Assembly: GCA_025558095.1 (NCBI GenBank)
Contig: JAIVFI010000019.1
Location: 558,001 to 622,000 of the forward strand
Origin: Hyaloraphidium curvatum
Lineage: Eukaryota; Monoblepharomycota; Hyaloraphidiomycetes; Hyaloraphidiales; Hyaloraphidiaceae
DNA length: 64,000 nt
Direction: 5' to 3'
This document shows, piece by piece, positions 1 to 64,000 of this stretch. The notes under the pieces were generated by a model. It worked only from the letters and a program-made list of their open reading frames with translations, was not told the DNA's origin and ran no database searches. The stretch's first letter is position 1. Each line of letters opens with the position of its first letter. A program made the translations under genes and the position numbers.

Positions 1-2098
1 TTCCACCATGATGCCGCAAAACGGACACTTCTGATCAGGGGTGACGGTTAGTCCCATGCGGGGCTCTCGCTGGATGAATGCCCACCTTCCAGCCCTCGCG
101 ATCGGCGATGGCATTGAATGCAGCATCGGGCTCCGCGGGATTGAAGGCAACGGGCTCGATGGGACCCGCCTGAGGAAGCCTCCGCTCAGCGATCCGATCG
201 AGCATACGCTGACGGCGGATCCCGTCCCGAGCTAGCCGCTGTTGAACGTCTAGGAGCTGCATTTCCAGCCGCGCCATCTCCACGTTGAGGTCTTCCAGAC
301 GCCTGTCCGTTGGCTCCATCTCTTGCCAGAGGTTTGCAAGTTCCATTTGGTGCTCGACAAGAACCGGCCGGCGCGAATCCTGGAAGGGCTCCTCTTGCTG
401 CAGCCGTTCGATACGCCGGGCGAGCTCCTCTCGCTCGCGGCGCGCTTCGCGTATCGTGCGAAACAGTTCGTCCCGCCCGATCTCCTCCCGCATGCGCCTG
501 ATCCTGTCCTCCTCGCGCCGCCGCACCTCCTCTTCCCCGCGCCTGCGCTCTTCCTCGTTTTGCCAGCGCTGCAATTCATCCTCGGTCTCGGCACGCTCGC
601 CGCGCGAGAGCTGAGCGAGCATGTCCCTCACGCGCTGGAAGTCGCGAGCGATATCGCGGTCGCCAGGCACGCTGTTCTGCAGGGCTTGCAGAGCCTGCGC
701 GGTCTCACGAATCGCACGAGTACGGGCCGCAGGAGCCGAATGCACCCGAACGAGTCGGTTGTAGGCAGACAGGTCCTGGAAGTGAGGGAAGGCCACGAGG
801 AGCGGATTCACAGGTCGCTGGTCGAGCTGGGCCGTGGCCGCAGCAGGTGATACGTCACGAGAATCACCGTTCGCGTCGGCGGCCCGTTGGGGAGCAAGCA
901 AAGAGCTTCCAGAGATCACGTCCCACCAGCGCCAGGTGAGGAGGTAAGCGAGTCCGCGCAAAACGCGGCCGACGGCCTCACGGGCCGTTTTCGATCCTTT
1001 GCCCTTGCGTATCCTGTCGATCTCGGCTTCGACCTGCTCCCGAAGCCTAGCAAAGGCATCGAGCTCGGGGCCAAGGACGTCGTTCGGGGTCGCCTGATCC
1101 GTGGTGGCGTCCTCGATCTCCGATGCCGACTCTTCTGACAAATGCTCGTACGCGTCGAGGAAGCCGAGCGACGTCGACACAACTCGATCGAAGGAGCGGA
1201 GCGCGAGCTGCGCCGAATCCTCGGTCTCTTCCCCAGGAGCAGCAAAAGCGGCAAGGAGAGTGCGCATGAGGCCGATGTTGACGCCGACGTGGTCGGCCAG
1301 AATGGTGCGAAGGGCATTCAGACGGTGCTGAGGGAGCGAGCCTCCTCCGATGTACCGGAGAAGACCGGGGACGTCGCTTTCCTGCCCCTGCACGCCGGGT
1401 CCCATGGCGGCACCCAGCGTGCCGCCAAGCCTCAGCTCCGCCTCGAGGAGCTCGCGGGCGGCGTTCTGGTGGGCATGCTGCGCGCAGACCAGGCCCAGGT
1501 GGAACGGCCTCGCGTTGCACAAGACGCACCAAGAGCCGCACCTGTGGCAGGCACGGCCGGTGTCGGGAAGGGATATGGTCCACGAGTTGGGGCAGGTGGG
1601 GCAGCGGACGAGCCCGCTGCTCGCCCGCTGGGCTTCGACGAGGTTCTCGTAGGCATCGCGCTCGGAGCCCTGGTCGGACGCCTCGGAAGCAGGGCTGTCC
1701 TGGCCGGGTGCCCGCACGAGGAAAGGCAGCAGCTCCTCGTTCGTCAGTAGACCGTGCTTGGGGTCATTGGGGCGCTCGGCGGCGCACCCCGGGCAGCGGA
1801 TCTGCGGGCGGCGCTCGGCTGCGACGGTCTGCACGTGTTTAACCAGGCACCCTCCGCAGTAGCGGTGCTGCTCCGGCGAGCCCGAGCAGCTGTTGAACGC
1901 CTGGAAGTCATTGCGGAACGCGGTGCTTCCGCAGAGGTCGCAGGCCCGCTCTTCGACGAAGGCATCTTCAAAGAGGTCGTCTGAAAGGTCCATGTCCGGG
2001 TCGTCGGCGTCGGCGAGCTCGCTGTCGGAGCCCGCGAAGTCGTCTTGGTCGTCGTCGTCGGCGGCGTCGGCGACATCGAGGTCGTGCTCGGTGACCAT
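1..2098 (-). CDS. RBR (RING-IBR-RING)-type E3 ubiquitin ligase, partial
   Basis: Starts at ATG 2098 and runs off the left edge. An acidic N-terminus is followed by a RING1-like cluster (Cys53, Cys56, His78, Cys81, Cys84, Cys102, Cys105) and an IBR-like Cys/His cluster near residues 165-210. A long helical region follows, with an Arg/Glu-rich coiled coil near 500-640. The frame seems to stop at 35-37, but a 55-nt intron (85 to 31, GTGGGC...CAG, branch-like CTAAC) fits. Joined, the protein reads EGWK-KCPFCGIMVE, the usual beginning of RING2 in RBR ligases. The catalytic cysteine of RING2 would therefore lie outside the window. RBR ligases pass ubiquitin through a thioester on RING2. Family call fairly sure; substrate unknown. 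Confidence 0.75.
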
Positions 2099-2815
2099 GC
2101 TTGCGGTTAGGGGTGATTTGCTTTGGAGTTGTCCGAGTGGAGACGCGTCTCAACTGCGTTGAGAGTCAGTCACTTCGCTCGGTCCCTTCGCTCCCAGAAA
2201 CCAATCGAGCTCCCAGAAACCAATCAGCAATGGCACTCTACCGAAGAACAGCTTTCCCGCCAGAAAGCACGTATCGTACTAGCAGCGAGCCAAATTCAGT
2301 GGATGGACAAGGTCATCAAGCCGGACAGAAGATTTCTGAAGATAGATGCGATGAGCCGCTCGCTGGGAAACCAATCACCTCGCACTGACCTTTCCTCAAC
2401 GACGATCAGCAGCGAGGCCTTTGCCGGTGTCCATTAATGCTCGATACGCCCTGCGACCTGACGATGAAACTGGAACTTGCCATGCCACATCCCATTAGAC
2501 GCTCCGATCTGCTAGCGCCAACATGATTCGCTGCTTGCGAAGTTGGGTCGCGCACAACGGGGAGGCATCGTCGGGTTCACCTTCCGTATGCCTTCGAGAT
2601 CCGACTGTCATGGACAAGAGGACACGCCAAATCACCCATACCATAGCAGCTGCTTAAAGGTCAAATCAGGCAGCTAAATCGAGGTTGGTCCGGGACGACG
2701 AGGTCCCAGCACAACGCTTCGACGTTGGCACGATGACCGCGAGGCGAGAAAAAAAGCCGAAACGCGTCCTCCATGGATTGCTCCCAAGAAACATCGAAGT
2801 CTCCCCGTCCCGGGC
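2099..2815. other. Intergenic, no gene seen
   Basis: 717 bases between the RBR ligase start and the NTF2-like gene end. Lower GC than the genes around it. No credible coding frame, tRNA or repeat was seen; it should hold the RBR promoter. Confidence 0.5.
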
Positions 2816-3247
2816 TCAAAGCTTCTCCTTCGGCTTTCGCTCCTTCGCCGGCCGCGTCCACTCGTCCACGACCCGCTGGTCGTAGTACTCCTCCAGCCTC
2901 GTTATCGTCGCCCCGTCCTTGCTGACCTCGCACACCAGCACCGCCGGCAGCTCCATCTTCCTTCCCCCGTGGGTGGTCGCCACGAGCACGTGCTGGTGTA
3001 CGAACCCCTTCGCGCCGTCCGGGCCGTCAAACACGCGGACCTTGCGGTCCCGGTACTCGCGCTTCGCGGTGCCGGCGATGAGCCCCTTGAGCGTCGACAG
3101 GTTCTCGGTGGGGGTCTGCACGATGAGGTCCGTGTTGTGCCAGATGCCGGCCGCGGGCGCGTAGCACCGCAGGACGGCGTCGGGGTCGCCGCGCTCGATC
3201 GAGTCGATGAAGCGGCGCGCGAGGTCGCGGATCGCCTGGACGCTCAT
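2816..3247 (-). CDS. NTF2-like / SnoaL-like small protein
   Basis: 143 aa from ATG 3247. A longer open frame upstream has no supporting features, and the fold begins right after this ATG (MSVQAIRDLARRFIDSIERG). The N-terminal helix, the GDPDAVLRCYAP turn and the later strands ending in EEYYD are typical of the NTF2-like superfamily, which includes SnoaL-type cyclases, isomerases and many proteins without known activity. A Lys/Arg-rich tail closes it. No signal peptide and no intron. Substrate and function cannot be read from the sequence; the fold assignment is an inference from pattern. Confidence 0.6.
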   Translation of the reverse strand: MSVQAIRDLARRFIDSIERGDPDAVLRCYAPAAGIWHNTDLIVQTPTENLSTLKGLIAGTAKREYRDRKVRVFDGPDGAKGFVHQHVLVATTHGGRKMELPAVLVCEVSKDGATITRLEEYYDQRVVDEWTRPAKERKPKEKL

Positions 3248-3902
3248 TCCGCCGCGTTCGCGTTCGGGTCCCGTTCGCGTTCGACGATGTAGATGCCCCG
3301 CTTCGCGGCTTTTGGGGCAGCTTTGGGATGGTGCCTGGTGGTGCCGCGGGAGACACTCGCGGGCGACGCGTTGACCAAACTCCATCTGTCCGATTCCATC
3401 AAATCAATCCAAGAACACCAAGCCTTTAATAAAAGCAAGACCAAAGCCCTTCCACGATGGCCTCACGGGACTGTTTCTAGGTGGTCGATCGCCACGGACG
3501 AACTAGAGCTGCTCCGGGATCGTTCGGGCGCGTTCCGCCCAACCGGTTCGAGACCCCGGGGCTTCACGTTGGCATTTAGTCCCGAAATTTTGAATTTGGC
3601 CGGGTTCCATCCTCGACCGGGGCTTCAAGCAAGAGTTGATCGAAGCACAAGGGGGCAAGCTGTGTCGAATCGTCGGAGCATCCCCGTCCGCACCGAATCC
3701 CGCCCCGCTGCCATCGAAAGCACGATCCAAAGCTCTCATCTGCAGCTTCCGTACCGCCGCGGATCCCCAAGACCGGCTGTTTGCCCCCTGCGGACCGATC
3801 GCCCGATCCCCCCGCACGTGGGCCCTCCAGCCCATTCCCCGCCCAACAGCAAAACACCGTGCAAGCTCCGGCCTTCACCCTCCCCGGAACCGCACCGCAG
3901 CG
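3248..3902. other. Intergenic, shared upstream region
   Basis: 655 bases between two divergent genes (NTF2-like on minus, Shr3-like on plus). Contains both promoters; no convincing coding frame or repeat. Confidence 0.5.
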
Positions 3903-4924
3903 ATGGCCCAACCCCTCCTCGCTACCGCCCCGCCCCCGACGAATCCCGTGACGGTGTCCCCGGTGGAGCCGTACTTCCTCTCGGCCCTGTGCTTCTGCAT
4001 CGGCGCGCTGTTCTCGCCCATGGGCGTGGACCTCCCCGCGGCGCGGACGACGTGGGAGAGGCTCAAGGGCGACGACGCGCTGCTTTCGCGGGCGGTGATA
4101 TACTACCATGCGGGGGGGTACGCCCCGTCGTGGCACGGGTACGTGCTGCAGGCGGTGGGCGTCGCGGCGATGCTGCTGCTCGCGGCGGACGCGTTCGTGT
4201 ACAAGGCCGGGTTCAGGACGGTGGCGGACATCCTGAGCATCGTGGGGCTGGGGGCCGCGGGGAAGCAGTACTACGATTAGTGGGTCGCCGGACCGCCCGT
4301 CCCCGGAGCAGAGGTGCTGAAGACCGCCCGCACCCGTTCAGCGTGGCGCCGGCGCTCAACACCATGTACGACCCCTCCTCGCTCGCCTTTGCCCGCGATC
4401 CGTCGAGCGCGCTCGTGGCGGAGGAGCGCGAGGGGGTGGCCGAGGCGGTGATGATGGCCGCCGTGGGCCACACGGCGATGCTCGGGTGCCTGCTGATGGT
4501 GCTTTGCGTGCGGATCTACACGCTGGCGGGGGGGCGGATGTTCGTCAACTGGGAGCTCAAGAGGCTGCAGGCGCGGTACGACCGCGCGATGGGGAACTGG
4601 ACGCCGCCCAACGAGATCGAGGCTCTCAGGGAGGAGCTGAGGCGGGAGGCGCTGCAGGGGGACACGATGGTGGTCAGGCCCCGGGATCTCAAGACGGGGA
4701 AGCTGTTCACGGACGAGGAGATTTTGGAGGGGAGGGCGGGGAACAAGGCGCAGGGGGACATGAAGGCCGTGCTCGAGAGGCAGAAGAAGAAGGAGGGCGC
4801 GGGCGAGAAGGAGGAGAGCGCGGCGAATGGGGCGGCTGCGGAAGGGGCGCAGGAGGCGGATGGGACCGATGCGGCGGCCGATCCTGCGGGTGCGGAGGGG
4901 ACCCGTCGCCGGCGGCGCAATTGA
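3903..4924 (+). CDS. Shr3-like ER membrane chaperone for amino-acid permeases
   Basis: Two exons, 3903-4279 and 4342-4924, joined across a 62-nt intron (GTGGGT...TTCAG); 319 aa. The apparent stop at 4278-4280 spans the splice donor. Four hydrophobic stretches are visible, roughly at residues 20-35, 75-95, 103-118 and 160-185. They are followed by a long charged, Glu/Lys/Ala-rich cytosolic tail. The order GALFS..D...W.....DDALL..A..YY, then a second membrane span, then VAPAL after the third, follows the Shr3/Psh3 family. Members sit in the ER and keep amino-acid permeases folded before COPII export. An amino-acid permease is encoded at 39.6 kb, but the two are not adjacent. Family call moderate; an unrelated four-span protein remains possible. 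Confidence 0.5.
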
Positions 4925-5638
4925 GGGCTAAAATGAAGAACAAAAGGGGAGCGGGACATCATCGTTGACGACGTAGGCTTGAAGTGATTGCATCCCGCAT
5001 GTCTGCCGTGGCATATTGCTTTCTGCTTGCTTGCCATCTGGGGGGGTGCGGGAGGTGCCGGGATTGGCGGCCGCACGTTGGAGTCGCGGCCCGACCGATC
5101 CCAAAATGGCCGGAAACGATGGATACGCTTCCGCTCTGTAAACTAGCCGGCAGGATACGGTCGCATCCGCCGATGCCGGTCAAATGCGAGTGGGGCTCGC
5201 TGATCTTCGCGAGATCGCCGCACATCAGGGCGGCCGCGCCTCACGGGCAAACGGGTTGTGCCAAGCTCGCCGCCCCCCACGTCCAGGACCCGCCGGACGC
5301 CCTCGGTTCCGAGCGGACCGCGGCCGCACCCACCGGTGAGCACTCCGCCCGTGTGTGGCGGCGGATGGGCGCGCGGCGGCCGGGGCATCGCCGCTGCACG
5401 CGCCGTCCCCCAGGCGCCGCCGCGCGCCCGCGGAGCCGCCCTCGCGCCCCGCCGGCCGCCCGCCGTCTCAGCAGACGCCTTGGGCACCGCCGCGGGGGGC
5501 CGGGGCCGCGGGGTTGCCGCCCGAGTGCCGCCACTGACGCCCTCCCCAGGCCCGCGCACCATGCCCGCCGCCTGACGCCCCGGACCGCCCCCGCACTTCG
5601 CACCTCCGGGACATCACGGGGACGCCGCTGAGACGGAA
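4925..5638. other. Intergenic / 5' region of the SSXT gene
   Basis: 714 bases, very GC-rich in the second half, directly upstream of the glutamine-rich coactivator. Probably promoter and 5' UTR. No separate gene seen. Confidence 0.5.
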
Positions 5639-8600
5639 ATGGCGGACAACAACCTGCTGGCGAGCATGTCGCTGGCGCAGCAGCAGGCGCGCATGGCGCA
5701 GCGCGGCGGCCAGCCCGGCCAGATGCTGGCCTCGCCGGCCCAGCAGCTGCTGCAGATCATCGCGCAGCAGCGCCCGGAGATCCTGCCGCAGATGCAGGCG
5801 CAGCTGGTCAACATGACTGAGGAGCAGCGCGAGGGCCTCCTGGCTCAGGTGCTGCAGGGCCGCCGCGCGCAGCAGCAGCAGCAGCAACAACAACAACAGG
5901 GCAGGCAGCAGCAGCAGGGCATGTCGGCCGCCGCGCTGGCTGTCGCCCAGACACAGGCCGCGCTCGCCCAGCGGCCGGCACAGGGCGGGGCGCAGCTCGC
6001 CCAGGGCCAGCAGGCCGCGATGCCGCAGTACATGCTCGGACCCAACGGTCACCTGCTGCCCGTGACGGCAGGCAACCTCGTGGCGCTGCAGGGCGGGCAG
6101 GCGACGCTGCTGGGCAACGCCGCGGCGGCCGGGAAGCCGAACATGCAGGCCTCGCTGCAGCAGCACCAGCTCGCGCTGGCCGCCATAAAGCAGCAGGCAC
6201 AACAGCAGCAGCAGCAGGCCGCCCAGCAGGCCGCCGCGCAGCAGGCCGCGCAGCAGCTCCAACAGCAGCAGCAGCACCAACAGCAGCAGCAGGCGGCCGC
6301 GCAGGCCAAGCAGGAGGCCATGAGCCGGCAGCACCAGCAGAGCAACCTGTTCATCGCCCAGAGCCGGCAGATGCAGCAGAACCAGCTGCAGGCCGCCCGC
6401 ATGGGCGGCGGCACCGCCCCCGCGACCCCCCCGACGCAGTCCGCCGAGATCCCCACCGACCTGCGCATGCTCATGAACCTGACCCAGAGCCTCCAGAACA
6501 AGATCTCCACTGGCAACTTCGGCCCGGGCGAAACCGCCGCCACCGTGACCCAGCAGCTCAACGCCGCGCGCAACCGCATCATGGGCGTCATGAACCAGGC
6601 TGGCATGCTCACGCAGGCCCCGCAGCAGGCCGCGCAGGCGCAGGCGCAGCAGGCCGCCCTGCCCGGCTCGCCTGTCCCGGCCAACTGGGTGCAGCAGCAG
6701 CAGCCGTCGATGCTCCAGGCCGCGGGGCTGCAGACGGCGCTGCAGCAGGCCCAGGCAAAGGGGCCGCCGAGGGGGGCGCAGGGGATCCAGCAGGCGTTTG
6801 CGCAGATGGCGCGGCACCAGCAGCAGCAGGGGGAGGGCTCGCCCCCCGCGGCGCAGCAGGAGGAGGCGGCGCATTCGCCGCCCGCGAAACCGGAGACGAG
6901 GACGAGCGGGAGGAGGAGGAGGGGGAAGGAGGAGGCGCAGCAGCAGGCCGCCCCGCAGCCGCAGCCCGCGCCGGCGCCGGCGCCGCCCGCGCAGACCCCG
7001 ATGCAGCAGGGCTACCCGTCGCCGTCGGCGTCGGTCGACCTGCTGAGCCCGGGGACGCCCGCGATCCGCAGCATGGCGGTGCAGGAGCCCGTGCCGCCGG
7101 CCGAGAGCAAGAGCAAGGTGCAGATGGTGGGTTCCGCATCCTTTCTTTTGCGATCTGTGCTCATGCGCGTGGCCGCAGGTGCTCGAGATCAACGCGCAGC
7201 TGATCCGGGAGATGAACGAGTACCAGCTCCGGGGATGGCCGGAGGACGAGACGTTCAGACGATACCGGGACCGGCTGACGGAGAACATGACGTACCTGAC
7301 GAGGACGGCGGACTACCAAGTCAAGCCGGATCCGGTGCGTTCGATCGCGGAGCGTATGCGTAGCTTTTCGCTGACGCCGTCCATCGTGCGACGCACAGAA
7401 CTACGAGTACCCCACGCCCCCTCCGACGCCGGACCTGAGCCCCGTCAAACCGGCCCGGGATCCCAACGGCGGCGAGCCCGAGCCGCGGCCGGCCGAGCAG
7501 GAGGAGGTCCGGATCAAGCAGGAGCCCGGCACCGCCAACCCGCTCAAGCGGCCGCACGCGGCGATGGAGGAGCAGCCCCGCGAGACGCCCGAGGCCGAGG
7601 CCCTGCGGAGGTCCATGTCGCTCACCCCGCACGCGGCTGCGGCGGCGGCCGCGGCGGTGGCTGCTGCTGCGGCGCGCGCGGAGCAGGCCCAGCAGCAGCT
7701 CGTCGCTCAGCACCAGCTCGCCGCGCAGCAGCAGCAGGCCGCGCAGGCGGACGCCGAGCCGGCGCCGCTCGCCATGGACTTTGCCCGCCCTCCCCCGCGC
7801 GCGCCGCCAGAGGGATCCAACACCCCCGGCGGGCGCAGCGCGCAGTCGTACCACGCCGCCGACTCGCCGACCTCGAGCTACTCCATCACTTCCCCCTCTG
7901 CGTCGGCGTTTGGCGACGTCGCGCGGCCGAGCCCGCTGGCAGGCGCGTCGCCCAACATGAACAACCCGCTGCCCAGGCCGAGGCAGACGGCCGCGGCGAT
8001 CGCGCTCGCGCTGCAGGCCGCGACGTCCAAGGCGCCCCCGCAGCAGCAGCAGCAACCCCAGCAGCAGCAACAACAAGCACAGCAGGCCCAGCAGGCCCAA
8101 CAAGCCCAGCACGCCCAGCAGCAGCCCAAACCGCCGCCCGTCCAGACGGCATCGGGCATGCTCGCGGCCCTGAGCGCCGCGCAGCAGGGCAGCCCCAACG
8201 TCGGCGCGGCCTCTGCGCTCAGCCAGGTCCTCGCCGCGCGCCTGCCGCAGGCGTCGCAGGCCCAGCTCGCCATGCAGGGCAACGGCAGCCCGCTGACGGC
8301 CGGCAGCCCCGCCAACGTGGCACAGCAGATGCTCTTTGGTTTCGGGGCGGGGCAGGCGCCGCAGCCCACCGCGGCGGCCGTCGAGCGGCAGCAGTCTTTG
8401 GGGCAGATGTTTGCGCAGCAGCAGGAGGGGCTCGCGGCGCTCACCGGCTCGGGGCTGGCGGGCGTGCAGTTCCAGATGGAGCAGCGCCTCATGGACCAGC
8501 AGCAGGCGGCGCAGAACCAGCAGCGCGCCCTCCAGCTCCAGATGCTCCAGCAGCAACAGCAGCAACAACAACAGCAGCAGCAGGCCCACGCTGCCCAGCA

Positions 8601-9072
8601 GCTCCAGCACCAACAGCAGCAGCTCCAGGCGCAGCTGCAGTTCCAGTCGATCGTCGCCGCGCAGCACCAACAGCAGCAGGCGGCGGCCCCCCCGCAGCGG
8701 CCCGGACGCGTGCAGGAGCAGCCGCAGGAGCAGGGCACGGACGCGTTCCTGGTGAATTTCGACGACTTTATCGGCGACGGCGAGGATGAGGAAATCCCCT
8801 CGCGGCCGCGGGAGGATTCGTGGAAGCCCGGCGCGGACATGTCCATCAGCTTCGCGGACGCGAGCAGGCCCGCGCCCGCGGCGGTGCGGGCCGACTCGGG
8901 GCAGTCGGCGGGCGCCAAGGACCGCAACGAGAGCCTGTCGGCGATGGGGATGCAGTTTTCCACCGACTTTTTCGACCAGAGCCTGTCGATGGAGCTCGGG
9001 ATGGACCCCGGCGGGGACGACGCGGCGCCGCTGCTGGATCTGATTGACGAGGACGGGGAGCAGTGGAACTGA
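5639..9072 (+). CDS. SSXT (SS18-like) glutamine-rich transcriptional coactivator
   Basis: Exons 5639-7126, 7179-7334 and 7399-9072, introns of 52 and 64 nt; 1,105 aa. Exon 2 encodes most of a motif aligning with the SSXT domain of SS18/GIF proteins: VLEINAQLIREM, then YRDRLTENMTYLTRTAD, matching the family pattern of a helix, a Tyr-containing helix and NLVYLATIAD-like end. SS18 proteins are SWI/SNF chromatin-remodelling subunits. The rest is low-complexity: poly-Gln runs near residues 78-95, 185-225, 800-835 and 965-1000, and an acidic Phe/Asp-rich end (FDDFIGDGEDEE) resembling an activation region. Here SSXT lies internally (around residues 497-540) rather than at the N-terminus as in SS18. 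A Mediator Med15-type Gln-rich protein is the alternative; the SSXT match favours SS18. Confidence 0.6.
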
Positions 9073-9893
9073 GTCTTTCTTTTGGTTGGTCCGGACCGAA
9101 AAGTGGTGCGCTCGGAACGGTGGTGGATTCGGCGGTGGTGGATGGGTTGCGGTAACGGGGCGGGGCGGGACCCGCGGCTTCTCCGAGGCTCTTGGTATGT
9201 TTCTCTATCTCTACCGGCCTTGGTCGGCGTGGAACGTGTAGTGGTTGATTCCGCAACGGAACTGTTTGGACAATGGGCAAAGGCCGCCAATCCGATTCCG
9301 GTTCCAACCTTTGCACGTCCGCACTTGCTTAAATGTTGAAGCACGGTCCGGGAACGCCGCTCGTGCTCGTTCAGCCCTTCCAGCGGTGGTGCTACAACAG
9401 TTCTGCTCGAGGCGTCGTTCTGACTTCGCTGCAGGGACCATGCGGACTATCCTCGCCCGCATACGCGAGGCATCCGGGCCCGGGTCGCGCACTGAGCTGG
9501 CGAGACCACCTGGTGGCTCACCGAGGCCAACGCCAAGGCCGCCCTGTCTGACCAGATGCACCGCCTCAGGGGTTACGCGCTCCAAATGTTTGGCACCCAG
9601 ATCGGGCTCGCGATCGTGCGGATGGGCTCGGGGGACGGGATCAGGAGGGCGCCTTCCCGACCAGGGAATGACCTGCAGCGGAACTGACGGGTCTTAATCG
9701 CGTCGCTTCGCGTTCCTTTTCGTGGAAAGTGGCATGTGACGCCCAAGGAGGGATCAGCCAAGCGGAAGCCACGAAAGTCAGTCAGTCAGATTATCGGCGG
9801 GCGCAGCACCTTTTCTCTTCCACCGCGCCCCGGACATCGCGGCGAGGCCAATCCCGGTAACTGGACGCGGTGCGGCGTGCGATTGCGGCCGGG
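9073..9893. other. Intergenic, no gene seen
   Basis: 821 bases between the SSXT gene and the receptor-like kinase. Several short frames occur on both strands but none has domain character or splice support. Confidence 0.45.
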
Positions 9894-12621
9894 ATGCCGG
9901 GCGAGACGCGGCGTCCTCTCTGGGGCGCCCGCAGCGCGCCACCGGGCCTCCACAGCCGAGCGCTCGCCGCTCTCTCCCTCCTCGTGCTCGGCTCCGCTTC
10001 ATGTGCCGCCCGACTTTGTATCGACGAACCGCCGATGGGAGAGGTCTTCTCGACCGGCGTCGACGCGAAGTGGGTGCTGGCCCGCCCGACCCCGCGCACG
10101 CCGCGCTGATCTCGCCCCCAAGCAACATGGCGCTGCCTTCGGGCGTCCTCGAGCGAAACTGGCGCGCATCGCCGGCCTTCCCCGGCGGCCCGACGGCCAA
10201 CACCACCATCGTCGGGTGGCGGAACCCGGCAAACGACACGGACCTCCCCCTCACGTGGAACCTCACGGCGGCGACGACCAACTACCTGGGCTGGCAGCTG
10301 CACTCGCGTTGGATATCGTACGGCGGCCTGCCGGTCGTGCAGAAGCCCGTGCCCGTCGGCCAGTACTTTTTTGACTCGAACTTCATCGACATGAGCGCTT
10401 GCGAAAACGCGCCGGGCGAGCCCATCAACTACGCGATAAACGGTGTGCACATCCATCCGCTGCAACGATGTTCTCGCTCCTCATGTGATCGATCAGGAAA
10501 CTTCGTTTCCGACGGGCCGGCGTCTCTTTGGCTCCACAACGGCACCTGGATGACGCCTATTGTGGGTTCGGGGAGCAGCGGTTGGAGCGACCCGACCTTC
10601 TTCACCATCCCAGGCATGCGCCCCGGCACGGCGGCGATTCTCATTTGAGCTTACGGTGCCGTCCTTTAGGGACCTATTTCTCCGGCGCCAGGGCGGGCGC
10701 GCGGTACTTCATCCGCGCGATCGTCAACAACACGGACAGCGACCAGCCTTCCCCCGTCGGCATCCGCTTCCAGTTCGACGGCTGGGCGAGGGTCAATCCC
10801 CTGGCAGCACCAGCATGGTGCGTCGCCCCGCCCGCACGCAGCCCCACCTCCCTGACCGACCCTGCCGCAGCATGCCCTTGTTCCCCGGCCGCTACATCAT
10901 CGTCCGCAGGAACACCACCTCGGGCCTGCTCCTCTGCAACAGGGCCAGCAACGACCACCTCAACAGCTCTCAGGCGCCCGTCGGCACCTGCAACGTCTAC
11001 GTCGACGGCTCGTGCCACGTCCCCGAAGATCCGCGCAGGTGGTCGCCCTGGAAACACTGGTGGGGCTACCCGTGCAACGGGACCGGCACGGACAGGGACG
11101 TGCCGCGGGGCTGGTGCGAGGCCGCGTGGGCGTTCATGGGTTCGCCGGACGCGCAGCCGCCCTTCCCGCCCGCGGTGCGCGCGGCGGTGCCGGAAACCGG
11201 AGGCGGAGGACCGCCGATCGCGGCGATTGTCGGAGGGGTGGTGGGCGGGCTGGCTGTGGTCGGCGGAGTCGTGGCCGCGGTGATCCTGCTGCGGCGGCGG
11301 GGCGCGAAAGCCAAGGACGCGGACGTGTCCGAGCGGGGCAGCGAGAACGACGGCAGCTGGGCCAAAGGGCAACCCAAGGAACTCGATTCAGGCGACCGCA
11401 AACTCGATCCCGCGGCGATCGGGAACGGGGAGTACAGCGTCCCTAGCAACGGCGACGATGCAGCCGTGCCCATTCGCCAGACGCCGGTGCCGGTCTACAG
11501 CAGCGGTTCTTTCGCCGCGTCGGAGAGCACTGCTAGGAACTACGCCGCCCCCGGCGATTCTGCCACTGCCGTGCCGAGCAACGGCACCAAGAGCTCCGCC
11601 GAAGCTCCGTCGTCCATGGCCACGCTGGCCATGGCCACCCTGCAGGAACCCGTGTCGGCCGGCCCCCTCGCCCCGCTGGAATCCAGCAGGCTGCTCATCG
11701 CCGAGGCCGACGTGTCGTACGACCGCGCCAAGGTCCTGGGGCAGGGTTCCTTCGCGGTCGTCTACGAAGGCACGCTGCTGGGTTCCACGAGGGTCGCGGT
11801 CAAGGTGCTGCGGAGCGCGCTGGTGGACAAGGCCACGTCGCGCGCGTTCGCGAGGGAGGTGGGGAACTGGGAAGGCCTGGCGCAGAGGAACAGTGGGTGC
11901 GCTCGTTGCTCCGTCTGTCCGGATTTGATGCTTCTATCCGCCGCAGTCCTCCCGCTCCTTGCGTTCTGCATTTCCCCGCCGATGCTCATCTCCGAGATCG
12001 CGGACGGCGGTAACCTGCGCCAGTACCTCGGCCGCCGATCGTGGGACCAGCCCCTCGGCCTCCGCCTCCTGGTCGATGTGGTCCGCGGCATGGCCTACCT
12101 CCACTCCAAGGGCATCCTCCACGGCGATCTCAAGTCCGTCAACGTGCTCGTCGACGGCTCCCGCGCGCTCGTGTGCGACTTTGGGCTGTCGAGGTTCCGC
12201 CACCCGGCCCTCGGAACGGCGACCGAGACGGCCGGCCCGGCGATGGGCACGGTAGGGTTCATGGCGCCGGAGATGTTCACGGGGGCGCCGCTGAGGGCGC
12301 CGGCGGACGTGTACGCGTTCGGCATGACCTGCTTCGAGGTGGTCAGCGGGGGGGGGATGCCGTTCGGGGAGGGGGTGAACGCCATGGCGGTACGTTCCTC
12401 TCGTGGGCCCGTTGTGCAGTGGATTCACGCCCGCTCGATGTGTCCAGGCAATGTACCAGGTCGTTTTCGAGAAGGCGAGGCCCGAGAGGCCCCAGGGCGT
12501 GCAGGACGGGATGTGGGCGCTGATGGAACGGTGCTGGAGGCACGAGGCGGGCGATCGGTCCACGTTCGTGGAAGTGACAAGCGAGCTGGAGGCGCTAGTT
12601 ATCCCTGGAAGCTCGGAATGA
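9894..12621 (+). CDS. Receptor-like protein kinase (TKL group), type I membrane protein
   Basis: About 783 aa in seven exons: 9894-10069, 10123-10442, 10497 to about 10565, 10670-10817, 10871-11892, 11947-12389, 12448-12621. The third donor is uncertain; 10580 also keeps frame. The N-terminus has a hydrophobic signal (ALAALSLLVLGSASC). An unrecognised Cys/Trp-rich ectodomain with NxT sites follows, then a Gly/Val/Ala membrane span (AAIVGGVVGGLAVVGGVVAA) and basic stop-transfer. The kinase domain keeps its key motifs: LGQGSFAVVYEG loop, VAVKVL lysine, HGDLKSVNVL catalytic loop with its Asp, CDFGLSRF and MAPEMF. HGD in place of HRD occurs in tyrosine-kinase-like enzymes. It should be active. 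Ligand and pathway unknown. Confidence 0.75.
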
Positions 12622-13194
12622 TCGGATTCGATACATTTAGCAAACTATTTACACCACTTGATGCGGCCTCGCAGTTGCCGCTCGTGCTGCCTGATGGGCT
12701 GCCTGCTGATGGGCCGAGAAAGCGAACGAGACTCTTGATGTGTTCACATCTCTACGGGCCTCCTATAGAACGTGTAAGACGGTTCCAAATCAGAATTGCG
12801 CACAGTTTGGGCAAGGTCGCGGGCCGCCATTCTTGGACCTTTGAACGCTGGAGTGATTTAGCAATGCTGGGAAGCGGGATGATGGGCGGGTGGCAGCCGG
12901 CGCGCCGCGATTGCAGGGGCGGGAGCCGCCATCTCCGCTCGCCGGCCGAGCTGGGCAAGGACGCTATCGGAAGAACTTGTTGGACGGTACGCATATCTCA
13001 CGGCATTACATCGGACGGGTTGGCCGTCGGAGGAATAATCGGCTTTTCGAGTTCAGCCAGCCGCGCACCCCAGCCGCCGCTGCGAGCCCGCTGCGGGCGG
13101 CCCTCCGCCCCACTCGGAAACTTCCTCCCGCGCCCCGGGCGGCTCGAGGCGGTGGCATTTATTGAGCGGCGGAGCCAAGGACGGACACAACACA
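12622..13194. other. Intergenic, no gene seen
   Basis: 573 bases between the kinase stop and the cysteine-rich secreted protein. Presumed terminator and promoter sequence; nothing else recognised. Confidence 0.45.
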
Positions 13195-16100
13195 ATGCGT
13201 CCTCTCGCCATCGCCATTTTCCTCGCGCTGTCGGTGGGCGTGGCCGGTGCGGTGCCCGCGCCGCGGGGCGTCACCCCGCAGGCCGCCGCCGCCGCCGCGG
13301 ACGCCATCTCGGCGTCGCGGCTCGGCGAGGCGTGCGCGGCGTCGACGTACTCCGAGTGCACGACGGGGTGCTGCGTCGGCGGCGCCTGCGCGGCCCACGA
13401 CGTCTGCTGGCCGGGCGGCTCCAACCGCGACGCGCGCTGCACGGCGTCGACGTGGCAGCAGTGCGACTCGGGCTGCTGCTCCGCGGGCCGGTGCGCCCAC
13501 CCGTCGGCGTGCTTCCCCGTCGCGATGGGCGCGCGCCGCGGCTCCGCCTGCGCGGAGTCGGCCGCCTGCGCGTCGGGCTGCTGCGCAAGCGGCGTCTGCG
13601 CGGCCGTCGCAGAGTGCTTCGGCGAGAAGGGCGGCCCCGCCGTGCTGCCGCTGGCCGAGCTGCTGCCGGGCTCCAACGCAAGCTGCACCCGCGACTACGC
13701 CGGCCTCGCCTCGCACGGCATCGCGTGCCCGTGCGACCACGTCTTCGTCTGCGGGCAGTGCATCCCGGCAAACTCGGAGCTGCTGCCGGCCGTCGCGCCG
13801 CTCAACAGGCACTGCGACCGCGCCGCCGAGATCATCGCCGCCTGGCGCAACTCGCGCACCCCGCCGCCCGCACCCCGGGCCGCGCGCACCAAGCGGGCCC
13901 CGACACCCCGTGGCATGGGCGCGCCGTGCTTCACCACGTCGACCGAAACGGCCTACTATGGTTCGTGTGCGGGCTGCCCGTCCCTGTCCGCGCCACGCAG
14001 TAACCACCGAAGCAAACAGGCAAGGTCGCCTACAGCGGCTGCGACGCCTCCTACACGTGCGACGCGGTGCTGAAGGTATGCGTCGACAAGCCCACGCCGC
14101 TGCGCCACCCCTCTTTCGCGTGCCCGCAGGGCAACAACACGGACTCGGCGAAACGGACCTTCAGCAAGCTCGATCCCGTGCTCGGCCCCTATCTCGACAC
14201 CGCCAACATCGCCGTGCCGCCCGGCACTTGCCAGCTCTGCTACGACAAGGGCGTCTTCGTCCGCGACTGCCCGCCCGGCACCGCGTGCGACGTTGCCCAG
14301 TACCAGTCGGCCCTGTGCCTGCCCATCGTGCGCACCGAGTACGACGCCCACGCGGACGGCTCCGCGGACTGCTCCGGCACGCAGCCCGAGGGCGCCAGGG
14401 TCTCCAAGCCCTCCGAGTGCGCCAGCTGCTGGGCCGACTCGCGCACCTCCGCGTGCGGCCCGCCGCCGACGGGCTTCCTCGCCGCCGTCGAGGCCGTCCC
14501 GCGGGGCCGCCTCCTCTACCCGCTGCCCCCCGACTTCTACCGGCCCGAGGACGTGCTGCGCTCCGACGGCCTCTCGGGGTTCCGCAACTACTTTGACGTC
14601 GACGAGTACCTGGCGACGTACCGGTACGCCTCGTGCGCCGCCACCAAAGGCAAAAGCGCGGACCTGCGGCTCGGGTACTGGGACGCGGGCAACTTTGCCG
14701 ACGGCGCGTCGGCGCTCGCCGACTGGACCGCCGCGTGGGAGACGGCCTTCGCCAAGGAATGCGACTGCAAGAACGGCAACTACCCCCGCTGGCCCAAGGC
14801 ACCGCAGCGCCGGGGCGCCGGCCCCGCGCGGCGATCGCCCGATTCCTGCCCCGGCATCGACCGCTTCTGCCTCCCCTTCATGGAAACCTGCGCCGCGGGC
14901 GTGCCGACGGACGGCCGCGCCGCCATGGGCGACAAACTGCGGTGCCTGCCCGCGTGCGAGCTGCGGGAGGAGCTCGACTGGCTCGCGGGCCCGGCGGCGT
15001 GGATCGCGGCCGCGGAGAACCTGGCGGGGAACCTGTTCCGCGGCATGGAAAGCGCGCTGCGGGGCGCGGCGGAGATGGTGGCCGGCGCGGGCGCGGACGG
15101 GGCGGAGTTCAGGTTCGGACCCGGGCTGGCGGGCATGGTGCACTGGGCCTTTGCGGACGCCTGGGCCGACGCCGCGTACGTGGCGGCGTCGCTGCGCTCG
15201 GGGATCGACATCGGCACCGGCGACCGGGCGGCGACCAACGCATTCTGGGACCCCCTGCTAGCCTTCCTCGCGTCCTCGTCGCTGGACAACGCGGAGGGGA
15301 TCATGAACCGCACGGTGCCCGCCCGCGACGTGTTCTACGGGCTCTTTGGCGGCGCGGAGGAGGTGCCCCTGAGCGGGAGCGCGCTCAAGGCGTTCCTGCA
15401 GAGCTCGGGGGAGGCCACCGTCGCCGCGTTCCGGGAACGGATGGCGCGGGAGATACAGTCGGACCGGTACCGACTCTCGCGGTTCGCCAGCATGGACAAG
15501 GCGTCCGGGATCGGCATGGACAGGGCGGTGTACGCCAATGCCGACAGCGCGGGGCCGATCGTCAATGCGGTGGCGGCCGCGGCGAGGCAAAAGTACCTAA
15601 GGCAGATCATCCCCTCGTACTGGGACGCGTGCGTCGTGGACCAGTGGTACAGCTGGGTCAACACGGACGGGAGCAGCGTCGCTTGGTGGGTGGTCCGGGC
15701 CCGGCGGCGCGCACGCGGGATGCTGACGCGCTCCCTCCCGGCAGCGCGCTCGTGGATGCCGGCGCCTACGGCGTCTGCCCGGATTGGTGCGGCACCAGGC
15801 CGTCCGCCTCCCCCTTGCAGTACTCGGGCAACCCGGACTGGGCGTGGGGGATCGGCTCCGCCGACTTCCCCGACCTTTCGGCGCCCTGGTACCGCCTCAA
15901 GGAGCCGTCGAGCAAGGGCTTCAACATCCTCGAGAGCAAGACGACGAGCACCGTCGTGCGGTCGCACCACTGGTTCTGCCCGCGATCGGGATCGGGGGGC
16001 GGCGGGCCGGACGACGCCGCGTTCGTCGCGCTGGCGGCCGCCGCGGGGTGCAGGTTCGTCGACGGCGCAGAGGGGTGGCCCGCGGACTTCCGGCCGGGGC

Positions 16101-16324
16101 AATCGCGCGAGCTGGCGTGCGGGCCCGAGATGGCCAACGCGGGGTGGATCCAGTACTCGGGGGCCTACTTCGACCGGCCGTTCTACAACCGATGGGGGAA
16201 CAAGTTCTACCCAAACACCGACGACTGGGGATCGGACCCGGGGCCGTGGCGGCGGTCGGCCATGTCGTTTTCGTGGCTGGGGATGAAGCGCAAGGATCTC
16301 ACGCCGTGCGTGGATCACTACTAG
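13195..16324 (+). CDS. Large secreted cysteine-rich protein, unknown family
   Basis: 985 aa from four exons: 13195-13960, 14020-14075, 14130-15685 and 15745-16324 (introns 59, 54 and 59 nt, all in phase). A clear signal peptide (MRPLAIAIFLALSVGVAGA) leads into three short repeats of a C...C..CC..G.C...C type (about residues 45-135), resembling the small disulfide modules seen in dickkopf- or prokineticin-like and fungal carbohydrate-binding contexts. Further cysteine-rich stretches follow, then a largely helical region near 500-800 and a Trp/Tyr/Gly-rich C-terminus. There is no membrane anchor. I recognise no catalytic motif and cannot name the family. Extracellular or wall location is inferred from the signal and cysteines. 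Confidence 0.65.
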
Positions 16325-16466
16325 GACGGCTTGCTGCGGCGGTACTTGTCGGAGAGATGCTCGAGCAGATCGCGGAGGTGGACGTGGCGAGGAAGTGGGG
16401 AATATCATTCAACTATTGTGGGTCGAGGATTGCGAAACCGATTCCGAATTCGCCAGCCGAAACGAG

Positions 16467-18461
16467 ATGCTGGACCTCCTCCCTCCCGAAATCCTGCTCA
16501 TCGTCCTTTCCTCGCCCTGCCTGGATTTCGCGGACGCGTTTTTCCTGCGATTCCTCTGCCGGTCGGCGCGCGCTCCCGCCGCGGAAGCCTTCCTGGAACG
16601 CGTCCGCCGCGCCGCGCGCCGCAACGATGCGGCCGGATTCTGCCGCGCCGCGCTGGATATCCGCGGATCCGCAATGCGGCGCGCCGGCGCGGAGGAGTGC
16701 CTGGGCGCGCTGAGCGTCAGGTGCCTTTTGCGCCGGTGCGGGGTGCGCGCCGACTCGCTTTTCGCGCTCCGCGTGCTGGAGGACCTGTGCCGGGGCGACG
16801 AAGACGACGATTACGGCCGAAGCGTGGGGTTGATTCTCAAGGGGCTCGGGATCACCGTCGACGACGTGCCTTTGGTGGTCGACAACCTTCCACGCCTCCC
16901 TAGAGCCTCGTTCGACCCCGGGGACCTCCCGAACGTGCTGCGCGCCCCGGAGCTCCCGGGAAAGGATGTTGTCAAGGCCCTGGATAATGTTAGGAACGTA
17001 TCTTTTGACGTCAAGTGGCACACGGTCGGCGCGGTCGAGCAGTGGAATGCTTTCGCTCTGACCGACGGGCCCGAAGGGAAGACGGAGGCCGGGCTCGCCA
17101 GGATGCTGGAAGATGCGCGGAGGCTCGCTGCCGGCGATCTTTTTGGAACGTTCGAGCTGCTCTCGTTCTGGAGATCTTATTTTTCGGATGTTTTGCGCAT
17201 CGAGGACTACATCCTGGATCTCGGGTTCACTTGGCGGGAGCGCGGCATGATCATCGCTCGTTTCATTTCCTGGCGCGATTCGTCGTTAGGCTTTTTCGGG
17301 CTGCTCACCGACTACTTCGGACCGAACGGAGTGTCACGGAAGTCGTCGGACAGCGCCGCCTTCGTGGAAGAGGTTCTCAAGGGGTTCACGGAGATCGATT
17401 TCTCCGGTTTCTTTGACGAGAACGTGTGGCCCTCTTCCATGCAGTCGCAGGCGCCCGATTTCTTGCAGTACTGGGTGCGAACTGCCGATTCGCAGGACGC
17501 GCTGCGGTTTTTGCAAGCGCTGAACGGCCCCAAAACCTCCTCGTTGGACTTTGCGAGGCTGCGTTCCTTCCTCCTCATGGAGCATGTGGCTGTAGGCAGC
17601 GCTTGGCAGGCTGGTGTTGCCGAGTTCCTGCGCGACTCCTGGGATCTGGACGCGAAGCTCTGCGAAACCCTTCTCGGGGTTTTCGAGATTCAACGAGCGG
17701 ACCTGGCGGCCCTCATGATGAAGCGTCGTCGGGTTTTGGGGGAGCTCCAGCTAGATTGTGGCCTTTCGGATGTGCTTGAGCGCTATGCGGCCTTTGGTGG
17801 CGAAGCCGGGGAGCTCGCCGCCCGCGCACTGCTCCACGGCGTCGAGCCCTTGACCTTCTTCGAGAGAACCTACTACGAGTCCCCATCAGCAGAATCTGGT
17901 GCGGAGCTTGCCCGGAATGCGTGCTTGCAAATCCTAATGGCAGCGCGGAACTCGCGCGCCATCATGGGTATAAGCGATAAGGCTGAATCGTGGCCTTTGT
18001 ACCTTTCCTACTTTCTTTCCGCCTTCTTGACGACCGCGACGGACTTGCTCACGCCGAAGAGCTTCCGCGAGCTCGGCTTCGTGCTCGGAGGCTCGCTCCA
18101 CCTGATGGATCACGGCAACGACCTCTTTGCTGCGTTTGCCGAGGCACGATCACGCCATGCCTTCAAGTGCCGAGCCCACATCGCGGACTTCGTTGCTGGT
18201 CTGCTCTCTCCCGGCATCTTGTCCCTGTGGGCGGACAGCGATGCAGCCGATGCCCTGTTCGACGATACCCCCTTGGGATCGATGGATCTTGATTACCACA
18301 TCGATCTGGATGAGGAAGAGAAGTTCGAGGCTTTGACATGGGACCTGCTGTCCATGAAGGTCCACCCGGTCGGAACCCCGCTGGACTGGGGACCGGAAAG
18401 CCTCTCTGAGCGGAGGGAGCGGTGCATGGCGGGGATGCTCTCGATTTGCCACGACCGCTGA
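16467..18461 (+). CDS. F-box-like protein, single exon
   Basis: 664 aa with no intron. The reading frame extends upstream, but the first ATG is at 16467 and the F-box-like segment begins there: LLPPEILLIVLSSPCLDFADAFFLRFLCRSAR. F-box proteins dock substrates to SCF ubiquitin ligases through Skp1. The remaining ~600 residues are Leu/Phe/Asp-rich and helical, without recognisable repeats. Its stop is five bases from the stop of the convergent BTB gene. The F-box is assigned by pattern only; the substrate-binding part is unknown. Confidence 0.5.
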   Translation: MLDLLPPEILLIVLSSPCLDFADAFFLRFLCRSARAPAAEAFLERVRRAARRNDAAGFCRAALDIRGSAMRRAGAEECLGALSVRCLLRRCGVRADSLFALRVLEDLCRGDEDDDYGRSVGLILKGLGITVDDVPLVVDNLPRLPRASFDPGDLPNVLRAPELPGKDVVKALDNVRNVSFDVKWHTVGAVEQWNAFALTDGPEGKTEAGLARMLEDARRLAAGDLFGTFELLSFWRSYFSDVLRIEDYILDLGFTWRERGMIIARFISWRDSSLGFFGLLTDYFGPNGVSRKSSDSAAFVEEVLKGFTEIDFSGFFDENVWPSSMQSQAPDFLQYWVRTADSQDALRFLQALNGPKTSSLDFARLRSFLLMEHVAVGSAWQAGVAEFLRDSWDLDAKLCETLLGVFEIQRADLAALMMKRRRVLGELQLDCGLSDVLERYAAFGGEAGELAARALLHGVEPLTFFERTYYESPSAESGAELARNACLQILMAARNSRAIMGISDKAESWPLYLSYFLSAFLTTATDLLTPKSFRELGFVLGGSLHLMDHGNDLFAAFAEARSRHAFKCRAHIADFVAGLLSPGILSLWADSDAADALFDDTPLGSMDLDYHIDLDEEEKFEALTWDLLSMKVHPVGTPLDWGPESLSERRERCMAGMLSICHDR

Positions 18462-18466
18462 TTGGG

Positions 18467-19378
18467 CTACTGGATCCTCGCGCCGTTGAGCCTTGCGGTC
18501 ACGACGCGAATCTGAAGGCAAGAAATGAGCGAAGATCTCGGCGCGGTCGGAAGACTCACGTCGTGATCATCGCTCCTGCTGTATCTACCATACTGGATGT
18601 ACCTGTTTGCGGAATCGATGCTCTCCTGCAACGCCAGGGCCCTGCGTTCGGTATCCTCCCTGGTCCTCCTCTCCGTGGCCAGCTTCGATTCCAGGTCCCG
18701 CCGTCGGACCCTTTCCAGGCGGAATGCTGCTCTGGGCCCGTGGTCGGGATGCAGGGCGTCAACTCTGGTGACGACCTCGTCGAATGCTGCCGCGTCATCG
18801 AGCCCGGCGATCGCGTCAAGAAGCTTGTCCGAGATTTCGGTGATGCCGCGGCGGACCGTCACATAGAACGCCTCCCAGAAGCTGTTCTCTTCGTCGGGGA
18901 GCGGGAAGTCCCCGGAGACCGTCGTCCTCCGATCGAGCAGCTCGACGATCTCGGCGGTGAGGTTGGGCACGCCGTAGAAGTCGGCGACTTCGTGGAGCTG
19001 TTCGAGCTCGGAAGTCGATGCTTTCCTCGCGGCAGACTCCGGCTTCCTGTAGCACCATTTGAGGAACAAGCGAAGGATTCCCGAGTCAAACGGGGCTGGG
19101 ATCGCCTTTTGGGAGACAAATGAGAATCGGCGCGATCAGATGCTATTGAAGAGACCCACGTCATCATCGTCGTCGGACTTGGAGCTCGCAAACATGCCGA
19201 CAAGGACGGACGAGACCGCCGCCAGCGGCATCTTGTGGACGGAGAAGAGGATTCCGTCGCGTGACTTGATGAGCAGGTCGTCGGGTACCGGGAAGCCTTG
19301 GATCAGGAACTCCTCGACGCCGGACGGCGGGTCGCTCCATTTTTGACTGTTGCTCGAGTTTGTCGTCGTCGAGGGCAT
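18467..19378 (-). CDS. BTB/POZ-domain protein
   Basis: 285 aa from two exons, 19378-19160 and 19105-18467, joined across a 54-nt intron (GTGGGT...AAAAG). The N-terminal half is a BTB domain: DDLLIKSRDGILFSVHKMPLA, an Asp-run loop, then FDSGILRLFLKWCYRKPES and a helix pair ending DFYGVPNLTAEIVELL. The loss of frame in the middle is fully explained by the intron. The C-terminal half is a charged helical region, probably coiled coil. BTB proteins dimerise and often link substrates to Cul3 ligases. Start is separated from the divergent Bin3-like gene by about 144 bases, so both promoters share that gap. Confidence 0.8.
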
Positions 19379-19522
19379 TATGCTCTTCGGTCGCTTCCGC
19401 GGGAGTGGGAGTCGAAGGGGCTCTTGGGAGTTGCGACAATGCGCGAATCGCCACATCACCTCCTCTCCTGGATCCCATTCAACGCGTTCCAGTGACGAGC
19501 CCTTTTGGCGCACCTGTCTGCC

Positions 19523-20792
19523 ATGAGCTCCTCGAACCCGCGCCCGCCACCCTTCGCGCCGCGCGCGGTCCGGCTGCGCGAGCCGCCCACCGGCGCGCCG
19601 CCCGCGAAACGCGCGCGCGCCGACGCGCCGTTGCCCGCGGCCTCCCCCGCTGAGCCCCCGCCGCCCCCCGCGGCGCGCTTGGAGGGCGATGCGACGCGTC
19701 AGGACGCGCAGCCGCGCGAGGAAACCTTCTACAACCCGCGCCGCCGCAATCCGAAGACCCGAATCGCGCTCCCGTCGCAGGGCTCGGACGCTCCGCGGAA
19801 AAAACCAGCGTTCCCGCACGGCAACTACGATTCGTACTATGCGCACCGCGATCCCCACCGGACGGATCCTAGACTGGACGCGTGGGACGCCGCCTGGTTC
19901 GCGGGAAGGACGGTGCTCGATGTCGGCTGCAATGCCGGGCTGGTGGCAGTCGAAGTGGCCGCCAGGTTCGCTCCGCGGGCGGTGTTGGGGGTGGACATTG
20001 ATCCCGGGCTCGTTCGGAAGGCCGGAGGCGTGCTTGCTGCGCGGTATTCGCTCACGAAACCTGCGATCGCGTGGGACGCCGGCAAGGGGTGCATCGTGAA
20101 GCTGGAAGGGACCGCGGACGGGGCGCCTTACTTTCCCTTGTCGGCCATTGCTGCGCACGGGACGGTGCCGATAATCAGGCCGGAGAAGGTGCCGGTCATT
20201 GGAGCCGATGGCGAGGAGGAGCGACTCGAGGGATTCCCATGGAATGTCGAGTTTGCCGTCGGCGACTGGACGAAGGCGCCCGCGAGGAAGGTGGAGGCAG
20301 GTGAAAGGAAGCTAACAGGGGACGAGGAAGGGTCCTGGGATGTGGTCCTGGCGTTGGGTGTTCCGTCTCGGCGCCGCGATCTCTCTCATTGGGTCGTTCC
20401 GTTCTTCCAGCCTCGCCATAACGAAATGGATCCACCTCAACGGCGGCGATGCCGGTTTGCGCAAGTTCCTCGCCAAGCTCGCCGCAGTCCTTGCGCCGGG
20501 AGGCAGGCTTATCATCGAGGCCCAGCCGTGGGCATCGTACCTGAAGCGGACCAAGGAGTGGGACCTCTCGAAGCTGGAGATGCGGCCCGAAGGGACCCGC
20601 GGGGAGCTCGAAGGACTGGGCCTGGCGTGGGAGCGGACGGTGTCGGCGCCCGCAGCGGACGACGAGGCGGAGGCGGGCGGGAAAGCGCGGAAGACGGGTG
20701 CGTGCCTGTTGCCCTTGACGTCCAATTTGCCGGCTGATGGATCTTGCAAAGCATTCTCGGATAGGGAGATGATGGTATTCGTCAAGCCTTGA
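19523..20792 (+). CDS. Bin3/MePCE-type RNA 5'-phosphate methyltransferase
   Basis: Exons 19523-20352 and 20411-20792 (58-nt intron); 403 aa. A disordered Pro/Ala/Arg N-terminus precedes a SAM-dependent fold: FPHGNYDSYY entry motif, VLDVGCNAGLVAVEVA SAM-binding loop, GVDIDPGLV acidic strand, then a split DVVLA-LAITKWIHLN. The last is the hallmark of the Bin3 domain and appears only after splicing at donor GTTGGG. KRTKEW and LTSNLPADGSCKAFSDREMMVFVKP complete the domain. Family members cap the gamma-phosphate of 7SK, U6 or telomerase-type RNAs with a methyl group in the nucleus. A ~70-residue insertion lies between motifs (about residues 185-250). RNA target here is unknown. Confidence 0.85.
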
Positions 20793-21097
20793 CCATGACT
20801 GAGCTCCACAAGGCGTCGATGTCGATGAGTAATCGAGCCGTCGCCATCACAACTGCCTGGAGCGACGTGGATTGCCACATCCGCGGCCTCGATCACCGCA
20901 ACGCAACGCTACCTGCGGCCACCGAACCCTTCGGGGAATCCGGGCGATCGTCGTGCGGCCGGGCCGTGCGGCCGGAAGGGACCGACCGTTGCGACGTTCC
21001 AGAACCGATCGTAGGGACCGGTCCCTAGAGGACACAAGTACTTCAGGGAGCGTCCTCCCCACGCCCTCCATCACCAACGCTGCCGCAAACGACCACC
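20793..21097. other. Intergenic, promoter of surface-protein copy A
   Basis: 305 bases. From about 20969 to the ATG the sequence is duplicated upstream of copy B (from about 34127), so the promoter was copied with the gene. It contains the palindrome listed at 21012. Confidence 0.6.
21012..21027. promoter_or_regulatory. 16-bp perfect palindrome upstream of copy A
   Basis: TAGGGACCGGTCCCTA, 71 bases before the ATG of surface-protein copy A. The matching site in copy B (34171-34186) differs by one base and is no longer a perfect palindrome. A second GGGACCG half-like motif lies about 35 bases upstream in both copies. Could be a dimeric factor site; this is inference only. Confidence 0.3.
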
Positions 21098-23107
21098 ATG
21101 CGCGCCACCTCCTACCTCGCCGCCGCCGGCGCCGCCGTCCTGGCCCTCGTCGGCCGCTCCGACGCCCAGGGCGTCGCGTGGTCCGGGCGCTCTGAGCTCG
21201 CCGCCCTGACCGGCTGCACGTCCGGCCAGCCCGGCACGAACGCGCCTCAGGTGACTACCAGCTGCTCAGCTTGCCTTCTGGATCGGTCGCTAACTATGGC
21301 CGCCCCTGACAGGTCGACACGGCCCGCACCAACATGACCAGGGCGGACATCACGGTCGCCGCCTGGACCAAGCCCGTCTCCGGCCGCAAGATGACCATGT
21401 ACCTCGGCAAGGAGATGCACGGCACCGCCGTCTGCGTCGCCGACTCGGTCGGCAGCACCGGCACCTGCCGCTACGACTTCACGCTGCAGGGCACCTGGCG
21501 CACGCTCCGCGGCTGCGCCTGGTCCAACCCCGACACCACGAGCCGCCCCGGCTACGAGGTCCGCAACAACACGGTCTACCTGGAGTGGCAGGACGTCTTC
21601 CCCGGCGGCAACCGCCAGGCCTCGCGCTACGCCTACCCGGTCTCGATCGCCCTGCCGACGACCGTGAACGTGCAGACCGACATCAAGGTCCTCGAGGAGT
21701 CGGGCATCAAGAACTTCAACCTGACGGGGCTGTCGTACGACATCACCGACGGGCAGCGCTTCCTGATCGTCGACTTCACCATGTTCTCGAGGTGCGTTGC
21801 TCGCGGGGTGGCGCTGATGGGCCGCGATCTGATTGTCCCCTCCCTCCAGGTGGCCCAACAACCTCACTCTTGACGCCGACTCGGGCTACATCCAGCTGCC
21901 CGGCTACACCGGATCCGTCGAGATCGTCTCGTACACCCTGCCCACCTGCGTCAAGACCGACGGCTCGGCCAGCACGGCCTTCACCACCCAGGACTTCTGC
22001 TACCAGAACGGCCAGCTGAAGATCGCCATCGGCGACGTGTGCAACGTCGGCGGCACCTACGCCTTCAACTTCGACACGAACTGCTTCCCCGGTGCCGCCA
22101 ACACCAACACCTGCACGGGCAAGGTGCTCACGGCCAACGCCCTCATCGGCACGCCCAACGCCTCGGGTGCCCTCGAGCTCGACCTCTGCAACGCCCTCCT
22201 GAACACCGTGGCCGCGGTCACCGGCGTGATGGTTGCGGACAAGCCCCAGGGCTACTTCTTCGGCGACACCGTCCTGCTCACGGCCACCTTCACCTCGCCC
22301 GACCTGCCCATCTACGAGGCCCGCCTGACCAAGATGATCCTCGGCCGCAACAAGGTCGAGCGCACGCCCAACATCGGCGCCGCCACCACCGTGACCCGCA
22401 ACGTCAACACGACCCTCGTCGACTCGGCCGCCGGCCCCGCCGCCGTCGGTGCCCTCTCGACCCTGGCCGTCAACACCAACTTCACCTACCTCCCGACCGC
22501 CGACCCCAACGTCGTGGAGATGAAGGTCACGCCCAACATGCTGCCCAAGCAGGCCGGCGTCGACTTCAACGACAACTCGTTCCTGACCACCGACGACTTC
22601 GACTCGATCACCGTGAGTAGCGGACGGATGCGTGCTGCACGCGATCGGTCGCTCATCTTCCTCCCCTTGCAGGACTACACTTTCTACGCCACCTTCCGCA
22701 TCTACTTCGACCAGCAGTCCGCCGCCGGCCAGCGCCGCCGCCGTCTCCTCGCCCGTGACGTGCAGGTGCCCGCCCCGGCCCTGCGTCAGACCACGACGAG
22801 CAACCAGAACGCCAACGCCGCCCTGACGGTGCCCCCCAACCCCAACGCGGTGCAGACCCAGCCCACCACCGCCCCGGTCGCCCCCGTCGCCCAGCCGGCC
22901 GCCGCCACCTCGTCCAACGAGGCCCTGGTCATCGCCGCCATCGTCATCGGCACCCTCGCCCTCCTCGCCGCCTGCTGCACCCTCTTCGTCCTGCTGGCCA
23001 TGCGCCGCAAGGACAAGAAGCGCCAGGAGGAGGATGCCTTCATCCGCCAGAGGCTCGTGGACGGGCTCGAGTCGGCCAAGGTGCCCGCCTGGGGCGCTTC
23101 GGTGTAA
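21098..23107 (+). CDS. Type I cell-surface protein, duplicated family, copy A
   Basis: 609 aa from exons 21098-21250, 21313-21791, 21850-22612 and 22673-23107. Signal peptide (RATSYLAAAGAAVLALVG) with likely cleavage after SDA. The ectodomain is beta-rich, with about ten cysteines and many NxT/NxS sites. A basic RRRR tract near residue 485 lies before a Pro/Gln/Thr-rich stalk. Then comes one membrane span (VIAAIVIGTLALLAACCTLFVLLA) and a short charged cytosolic tail. The layout (Cys-paired beta ectodomain, multibasic site, stalk, single span) recalls ZP-module proteins, but I cannot show homology. Function unknown; surface adhesion, recognition or wall anchoring are possible. Codon use is strongly C-ending, suggesting high expression. 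Confidence 0.8.
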
Positions 23108-23491
23108 GGAGCTGACTGGAGGAGGGAGTGAACTGGCGCATGGGACAGAGTGTATTAGAAGCTTGCACAACAACGACCAGAGTGTTGCTATCTTTCCTTG
23201 CGCGGATCCGGGTCCTGACAAGTAGCCGGATCCGGGTCCTGACAAGTAGCTTCGCGGCAGCAAAGCGGCAAAGCAAATACGAATGTGCATCATTTCGCCA
23301 GCTTGGGCGTTCTCGCTTGGTGATGGATGATACTGGCCTCAAGGTAGGCGTGGAGTCCGGTGGGGTGCGTCCCCGAGCAGAAAGCCGAATCGGGGCTTGA
23401 ACGAATCGCCGCCCGAACCCCCGACGGAACGCGTCGCCGCCGGCCACCCTTCGGAAGAGCTTGACAGGGCGTGAGACAGCTCCGGACAACG
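23108..23491. other. Intergenic with short tandem repeat
   Basis: 384 bases between copy A of the surface gene and glutamate decarboxylase. The first ~80 bases are shared with the region after copy B. Contains a 24-bp tandem duplication. Confidence 0.6.
23203..23250. repeat. Perfect 24-bp tandem duplication
   Basis: Two identical 24-base units back to back (23203-23226 and 23227-23250), each beginning CGGATCCGGGTCCTGACA. Lies just past the end of the duplicated segment and is absent after copy B. Confidence 0.9.
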
Positions 23492-25361
23492 ATGGCTCTG
23501 CACTCGAAGCACGATGTGGTCCGGAAACCCGGTCACACGCTGGACGACGAGGTGTACTGCACCCAAGACGCGGTCCACGCGCTGCCGAAATGGCGTTTCC
23601 CGAAGACGGCCCGGAACTCTTCGGTCGTCTCGGCCCTCGTCATGGACGAGCTGTGAGGTTCTGCGAGCGATGGCGCGTCGGGGACGCTGACGAACCCGCG
23701 ACACCGACGCCGGGCCCCAGGATGCTCGATGGGAACTCGAAACAGAACATGGCAACCTTCTGCCAGACCTACTTGGACCCGGACGTGCGGAGGATCCTTG
23801 ACGCTGCGGTCGACAAGGTGACTTCGAGTTGTCCGTCGCCCAGGTCCCTGAACTGACTCCGACGTCGATGGTTTAGAACATGATCGACAAAGGTCTGTGA
23901 GAGCCTCTCTGGGACGGCGAAAAGAGTGTGTGACGCGTTCGTAGACGAGTATCCGAACACGGCGGAGATCGAAGCCCGCTGCATGCACATGGTTGCGAAC
24001 CTCTGGAACTCGCCGGACGAGCACGACGCCGTGGGCTGCTCGACGACTGGCTCATCGGAAGCCTGCATGCTCGGCGGTCTTGCTGCTCTAAGGCGTTGGA
24101 GGGAGGCCAGGAAGAAGGAAGGAAAGCGTGGGTTCTCCAGCTGTCACACCATCCTTCGCGATGGCTCACGGACCCGCAGCTACGTCGAACCCGAACATGA
24201 TCACGGGCGCCGTTCAGGTGTGCTGGCACAAGTGAGTGGCTTGATAAAGGGCTTATTCTCCAGCTTACGGCCCAACACAGGTTCGCCAACTACTTTGACA
24301 TCGAGCTCCGCGAGGTCCCTATGGACGAGGGCCGTTTCTGTCTCTCCCCGGAAGAAGTCATCAAGCGCTGCGACGAGAACACCATCGTCGTCGTACCCAC
24401 TCTAGGCCTCACCTTTACCCTGCACTACGAGCCCGTGGGAGAGATTGCCGCAGCCCTCGACAAGCTTCAGGCGGAAAAGGGCTGGGATGTCGGTGTCCGG
24501 AATCGGGCTTTGCAACGGCCGCCGAGCTAACTTTTGACTTTTGACTCCAGATTCCTATTCACGTCGATGGTGCCAGCGGAGGCTTCATCGCCCCGTTCAT
24601 TCACCCCGACATGCCGGCCTGGGACTTCCGCCTGCCGCGCGTGAAGTCCATTTCGGCTTCGGGGCACAAGTTCGGACTCGCACCGCTTGGCGTGGGCTGG
24701 GTCATTTGGAGGGAGAAGAAGGACCTGCCGGCCGAGCTGATCTTGTGGGCTTTATGGCGCTTGACCAGTGGATGTCGATTTTGCTGACGATTGCTCTCCA
24801 TAGCAACGTGAACTACCTCGGCGGCAACCTCCCGACCTTCTCCTTCAACTTCTCGCGCCCCGGAGGCCAGGTCATCGCCCAGTACTACCTGTTCCTGCGT
24901 CTCGGCCGCGAGGGTTACGCCGCCATCCATGACACGTCCAGCAAGGTTGGCAAGTACATTGCCGACGAGATCGCGAAGATCGGGCTTTTCGAGTGAGTCT
25001 TTCCGCTATTCCTAACACGTAAGAGCTCATAGGCCCGCTTCGCAGCATCCTTTACGACGGCATTGGCGGCATTCCTGGCGCTTGCTGGGCTCTGAAGGAA
25101 GGGCTGGAACCCAAGCCTACGTGGACGCTGTACGACCTCGCCGACCGGCTTCGCACCAAGGGCTGGCTGGTGCCGGCCTACAGCCTCGTCCCCAACCTGG
25201 ACAAGCTCGTGATCCAGCGCGTCCTTTGTCGCCACGGCTTCTCGATGGACCTGGCGCGGAAGCTCATGACCGACGTGCACGAGCAGATCGACCTCCTCGA
25301 GAAGCACCCTGTGCAGCTGCCGATGGACGAGAAGGAGACCGGCGGTTTCAAGCACACTTGA
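23492..25361 (+). CDS. Glutamate decarboxylase (PLP-dependent, group II)
   Basis: 471 aa from nine exons: 23492-23652, 23721-23817, 23877-23892 (16 nt), 23945-24127, 24180-24231, 24281-24488, 24551-24744, 24804-24992, 25046-25361. All joins keep phase. It converts glutamate to GABA and CO2 in the cytosol. Diagnostic stretches: [67 protein letters not shown], and the PLP-lysine site [18 protein letters not shown]. Then [22 protein letters not shown]. The length is that of a full enzyme. No long calmodulin-binding tail as in plants. GABA links to the TCA cycle through the GABA shunt and to acid tolerance. Very sure of family. Confidence 0.95.
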
Positions 25362-25778
25362 TAGCACATATTTCATAGGACGTAGATCTAATCTTCACGC
25401 TTTTTCATTGAGATTGTGTGCGAGGTGCCGGCATTCGATGCGATCCGCTTGGCTGCTGGCGCGTGGTGCCCCGTGCAGAGATTTTCGCGACGTGTTTGCA
25501 CACCCATTTCAACACCTCTTTCCACGCGTCCTCCCATCGCAATGGTGAGATATGAGTGCCGTAAGCCGGCTCTGTCTGATCCGGAGTGTCTACCGGCGGG
25601 AATGTTCCTTTGATGGTCCACCGGAACCGCGGCGTCCCGCTCATCGCGGACCATCTCCCACCCCTTGTCAACATTCTCATTGGCTTCTTTGCCCCATTCT
25701 CTGACACATATGATTTCTAATTCTCATTGGTGGGTGTCTCCGGTGGATCCCTGGGGGATTGGGGGCGTGCCGGCCGGC
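25362..25778. other. Intergenic, no gene seen
   Basis: 417 bases between glutamate decarboxylase and the peroxiredoxin; should contain the terminator of one and promoter of the other. Confidence 0.5.
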
Positions 25779-26824
25779 ATGCTCACGTCCCGATCTGCGC
25801 TGCCCGCAGCGCAGCAGCGTACTTACAGGCTGCTTTCCGTCTCTCGCACCGCGCTTGCCTGCTATTCTGCCCCGCTCGCTCCGCGACCGGCCCGTCTTGC
25901 CCCCTTGTCGGCTCTCTCCGCCCCCGTTCGGCCTTCGACAGCACCACACGCGCAACGCCTGCATGTTCGGCGGTATGCTGTGCAGGCCACTCCTATCAAG
26001 GTCAGCGAGACGGTCCCGAACGTGACCTTCCGCCACGTTGTGCGCGATAAGAACGCCGGGGAGAACGTTTGCAAGCAGCTGTCCGGCGGGAAGGCCTCGG
26101 AGCTGGACTACGACAAGTTCTTCAAGGGGAAGAAGGTCGTTCTCGTCAGCATCCCCGGACCTTACACTAGCGTGGGTCATGGACTGTTTGTCGTGAAGGC
26201 GGAGGTCTGACGCGCTCATGTCGGTTGCCGCCTCGCGATCACAGACTGTGGGATCCGAAATCCGATTGCGATGGTCTCGAAGACGCGTAGCTGACTCTCA
26301 ATCATGTGGTAGTGCTCCAACGTCCACCTTCCTGGCTTCATCGACAAGCTCGACGAGATCAAGTACGTTGATTCGGCAGGCAACCTCCCGAGTCATCACT
26401 AATAGCGCGCGTGCAGGGCCCTTGGTGCCGACACTATTGCCTTCTACTCGGTTGCCGACCACTGGGTGATGGCAGCTTGGGGCGCCGAGTTTGGCGTCGA
26501 TGACAAGATCGTGGGTTTTCTGCCGACCAGACCGGCCACGACGGCTCACGCGGTACGGGTTGGCAGGTGTTCCTGGGGGATGGGTCGGGCAACTTTGCCA
26601 AGCAGACTGGACTGACGCTGGACCTTTCTGCTGTCGGGATGGGTCTCCGGAGCCCGCGGTTCGCGATGGTCGTGGACGTAAGTCCTGGCCCGTCTGCAGT
26701 AAAGCTCTCGACTGATAGTGGCCAACAGGACGGCAAGGTGACCTACCTCGGCATCGAAAGCAAGCCCGGGGTTTCCGTCTCGGGGGCCGATGCCGTCATC
26801 GAGTTCCTCAAGGGCGGCAAGTAA
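25779..26824 (+). CDS. Type II (Prx5/PMP20-like) peroxiredoxin, probably mitochondrial
   Basis: 248 aa from exons 25779-26171, 26245-26247, 26313-26362, 26417-26510, 26567-26677 and 26729-26824. A ~70-residue Arg/Ser/Ala-rich presequence suggests mitochondrial import. The peroxidatic site reads PGPYTS-T-CSNVHLPGF; its central Thr comes from a 3-nt microexon (ACT). Without that exon the conserved T-x-x-C spacing is lost. Downstream, FYSVADHWVMAAWG, IVFLGDGSGNFAKQTGL and DLSAVGMGLRSPRFAMVVDDGKV are typical of the family. The enzyme reduces hydrogen peroxide and alkyl hydroperoxides with thioredoxin or glutaredoxin. The gene converges on the SAPS gene with 64 bases between stops. Confidence 0.9.
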
Positions 26825-26888
26825 AGAGCTGTAGCCGCCAATTTAGTGGAAAGAGCAATCTATCTTCCTCTGCTGCTGAGCACATGGT

Positions 26889-29219
26889 TTATTTCTTTTT
26901 CTTCCGCGCCTTACGCAGAGCATCCCCAGAAAGGATTACGCCCGGACTCGAGGACCCGTTTTCTTTTGCAGGCTCGGGTTCCGGAGGAGGAATGGCATCT
27001 TGCGGCGCCGAGAAGCCCAACACAGAGGCGTCTGCTTTCCGTTAGCCTAGCTCTCCGCCGAAAAGACAAGAGCTCACATAACGATCCGAGATCCTGTCCG
27101 TCCGAAGCACCAGATACCGGCGACGCCGGCAATGGCGTGAGCTGAGGCACGACGCTCATTTTGTTTTTCGCTGCCGGAGGCGAGATCTGGCGCTGAGTCT
27201 CATCCCTGGCGGAAGCGTTAGTACCGAGTCCAAACAGCCCTGTTATGGTTCTCACCTGAGCTGATCAGCAAAGCTGGTCCACCGACTGTTGCTCTCCAGC
27301 AGCTGCCTCAAATACCCTCCTGGCAGCTCCAACGACGCCGCGAGCCGGATGGCATTGCAAAAGAGGATCACCATACCGCGTAGCTCGCTTTCGAAGGAGT
27401 CCATGAGCCTCTCCAGCATTTTGCTCTTCGACAGCACGGTCTTCAGAGTCTTCGTCTGCCCAGACTTCAAAAGGACATCGAAGAGCTTGAAGAAGGTCGT
27501 GTGCAAACAGCTGTTCGACCTGGAGGCACGTCAAACGTACGATCCAAAAGCAAGGTGGGAAACGTACCTGTGCTCAAAGAACCAGGTGACGAGCTGTTTC
27601 CAAGGCAACGCAAGGACGACGTCGGCCCGTTGATCCGGACACGACTTGACCACCTCACACAGGATCTCGAGCAGCTGCAGACGGGCAACAGTGAAACGCC
27701 TTCAGAACATATCAGCAACGCTTCGGCTTCATCGCAAGAAAGCAGCGCGGCATACTTTTGGCTCCCGGATCCTTTTTCGACATGGAAGTCGCCAAATTGC
27801 AGCGCGCGGCACAGCTCCTCTGCCTTGGACGCACAATGCAGAATGGTTTTCTGCTGCACATCCTTCAACGGCAGGTTCTTTGTGTCGTTCGCGGCTGCTC
27901 CAAAGATCATGATCGGCCGCGGAGGCCGGTAGGTGCTTCAGGGGGCCATCAGACTTCCGTCGAGGTGGTCGGGGAACACAATCAATCACCTCTTGAACAC
28001 GAGGGCATGTAGGACGTCGATGCTGCTCCGCTGCTTGACCGAGGACGACGCCTTGGATGCCAAAGCCTGGTACAGCGTGTAAGGATCTCCCCCACGGCTG
28101 CAAACCTGCGACTTACAGCAACGAGACGATCGACCACGACGCCGGTCTCGGCAGCACGAAAGAGGATCCAAGATTCGTCGACGCCCGCGGCGTCTTCGAC
28201 CAGCCGAACCAGGAAGTCGGAGGAAGCTTCGGATCACGTCAGACAACACCCCCGGTGTCTCCACTGCGGCGCCCCTTGCCGGGAAACACGTACAGGAAAC
28301 CGCGGCGTCCTCGTCACCATCCACAACGCAGCCCACCATCATCTCCAGGAACCCGGCCTTCCTCAGCGCTTCGTACCGCTTTATGGAATCCAACCGCTGC
28401 TCCTTCGATCCCGGAGCGAAGATGGCCGACAGGAGCATGTCCGCCACGGTGCTGTCCGTCTGCAGGTACCGCGCCATTTCGAACACGAAAGGCCGGTCCG
28501 CGTCGTTCGCGCCGGCCAAGTCCGGGGGCAAGGGAGAGATGTACGCCTGCGCCAGAGCGCGCGGGAACCTCGCCAGGAGGTGGTCGTGGACGCGCTTGAC
28601 AGAGGAGAGACCAGAGGAGGCGTTGGTCACGATTGCGCGCTGCAGACCGTGGACTGGCGGCGGGCACATTCAGCTTCGCCAAATACGGGGTGCGAGGTTG
28701 TACCGACCGATGCGTTCGCTCTTTGCTTCCAGAAGCTGGAGAGAGCAGTCGTCGATAGCCGAAAGCACGTCTGCGACCTTGCCGGCCCGGCGATTCCCGT
28801 CGGCGGACCCCTCAGACGTGCCAGAGCTGCCCTGATCGTCCACGAGATAGCCGAGAAACATATCCAGAAAGTCTAATTGGTGTCGAGGGAGGAGCTTGCG
28901 TTGGGCACAGGTCCTTTCGCGTCCTCGACCGCTACCCACCGTCGACCATGAGCAAGTCTATCATTTTTGGATCCAATCTCGGCCTTTGGAGATCCAAGAA
29001 CCGCTCTATCAGGCCCTTGGCGGGTCCCAGCAGGTCCTTCCGGGCCTCGATGCTCGCGGCGGCCATCTTTGTCGCCAGCTCGTCCACGGCATCGTGGAGC
29101 GTCGACGGGGCCGCGGACGGCCCCGCCTCTTCCTCATCTGCCTGGCCTCCGGCAGAAACTTCCGAGAAAAAGTCATTCGCGTTCCACACCGCGAGCCCCC
29201 TGTCCATAGGAAGCGCCAT
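26889..29219 (-). CDS. SAPS-type phosphatase-associated protein (Sit4/PP6 regulatory subunit-like)
   Basis: 612 aa rebuilt from ten exons: 29219-28940, 28872-28708, 28653-28294, 28226-28117, 28066-27990, 27935-27756, 27699-27568, 27519-27256, 27205-27078, 27031-26889. All introns are 46-67 nt and every phase fits. The N-terminal part is helical (ERFLDLQRPRLD, FLDMFLGYLVDDQ). The C-terminal half contains LPWKQLVTWFFEHR, a run ending VLSKSKMLERL, then LRGMVILFCNAIRLA and LLESNSRWTSFADQL. This follows the SAPS pattern WN..LH...L...L..RGYMGHL..IAN.I....W..F. The tail ends ARKKKK. SAPS proteins bind PP6/Sit4 phosphatase and direct its TOR- and cell-cycle-related activity. The family's N-terminal FWRFG motif is not visible, so the call is moderate; a generic ARM-repeat protein is the alternative. 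Confidence 0.55.
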
Positions 29220-29506
29220 CGCGGGGTCCGTTCAAGTCCGGTTCACGCGGGTCGGAGGATCATCAAGGCCCCTCGACCGCGATGAAAAACAAGGGCAAAC
29301 GCGGATGTGCTCCGGCCCAAGTTCGATTGGTCGAGCTAGCAAGGAGAAGGCGAAGCGTGACGACGCGGCAACGACGCGGCGGCGGGACGACGGTCCACGC
29401 TGTTTCAACTCAAAGTCGAGGAGAGTCTTCCTTTCCGACGATCTTTCCACCCGCGACACGTCGACGCGCCTGCTCCGGACGCGTCGCACGGGCCCACGGA
29501 TGCCCA

Positions 29507-31108
29507 ATGCGGCTCGCCGTCCGGGCACTCAACCTCCTGCTCCGGCCAAGGAGCTTTCCCCACGTTCTCACGAAGCTCGTGGGCCTTTTCTCGGCATACG
29601 TGCTCCTATTTCATGTCGCGCTGCCCTTCTTCACGCACCCGCTGGGGCCGCGGGGCCACCTCGACTTTCTCCGGGGCGTGAGCCGGCCTCTCTGGGACCG
29701 CCGCCCGAACATTCCGTCGCGCTACCTGGTCGATTTCGGCCAGCACTTCGACGCCGACCTGGAAGCCTCGCTCGTCGCCGGCGATATCTGGAGGGCCGAC
29801 TGGGCGGCCAGGTGCGCCGCGGCCGGGTGGGCCGCGCGCAACCGGACCTCGGTCCCGCGGCTGTGGGACGTGGTGCACTTCAACAACGACCTGGAGCTGC
29901 TGGAAGTGCGGCTGCACGAGCTGCAGCACGTCGCGGACGTGGTGGTGATCGCCGAGTCGGCTGTCACCTACACGGGGAGGCCGAAAAAGCTCTTCTGGGA
30001 CGGGGGTGGGAGGCAGGAGCTGGAGAGGCGCGAGGCGGAGGCGTACCTGGCGGCGGAGCGGCGTCTGAACCGGACGCTGGCTGCCTTGGAGAGGGACCCG
30101 TTGAACGCGGGCCTCCAGGCCGCCGCGTTTGAGCTGCGGCGGCAGAGGTTGCAGATTCTCTCCCCGGCCTTCTTCCGGAACAAGGTCCTCCACCTGGTCT
30201 ACAACCCCACGGACCCGACCTTTGTCCCGAATGCGACCACGGCGTCGCAGGCATGGAACAACGAGGGGCTGCAGCGCGCGTTCGTGTACGAGAGGATCGT
30301 CTTCGGGTCGAGGAAGATCGCGCCGGGCGATCTGCTCCTCACGAGCGATGCCGACGAGATCCCGAGGGTGGGCCGTGCTATCGTTGCTTCGTTCGCGCAT
30401 CTGAGCATCCCTTTGTGGCAGGCCTCTTTGCTCTGGACCCTCAAGATGTGCACGGGTTATCCGGGATCCGGGGAATACCTCCCCCATGAATTCGCCCGCC
30501 GGGCGGATCTCGCCGTTTCGGAGCTCGCCTCGCTCCCTCCCCTCCCCACCACCGAACCTCTCGCGCTGCACCTCAAGCTGCACAACTCCCTTTATTCCTT
30601 CGATCACGGCTTCCGTTCCACGATGGAGAACTGGAACGCCAATATCCAACCCTACAGATCGTACTACGAGAGCCCCCCCGTGCGCTTCCACGCCAACTCG
30701 GAGTGGATCGCCGCGCGCGCGGGCTGGCACTGCTCCTTCTGCCTTCGCACCCTGGCCGGCGTGGAGGAGAAGCTGCGCGGGTACAGCCACTTTGACCGCC
30801 TCGGCTCCGGCGCGCGGCGGCGCCGCCTGCTCGACCGGCGGGAGATGCAGCGCGCCCTGTGCTCGGGGCGCAACCTGTTCGGGTTCGTGCCCGAGGAGTG
30901 GGACTTCCCGAGCCTTGTGGCAAACTTCAGGGGTGCGGAGGGGAGGCCGGGGGACGAGAGGGAGGTGGATGCGCCGTCGTGGCTGGTGCGGGAAGTGGCG
31001 AGGGAGAAAAAGGAAGGAAGGAGGAGGCTGCGGTACCTGCTGGGCGGGAGGGACTGCGTGCGCGAGGACTACGCGGGGACGTGGGACGGACTGGGCCTCG
31101 AGGGGTAG
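29507..31108 (+). CDS. GT17 family N-acetylglucosaminyltransferase (MGAT3-like)
   Basis: 533 aa in one exon. ATG 29507 is preferred over in-frame ATG 29282 because it places a signal anchor (VLTKLVGLFSAYVLLFHVALPFF) near the N-terminus, as in type II Golgi enzymes. The luminal part has LWDVVHFNNDLELLEVRLHEL, VADVVVIAESAVTYTGRPK, a GDLLLTSDADEIPR acidic motif and a C-terminal FHANSEWIAARAGWHCSFC block, all typical of glycosyltransferase family 17. Animal members add bisecting GlcNAc to N-glycan core mannose. Many fungi carry GT17 genes whose acceptor is untested. Divergent from the SAPS gene. Confidence 0.85.
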   Translation: MRLAVRALNLLLRPRSFPHVLTKLVGLFSAYVLLFHVALPFFTHPLGPRGHLDFLRGVSRPLWDRRPNIPSRYLVDFGQHFDADLEASLVAGDIWRADWAARCAAAGWAARNRTSVPRLWDVVHFNNDLELLEVRLHELQHVADVVVIAESAVTYTGRPKKLFWDGGGRQELERREAEAYLAAERRLNRTLAALERDPLNAGLQAAAFELRRQRLQILSPAFFRNKVLHLVYNPTDPTFVPNATTASQAWNNEGLQRAFVYERIVFGSRKIAPGDLLLTSDADEIPRVGRAIVASFAHLSIPLWQASLLWTLKMCTGYPGSGEYLPHEFARRADLAVSELASLPPLPTTEPLALHLKLHNSLYSFDHGFRSTMENWNANIQPYRSYYESPPVRFHANSEWIAARAGWHCSFCLRTLAGVEEKLRGYSHFDRLGSGARRRRLLDRREMQRALCSGRNLFGFVPEEWDFPSLVANFRGAEGRPGDEREVDAPSWLVREVAREKKEGRRRLRYLLGGRDCVREDYAGTWDGLGLEG

Positions 31109-31578
31109 TGCAGGGGGTAGTGCAGGGGTGCTCAAAAGGCTTATCGGAAGCGATGCCGGCTCTCCAGCTGCCCTATTGTCGCATACAGACGCCTCCAATC
31201 GTCGATCAGACTGCGGGTGCCCTAGCGGGGGCGGTGCGCAAGGGCAGAAGATGCCGTTGCCGATCCGACCAACCTTCCGCAACGCGGCGAGACGCGGACC
31301 TTCGGCAACGGGGCTCCTCCGCTGCTCGAAATTCGTGCCGGTGTGGCGATCGCCGCACCCTCCTTTTCGAGTCACTTGGGGCCCCACGGCGCCGCTCGAG
31401 GAAGCCGACACAGCGCGCGCGCGGCCCCTGACCGCCCGCTTCGTCTCCCGGCCCCGACAAACCCCGCCCGACGCCTCCCGGTGTCTGGAGAAAGCGGCAC
31501 CCGACTCAAAACTTCGGACACTCCTCGTTCCGCGGCCCGCCGCGCCGGGCTCCCAGTTTCCGCCCCGCGGCTTCCGCG
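31109..31578. other. Intergenic, no gene seen
   Basis: 470 bases between the GT17 gene and the SPRY gene; the last ~100 bases are presumably promoter. Confidence 0.45.
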
Positions 31579-33809
31579 ATGAATATCACCCCGCTCTTCA
31601 CGGCCTCGCTGGCCTTCACGAAGGGCGCGGTCCGCAAGTACCACCGGCGAAGGAACCTTAGGGACGATGCCGTGGTCGCGCTGGATCGCGCCGGCGAGGA
31701 CGCCGAGACTGCCGAAGGTGCGTCGGGTCGGGCGGAGTCATCGGATCTGTCGGGGATTCCCTGGCCTCCCGGACGGCCGCGGTTCTGCGGGATTCGTGTC
31801 GGCTTAATGCGTTTGGCGTCGGCCGCGTCCGGCCGAGCAGACCGCGGGCCGGCACTCCTCGGTGCTCCAGTCGGGCGACCCTCAAAACGCTTCCCCTGGC
31901 CGGTGCTCCGGAAACAGATGCTGACCCCGATTCTCCCCTCCTTCCCGCCTCTGCAGGTGCTCCCGCACGCATTATTGCGCGTCCGCATCCCGCACCGCCG
32001 CCGACCCCTCCGCCGACCCCGACTGATCCGGCCGAGGACATGCTCTCCCAAATGACCCTCGCACCCCCGACCCGTGTGCCTCCCCCCGCTTCCTCCACCT
32101 CCCATTCCGCCAACACATCTTCTTACGACGCCGAGGATGACCAGGGGCCCGCTTCGAGGTCTGCAGCCTACGGCGATGCCGCCCCGCGTTCGACATCGGC
32201 ATCGGCAGCGGGTGTGGCAATCAGCGTCAACCTGCCGCCAGCTCCGTGGTACCTGTCTCCTCCGGAACAGACCGAGTACCGCCGATTGCAGGCCTGGATC
32301 GTATCCCAAGGACTCCCGCTGACCCTGCCCAGCACAACTCCGCCCGGGCGCGGCTTCTCCTGGCGCCGAAAGTTCACCACTTCGACCAACGGACCCAGGC
32401 GCTTCCTTGTCAACGCCGACGTCCCCCCGGAAATGCCCGCGGACGCGGGCCGCTCCTCGCCCAACGGGCGCAACTCCTCCTCGTCCGGCTCCGGCGACGG
32501 CGAGGCCCTCCCCGTCCCGCGCACCCGCACCGCCTCCTCCAACTCGACCACGGGATCCACCACCGCCTCCGCCTTCATCCGCGCGCGCACGCCCTCCCCG
32601 CGCGACCCCCCGCAGCAGACCTGGTCGGGGGTCAGCGTGCACTCGGACGTCTCGCTCACGTTCCGACGGCGGGTGCCGTCGCCGCTCGGCACGGGCGGGC
32701 GCACCGTGGTTGCGGACGCGCCGCTGTATCCCGGGCCGAGGGGCGAGAGGGGGTTCTACTTCGAGGTGCTCGTGTCGGAGCTCGGGTCCGGCAAGACTGC
32801 CCCCCCGGGGTACGTGACCACCGTCGGCCTGAACGCCGAGGGATCGCAGGCGGTGGACATGCTCGTCGAGCGCATGATGCTCGCATCGTCGCACCTGACG
32901 CTGGAGGAGGCGCGGCAGATCGCCGAGGTCGTGGTCAGGGACGAGGAGGAGACGAGGGCGCGGATCAGGCGGGCCGTCACGGGGTCCGACGCTCCGCCGA
33001 CGCCGGTGAGCCCCACCGCGCCGGGACAGGCCCAGCGGGGCGCGAACGCGCTCCCGGAGGAGGGCCGCGGGGGGATCTTTGGCGGGCTGTTCCGGAGCCG
33101 GCGTGGGAGCACCGCCCCGGCCCGCCAGGCCAAACCGAATCCGCCGCCCAACGCCAAGCTGCACCAGGAGTTCAAGCTTTCCATCGGGCTCGCCACGCGT
33201 CCCTTCCCTCCCTTTGTCCTCCCGGGCTTCTTCCCCTCGTCGATCGCCTTCGTCTACTCGCCGTTCGAGGGTTGCTACATCTCGTACGTTTTCGAGCAGG
33301 AAGGCGGCGGCCGGGTCAAGGACAAGAAGGTCCTGCTGGACCGCGGCTGCGTCGGCGGCCGCGGCGGGGACCGCGAGCCGCTGCACCTCCGCCTCGGGGA
33401 CACGATCGGCTGCGGCTACAATCCCGCGCGGGGCGTCTACTTCACCCTCAACGGATGCCGCCTCTCCATCCCCAGCCGCAAGGTGCAGAGCAACGGCGGC
33501 TTCGTCGTCCCTCCCTGCGCAAAGGAGCACCCGCTGTTCCCGGCCGTGGGCTCCAACGGGCCGTGCCAGCTGCTCTGCAACATCGGTGCAGCGCCGTTCG
33601 AATGGGACGGGTCCGCGCTCGCCGATCCGTGGAACCAGACCTTTGGCGATGCGCTGGAGGGCGAGTCCGGGGAGCACGACTTGTGGACCTTTGGGTGGGA
33701 GGAGGAGCTGGACAACGTGAGGCGGATGCGCGGCGATGGGGCCTGGAGGCCGCCTCCGTACGACAGCCCTCCCGAGTACGACGAGGTCCCGTCCCGCGGG
33801 TCGGGATGA
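31579..33809 (+). CDS. SPRY-domain protein with internal helical insertion
   Basis: 663 aa from exons 31579-31717 and 31957-33809. The 239-nt intron is long for this region and could hide another short exon. The N-terminus is Pro/Ser/Thr-rich and disordered. A first SPRY-like block (WSGVSVHSDVSLTFRRR, GFYFEVLVSELG) is separated from the second (FKLSIGLATRPFPPF, LGDTIGCGYNPARGVYFTLNG, LFPAVG) by a ~130-residue insert with an acidic helix, LTLEEARQIAEVVVRDEEE, that resembles a ubiquitin-interacting helix. SPRY domains bind peptides or act as ligase adaptors; fungal relatives include Ear1/Ssh4-type and RanBPM-like proteins. No membrane anchor is visible. Confidence 0.65.
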
Positions 33810-34256
33810 GCGGTCTTGTGCCAGTTGTGTATTTTGGAACCAATCCGATGGCATGGTTTTGGCTCGAAGCTTACCAATCGCTTATTCATTCGTCACTTTG
33901 GGACGTCTACGAATCGATAGGGACCCTCTCATTCGGGAGGTGGGCCGTCGATTAGTCAAGGCTTGTCGGGGCTGTGGAGCCGAGCACCGTGAGGGTCGGC
34001 AGCGGCCTCGAGTGCGGCTTGGGAAATCCACGACCTTATGGCGCTACCAGGCTATCTGCTGCATCCTACGGTGCCTATTGGCCAGCAAAACGATGATCGC
34101 TGTTGGTTCGTGCGGTTGGGGACCTACGGCCGGAAGGGACCGACCATTTGCGAAGTTCCAGAACCGATCGTAGGGACCGGTTCCTAGAGGACACAAGTAC
34201 TTCAGGGAGCGTCCTCCCCACGCCCTCCATCACCAACGCTGCCGCAACCGACCACC
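33810..34256. other. Intergenic, promoter of surface-protein copy B
   Basis: 447 bases; the last ~130 match the promoter of copy A. No gene seen before that. Confidence 0.55.
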
Positions 34257-36350
34257 ATGCGCGCCACCTCCTACCTCGCCGCCGCCGGCGCCGCCGTCCT
34301 GGCCCTCGTCGGCCGCTCCGACGCCCAGGGCGTCGCGTGGGCCGGGCGCTCTGAGCTCGCCGCCCTGACCGGCTGCACGTCCGGCCAGCCCGGCACCAAC
34401 GCCCCTCAGGTGAGCCTAACCCCGTCTCCAGGTGTGCTGAGCAGGCGCTGATACTGTTTCCGCCCCCCCAGGTCGACACGGCCCGCACCAACATGACCAG
34501 GGCGGACATCACGGTCGCCGCCTGGACCAAGCCCGTCTCCGGCCGCAAGATGACCATGTACCTCGGCAAGGAGATGCACGGCACCGCCGTCTGCGTCGCC
34601 GACTCGGTCGGCAGCACCGGCACCTGCCGCTACGACTTCACGCTGCAGGGCACCTGGCGCACGCTCCGCGGCTGCGCCTGGTCCAACCCCGACACCACGA
34701 GCCGCCCCGGCTACGAGGTCCGCAACAACACGGTCTACCTGGAGTGGCAGGACGTCTTCCCCGGCGGCAACCGCCAGGCCTCGCGCTATGCCTACCCGGT
34801 CTCGATCGCCCTGCCGACGACCGTGAACGTGCAGACCGACATCAAGGTCCTCGAGGAGTCGGGCATCAAGAACTTCAACCTGACGGGGCTGTCGTACGAC
34901 ATCACCGACGGGCAGCGCTTCCTGATCGTCGACTTCACCATGTTCTCGAGGTGCGCTGCTCGCGGGGTGGCGCTGATGGGCCGCGATCTGATTTTCCCCT
35001 CCCTCCAGGTGGCCCAACAACCTCACTCTTGACGCCGACTCGGGCTACATCCAGCTGCCCGGCTACACCGGATCCGTCGAGATCGTCTCGTACACCCTGC
35101 CCACCTGCGTCAAGACCGACGGCTCGGCCAGCACGGCCTTCACCACCCAGGACTTCTGCTACCAGAACGGCCAGCTGAAGATCGCCATCGGCGACGTGTG
35201 CAACGTCGGCGGCACCTACGCCTTCAACTTCGACACGAACTGCTTCCCCGGCGCCGCCAACACCAACACCTGCACGGGCAAGGTGCTCACGGCCAACGCC
35301 CTCATCGGCACGCCCAACGCCTCGGGTGCCCTCGAGCTCGACCTCTGCAACGCCCTCCTGAACACCGTGGCCGCGGTCACCGGCGTGATGGTTGCGGACA
35401 AGCCCCAGGGCTACTTCTTCGGCGACACCGTCCTGCTCACGGCCACCTTCACCTCGCCCGACCTGCCCATCTACGAGGCCCGCCTGACCAAGATGATCCT
35501 CGGCCGCAACAAGGTCGAGCGCACGCCCAACATCGGCGCCGCCACCACCGTGACCCGCAACGTCAACACGACCCTCGTCGACTCGGCCGCCGGCCCTGCC
35601 GCCGTCGGTGCCCTCTCGACCCTGGCCGTCAACACCAACTTCACATACCTCCCGACCGCCGACCCCAACGTCGTGGAGATGAAGGTCACGCCCAACATGC
35701 TGCCCAAGCAGGCCGGCGTCGACTTCAACGACAACTCGTTCCTGACCACCGACGACTTCGACTCGATCACCGTGAGTAGCGGACGGATGCGGGCTGCACG
35801 CGATCGCTCGCTCATCTTCCTCCCCTTGCAGGACTACACTTTCTACGCCACCTTCCGCATCTACTTCGACCAGCAGTCCGCCGCCGGCCAGCGCCGCCGC
35901 CGTCTCCTCGCCCGTGACGTGCAGGTGCCCGCCCCGGCCCTGCGTCAGACCACGACGAGCAACCAGAACGCCAACGCCGCCCTGACGGTGCCCCCCAACC
36001 CCAACGCGGTGCAGACCCAGCCCACCACCGCCCCGGTCGCCCCCGTCGCCCAGCCGGCCGCCGCCACCTCGTCCAACGAGGCCCTGGTCATCGCCGCCAT
36101 CGTCATCGGCACCCTCGCCCTCCTCGCCGCCTGCTGCACCCTCTTCGTCCTGCTGGCCATGCGCCGCAAGGACAAGAAGCGCCAGGAGGAGGATGCCTTC
36201 ATCCGCCAGAGGCTCGTGGACGGGCTCGAGTCGGCCAAGGTGCCCGCCTGGGGCGCGTCGGTGTAAGGAGCTCACTGGAGGAGGGAGCGAACTGGTGCAT
36301 GGGACAGCGTGTCTTAGAAGCTTGCACAATAACATCAGAGTGCAACTATC
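34127..36350 (+). repeat. Direct segmental duplication, copy B
   Basis: Partner of the segment at about 20969-23190, offset by 13,159 bases at the start codon. Homology fades about 85 bases after the stop codon and about 130 bases before the ATG. Confidence 0.9.
34257..36266 (+). CDS. Type I cell-surface protein, duplicated family, copy B
   Basis: 609 aa from exons 34257-34409, 34472-34950, 35009-35771 and 35832-36266. The protein is identical to copy A except for Ala29 instead of Ser29, by my reading. Signal peptide, Cys/NxT-rich ectodomain, RRRR tract, stalk, single span and cytosolic tail are all kept, and no reading-frame damage is present, so both copies should be functional. Exon and intron lengths match copy A exactly (introns 62, 58 and 60 nt), yet the 62-nt intron 1 has a different sequence: only splice signals are shared. 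See copy A for family discussion. Confidence 0.8.
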
Positions 36351-36397
36351 GTTGGCGCTTGCTCCGGGTCCCAAGAACCAGCATATCTTCCGAGCGA

Positions 36398-37638
36398 TCA
36401 GGGAAAGAGAGGCGGCTCTGCTTTCCATCGGACCCGCAAACCGTGCAACCCGAGGGACGTCCACCACCGCCGCTCCCAGCCTTCCCTCCCCGCATAGCTG
36501 TCGTCAAAACTGTTCAGCTGGATCGTGCCACCCCGCGCCAGGAACTCGCACAGCCGGTCGTGGAGCTCCGCCGCGTCGCCGTCCCGCAGGTTGCCGGTGA
36601 CGGTGTGGATCCTGAGCTCCGCGAGCCCGGAAGGAAACCCGGCGAGGAGCGTGCGCGATTCGATGCCGCGAAACCAGAGCTTCCGGAGAGAGCTCAGGCC
36701 TCTGAGGGTGTCCCAAGGGGGAAGTCCCGCCGCCTCGCTGTCGTCCTGGATCAGTTCCGAAGGCGAGAAGCCCGGGATCTTGACGAGCCGGAACAGGGCA
36801 TCCCAGTCCCCGAAGCCATTGATTTTGGTTACCCGTTCGGCGAACCACTGCGAAGGTTTCACGTCAACCTCGAGCGAGGCCGGCAGCGTCCTCTTCTGGC
36901 GCGCACTGGTGGACTTGAGCATCACGATCTCGCGGAGGTTGGGGCATCCCTTCTCGAGGGTGTCGTGGAAAGGCCTGGAGACGACGCCGCAATAGGTGAG
37001 GATCTCGAGCTTCGGCAGCGCCAGCCGGAACGAGGTGGGAGGAAGGCGGCCCTTCATGGGCTGGTTGAGGCCAGCTTTCCCACCTGCTGCGAATCCCCCA
37101 GGAATGCGAGCGTCGAAGCTTCCTTCGATACGGCCATGATGCCGCGGACGTGGCTCAAGACCAGCGGCGCAACCATGCGGTAGGCGGCCTTGGAGGCGCA
37201 CGCCATCTCGAACGCCGCGCGCCAGCCCGCGGCCGCGCGCCCGTCCGTCCGCCGCGGGTCGCCCACGAGGAACTTGGCCACCGCGTGGTATATTTCCGGC
37301 GGCACCGGCGGCGGTTCGGCCGGGGCGACGGTCCTGCGCGCGTGGATCACGGCCGCGACCGTTTGCTTGTAGCGCGCCAGGATGCCCTCCAGCTCCGCCG
37401 CGTGCGCGTCGGCGGCGCGTTGCAGGGCCTCATTGAGCTCCCGCAGCGACTTTAGGTCGGCCTCGGAGCCGGGAGGAGCGAGGCAGCGCCACTTGCCGCG
37501 CCCGTGCGCGAGCTGGTCGTTAACGCGCTCCAGCTCCTCCGCGACCGCAGCAAGGCGGCGCAGAGCGGAGCCCGCGGGGAAGGCGGCATCAATGTCGTCG
37601 GGTGCGGCAGCCAAGGCATCGGGCTGGCCAGCAGACAT
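36398..37638 (-). CDS. F-box-like protein with leucine-rich C-terminus
   Basis: 388 aa from exons 37638-37084 and 37009-36398 (74-nt intron). A helical, probably coiled-coil N-terminus (AVAEELERVNDQLAH, LRELNEALQRAADAH) precedes an F-box-like segment (PPVPPEIYHAVAKFLVG...FEMACASKAAYRMVAP). After the intron come irregular leucine-rich segments: LEILTYCGVVSRPF, CPNLREIVML, LSSLRKLWFRGI, GLAELRIHTV. This F-box plus LRR order is common in fungal SCF adaptors. Substrate unknown. Lies 134 bases upstream (in its own direction of reading, after) of the ATP-grasp gene on the same strand. Confidence 0.5.
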
Positions 37639-37772
37639 GGCAGGGCTTGTTCGAATTCGAAGTTGATCAAGGAATCACTGGAATCCCCACATGGCGCAGT
37701 CGAACCCGACTTGAATATCTGTCTGATCTGTCTCTTTTGTTTCAAATGTGACAAATGTGCCTCGCTCCCTAG

Positions 37773-38822
37773 TCACGATCCCGCCAACCGCTCCTTGACG
37801 GCCGCCACGAGCGGGTCGATCGCTGAGGGCGGGAACGGCGAGATGCTGCTGACGTTGATCTCGCACACCACGTACCGCTGGGGCTCGCCGGGTGCCGACT
37901 CGCCAAACATGAAGTCGGCGTCCCACAGGAGGGGTAGTTTATCTTGGGCGAGGCCGACTCGCTCACGGAGCTGCGCGACCCAGCCGCCCTCCCCCTCCAG
38001 ATGGGCCTTGAGTTCCTGCCCCTCGGGCCAGTCCGGTCCGTAGTAAACCCGCTGCCCCGGCTGTGGCACGTCCGGGTGCAGCGCGTTGACCGCCTGGTGC
38101 CCGAACCCCGCGACCGTGTCGCCGACCATGTATGCCCGGATCATGCCGTCCCGCAGGCGCGGCTGCCACGCCTGGTCGATCATGTGGCCCCCCGCGGCGG
38201 CGTCGAAGTAGGGCGCGAGGGTGTCGAAAATGCCGGGGAGGTCCGTGGTGAAGGGCTCGCTCCCGCGCTGGGCATGGCGGACGTGGAAGGAGCCGTCGGC
38301 GGAAAGCTCGACGCGGTACACTCCGATACCGCTGTGGCCGCGGTGCTGCTTGAGCACGCGGGGTCCTTTTGCCAGCCTATCGGGCAGCTCCTTCTCCAGC
38401 TGCTGCAGGCTGTCGACCCGGTGCACGTCGCTGCCGAACGGCAGCTGCCGCGTGTCCAACAGCACGTCCTTGGTCCCCAGCCGCCGCACCGCCTCGGGAT
38501 GCGCGCTGACGAGCACGCCGGCTGCCGCAGCATCGGCGAGCACGGCGTCCAGCACGTCCCGGCGCCGCCCGCCTTCGATCGGATTGCACCAGCAGAGCAC
38601 CGCGCGGACGTCCCGCAGCTGCGCCGCCACTTCGCCGGCAAAGTCGTCGTTCCACACCGCGGGCTCGGCATCGACCCCCGAGCGGGCGAACGCGTCGAAC
38701 AGAGCTGCGAAGCGGCTGGCGGAGGGGTCCGAGATGTCTCGCGTTTCACAGTCTCCTGGGTACAGCAGCGCGATCCGCTGGCGGGAAGCAGGCCCGGGCG
38801 ACGCGTTCTGGCCAATAGACAT
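37773..38822 (-). CDS. ATP-grasp-fold protein, Cj0069-like
   Basis: 349 aa, no intron. First ATG in frame is 38822 (MSIGQNASPG). The N-terminal part resembles a pre-ATP-grasp domain (IALLYPGD; VLCWCNPIEGG). Then come LVSAHPEAVRRLGTKDVL, LAKGPRVLKQHRGHSGIGVYRVE with the nucleotide-binding Lys and Gly-rich turn, DQAWQPRLRDGMIRAYMV, and C-terminal acidic metal ligands in LLWDADFMFG and VVCEINVSS. This order fits ATP-grasp carboxylate-amine/thiol ligases, and the overall look is of the bacterial Cj0069 group. The substrate is unknown. Lack of introns and a bacterial-looking family hint at transfer from bacteria, which is an inference. Confidence 0.65.
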   Translation of the reverse strand: MSIGQNASPGPASRQRIALLYPGDCETRDISDPSASRFAALFDAFARSGVDAEPAVWNDDFAGEVAAQLRDVRAVLCWCNPIEGGRRRDVLDAVLADAAAAGVLVSAHPEAVRRLGTKDVLLDTRQLPFGSDVHRVDSLQQLEKELPDRLAKGPRVLKQHRGHSGIGVYRVELSADGSFHVRHAQRGSEPFTTDLPGIFDTLAPYFDAAAGGHMIDQAWQPRLRDGMIRAYMVGDTVAGFGHQAVNALHPDVPQPGQRVYYGPDWPEGQELKAHLEGEGGWVAQLRERVGLAQDKLPLLWDADFMFGESAPGEPQRYVVCEINVSSISPFPPSAIDPLVAAVKERLAGS

Positions 38823-39563
38823 GCTGGCTCGCTTCGGCCGGCTACGAGAGCCACGATCCGGCGGCAATCGAGGTGCGGAGGTGGGAGATGAAGTGATCTC
38901 TCCAGCGGTTTAGCCGCCGCTCCTGTATTTCGATGAACGTCTGCCCCAAATCGCGATACGCTCAATTGAAGCATTTGCCAACGGAGTCCGCACGTGTCGG
39001 CAAGCTCGATTCGTTCCCGTATCTGGCGATGCAGTGCTTTCGGCATCTTCGTCCTCGGGAAGTTCACATGTTTGCCCGACTGTTTGTCCCGGGAAGGTGG
39101 AGTCGAAGAAGGCCGTCTTTGGAGGAGCAGATTAGCTGATAAAACGTGTCTGATTCCGGGCGAATCGACCGCCGGTGCCGCATCTTCCCGACCACGTCGA
39201 TTGCCCGGGTGATCGGTGTGCACAGCCCAGCGGTCGGGTCCCGCCGGCCGGCGCGAGCCGGGGCCGATAGCGGCGCCAAGCTGCGTCGGGTGTCCGAGAA
39301 CGCCAATCAGACAAAGCTGGTGGGCCTATTTCAGGTGCTGATGCAAACCAGAAGGGTGTGTGGGCTGTTGTCTGTGGAGTTTTTGAGTTGCTTTATGCGA
39401 GTGGCGCTCTCGAACGGCGGTCCACGCCCCAGATCAGGCGACGACCGCGGCGGCTCAGATAACGCGCCCACCAAAGTTCCTCCGCGGCCCTCCCCCCCGC
39501 CAGCGCCGCCGCCCTCCGCCGCGCCCGCCGCCCCGCCGCCCGCACCGCTGACCCGCGCTCGCC
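38823..39563. other. Intergenic between divergent genes
   Basis: 741 bases between the ATP-grasp gene and the permease; both promoters lie here. No convincing coding frame seen. Confidence 0.5.
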
Positions 39564-41763
39564 ATGGCCGACAACGCGCCCGCCGCCGCACACGCGGTCA
39601 CCGCCGCAGACGCGGTCACCGCCGCCGCGAAGCCGATGACCGAGGACGAACTGAAGCTGGTGCGCGCGCTGCCGCAGCCGGCCCGCACCGCCGCTAACCC
39701 CCGCGGCGCAGGCGAAGCTCGGCTACCGCCAGGAGCTCGACCGGTGCGGTGCCTGAACGGGTCCACTGCGGCACCCACCCACTGACCCCGCCCGCCGCCC
39801 GCAGCTCGCTCCACTGGTTCCACAACTTCGGTGGGTGCGCTCCCCGCGCCGGAAAATGGCTGCGCTGACCGCCCGCCGCGCAGGCATCTCGTTCACCATC
39901 ATCTCCGTGCCCACCGGCATCTGCCCGCTGATCGGCTACTCCCTCGGGGTGGGTGGCGCCACCGTGCAAAATGGCTGCAAAAGCTGACGCCTCGTGCTCC
40001 TGCCGCGCACCGCAGACCGGTGGCCCGGCTGTCATGGTCTGGGGGTGGGTTGCGCGCCGGCCCCACGCCCCTACCGCGCTGATCACTGTGCCTGCAGATG
40101 GTGGATCGTTTTCGCCTTCGTCTTGACCGTGGCGGCATCCATGTCCGAGATTGTCAGTGCGTTCCCGACCTCGGGCGCGCTCTACTGGTGGGCCGCCAAG
40201 CTGGGCGGCGAGAAGTACGGTGGGCATCGCTGTGATCTCCGCGGCCAAAGGGACCGGGCTGATGGCTTTCCGCAGGACCTCTGGCTTCGTGGATCACGGG
40301 CTGGTTCAACCTTTTCGGCGAGGGTATGTAGTTCGTGCAGGCCTGGAACCCGGACGGGCGCTCACTCCCTCCCCACCAAAGTTGGCCTGATCGCCGGTGT
40401 CGGCTACACCTTCGCGACGGCGCTCGCCGCCACCGTGACCCTTGCCAACCCCGACATCACCTTCTCCCTGCCCGCGCTGTACGGCTTGTACGCCGGCGTG
40501 CTGATCGTCTGCGGCATCATCAACTCGGTCGGCGAGAAGATCCTGGCGCACACCACGACCGTCTCGGGTGAGCTTGGGCATTATCTTGCCCGATGGTATG
40601 CGCTGATCCCGGATCCGCAGTCATCTTCCACCTCGTCTTCATCTTCCTCACCGTGATCTGGCTCCTTGTGGCCGCGGGCAGCAACAAGCAGCCGGCCAGC
40701 TGGGTCTTCCAGGGTTTCAACAACATCACGGGCTTCGGCGACGTCTACGCCGCCCTCCTCGGCCTGCTCATCTCGCAGTGGACCTTCTCGGGCTACGACG
40801 CCTCGGCCCACCTGTCGGAGGAGACCAAGTCCTCCGACTCGGGCGCCGCCAAGGGCATCATGAACGCCGTCTCGGTCTCCTTCGTGGCCGGCTGGTTCCT
40901 CATGGTCGGCATCCTCTTCGCCATCCCCAACGTCGAGGATGCGCTCGTCGGCGGCTTCTACGGAATCCTCTTCGAGGTCCTCGGCCAGAGCGGCGCCGTA
41001 GCCATGTCGGCGCTCTTCTGCTGCATCGTCTTCCTGTGCACCCTGGGCTGCATCACCAGCAACTCGCGCATGATCTACGCCTTTTCGAGGGACGGCGCGC
41101 TCCCCGGCAGCAAATGGTGGACACCCATCTGCGAGGCTCGCCTTGGACCTATCCTGATTCGTCGCCCCCATCCAGGGTCCGCCACATCGACCCCCGCACC
41201 CGCACCCCCGTCCGCGCCGTCATCGTGTCCACCTGCCTCGCGCTGCTTCTGGCCCTGCCTTCCATCGGCTCGAGCGTCGCGCTGACCGCGCTGATCTCGA
41301 TCGGCACCGTCGGGCAGTACCTCTCCTACGGTGGGCCGCACCGTGCTGCCCGCCGGCGCCCGCAGCTGACCTCCGGCAACAGCTTCCCCCATTTTCCTCC
41401 GCATCACCATCGGCAACGAAACCTTCAAGCAGGGCCCCTTCAACATGGGCAAGTACTCGATCATCGTCGGCTGGATCGCTGTGATCTGGGTCGCATTCAT
41501 CACCGTCGTGTCGGTACATCCCCTCGCCCTCCATCGGTTCCGAAAGCTGACCCCGCCTCCCGCGCAGCTTCTGCCTTCCCAGCGCGTACCCCGTCACGGC
41601 GACCAACTTCAACTACGCGCCCGTGCTCGTGGCCGCCGTCATCATGTACGCCGGGATCTACTGGCTCGTTTCGGCGCGCAAGTGGTACAAGGGGCCCATC
41701 ACGCAGATCTCGGAGGAGGAGCTGGCGGAGATGGAGGCCAAGGTCGAGGGGGAGAAGGCATGA
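39564..41763 (+). CDS. Amino-acid permease (APC superfamily, GABA/polyamine-permease-like)
   Basis: 525 aa from twelve exons: 39564-39659, 39712-39743, 39805-39830, 39884-39948, 40016-40044, 40098-40219, 40276-40323, 40382-40567, 40621-41116, 41176-41330, 41383-41509, 41568-41763. All phases agree. Once joined it reads as a classic fungal permease: AKLGYRQELDRSLHWFHNFGISF, TGICPLIGYSLG, MSEIVSAFPTSGALYWWAAKL, WITGWFNLFGEVGLIAGVGY, WTFSGYDASAHLSEET, then the IGTVGQYLSYASPIFLRI and FCLPSAYPVTATNFNYAPV blocks. Twelve membrane spans are expected at the plasma or vacuolar membrane. The pattern is closest to bidirectional GABA/choline/polyamine permeases. Exact substrate is not readable. The first exons are as short as 26 nt. 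Confidence 0.9.
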
Positions 41764-41994
41764 GCGGGGCGTGTGCAGAGTTGGGGCTGGCTTGGGAGGG
41801 CGCGTTCAGCGAGACTTGGTGATCTTGGCCTTCAGTCGTCATGTAAGAGGAGATAGAGTTAAAGCTTACTTCACATACCGCGTCTGCATCGCCGACTCGT
41901 GGTTTGGCGTGATTCCGTGCTTCGGTGGGTGGGCGCCTCGCCACGCTGTCTGCTGTCTCCCCTGTCTCAAAGCATCTCCCGGTCGGAAGTGTGC

Positions 41995-43003
41995 ATGCGG
42001 AGCGCGATGGCTGCGGAACGGACGGTCAAGGCCAACGGCATCGACATCGTCTATGAGGAGCACGGGCCCGGCGACGGTCCGCCGGTGCTGCTGATCATGG
42101 GCTTCACGGCGCAGATGCTCCTGTGGCCCGACTCCCTCTTGCACGCGCTGGCGGTCGCCGGCTTCCGTGTCGTCCGCTTCGACAACCGCGACGCGGGCAG
42201 GTCGACGAAGCTTGCCTCGGCGGGCCCGGGCGACGTCGCGGGCGTCATGGCCGCGCGCGCCAAGGGCGACAAGTTCTCGGGGGCAGCCTACACCCTCGAC
42301 GACATGGCCAAGGACGCTGCGGAGCTGCTGGCCGCCCTGAACATCGACAAGGCGCACATTGTTGGCGCCTCGATGGGTGCGTGGTTTCTTTGCCTTCCGC
42401 GGCCAAGTCCATCCCTGACCTCGCTGCGTTGCAGGCGGGATGATCGCGCAGACCTTCGCCCTGAACCATCCGGAAAGGGCCAAATCGCTCGTTTCCATCA
42501 TGTCCAACACGGGCAAACCCGGCCTGAGCCAGGCCAAGCCCGAGGCCATGGCCATGCTCATGACGCCCATCAAAGCCGACACCGAAGCTGAGCGCATCGA
42601 GGCGTTCAAGCGTGCACAGCGGATCGTCGGCTCGCCCGCGTACCCGGCATCGGACGCCGAACTGGAGTCGCTCGCGCTGAGGATGGCACGCCGCGCGCCG
42701 GTGGACCTCGCGGCGAACAGCAGGCAGATGGTGGCGATCATGGCGTCGGAGCCGCGGCACGAGAGGCTCCGAACGGGTGTCAGGTGCCCGGCTCTGGTGA
42801 TCCACGGAAGCGCGGACCCGCTGGTGCCCCTGGACCACGGGGAGGACACGCACAAGTCGATCCCGGGGTCTGAATTGTTGGTCCTCGAGGGAGTTGGCCA
42901 CGACATATCGGATGCCAACGTGAAGCTGTACCTGGATGCGCTGCTGCCTTTTTTGACAAAGGCGGAGGGGAGAAACGTTGGCTCAGGCGGGACCAGGCTC
43001 TGA
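41995..43003 (+). CDS. Alpha/beta-hydrolase fold enzyme
   Basis: 316 aa from exons 41995-42376 and 42435-43003 (58-nt intron). ATG 42007 is also possible. The fold is clear: VLLIMGFTAQMLLWPDS with the oxyanion-type turn, VVRFDNRDAGRS, and the nucleophile elbow GASM-GGMIAQ, which is split exactly by the intron. The acid is in VIHGSADPLVPLDHG and the His in VLEGVGHDIS. A helical lid region lies near residues 155-240. Such enzymes include epoxide hydrolases, esterases and haloperoxidase-like proteins; the substrate is unknown. No signal peptide. A pyrimidine-rich tract (about 43041-43093) follows the stop. Confidence 0.85.
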
Positions 43004-43217
43004 TTCGGACGTTGATTTCGATGATAGATGTTTGCCGGACCGCCCTTCCTCCCTCTCCCTCCTTCTCTTCCCCCTTTTTTTCTTTCTTCTCAACTTTCAG
43101 ACCTGATCTTCTAAGAGGACACATGATGATCAACGATGTATTTACATTCAACCAATGAGGCACAAAAGACGTGCAAATGAGGTTCCCGATTCGACCCAAT
43201 CTCACAACGGCCACTTT

Positions 43218-44360
43218 TCAGGCAGCGGTGCCGGCATTCTTCATGGCCCACGCGAACACCTTGCCCTGCTCCTCGAGTTCATTCTCGGCCGGGGTCATGG
43301 TGTTGATTCTCGTGATCTTGCCCTGCGCATCCACGGTCGCGCCCATGGCGCCCTTGAGCGCTGCGCATCCGGCAATAGTTCAAGATCGTTCTCCATGAGC
43401 ATTACTCCCGACGGCGGCTCACTTTTGACGGGGAACCCGGAAGGGGCATGGCCGAACGAGTACTCGACGAGGACACCGGCACGGTGGTGCGGGAGGTGGA
43501 CGAAGTCGCCCAACGGCTTGCCGCCGTCGATCCCAAAGGCGAGCCACATTTCGATGCCCTTGCCAATCTCCTCTGAGGGGTCGGAGGAGAGCATCAGACA
43601 CTACCACACCGCAAAATGCAGGCATGCCGGACCAACCTTTGCCCCGGAAGATGCCGGTGGGCGCGAGCCACACCGCGTCGTCCGCCATGGTCTCAAGGTA
43701 CTTGCCAGCCTCGCGGTGGGCCATGTTCTCGAGGATCTTCCTGACCGCTGCTTCGGCCTCCTTGCCCCCCTGGATGGGGCCCATGGCCTTTTCGGCGGCC
43801 TGCCAGTAGGCTTGCTGGATGGGCCGGTCGAACTGTGCGTGAACCCGGGTGAGCTTGCCGGCGTCGTCAAGGTACAGGCGCACGGTGCCCGTGATCGCTG
43901 ATGGGGGGCGGAGCAAGGCTTCAGTGGAGGCCCAAGCCATAGAAGATGCAGAGCGGAGTACACTTGGGAGCGCCAGGGAGGAGTTCGGCCCCGTACTCCC
44001 CCTTCCACGGGCCCTGGATGATGTGCACGCCGGGGGCAAAGTTCATCCTAGCCTTGACCTGCGCAGGGACTTCACTCTTGAGGCCGACGGTGGCGACTTG
44101 TGCGACGGCCTCCTCGGTCTGGGCTTTGCCGACGGTGGTGCTGCCGGGACGATGGGAAGGCGGATCAGCTCGAGAGCGACGCGAGACCGTGTTCGAAAGT
44201 CCCACCCGAGCGCGTGGATGTAAACGAACGTGTCGGGGTCGGTGCACCACTTCCACGCCCAGGAGAAATCGTTCATCTTGCCGGGCTTGGCGAAGTGGGT
44301 GTTGCAGTCCTCGACCCAGCGCTTGTAGACGGAAACGGCTTCCTGCTCGGTGAGCGGCAT
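43218..44360 (-). CDS. Tandem NTF2-like (SnoaL-like) protein
   Basis: 301 aa from five exons: 44360-44188, 44140-43962, 43897-43637, 43572-43423, 43360-43218. Two NTF2-like halves are visible. The first runs from EQEAVSVYKRWVEDCNTHF to LYLDDAGKLTRVHAQFD. The second runs from AEAAVRKILENMAHREAGKYLETMADDAVWLAP through FRGKEEIGKGIEMW to GAMGATVDAQGKITRINTMTP. Each ends in the D..GKITR strand typical of the fold. No signal peptide or membrane span. Enzymatic role is not determinable. Converges on the alpha/beta hydrolase, with which it might share a catabolic context, though nothing in the sequence proves this. Confidence 0.65.
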
Positions 44361-44903
44361 TGTTGGCGCAATTGGGCCTGGGCGGTGTAGTCGCGAGTGG
44401 TGTGGGTCGGTGCGAATGCGTAGATTCGGAGCGAAGGTCTGGGGCAGAAGTTGAGGAGAATGCACGGATTCTTTTATGTGGCCCCTGCGGGAGACGGTCC
44501 AAAGAAGATTCGACTTCGTTCGGCCGTTCCACGCGAAGGTGTCGTCACGCGCCCTTTTGTCTCCCGCACCTTCGACACTGTTTGATGCATGAACGGGTCT
44601 TTGTGCCACCGAAGGGGTTCTGGGGCACTTTGAGGAATGTGTTCCAGGCTTTGCAGGTAATGGCTGCTAGTATTGGATGGGGTTCCGTGCGCTGCCTGGG
44701 CTTGCGGGCGGCATCGGCGGAACGATCGAACGTTCGATGCTTCCACTTTCGATCAACCCCACGTGCGCCAAACATGTGCTGCGCTCGAGCCCATGCACTA
44801 CGTAGCTTTCCTAGAAGGCGAATGTAAAGCCTCTATTGCAAATGGATGTCGATCTTCCAATTCGGCTGAAGGCAAGATCCAAGCCAAGCGTGAACCCCCG
44901 AGC
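44361..44903. other. Intergenic, no gene seen
   Basis: 543 bases between the NTF2-like gene start and the end of the dimethylformamidase-like gene. Lower GC than its neighbours; no credible coding frame. Confidence 0.5.
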
Positions 44904-47204
44904 TTAGAGCCTGCTCCTCTTCGGCATCGGCGGCCTCGGGCCCTCCGGGAACGCGAACGGCTCCGGATCCGCAAACCTCCGCAGCACGTTCCTTGTGATC
45001 CTCGCTACCTCATTGTCGTACCCCCGGTAGTCCAGCGCCCCAGCCCACGCAATAGAACCCGTCGAAAACACCGCGCCGCCGCCCGGCGTCTCGAAAAACA
45101 CCATGTCGGCGCGGACGTCGGGGTCCCGCTCGCTGTGCGGGCGCGAGGCGAGGAACTCCTCCTTGACGCGGAGCATGGCCGGGCCGTGGTTTTCGGATGA
45201 GGCGAGGACGAGGGCGTGCGCGGGGGAGCCGAGGTACCTGTCGAAGCTGCGCACAATGTAAGGAGAGATCGTGCGTCGAAGAGCGAGCGGGACCCACCGG
45301 TCGATCTCTTCGCCCGCGGCGCCGCCGCCGATCCGCCCAAAGTCGCCGATGATTTCCTCCTTCACCCCCTGCATCGCAAACGCCGCCCTAGGATCGTCCG
45401 CCCCGGGCATGCGCCTATAGTAGCTCGACTTGTCGAACCCCTGCGCCGCGAACCCGATCCCGCAAAGCCGGTTGGGCGGCCGTCCGTTGCGCCGCCACAG
45501 CCCGCCCAGCCTGCCGTCGCTCTCGTGGAAGTACTCCCCCGGCTCCTCGGGCCACGCCCGGGTGCCGTCTTCTGCGCGGCGGAGCTCCACCGCCGCGGGC
45601 CAGGAGGGTGAATAGCCGGTGCGCCAGTAGAACCCGTTGCCGCCCATGTACATAAGCCGGCCACCCCCCGCCAGGAAGCCCTCGAGGGCGTCCAGCATCT
45701 CGTCCGAGTAGTACTCGGGGTGCGTGCCCGTGACCACCACCCTGGCCCCCGCGAGCGCCGCGGCCCCGCGCAGGTGCAGCGCGTGATCGGTCAGCAGGTC
45801 GTGCCCCGGCGCCTCGCGGGCGAGCCACCGCAGGATGGCTACGTCCGAGGGGAAGGCCCAGTTGCGGGAGTCGGGGGAGATGTTGGCCACGGGGCGGAGC
45901 CACGAGCTGTGCCGGGTGCCGGTACCGTCCGCGTGGAACTCGTACAGGGAGCGGCCCCAGGCACGGTTGTCGTAGAGCTTCTGGACCACGGGGCTGGGCG
46001 GGCCGCCCTTGTTGAGCAGGGTCTTGTCCAGGCCGACGTGGACGGTCTCGTTCGCGTAGGCGAGGTACGTGAATGTCGGGGCGAGGAAAACGACGGGCGT
46101 GCAGGGGCGGTCGGCGGGCTCGACCAGCACGACCGCGTAGGCGGTCTGCCCGCCGCGGGAAAAGGTCGCCGCGTAGGCGCCCGAAGGCAGGTCGGCCGGG
46201 ACGGTCCACTCGGCCGCGGGCGCCCATTCCATGTCGTACTGATCGTCCGACGAGAACTGCGCCGCGGCGTACAGCTCCGGCTTGTCCGACCAGCGCTGCG
46301 TCGAAGAGTCGTAGTGGATCCCCTTGACGGCGCGCGCGGGCCAGTTGAAGAACTCCCCATCCCACGCGTGCGGGCCGAGGTCCTTGAAAGCACGAGTGCC
46401 GATGCCGACGGAAAAGTCCCACCAACCAGCGCCTCCGGCGTCCGCGGGGGGCTGCGGCTGCAGGACGGCCTGCACCACGTTCTCGCATGTCACGGCGCCG
46501 GGAAACAGCCGCGGGGCCTCGATCTTGCCGTCAAAGTGGTTTGAGAAGGTGGGGGAGGGACCAAAGGTCCTCGAGCGCGCGGCGATGGCCAGCCTGTCGG
46601 CGGCGAGCGGGGCGAGCCTGACGGAGGCGGTCGCCCGGTCCTCGACCTCCTTCTCTGCGGGCCCCTCCGCGCCGTGGATGGCCAGCAGATGGAGTGTGCC
46701 CGACGACGCGTCGTAGGTGGCAGCCAGCAGCGTCCACCGCAGCTCGGGCAGCGGGCGCCTCAGCGCGAGGAGGGCCTTGCCGGAGCCGTCGACGACGCAC
46801 GGCCCGCCCTCGTCGTCCAGCTCGATGTAAAGCCCGGCGCCCGTGCGGCTGTCTGCCACGCCCAGCACGGTCTGAGCCCGCCGCGGCCGCGTGGGAAACA
46901 CGGCGCAGCCGAGTGCCCGCGAGTCGAGGGGGAACGGGAGCGCGAGCCGGGCGACGCCGTAGTTCCCAATGTGCTGGGGCTGCGCCGCCACGCTGATCGT
47001 GCCCGCGAACGGCGCATCGATCGGCAACGCATCGATCGCGTCGGTGATGCCGCCGACGGGCGCGCCACGGCCGGTGCCTATGCGGACCAGGCCCGCGTCG
47101 ACGGGGCCGGACGGCGCGGCGTGCACATGGAACGTGACGCGGTCGCCGGGTCTGGCGAAAAGGTGGCTCGGGTACGCCGCAATGGCGGGCTTCGTGGCGG
47201 ACAT
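44904..47204 (-). CDS. N,N-dimethylformamidase large-subunit-like hydrolase
   Basis: 766 aa, intronless, from ATG 47204; an upstream extension of the frame lacks features. The N-terminal ~110 residues form a beta-rich region, followed by a lectin-like sandwich (GLYIELDDEGGPCVVDGSGKALL, FDGKIEAPRLFPGAV). The C-terminal part has FLAPTFTYLAYANE, HALHLRGAAALAGARVVVTGTHPEYYSDEMLDALEGFLAGGGRLMYMGGNGFYW and a late NEVARITRNVLRRF. These match the catalytic subunit (DmfA2) of bacterial dimethylformamidase, which splits DMF into dimethylamine and formate using iron. The small subunit is not in the window, and fungal relatives may act on other amides. Single-exon structure among intron-rich genes suggests bacterial origin. 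Confidence 0.8.
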   Translation of the reverse strand: MSATKPAIAAYPSHLFARPGDRVTFHVHAAPSGPVDAGLVRIGTGRGAPVGGITDAIDALPIDAPFAGTISVAAQPQHIGNYGVARLALPFPLDSRALGCAVFPTRPRRAQTVLGVADSRTGAGLYIELDDEGGPCVVDGSGKALLALRRPLPELRWTLLAATYDASSGTLHLLAIHGAEGPAEKEVEDRATASVRLAPLAADRLAIAARSRTFGPSPTFSNHFDGKIEAPRLFPGAVTCENVVQAVLQPQPPADAGGAGWWDFSVGIGTRAFKDLGPHAWDGEFFNWPARAVKGIHYDSSTQRWSDKPELYAAAQFSSDDQYDMEWAPAAEWTVPADLPSGAYAATFSRGGQTAYAVVLVEPADRPCTPVVFLAPTFTYLAYANETVHVGLDKTLLNKGGPPSPVVQKLYDNRAWGRSLYEFHADGTGTRHSSWLRPVANISPDSRNWAFPSDVAILRWLAREAPGHDLLTDHALHLRGAAALAGARVVVTGTHPEYYSDEMLDALEGFLAGGGRLMYMGGNGFYWRTGYSPSWPAAVELRRAEDGTRAWPEEPGEYFHESDGRLGGLWRRNGRPPNRLCGIGFAAQGFDKSSYYRRMPGADDPRAAFAMQGVKEEIIGDFGRIGGGAAGEEIDRWVPLALRRTISPYIVRSFDRYLGSPAHALVLASSENHGPAMLRVKEEFLASRPHSERDPDVRADMVFFETPGGGAVFSTGSIAWAGALDYRGYDNEVARITRNVLRRFADPEPFAFPEGPRPPMPKRSRL

Positions 47205-47732
47205 CGCGGATGGGATGAGGTGAGCGCGTGTGAGGTCTGTCTCCCGCTCCGGCCGCGGGAACCGTTCCGTTCCGTGTAGACCAGGACCAGGTTGCCCTGC
47301 TAAACTCCTGAGCCCCACATTGCGTTGCCAGGGTGAAGTAGAGTCATGGAGCCAAATAGCATCAGATACGGCCATATCTACCAGAAAGCACCAGTTCTCG
47401 TCAGACCACTGAAGTTAAGCTGGTATGAGCCACGTCAGTACTGTGGTGGGAGACCACACGGGAATACGTGGTGCTGTATCTTTTCTCTTTTTCGCGGACG
47501 GATCTTCCACGAGGCGCTGGAAAGGATTGTTTTTGATCATTGCTGGCCCCGATGTGCTCACCGGCGCCATCGGGGTGAGGTGGAAGAGCTCGAAGCATTG
47601 CACGACACGCCGCAGAGAAAACGATCTTCCGTGGTCAACGCAATACCCGGCGCCAACGCAATACCCGGCGCCAACGCATTACCGGCGCCAAAACATTACC
47701 GGCGCCACGGTGGGCACTCTTTCAGCACCAGC
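47205..47732. other. Intergenic with degenerate tandem repeat
   Basis: 528 bases between the end of the wall-enzyme gene and the start of the dimethylformamidase-like gene. Lower GC; carries the repeat at 47636 but no gene. Confidence 0.5.
47636..47705. repeat. Four-unit 17-18 bp tandem repeat
   Basis: Two identical 18-base units (CAACGCAATACCCGGCGC) are followed by two 17-base variants. Lies 28 bases downstream of the stop of the GH128 fusion gene, probably in its 3' untranslated region. Confidence 0.85.
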
Positions 47733-50700
47733 TTACATGGCTCCAACCTGCTGCAAGACCACCTGCACCTTGAGCATGTTGATGCGAACCCCGCCGTGGA
47801 GGCCATCCTCCGTGTAGCTCGCGCTCCCTGCCGTGCTGAGCCCGTACGAGTCCACGAACGCCGACCCCGGAGCGTTGGCCCCCGCGCAGGCCTGCCATCC
47901 CGAGTTGAACGCCTCCACGGGAGCGTTGTTCCCGTCCACCCAGGTCTTCTGCTCGATCCGGTGCATGCCCAGCACGACCAGCCGCGAGTACGGGATGCCG
48001 TACTTGGCGAACAGCGCGGCGATCGGCTTGAGCACGTTGTCGCAGTTGTAGGCCGCGTTGTAGGCCCCCGTGCCGAGCTGGCTGTAGGGCGGCGTGCCGC
48101 CGACGACCACGACGACGCTGCTGGAGGCCTGCTGGATGACGGTCTCGAGGTCGGCCATGATGTTCATCGACGCCGTGTCGGTTGTCCAGTCCGTGAACAT
48201 GCCAAAGTAGTCCACCAAGCTCCGTTTCGCGCAGATGTCACTCGTATACCAATACTTCCAGACTGTAGGCGAGTACCAATGCTCCGTCTTGTTGCGCCCC
48301 ATGGAACTCTGCGCGTAATTCTTGCATTGCTGGTTGTTTTCCATCAGATACGGGCTCTGGCAACGGCACGTGGCGTTGATCGTGCTGGGCGTCAGGGGGG
48401 ACATGTAGCCGAGCTCCGCGTCTTCCCGCAGCAGGGCATGCAGCTCGTCGTGCACGTGTTTGGTCAGCGAGTCGCCGATGAATACGGTCCGCGCGGCACG
48501 GGTCAGGGCGCCGCAGGCTTGGGAGGCACCCCACCACCGGAGATCGCACGAAGGCCTAAAAGGTCCGTCGTAGCTCGTCCGCTGGCCCGGCATCGCATCA
48601 ACAACGGGGTTGGCGCACGCGCGGGCGTCCAGGGGTTCGCCGAGGCCGCCGATCGACTGGTTGAAAGAGCAACGCGCGAGGCTGGCGTTCCACGCCGTGG
48701 TCAGCGACGCGCCGCTGGGCAAGGGGCTCGACGTCGGGGCGGCGAAGGTGACGGTCGTCGCCATGACCGGCGTCTGCGTCGTCGCGGTCGCGGTGGTCAC
48801 CGGCGTGGCCGGCGAGATGCCGTAGGTCTTGTAGACGTTGCCCACGGGGCTCAGCTGGAAATGGCTGCTGTACAGCTGGTGGTAGATGTAGGCGCCGTCG
48901 GCGGAAGCGGCCTGGTGCGTCCACCATGCGTAGCGCTCGATATCCGCGCGACCATCGAGGTATGCGAGGAGCTGCTGGGCATATGCGGTCATGGGGGCGT
49001 AGCCTTGAGCAAGAGGGTACGGATAGGCGGGCCACTCCCAAGTCGGCATGCATCTACGACCACGCACGTCAGAGGAAAGTACCGCGGCGAGTCGGCGCGG
49101 CTTGCTCACCCGAACTCGGTAACCCAGACCGGCTGCCCGTACTTGACCGTCCTCTTGTCTAGCTCGGCCACGAACTTGGTGAAATCGCAATTATAGATGT
49201 GCACGGGGTTGAAGTCCACCCTGCACCCGCGCTGGCCGTACGGCTTGCCGGCGCACTGCTTGCAGACCGACGCCCCGAGCGTCGACGCCGCCTGGCACGT
49301 GGTCCCAGTCCCGCCGAAGGACGCCTCGATGCAGTAATACTTGTCGCATTCCGTGTACCAGCTGTCGAGCCAGGGCGGCGACGAGCCGATCGCCGGCCCG
49401 CCCAGGCGGAGGCCGTACTTTGCAGCGGCCCGCTCCAGGAGGTACCACTGCTGCGCGCCGACGGCGGGGCTGATGTTGGCCTGGTCCGCGCGGTCGGGCT
49501 CGTTCCAGCCCAGCAGGACGCGGGTCGTCTGCCTCGTACTGAGCGTGGCGAGGTTGGCGTCGAGGCTGGCGATGTTGGCCGGGCTCCACTGCATTGGGAC
49601 GTACTCCCAGGGCGGGTTCGCGCTGGCGCCGAACAGGACGGGGTTGGGCGTCTGCCAGTTGTACGGCATCACGTCCCACGAGTACCTGAACGCACTGATT
49701 CAGCGTGTACGGATGTGTGGCGCTAGCGGCGAAACGCACCACCAGGATGCCTGGCCCGTGAAGTTGCGCAATACCGCATTCTGGTCCGCCAGCCAGATGC
49801 CGTGGCCGCGCTTGGAGAAGGAGGTGCCCGGAGGCGGCGGCGGCGGAGGGGGCGGGGCAGGTGCTGCCGTCGTCGCCGTCCTCGTCGTCGAGCTGGCGTG
49901 GGGAGCGGTCGCGGTGCGAGAAGCAGTCTGGCTCCTGCTGGTGCTGGATTTCGTGCGGGTGCTTGACGATCGGGTCTGGGTCCGGCTCGTGGTGGCCTTG
50001 ATTATGGCGGCCGTCGTCGACGTCGGGCGCGGGGCGGTCGTGGACGGCGGCAGCTTCGTCGGGGTCGGAGGCAGCAGCGCCGTTGTCGGAGCGGCCAAAG
50101 TCGGTGCCGGCTGCGTCGTGCTCTGCGCGGCCAACGTGGGGGGCGGCGGTGCCACGGTGGTGTTGCCTCCCAGGCCAAAGGTCTTGTAAGTCTCGCCAAC
50201 GGGGCTCAAGTCATACTGGGCCGTGCCGTAGAGCTGGTGGTAGACATAGCTGCCGTCCGAGGCCGAGGCGCGGTGAGTGAACCAGGCGTAGCGCTCGACG
50301 TCGGGCCGGGAATCGAGGTAGGTGATCAGCTGCTTGATGTAGGCGACCATGGGGTCGTAGCTCTGGGCGACGGGGTAGGGGAAGACGGGGATTTCCGAAC
50401 CGGGCAAGCAGCTGTCGACAAATGCGTCAGCCCGCGGCGCCCGAATCCACGGACGATCGGGTCACCCACCCGAACTCGGTGACCCAGACGGGAAGACCGT
50501 ACTTGGTCGTCCTGGCGTCGAGATCTGAGGCGAACTTGGTGAAGTTGCACTGGAAGACGTGCGCGGCGACGAAGTCCACCCGACACCCGCGGCGCCCGAA
50601 CGGCAGGCCCTTGCACTTCTTGCAGGAGTCCGCGCCGAGTGTGCCGGCGGCCTGGCACGTCTTTCCGGTGCCGCCGAACTGCGATTCGATGCAGTACCAG

Positions 50701-51301
50701 GCGTCACATTGGGTGCTCCAGACGTCCATCCTGGCCTGCAGTGAGTTCGCGGCACTCGGAGGGACCGAACCACGCCGAACCCACCATGGCGGGTAGTTTC
50801 CCATCGCGGGGGAGCCAAGGCGAAGGCCGTACTTGGCCGCGGCCCTCTCCAATAGGTACCAGTTGCGTGCCGCAGGGGTCGGCATGATGTTGGCCCGCTC
50901 CGCCCGATCCGGCTCGTCGTAGCCCAGCAGGACTTGCACGGGCTGTTGGGCCACGAGGGCGGCCAGGATGGCGTCGAGGTCGGTAATGTTGTTGAGTGCC
51001 CGCTGTAAGTGGCGCGGGGTAAGTCGCCGTCCGCTGTGAGGGCGCGAGGACGGACCTGCATTGCAACGAACTCGAACGGCGGCGCGGCGGCGGCCCCTGC
51101 GGCCAGCGCGGCGGGGTCTGCGGGGGCGGCTGAGTAGGAATGCCACCATCCCGCGGCGCCGGCGAAGGTGCGGAGCGGCGCAGCCTGGTCGGCGAGGCGG
51201 ACGGCGTGGCCGCGCTTCCCCACGGCGGACTGCGCGGCCGCGGCGGGCAGCAGCACGAGCAGCGCCGCCAAGAGGGGGGGGATCAATCGGCGGAACCGCA
51301 T
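47733..51301 (-). CDS. Secreted GH128-GH128-PC-esterase fusion enzyme
   Basis: 1,115 aa from five exons: 51301-51056, 51002-50470, 50411-49740, 49685-49110, 49053-47733; introns 53-58 nt, all in phase. Signal peptide (LIPPLLAALLVLLPAAAA), then GH128 (Asl1-like beta-1,3-glucanase) domain 1 (about 27-340), a Ser/Thr/Pro linker (341-455), GH128 domain 2 (456-755), a Thr-rich linker and a PC-esterase/TBL-like SGNH domain (about 800-1115). Domain 2 has LLGWNEPD and VWVTEFG, the expected acid/base and nucleophile. Domain 1 has LLGYDEPD and VWVTEFG. The SGNH part has RWWGASQACGAL, VFIGDSLT (Ser near 871) and DGLHGG near the end. It probably cuts glucan and removes or transfers O-acyl groups in a wall. 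The domain 1-domain 2 join at 49740/49685 is strict. Confidence 0.8.
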
Positions 51302-51798
51302 CGCTGCTTTCGCGGCTGCGGGGTGCGGAGATTTGGCGAGGTTACGGTTTCGGGGCCCCGACGTCGCACAGCCCCGAGACTGCGGCATGCCTACCCTCAA
51401 AATGGGGTCGGCAAACGTCTTGGCGTTCGTTGGGCCTTGCGGTGCGTCACTATGCCGAGTATTTGCAGCCCTCATTCGGCATGTTGCCTGGGCCTGCACC
51501 TGCGAATAGGACGCGGCATCGTGCGTCGTTGGGGAGGTGACCTATTGCCCTCATTGTCCGCAACAGGAACACCGCCCTGCGCAACAGCCGAGCATTCTGG
51601 CCCCGGTTCCGGACTGCGAGGCAGCACCGCCCTCGCCAGGCAATCGGGGTCCGTGACGCAAGTTCCCCGGCCGACTTCCGCCGCGGATGCGCACCGCGGC
51701 GCCTGAATGGTAGCCTGTACTGAACGGTCCGAGTAGCACCGCGCAGAACACTGCTGTCACGATGCACGACGGTGCAGGAGATGCCGTACGTCCGACAT
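51302..51798. other. Intergenic, no gene seen
   Basis: 497 bases between the fusion-enzyme start and the CRAL-TRIO gene end; should hold the promoter of the fusion gene. No coding signal recognised. Confidence 0.5.
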
Positions 51799-52691
51799 CT
51801 ACCCCTCGTCCTTGCACACCCACGACGCCGGGACCATCTGCACCTCCCTCACCGCCCTCCACTGCCCCCCGCCCCTCGCTGGATCCCCCAGCACCGGCAA
51901 CCCCACCGGCCCGCTCGGCGTCTTCAGCACCTCCCCCACCCACCCCCTCAGCCCCTCGTCGTCGAACCCACCCGCCTCGCACACCCGCGCCACGAACGCC
52001 GCGTCGGTCGGCGCGCCGTGCACCGAGACCACCTTGTCCAGCGTCCTCTGGTCCGCGAACGGCCGGATGGCGGCAAGCAGGAGGTCGAACACGCCCGGCG
52101 GGTTGACGAGGACCAGCCTGCCCAGGCGTTCGGGGAAGTGCGCCTCGAACGTGGAGGCGAAGGTGATCCCCAGGCGGGCCTGCATCGCGTGCCGCAGGCC
52201 GAACCCGGCGAAATCGACGAGCCAGGTCCATTGCCCCGAGGTGGTGAAGGGGTGGGAGAAGCACAGCTCGAGGCAGCGCACGACGTGGTCCACCGTTTCC
52301 GGGACCGAGGATCTGGTCGCCCGCGGGGGGGAGCCGTACACCACCACGCGGCCGGACGAGTCCCAGCCGACGGGGAGGAAGCAGTGCGCCTTTTCTTCCG
52401 CGTCGCAGTCGGGGCATCTGAGGGGCATGCCGGGGGGGAGCACCGTCCGGCGCCATTCGAGGGTGCGGCGGAGCATCGCCAGCGCGGCCTCGGGGTCGCC
52501 CGGCGCGCGGAGAGGTACCGCCGCAGGGTGGCGTCGCTGAGGAAAGCGTTGGCGCCGGGGAGGGCGACGAGCGGGAGGACCCGCTCGTCGCGCCAGGCGA
52601 CGAGGGGGACGAGGCCCGATTCGGGGGGCGGGTCCGAGGGGTTCGGCGGGGAATCGGGGCCATCGGCCGGGGGGGACGCGTTCGGAGGCAT
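51799..52691 (-). CDS. CRAL-TRIO (Sec14-like) protein with one-base frame break
   Basis: About 297 aa if the frame is continuous. From ATG 52691 the frame reads FLSDATLRRYLSARR, the family's N-terminal CRAL-TRIO-N helix, then loses register near 52499-52504. One base further the next frame continues GDPEAALAMLRRTLEWRRT and the lipid-binding domain: VVVYGSPPRAT, WTWLVDFAGFGLRHA, FERLGRLVLVNPPGVF-type strand, LLLAAIRPFADQRTLDKVVSV. The break sits in a run of three C on the plus strand where four would restore frame, and no usable intron fits. It is either a real pseudogene mutation or a sequencing/assembly slip. Family members carry phosphatidylinositol or other lipids between membranes. Confidence 0.65.
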
Positions 52692-53153
52692 GGAAGACGC
52701 GTCGCTATGTAGGCAGATGCCCGTTCGATGTCTGCAGGGCCCTTTTCTGCTGTCGGCAGTAGGCGGGCGGAGTTCGAAAACCGATCGTTCGCCACGCCCA
52801 TGAGTTCAAGCAGTCAGGCATTCACGCTAATCCGCTAGTTGGACGTCCGATGATCCGCCGTCATGGAAATGGATGGATTCGGATGAGTGAGATAGAATGG
52901 GACTTGCCTTTGCGACGTGCGATCAATCGAGTCGAGATGTCCATTCTGGGAAAGCACGCCGGAATCGTGCCACGCCGACCACGTGAACTGGATGTGGTAA
53001 TCCTAACGTTCTTCGCAGCATTCCACCGCCCTGCTTGCTCTCTGAATCGTGCAGCAGGCGCGTCCAGGGGGGGCTTCCGCATTTGGCGCTTTGTGCCGGC
53101 GCGGGGCCGACCGCGGCGTCAACAACAGCCCGCAGGGACCTCCGCTGCCCGCA
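52692..53153. other. Intergenic between divergent genes
   Basis: 462 bases between the CRAL-TRIO and DUF726 genes, holding both promoters. The frame of the DUF726 gene extends into it without an ATG. Confidence 0.45.
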
Positions 53154-56100
53154 ATGTGGCGGCTGTTTGGCGGGTCGTCGTCGCCGGCGCCGGCTTCTGC
53201 GCCTGCGCCCGCGACCGACAACCTGTTTGCGCGGGCGGAGCCGCTGCTCGACGACGGCGAGACGGACGAATGGGTCGCCGAGGCGCTGGGCGGGCCTCGG
53301 AGTGCCCCGTCCGGCGGCCCCTGGAACTCCCAATCCGGATTTAAGCAGCCAATTAATCAGCCGAGGACGCCTCCGAAGCGGCAGGGCGTGGCGGTGACGG
53401 CGCTGCCCGCGCCGCCCGCGTCGTTCGGCGGCCCGCCCGCGCCGCTGCCCGCGCCGCCGTCGGCCCCGCCGCTCCTCCACCCGACGCTCTCAGCCGTGCA
53501 GCCGCTCCCGCCCGCGTTCCCCGAGCCGCTGCCGACGGTGCCCCGCGGCGCCGCGCCCGCCGGGTTCCCCGCCGCCCCGGCCGCCGCACGCTACGCACGC
53601 ACCACGCGGCTCGAGGCGCGCAGCTGGGCCGTCGCGGGCCCCGCCGCGCAGCAGCCGCAGGCGCTGCCGGCCGCACCGGGCTCGGGGCCCATCATGGCGT
53701 ACCTGGCGAACCTCGAGGCGCGGGCGGAGCTGGCCGCGGGCACGCCCGGCGGCGGGCTGGCCAGCTCGTCGTCGCTGGGCGGCTCGGGGGCGGCGCTGGA
53801 CGCCGCAGCACCCGTCTCGCGGCTGACGGCGCCCGGCGAGCGCACCGTATTCGACCTGGCCGGGCTGTCGGGCCCCTCGGGCGGCAAGCCCACCCCTCCC
53901 TCCTCCCCGCCAAAGAAACCCCCCGCGCCGCCCGCCGCACCCGCGGAATCCACCTACTTCCCCGAGTTTCCGACCTCCCCCGAGGACGCCGACGACCCCT
54001 TGGGCGTCTTCTCCCCCCCGCCGGCCTCGGACCCCTCGCGCGTGAAGGAGATGCGCCCGCCCGCGATGCAGGAGATGCTCGCAGCCCTCGAGGACCACGA
54101 CTGGGGCATGGACGTGCCCGAGGGCGGCGAGGTGTCCGCCAAGGAGCGCGGGAAGAAGCCGCAGACAAAGAGCGGCGTGCTGAAGCAGCTGCAGGACCAG
54201 CTCTCGCGCGAGGACAAGGTGATCCCCCCCCCGGCGGTCCTGCTTCCCGTCCGTGCTCACCTCCCGCTTCCCGTGCGCCAGATCGCATACCTCCGCCTCG
54301 TCCGCCTACTCCTCCTCCGCTCGCGGCACCACCCCTTCCACCCCACCACCCTCCCCCCCCTCCCCCGCTCCGCCAAGCGCAGGATCGAAAAGGCCCGCGC
54401 GCACGCGACCTCGCGGTACGCGCTGTACGCGTTGAGGACGCAGGAGAAGCTGGCGCTGTACCTGGACCTGGAGCCCGAGGAGAGGGCCAGGGCCGAGGCG
54501 GGGGGAACGAGCGCGGAGGAGGTGGCGAAGGGGTTGAACAGGCCGGTGAGCTCCAGGAGGAGGCAGAACACCGAGGAGGGGAGCGAGGCGGGGAAGGGCG
54601 GGTCGGAAGGCGGGGCCGGGGAGGTGGAGGAGCGGGTTGCGGAGGGGGGGGAGCCGGTTTCGGCCGGAGGCGAGGCGGGGACGGGTTCATCGGAGTCGGC
54701 GGAGGAGCCGCCTGCTGGCCCGGCAACGGACCTTCTGGACTTTTCCGACGGGGACGCGGCGCCGCCCGCAGGGACCGTGTTCGTGGACCTGCTCGGCGAG
54801 CCCGAGGACGTGCAGGTGGAGGGCGAGCCTGCTGGGACGTTCGAGGAGGCACCGCCAGCACCAGAGCAGGGCGTCCAGGCGGACGCTTCCGACCCTTTTG
54901 CCGCGTTTGCCGGTCTGGATTCGCTCGAAGCAAAGGGCAGCGCGAGCCCGAAGGACGAGGGCGGGAGCGCGGAAGCCGCCTCTCCCGCGGACAAGGACGC
55001 GAGCCCGCAGGGCGACGCCGACGCGGAGCTCCCCACGGACCCGCGGCACCCCCTCCTCTCGCACTTCTTCCTCCTCTCCGTCGCCGACGGCCTCGGATAC
55101 CCCCCCTACGCGCGCACCCTGCTCCGCGAGCTCGCGCGGCAGCTTTCCTTGGACTCGTACGACGTCGTGCGGATCGAGTCGGGGCTCTCGGCGCAGCTCG
55201 GGATCTTCGGCACCGACGACGACGCGGCCGAGGAGGTCAAGCTGCGGTCCGAGGCGGACCGCAGCATAGCGGCCAGGGAGCGCGCCGAGCGGCTCAAGAA
55301 GTGGGCCGTGGTGGGGCTCGCTGCCGTCGGCGGGGGCGCCATCATCGGGCTCTCGGCGGGGGTCATGGCCCCCCTGATCGGCGCAGGGGTCTCGGCGACG
55401 CTGGGCATGGTCGGGGTGGGGGGCACCGCGACGTTCCTCAGCTCCACCGCGGGCGCGGCGGTGATCGCAGCCGGCGGCGCGGGGATCGGGTCCACGCTAT
55501 CGGCCAAAAAGATGGCCAAGCGCACCCGGCGGCTGGCCACGTTCGACCTGCTCCCCGTGCGCCCGGCGTACGTGGCCGAGGAGGACGCGTACGTGCCGCT
55601 GCGGTACCCGTCGGTGACCATCTGCGTGTCGGGGTGGCTTTCCGAGGGGGAGAAGGACTTCCACACGCCGTGGTCGACCGTCTCGCCGGGGGCGCTGGGG
55701 GAGCTGCACACGCTGCGGTGGGAGCCGTCGGACCTCGAGTCGCTCGGCTCCGCCTTCCGCATCATCGCGGGCGAGGTCATCTCGTTCGGCGTGCAGCAGG
55801 TGCTCGGCGCCACGGTGCTGCACGCGCTCATGCTCGGCCTCACCCTGCCCATGTGGATGCTCAAGCTCGGGTACGCGCTGGACAACCCCTGGGGGATCGG
55901 CCTGACCAAGGCCAAGAAGGCCGGGCAGGTGCTCGCGGACGCCATCGCGGCGCAGGCGCAGGGCTACCGCCCCGTGACCCTGGTCGGGTTCAGCCTGGGG
56001 GCCAGGGTGGTGTTCTACTGCCTTTTGGAGCTGGCGCAGCGCGGGCTCGCGGAGCTGGTCGAGGACGCGGTGCTGGTCGGGGCGCCGGTGATGGCGACCG

Positions 56101-57086
56101 AGGCCGAGTGGGCCGCGTGCGCGAGCGTGTGCAGCGGGAGGGTGGTCAACTGCTACCTGCCCGGGGACTGGGTGCTGGGGCTGCTGTACCGCGCGAGCAC
56201 GGCGACGTTTTCAAAGGTGGCGGGGCTGCATCCCGTCGGCGGGGTCGAGGGGCTCGAGAACGTGGACGTGACGGGGCTCGTCGAGGGGCACCTCAAGTAC
56301 CGCGTGCGGATGCCGCGGATCCTGGAAAAGGTCGGGATCAAGGTGTGGCGCGAGTGGGTGGACGAGGAGGACGAGGAGGAGTGGCGGATGGCGCAGGAGC
56401 GGGCCAAGGAGGGCGCGCGGGCCGAGGAAGCGGCGATGCCGCAGCCGCAGCCGGCTGGCGGCGGCGCTGGCGGCGGCGACCGGACCAAGGATCCGACCAA
56501 GATCTGGAACTGGGCCGACATCATGGAGCTCAAGCGGATCCAGGAGCAGATGGAGGAGTACTACCAGCCGCGCGACCTCGGGGCGTCGTCGCTGCCGCCC
56601 CTGGTGATCCCGGACGAGATGCTGGGGGACGGGGACGCGCCGGCCGCGGAGGAATCCGATGAGCAGCGCGCGGCGCGCGAGGAGGAGGAGCGCGGGCGGC
56701 GGCAGGAGGAGAGCGACCGCCGCGAGCGGGCAGGGATCCGGCTGGCCATGGACGAGCTTTCGGACGACGAGGAGGGCGGTGCGCCGAGCGAGTTTACGTC
56801 GGCCGACGGCGAGTCGGAGGCTCCCAGGACGCCGAGGACCCCCGCGACTGCCGGCACGGAGCCGGCCCTCGTGAGGCTCGAGGAGGAGGAGGGCGGCGGG
56901 GAGGATGAGGCGGGAACGCCGGATTTGGACGTGATGGAAGCGCCGGAACTGGTCATTTCCGGCGTCGTGGAGGTGGATTCGGATGCTGCGATCGTTAAGC
57001 AGGAGTCGCCTGCCTTGCCGGACCAGCAGCACGAGGACGCGGCCGAGTCGCAGCCGAAGAAGGGTGAGGAAGAACGAGAGCTTTGA
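53154..57086 (+). CDS. DUF726/TMCO4-family membrane hydrolase-like protein
   Basis: ATG 53154 (MWRLFGGSSSP). Open for 1,310 codons, but a 63-nt in-frame intron at 54219-54281 (GTGATC...GCCAG) has the typical size and signals; splicing gives 1,289 aa. The N-terminal ~330 residues are Pro/Ala-rich and disordered. Near residues 720-790 a Gly/Ala-rich hydrophobic hairpin (IIGLSAGVMAPLIGAGVSA, AAVIAAGGAGIGSTLSA) precedes an alpha/beta-hydrolase module: VTICVSGWLSEGEKDF, LHTLRWE, VTLVGFSLGARVVFYCLLEL with the GFSLG serine, then HPV...L..VDVTGLVEGHLKYR. This is the DUF726 signature (human TMCO4, yeast Mil1). The C-terminus is acidic and disordered. Membrane-trafficking link known only for the yeast member. 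Confidence 0.85.
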   Translation: MWRLFGGSSSPAPASAPAPATDNLFARAEPLLDDGETDEWVAEALGGPRSAPSGGPWNSQSGFKQPINQPRTPPKRQGVAVTALPAPPASFGGPPAPLPAPPSAPPLLHPTLSAVQPLPPAFPEPLPTVPRGAAPAGFPAAPAAARYARTTRLEARSWAVAGPAAQQPQALPAAPGSGPIMAYLANLEARAELAAGTPGGGLASSSSLGGSGAALDAAAPVSRLTAPGERTVFDLAGLSGPSGGKPTPPSSPPKKPPAPPAAPAESTYFPEFPTSPEDADDPLGVFSPPPASDPSRVKEMRPPAMQEMLAALEDHDWGMDVPEGGEVSAKERGKKPQTKSGVLKQLQDQLSREDKVIPPPAVLLPVRAHLPLPVRQIAYLRLVRLLLLRSRHHPFHPTTLPPLPRSAKRRIEKARAHATSRYALYALRTQEKLALYLDLEPEERARAEAGGTSAEEVAKGLNRPVSSRRRQNTEEGSEAGKGGSEGGAGEVEERVAEGGEPVSAGGEAGTGSSESAEEPPAGPATDLLDFSDGDAAPPAGTVFVDLLGEPEDVQVEGEPAGTFEEAPPAPEQGVQADASDPFAAFAGLDSLEAKGSASPKDEGGSAEAASPADKDASPQGDADAELPTDPRHPLLSHFFLLSVADGLGYPPYARTLLRELARQLSLDSYDVVRIESGLSAQLGIFGTDDDAAEEVKLRSEADRSIAARERAERLKKWAVVGLAAVGGGAIIGLSAGVMAPLIGAGVSATLGMVGVGGTATFLSSTAGAAVIAAGGAGIGSTLSAKKMAKRTRRLATFDLLPVRPAYVAEEDAYVPLRYPSVTICVSGWLSEGEKDFHTPWSTVSPGALGELHTLRWEPSDLESLGSAFRIIAGEVISFGVQQVLGATVLHALMLGLTLPMWMLKLGYALDNPWGIGLTKAKKAGQVLADAIAAQAQGYRPVTLVGFSLGARVVFYCLLELAQRGLAELVEDAVLVGAPVMATEAEWAACASVCSGRVVNCYLPGDWVLGLLYRASTATFSKVAGLHPVGGVEGLENVDVTGLVEGHLKYRVRMPRILEKVGIKVWREWVDEEDEEEWRMAQERAKEGARAEEAAMPQPQPAGGGAGGGDRTKDPTKIWNWADIMELKRIQEQMEEYYQPRDLGASSLPPLVIPDEMLGDGDAPAAEESDEQRAAREEEERGRRQEESDRRERAGIRLAMDELSDDEEGGAPSEFTSADGESEAPRTPRTPATAGTEPALVRLEEEEGGGEDEAGTPDLDVMEAPELVISGVVEVDSDAAIVKQESPALPDQQHEDAAESQPKKGEEEREL

Positions 57087-57235
57087 ATCACTGTTTCATT
57101 TGAAGAAACTGCATCGTTGCCTCTGATGAGCTGAAAAAGGTGGCGCGTGCGAGTGGCAAGTTTGCTGCCTCGGCGCCGCCGCCAATGCGGCACGGGTCAA
57201 CACACCGCTGTCTCCCCCTCTCCTCCTGTGCAAAA

Positions 57236-58571
57236 ATGTAACCTCCCCGCGTCTTTCGCGGGCCATGAACGCAATTCACGCATTTCCACCGCTCCAGGCT
57301 CCGTTCCGTCGCCCTCCTCACCCCCCGCCGCGGCCTCGCCGGCTACCCCGGCACCCCGACCGGACGGCGGCTAGTCAACCGCGACGGCACCCCCCGCGTG
57401 TGCCTGGTCACGGGCGCCGCGTCCGGCATCGGGAAGGCTGCCGCGATCCGGTTCGCCAGCGAGGGCGGCGTCGCGGTGGTCACGGACCTGAAGATGCAGG
57501 AGGGTGAGGGGAGGAAGGTCGTGGACGAGTGCAACAGGCTCAACACCAAGGGCAAGGCCATGTTTGCGCTGCAGGACGTGACGAAGGAGGAGGATTGGAT
57601 ACAGATCATGAAGGTGCTCGGCCCGTCTGGCGGAAAGACAAGGCTTCGAGGCTGACTTCGCCACCGTCTCCCTCCGGCACGCCGGGGATGCCGTTCCACG
57701 ACCCTTTCCAAGACGATTGAGTCCACCTACGGACGGCTGGACGTGCTCGTCAACAACGCCGGCGTGTTCTTCAACGAGGGGTTCGTCGCGGACGAGAAGC
57801 TCTCAGACTTCAAGAAGGTCATGGACGTGAACGTGGAGGGCGTCTTCCTGGGCACCAAGCATGCCATCCCGCTGATGAATCGGACCACGGGGGATGAGTA
57901 CAGGTGGGACGAAGTTGCGGCGAGCTGGGACAGCCCATGTTCCAACGTTCGCGGACTGTTGCTCCACAGGAGCATCATCAACCTCTCCTCGATCGCCGGC
58001 CTCATGGGCTCCGCGGGACCTGTCGCAGGATGTTTGTTGCTCGATCTTATCTCCCGTTTTCCGCCCGATAACATGCCTGTCCGCTTTCCGTAGACCACGC
58101 CTCCAAGGGCGCCGTGCGCCTCTTTACCAAGGCCACCTGCCTCCAGCTTGCCGCGGCCAAGCATAAGATCCGCGTCAACTCGGTGGGTCTCCTTACGCTC
58201 CGGACCACGTCTCTTCGCCGATCTCTTACCCGGGACGCAGGTCCACCCGGGCGTCATAATCACCCCCCTCTGGGAGCGCGGCTTCGTCCCCGGCGAGGGC
58301 GCGGATGGTACCCGGTCCAACATCGCCGGCTTCGGGGCCAAGGACCTCGACCACGCGAAGGAAGTGCTTTCGCCGCTGACTCCGATCGGGCGCACGGGGA
58401 CGGCCGAGGACGTGGCGGAGGCGATCGTGTTTTTGGCGAGCGACGAGTCGAGCTTCGTGGGTGTTGCGGGTGGTCTATTGCTCTGCTGTTTGCTGATTCG
58501 TGCGCTCGATCTTCGTACGACAGATGACGGGATCGGAGCTAGTGATTGATGGCGGGGCGACGGCGCAGTAG
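57236..58571 (+). CDS. Short-chain dehydrogenase/reductase (SDR), start codon split by an intron
   Basis: 307 aa from 57236-57237 (AT), 57298-57613, 57713-57903, 57970-58031, 58094-58182, 58241-58456 and 58524-58571. The second exon begins with G, giving ATG across a 60-nt intron, then LRSVALLTPRRGLAGYPG, which looks like a mitochondrial presequence. Classical SDR motifs follow: LVTGAASGIGKAAA (NAD-binding TGxxxGxG), DVLVNNAG, INLSSIAG with the catalytic Ser, YHASK with Tyr and Lys, NSVHPGVIITP and a final TGSELVIDGG. The Tyr codon itself is split by an intron. These enzymes oxidise or reduce alcohols, steroids or sugars; substrate unknown. The exact first exon is the least certain part. Confidence 0.85.
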
Positions 58572-58922
58572 GCCGGGAAGGATGCCGGGCCGGTGGAGCA
58601 CTGGGTGCAATTTTTAGCTTCCTATTGGACGGTTTCGAAAGCTGATCAGCGCGGATCGCGTTGCGAGTTGAGGCTCGAGGCTTCGAGGCTCAAGTGTTCA
58701 GGCTAAACAGACGTGTCCCACCCGGCGGCCACTCCAACGGAACCTCCCAACGAGGCTAAATCATCACAGTCCCAGAGGCTAATCCTTGCCCACTCGCAAG
58801 CTTCCGACTGCTGCCTAGTCCGGGTGTGCTCGCTGCGGCACCTCAGGACGGAGGCGGCCACTCCCCGCACCACAGAAGTTGAAGGGCCGCGCGCTACTCT
58901 TTGAAGCAGGCGGACCGGAGCC
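58572..58922. other. Intergenic, no gene seen
   Basis: 351 bases between the SDR and the MFS transporter, on the same strand; holds the transporter's promoter. Confidence 0.5.
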
Positions 58923-60904
58923 ATGGAAGCCCACGGCGCCCTTCCGACTCTCTCTGCCGAGGAGGCCGCGGCGGCCGACGCCGGCAAGGCCGGCATCTCG
59001 ACGGCGACGAAGGTCGCCGGCATCCTCGCGCTCTCGCTCGCCATCTGCCTCTTTGCCCTGGACGCTACCATGGTCTCCGTGGCTATTCCGCGCATGGTCT
59101 CCGACCTCGGCGGAGAGGACCTGCTATCCTGGATCGGGACCAGTTACTTGCTCACCAGCACGGCTTTCGGGCCGCTCTGGGGCCGGCTGGGGGACGTCCT
59201 GGGCCGCAAGGCGACCTTCCTCTCGAACATTGTGATATTCGCCCTGGCGTCGCTCGTGTGCGCGCTCGCTCCCAACATGGTTACGCTCATTGTGGGCCGT
59301 GCTCTGCAAGGCGTCGGGGGAGGGGCCATGCAGGCGCTCGTTTACGTGTGGGTGTTGCGTTCCCATTCTCGATGCCCTTCTGCTGATTCAATGTCTGCAG
59401 GCTCATGGCGGACCTCGTGACGATGCGCGAGAGGGGAATGTATCAGGCCTTGATGGGTTCCGTCGCCGGCGTTTCCGCCGTCCTGGGCCCCCTCCTCGGT
59501 GGAGTGATCACGGACGGTTGGAGCTGGCGTGGCCTTTTCTGGATCAACTTGCCGCTCGGCGCGATCGCCTTTGCCACTTCCTGGTTTGCTCTGAAGGTGC
59601 CCAACACGCGCACCGGGTCGTGGAAGGAGACCGCGGCGCGGATCGACTACGGCGGCGCCCTGATCTGCATCGCCGGCATCGTGCTCTTCCTCTTCGGCCT
59701 CACCAGCGGCGGCACTAACCCCTGGACCTCGGCCATCGTGCTTGCGCCGATGATCATCGGCGTGGCGGTGTTTGCGGGCTTCCTTGTGTTCGAGGCCTAT
59801 GTCCCCAAGGAGCCGAACGTCCCGATCTACCTGTTTAAGCTGAAGAACATACCCATCGTGTACGCGGCCAGCTTCTTTGCCGGGTGGTGCATGCAGGGCA
59901 GCGCGTACTATCTCGTGAGTCGCTGTTCCCGTCGCAAACAACTTCCCTGCTGATCCTCCGCTCGCGACAGCCCCTCTTCTTCCAGCTAGTGCTCGGCGAC
60001 AGCCCCACGACGGCGGGCCTGAAGGTGATTGGCGGATTCCTGTGGGAAGCCTTCGGTGGTGGAACTAACGCCCCGATCCTCATTGTTCCCAGACTATGCC
60101 TCAAATAGGCGCCCTTATTCCCGTCTCCATCGTTGTCGGCATAATCTCCTCCAAGACCGGGATCTACACCCCCTTCCCCAAGGTCGGCATGGCCATCATG
60201 GCCGTCGGCATCGGGCTCTGCGCCATGTGGACGTCCACGACCCCCTTGGGGCAGCAGATCGGCTATATGATCATCATGGGCGTCGGCGCGGGCCTGACCG
60301 TGTCGATGCTCATGGTCTCGGTGCAGGCCAACCTCCCCGTGGCGGACATTGGCCCCGGAACAACCGTGGCAACCTTCCTCCAGACCATTGGTGTGTTGCC
60401 ATAATCTTCACGTGCTTTCCAACTAAACGGCTCCCTGCAGGTGGCGTTTTGGGTATTGCGGTCGGCGGCGCGATCATGCAGACGACCGTCGCCGACGTTG
60501 TCACGCCCACCGCCGTCTACACCATCTCGCAAACCTACGGCGTCCCCCCCGAAACCGTCGGCCAGGCCGTACAAAGCATCGCCACCGGTCACGGCGTCCC
60601 CTCGAGCCTGCAGATGCCCGAGGCCGCCGTGCAGGCGTGCTATGCCCTCGTCAGGGGCGGCTACGAGCTCGGCCTGACGCGGGCATTCATCTCGCTGGCC
60701 GCCGCGGTGGCGGTGGGATGGGTCATCATCCTGTTCCTGCGGCACACGGCGCTCAGCACGACGCTGGAGCACACGGCGGCGGCAAAGAGCGGGTTGACGG
60801 ACGAGGAGGAGGTGGAGATCGACGACGCGGTGAAAGCGAAGAGGGAGGACGCGCTGGAGGTCGTGACGGTCAACGGCGGCACGACGCCTTCACCCGTGGC
60901 ATAA
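58923..60904 (+). CDS. MFS multidrug transporter, DHA2 (14-span) type
   Basis: 584 aa from exons 58923-59347, 59401-59914, 59971-60024, 60093-60390 and 60441-60904. A short cytosolic N-terminus leads to the first span (VAGILALSLAICLFALDATMVSVAIP, with the DHA2-like LDxTxVxVAIP). Then WIGTSYLLTSTAFGPLWGRLGDVLGRK (motif A), VGRALQGVGGGAMQAL (motif B) and GSVAGVSAVLGPLLGGVI (motif C). After splicing, YYLPLFFQLVLGDSPTTAGLK and QIGALIPVS appear in order. About fourteen spans are expected. It probably exports small organic compounds in exchange for protons. The neighbouring SDR might be related in metabolism, but two genes do not make a cluster. Confidence 0.9.
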
Positions 60905-61034
60905 AGCCACATGACGCTACTGCTCACTGCATGTTTGGAAAGTAGACGCTAGACGACGATTCGATTATGTTAAATGACGTACAGAACATGGATTGGTGGC
61001 AGAAAGATGTACAGTCTTTGCTCTTCAATTGCTT

Positions 61035-62630
61035 TCACGGTGTCTGATAGCCGTAGCCATCCCGTTCCCGGCGCTCCGCCTCCCTCGCCGCGTCCCGCAG
61101 CTCCATCCAAGACTCGTAAGGTCCTCCGGGCTCGCCGTACCCTATCAGGAGCGGAAAAAGATCCCCCTCCGAGTCCTTTATCCTGAGGGAGCCAGAAGAG
61201 GAAGGGTGCCATAAAGCGCCTCGAGGAACTTGCACACGTGCGGGGCGCCGGACGTGCCGTCCAGGTGGCCATGCCTCAGGGATGCTTTTGGTAGGAAAAT
61301 CTCCTCGAGCGCCGGGAATTCCAGCAGCGGGGGCTCCTCGAAGTACTCGGAGAAGCTGGACGCGGTCCAGATCAGGCGGCGGAGCTTGGGGAAGTGGGGC
61401 GGGGCGGACCATCGCCAGCTTGCCGGCAGGTAGCCGATCGTGAGGTCCTCGAGGTCCGAGCAGTGCAGCGAGACAAAATCCGCCATTTCGATCTCTCTTT
61501 CGCCCTAAAGGCACCGCGTGAGTAAACGATAAAGGTCAGTTGAGTCTGCTTACCGCGTCGCTAAAGTTGACGAACGCCGGTTGAAAGCTCAGTTTGCTGA
61601 CATCCAGCTTGCGAATGAGCTTGTGCCTCTCCAAGAACGTGCCGAGTGCCCTCCTTGTCGTGGTCAGCTCGCCGCCCAGCTTGACCGACCTCAACGCCGG
61701 CGCGCGGATCGCCGCCAGCGCCTCGGTTCCGACACGGGTGGAGACGAGGTCGAACTCTAGCTCCTCGAGCACATTAGCGGATGCCAGAAGGGTGGGAAAG
61801 CCGGGATTACGATCCCATATGTCGGTTGACATGGCGAGCCTGCGCAGGCGGGCGAAGACGGGCACCAAAGGTGCAAGGTCCTCCAGATCCGTCCCTTCGA
61901 CGGGCACCGTCGGCTCCCGCCACGGCGTGCTGGGCCTCTCGACATGCATCGAGATGAGGGTGAGATCTTCCAGCGTGCCGCAAACCCGTCCGATCGCCTC
62001 CGCCAGGCCGACGTGGTCCGTCGTTGCGGAGAGGTCGAGGCGCCGCAGGTTTCCCCACTTCGGCAGCCACTGCCCGATCACGTCCCCGTGCACGTCGCCC
62101 GAAAGCAAAGTGAATTCCGTTATGTCCATCCGCCCTGCTTCGCCGACGAAGCGACACAGCAGATCCTTTGCCAGGTCCGAGCCGCCGCACTCGAAACCGA
62201 TGCTCTGGAGCTGCATAAGCGGCAGCGCGGCCAGCAGCGCCTCGAAGGCGGGCATCTGTTGCCAGATCATCTCCAACATGACGTAAAGGCTTCGCACCGA
62301 GCCCAGGTATAGTTCGCCGCGCGGGGATGCTAGAGCCGAGAGCACCGCACCCCGGGCGACGATCCGGTGGGTGAGCCTCAGGTCCCTCCAAACGAGCCGG
62401 GCCGCCTCCCTGAAGAAAGCTCGGTTGATCGTCAGCACGGAACGCAACGTCATGAGCTTCAGCCGGCCGTCCGGGCCGCGGCGCAAGTGGTGCCTGCCCG
62501 AGCGGAGTTGGCACACGTCAACGCATGCGCGGCGCCGCCTCGCCCACCTGACGATCGAAGCGATGACCTCGCCAGGGAGCTCGCGCGGCGGCAGGGGCTG
62601 GCTGCCCTTGGATGGGGCGCGGGAGGACAT
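61035..62630 (-). CDS. F-box-like / leucine-rich protein
   Basis: 497 aa from exons 62630-61554, 61504-61236 and 61182-61035 (introns 49 and 53 nt). The N-terminus has an F-box-like ELPGEVIASIVRWA...INRAFFREAARLVWRDLRL. It continues with irregular leucine-rich segments typical of fungal F-box/LRR proteins: GNLRRLDLSATTDHVGLA, GTLEDLTLISMHV, RLRRLAMSTDIW, NVLEELEFDLV, PALRSVKLGG, and after the first intron SDLEDLTIGYLP, FPKLRRLIW, FPALEEIFLP. A stop inside intron 2 (near 61178) would give a shorter protein if that intron is not removed. Substrate unknown. Confidence 0.55.
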
Positions 62631-62841
62631 GGCGGAGTTTGCGGAATCCGCGTCACCTACGCTAGAGCCGCTTGGGCCTTCGCGGAATACGGAAGCGGGC
62701 TGTCGGCAACTTGCTTCGGAAACGAAAGTCGATCATGTCAATTGACGTACAGAACACAATCCATGGAATGCAGGCCCCTATCTACAACCAAACCCCGTGG
62801 CGATGGAGAGAACTGACGATGCAAAGATCCCACCGCATCGC

Positions 62842-64000
62842 CTACCCTTCCCTCGCCGGCTCCTCCGACGGCCCCGCCTCCCCTTCGGCGTCCGCCGCCT
62901 CCCCCATCTCGACGTCCCCCGCCGCCACCGCCATCTCCGCGTCCTCGTCGGGCGTCGCCGGGCTCCCTTGCACCGCTTCCGATGCGTCGACCAGCATCGC
63001 GGCGTCGCCAACGTCGCCCCCGTCCGCAACGGCAGCCTGCTGCCCCGCTTCGGCCAGCTGCTCGCCCGCCGCGGCGTCGTCCTCAGCCGGCGCCGGCTGG
63101 GCCTGCGCGGCCGGCGGAGGGACGAAGGCGGGGTTGTTGACGAAGCAGGCATACCTGTGCCCGGCCACCCAGGCCGCCGACTGCACCCAAGGGAAGCGAT
63201 CAGCCCTTCCCGTCCACGATCAAGCACCGTGACGCAACCGACGCACCTGGCACTCCCTCCCGCAGTAGAACACCACCCTGCACCTCGCGCACCTCTGCAG
63301 CGCCCTCGTCCTCGCCTCCCTCCTGCAGTGGTCGCAGCTGTCAGCCACCCTCCCCCTCCTCCGCACCACCTCGGCCGCAGCGTGCGCGTCGGGTGGGACG
63401 CCCTGCGCGCCGGGGGGTGCGATGGTCCAGAGGCAGTTGAGGTCGCGGGCCAAGGACAGGAGGCGGTCCCGGAGGGGCGTGGCGAGGGGCGGGTGGGGAA
63501 GGAGGGATTGGTGCGCGGCGCGGAGTTCCCAGAGGGTGCGGACGAGGAGGTTGAGGATGACGACGGCCTATCGGGGGGCAAAGGTTAGGTGGGAGGGCAA
63601 AGGCGGGGAACGGAAAGCGCACCATCGGCTCGGGGCTGGCGAACGTGTGGCGCTGCCAAGGCCCGCGGGATTCGGCGACGACCTGTGCGAGGATGGAAGC
63701 GGCGGCGTCGAGCTCCGGGCCGACGGCGCGGTGGTGGGCAAAGGCCGGGGGCTGGTGCTCGTCGGCGGCGACCGAGAAGGAGGAGGCGCCCCACGAGGCG
63801 AGCGAGTCGAGCAACCGCAGATCCTGGCCCAGGCGCATGCGCACAGGGCGGGAGAAGAGCAGGTGCGCGATGCAGCAGGCCGCGAGCAGCGCCGCGCGGC
63901 CGAAGCGGTCGTCGTACTCGGCGGCGGCGTCCCGGTCGAACAGGGCGAGGTGGCCGCCGGCGTCGGGATGCTGCATCAGCGCAACGAAAGTCGGCCGTAC
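62842..64000 (-). CDS. MYND-type zinc-finger protein, partial
   Basis: Runs off the right edge; exons seen are 64000-63623, 63567-63247 and 63180-62842. The frame stays open upstream of ATG 63976 (FVALMQHPDAGGHLALF), so the true start is probably outside. A helical N-terminal region is followed by the MYND finger: CDHCRREARTRALQRCARCRVVFYCGRECQ, then, across a 66-nt intron, SAAWVAGHRYAC with the last His and Cys ligands. An Ala/Glu/Pro-rich acidic tail ends the protein. MYND fingers bind proline-rich peptides in chromatin and other regulators. The stop is 211 bases from the start of the F-box/LRR-like gene on the same strand. Confidence 0.75.

Follow-up and report, generated by a model that had tools for sequence, protein, structure and literature searches.

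The gene described here lies on the minus strand of the window, the 64-kb stretch of DNA that was analysed, and is predicted to encode a secreted protein with two GH128 domains, two linkers and a C-terminal SGNH-like domain (Table 1). Upstream of it lies a CRAL-TRIO gene (51802-52704), and the downstream neighbour on the same strand (44907-47414, minus) encodes a C-terminal domain like that of the N,N-dimethylformamidase beta subunit (PF20254, 277 bits). DUF726 and GT17 were found on other genes of the window, within which there was no sign of a functional cluster around the gene. An 18-bp minisatellite of about four copies (47636-47707) directly follows the stop codon. The window also contains a direct duplication of 2.24 kb (20951-23184 and 34108-36342, 97.5% identical), which carries an ORF weakly similar to DUF6535 (E 8e-4, below the cut-off) and is possibly a recent duplication of a gene or an element. 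This weak similarity was insufficient to assign the source to a fungal phylum, and searches of the genome for DUF6535 and KDZ found nothing; chitin synthases of class-2 type in the genome are consistent with a fungus.

Table 1. Positions of the gene, its exons and introns, and the parts of the predicted protein
Feature	Position	Strand	Residues	Remarks
Whole gene	51301-47733	minus	1097 aa	6 exons, 5 introns; ATG at 51301, TAA at 47735-47733
Exon 1	51056..51301	minus		start codon, signal peptide, initial part of GH128-1
Intron 1	51003..51055	minus		53 nt, GT..AG
Exon 2	50785..51002	minus
Intron 2	50731..50784	minus		54 nt, GT..AG
Exon 3	50470..50730	minus
Intron 3	50412..50469	minus		58 nt, GT..AG, phase 2 after EFG
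Exon 4	49740..50411	minus		end of GH128-1, linker 1, start of GH128-2; single open frame
Intron 4	49686..49739	minus		54 nt, GT..AG
Exon 5	49110..49685	minus
Intron 5	49054..49109	minus		56 nt, GT..AG, phase 2 after EFG; position matches intron 3 of copy 1
Exon 6	47733..49053	minus		end of GH128-2, linker 2, whole C-terminal domain, stop
Signal peptide	51230..51301	minus	aa 1-24	MRFRRLIPPLLAALLVLLPAAAAQ; recognised by eye: the n-region is basic, the core hydrophobic and the last residues small
GH128-1	50171..51229	minus	aa 25-322	E112 codon 50915-50913, E240 codon 50477-50475
Cys-rich insertion region, copy 1	50547-50708		aa 163-216	one per GH128 copy
Linker 1	49826..50170	minus	115 aa	30 Thr, 25 Pro, 14 Ser; poly-Pro end; no Met
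GH128-2	48816..49825	minus	aa 438-737	predicted acid/base E528 (49501-49499), predicted nucleophile E656 (49117-49115)
Cys-rich insertion region, copy 2	49187-49348		aa 579-632	one per GH128 copy
Linker 2	48720..48815	minus	32 aa	Thr-rich
C-terminal SGNH-like domain	47736..48719	minus	aa 770-1097	predicted triad S853 (48470-48468), D1074 (47807-47805), H1077 (47798-47796)

Gene structure and reading frame

The initial annotation had joined the coding pieces at 50470/50411, 49740/49685 and 49110/49053, and these three junctions gave an intact protein with GT..AG introns of 58, 54 and 56 nt. Its splicing scheme was nevertheless incomplete, in that two further introns (introns 1 and 2) were needed. 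Both were fixed by aligning the two GH128 copies. The acceptor of intron 2 is GGCCAG at 50731; once this intron is removed, the odd read-through sequence (PPWWVRRGSVPP...) is replaced by PPWMDVWSTQC, which pairs with PPWLDSWYTEC of copy 2. Retention of intron 4 brings in an in-frame stop within that intron (frame 49700-50461). The GC3 was 0.83-1.0 in all parts of the gene, both linkers included, and this fits the expectation for coding DNA.

In exon 4, the reading frame stays open from the final third of GH128-1 through the whole 115-residue linker and ~30 residues into GH128-2, and there is no in-frame Met between aa 263 and 472. GH128-2 therefore could not begin a gene of its own, and a separate second gene starting between the two GH128 domains, which the initial annotation had named as the finding that would speak against its model, is ruled out on sequence grounds. 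Judged on the sequence, 51301-47733 is one gene encoding one protein, and the single secreted multi-domain protein proposed at first was borne out by one open spliced frame. It is very improbable that the gene model is an artefact joining two or three separate genes: the introns were located by homology and splice signals only, which leaves a little room for it, but the frame runs through the Met-free linker 1 into GH128-2, and linker 2 and the C-terminal domain share exon 6 with the end of GH128-2. Both linkers are probably O-glycosylated.

Two GH128 copies with different active sites

The initial annotation had suggested a search with PF11790, and this profile matched the protein in two stretches with an E value of 1.5e-79 (267 bits, compared to a curated Pfam cut-off of 21). 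In a search of PDB sequences, GH128 structures matched GH128-2 at 1.7e-19 and GH128-1 at 7e-17. An alignment of the two copies spans 301 columns, with 58% identity. Each copy contains eight Cys, all of them common to both, and a Cys-rich insertion of ~35 residues. Together with the phase-2 intron that both carry after EFG, the identity and the eight-Cys pattern suggest that the pair most likely arose by duplication inside the gene. No other GH128 gene was seen in the 31.9 Mb assembly, and a GTDB scan with GH128-2 by an exact-peptide method returned no match. Between the copies, dN was 0.34 and dS was 0.88 (dN/dS ~0.39), from which it appears that both copies remain under constraint.

The active sites were compared in an alignment of both copies with 12 relatives, namely CBM6E and 11 bacterial GH128s collected by tblastn on plasmids. 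In CBM6E, the catalytic residues are E168 and E272, and Y247 assists the nucleophile; W117 and W141 provide stacking for the sugars at -2 to -4, Q174 binds the -2 sugar, and the -1 sugar is held by N167, H245 and E272 (PMC10956234). Both catalytic Glu are present in each copy (E112/E240 in copy 1 and E528/E656 in copy 2). In CBM6E numbering, none of the 12 relatives departs from W117, N167 or Q174, and a single one departs from W141. GH128-2 retains the full substrate set, W117, W141, N167, Q174 and H245. In GH128-1, the first four are replaced by Y, R, D and R, respectively, so that of the substrate residues listed only H245 was kept. GH128-1 also has F at the place of Y247; however, two ordinary Streptomyces GH128s have F there as well, and hence not all the changes in GH128-1 need be disabling.

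Among 34 well-conserved columns kept by GH128-2, seven were lost in GH128-1, and five of these seven have a substrate or catalytic role (hypergeometric p ~0.004); GH128-1 has lost ten aromatic residues and gained one (p 0.012), although both p values serve as guides because the positions were chosen after the fact. Of the two glucanase domains first proposed, then, both belong to the family, but the first is altered at W117, W141, N167 and Q174. On this evidence GH128-1 is a GH128 homologue whose status as a GH128 enzyme is putative, and it is probably crippled or re-purposed. It probably folds and holds a glycan without efficient cutting of plain beta-1,3-glucan, and it is possible that its specificity was altered. 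For GH128-2, the family match and the complete active site lead us to infer a retaining beta-1,3-glucanase. The two copies thus offer a natural test pair for the residues needed to cut glucan as against those needed to hold it.

The C-terminal domain

In the initial annotation, the C-terminal domain was called a TBL/PC-esterase-like SGNH domain. The SGNH part of this assignment is plausible from motifs, topology and structural matches, but the PC-esterase/TBL part found no profile match. The motifs GDS (S853) and DGLH, a form of DxxH (D1074 and H1077), occur in this order, and the domain has Cys at 786, 804, 827, 838 and 1047. It is single-copy in the genome. The search with PF13839 that had been proposed for it, like that with the rest of Pfam, left it unmatched up to E 10, whether the whole domain or four sub-fragments were used. 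A match to DUF6860 (E ~0.02, below the cut-off) was taken as chance. There was likewise no match in NCBIfam, in PDB sequences, in tblastn on plasmids or in the viral and GTDB scans.

PF13839 does detect PC-esterases elsewhere in this genome (4e-23 and 1e-15), and its silence on the C-terminal domain therefore indicates that this is no close member of the family. One of the PC-esterases of this genome matches plant ESKIMO1 (6cci) at 7e-23. When the domain was compared with three of them by hhalign, it scored 21 and shuffles reached at most 19, which places the score near the shuffle level. A viral scan for PC-esterases, aimed at a deeper profile, found none. The PC-esterase (PF13839) genes of the genome lie at C35:218605-219423, C38:70764-71504 and C44:4254-4373; they are TBL-like with DCSHFCLPG-type ends, unlike the C-terminal domain.

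The domain was modelled by AlphaFold2 without relatives, and the models were poor. The 332-residue model had a mean pLDDT of 39.6, and a 258-residue core model had a pLDDT of 46.4 and a pTM of 0.47. In the core model, strands and helices alternate, GDS directly follows strand 1 and DGLH directly precedes the last helix. No GxND was seen; FTDW stands after the third strand, the placement of the strands being of low confidence. When this model was compared by VIA-align, SGNH/GDSL enzymes, mostly carbohydrate acetyl esterases, filled almost all of the top 24 rows, among which were two design scaffolds. The best row was the CE3 enzyme 5b5l (Z 10.6, rmsd 3.7 over 175 residues, for a model of pLDDT 46), and beyond the first 24 rows the entries were mixed and unrelated, with Z of 9 and below. 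By Foldseek, the best matches of the core model were PatB and putative acylhydrolases at a non-significant E of 0.02. VIA-align of the 332-residue model mixed heparanase, aldolase and GDSL acetylesterase rows, with SGNH not leading, and the TIM-barrel matches of this model in Foldseek were meaningless, as one would expect from a pLDDT of 40. The structure 6cci (XOAT1) was not among the listed VIA-align rows for either model, which is uninformative.

The core model thus suggests that the domain likely has an SGNH fold. We consider it most likely a divergent representative of this fold that carries Ser, Asp and His as a set and is a putative O-acyl esterase. Another possibility, which we regard as unlikely, is an acyl transferase, which would attach acyl groups to wall glycans or shift them from one to another, as plant XOAT1 and bacterial PatB do with this fold. 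XOAT1, a structurally solved member of the PC-esterase family, is a xylan 2-O-acetyltransferase (PMC9487903), and PatB structures appear among the structural matches; against this, its predicted secretion would take the protein away from Golgi acyl donors, and the best structural matches, from a weak model, are CE3 and acetylxylan esterases. Slightly less likely still is a structural or binding domain in which GDS and DxxH were kept by chance or descent. Such a domain would agree with the poor models and with the lack of a significant sequence match in any library searched, but not with the S, D and H at the right topological places in the core model, nor with structural matches of that model headed by SGNH enzymes.

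Proposed function and relation to known systems

We hold, with middling confidence, that the protein most likely remodels a wall or food glucan by means of one working beta-1,3-glucanase, a glucan-holding domain and a putative O-acyl esterase. In this scheme GH128-2 would cut beta-1,3-glucan. GH128-1, which has lost the sugar-stacking Trp, the -1 Asn and the -2 Gln, would hold the glucan or act on a changed substrate. The C-terminal domain would strip ester groups from the glycan near the place where GH128-2 cuts, and the long linkers would keep the modules together, letting them act jointly on one area of wall or food glycan. Removal of acyl groups generally makes glycans easier to degrade, as discussed by Anantharaman and Aravind (PMC2824669), and this fits a fusion of GH128 with an esterase-like domain.

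On the view of the initial annotation, both GH128 domains would cut beta-1,3-glucan after its de-protection by a C-terminal PC-esterase. De-protection followed by cutting is a reasonable idea in itself, and GH128-1 does have both catalytic Glu and the -1 His, the dN/dS between the copies is low enough to agree with it, and the C-terminal motifs are SGNH-like. However, GH128-1 is without the Asn that adjoins the acid/base and without three substrate contacts kept by the relatives, and the PC-esterase profile misses the C-terminal domain yet matches other loci of the genome. We therefore find this full version rather unlikely. A bolder version is that new Arg residues in the groove of GH128-1 (W141>R, Q174>R and, at the first strand, W448>R) let it hold a charged or acyl-decorated glucan and feed it to the SGNH esterase before GH128-2 cuts, a bind-deprotect-cut enzyme that would point to an unrecognised ester-modified beta-1,3-glucan; this we consider speculative and improbable.

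Returning to the remodelling scheme with one working glucanase, if its modules do cooperate, this would hint that O-acylated beta-1,3-glucan is a real substrate in or around the fungal wall. Acetylated glucans have been reported from bacteria (PMC7710045). The literature searched held no evidence of acylated beta-1,3-glucan in fungal walls, and the substrate may therefore equally be some other acetylated polysaccharide met during feeding.

In comparison with the PC-esterase family PF13839, which comprises the Cas1p N-terminus, PMR5/TBL, Fam55 and FAM113, the C-terminal domain is alike in some traits. PC-esterases are without the Gly after strand 2 and the GxND after strand 3, have W or H replacing N, and carry a Cys pair bracing the domain ends (PMC2824669). 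The C-terminal domain has GDS and DxxH, predicted secretion and, as far as the weak model can place them, no clear GxND, a Trp near the place of the Asn and Cys near both ends, but it has neither the profile match nor the DCxHxCLPG end of TBL proteins. The best structural matches of its low-confidence core model are CE3/GDSL acetyl esterases (5b5l, 5b5s and 2vpt) and rhamnogalacturonan acetylesterase (1deo); to these it is only 11-15% identical in the structural alignment, with no match at the sequence level.

Compared with the known GH128 enzymes PvGH128_II (6uav), ScGH128_II (6uax) and CBM6E (8j3x), GH128-2 shares the profile and both Glu, as well as Asn and His at -1 and, for contact with the substrate, two Trp and the Gln. 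The difference is that here one chain bears two GH128 domains, the first altered at its active site, and that the Cys-rich insertion of both is missing in the 11 bacterial GH128s. The literature searched, the coverage of which was partial, yielded neither a fusion of GH128 with an esterase nor a GH128 tandem with an altered copy and an SGNH-like domain. GH128 proteins are not strictly single-domain, as the initial annotation had mainly known them, since a GH128-CBM6 protein exists (PMC10956234). This protein, CBM6E of Saccharophagus degradans, likewise combines a GH128 catalytic domain with an ancillary domain that helps with the glucan; there the ancillary part is a CBM6, whereas here it consists of an altered GH128 and an SGNH-like domain. 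The module types are thus all known, and it is their combination that is unusual, rather than a new kind of system.
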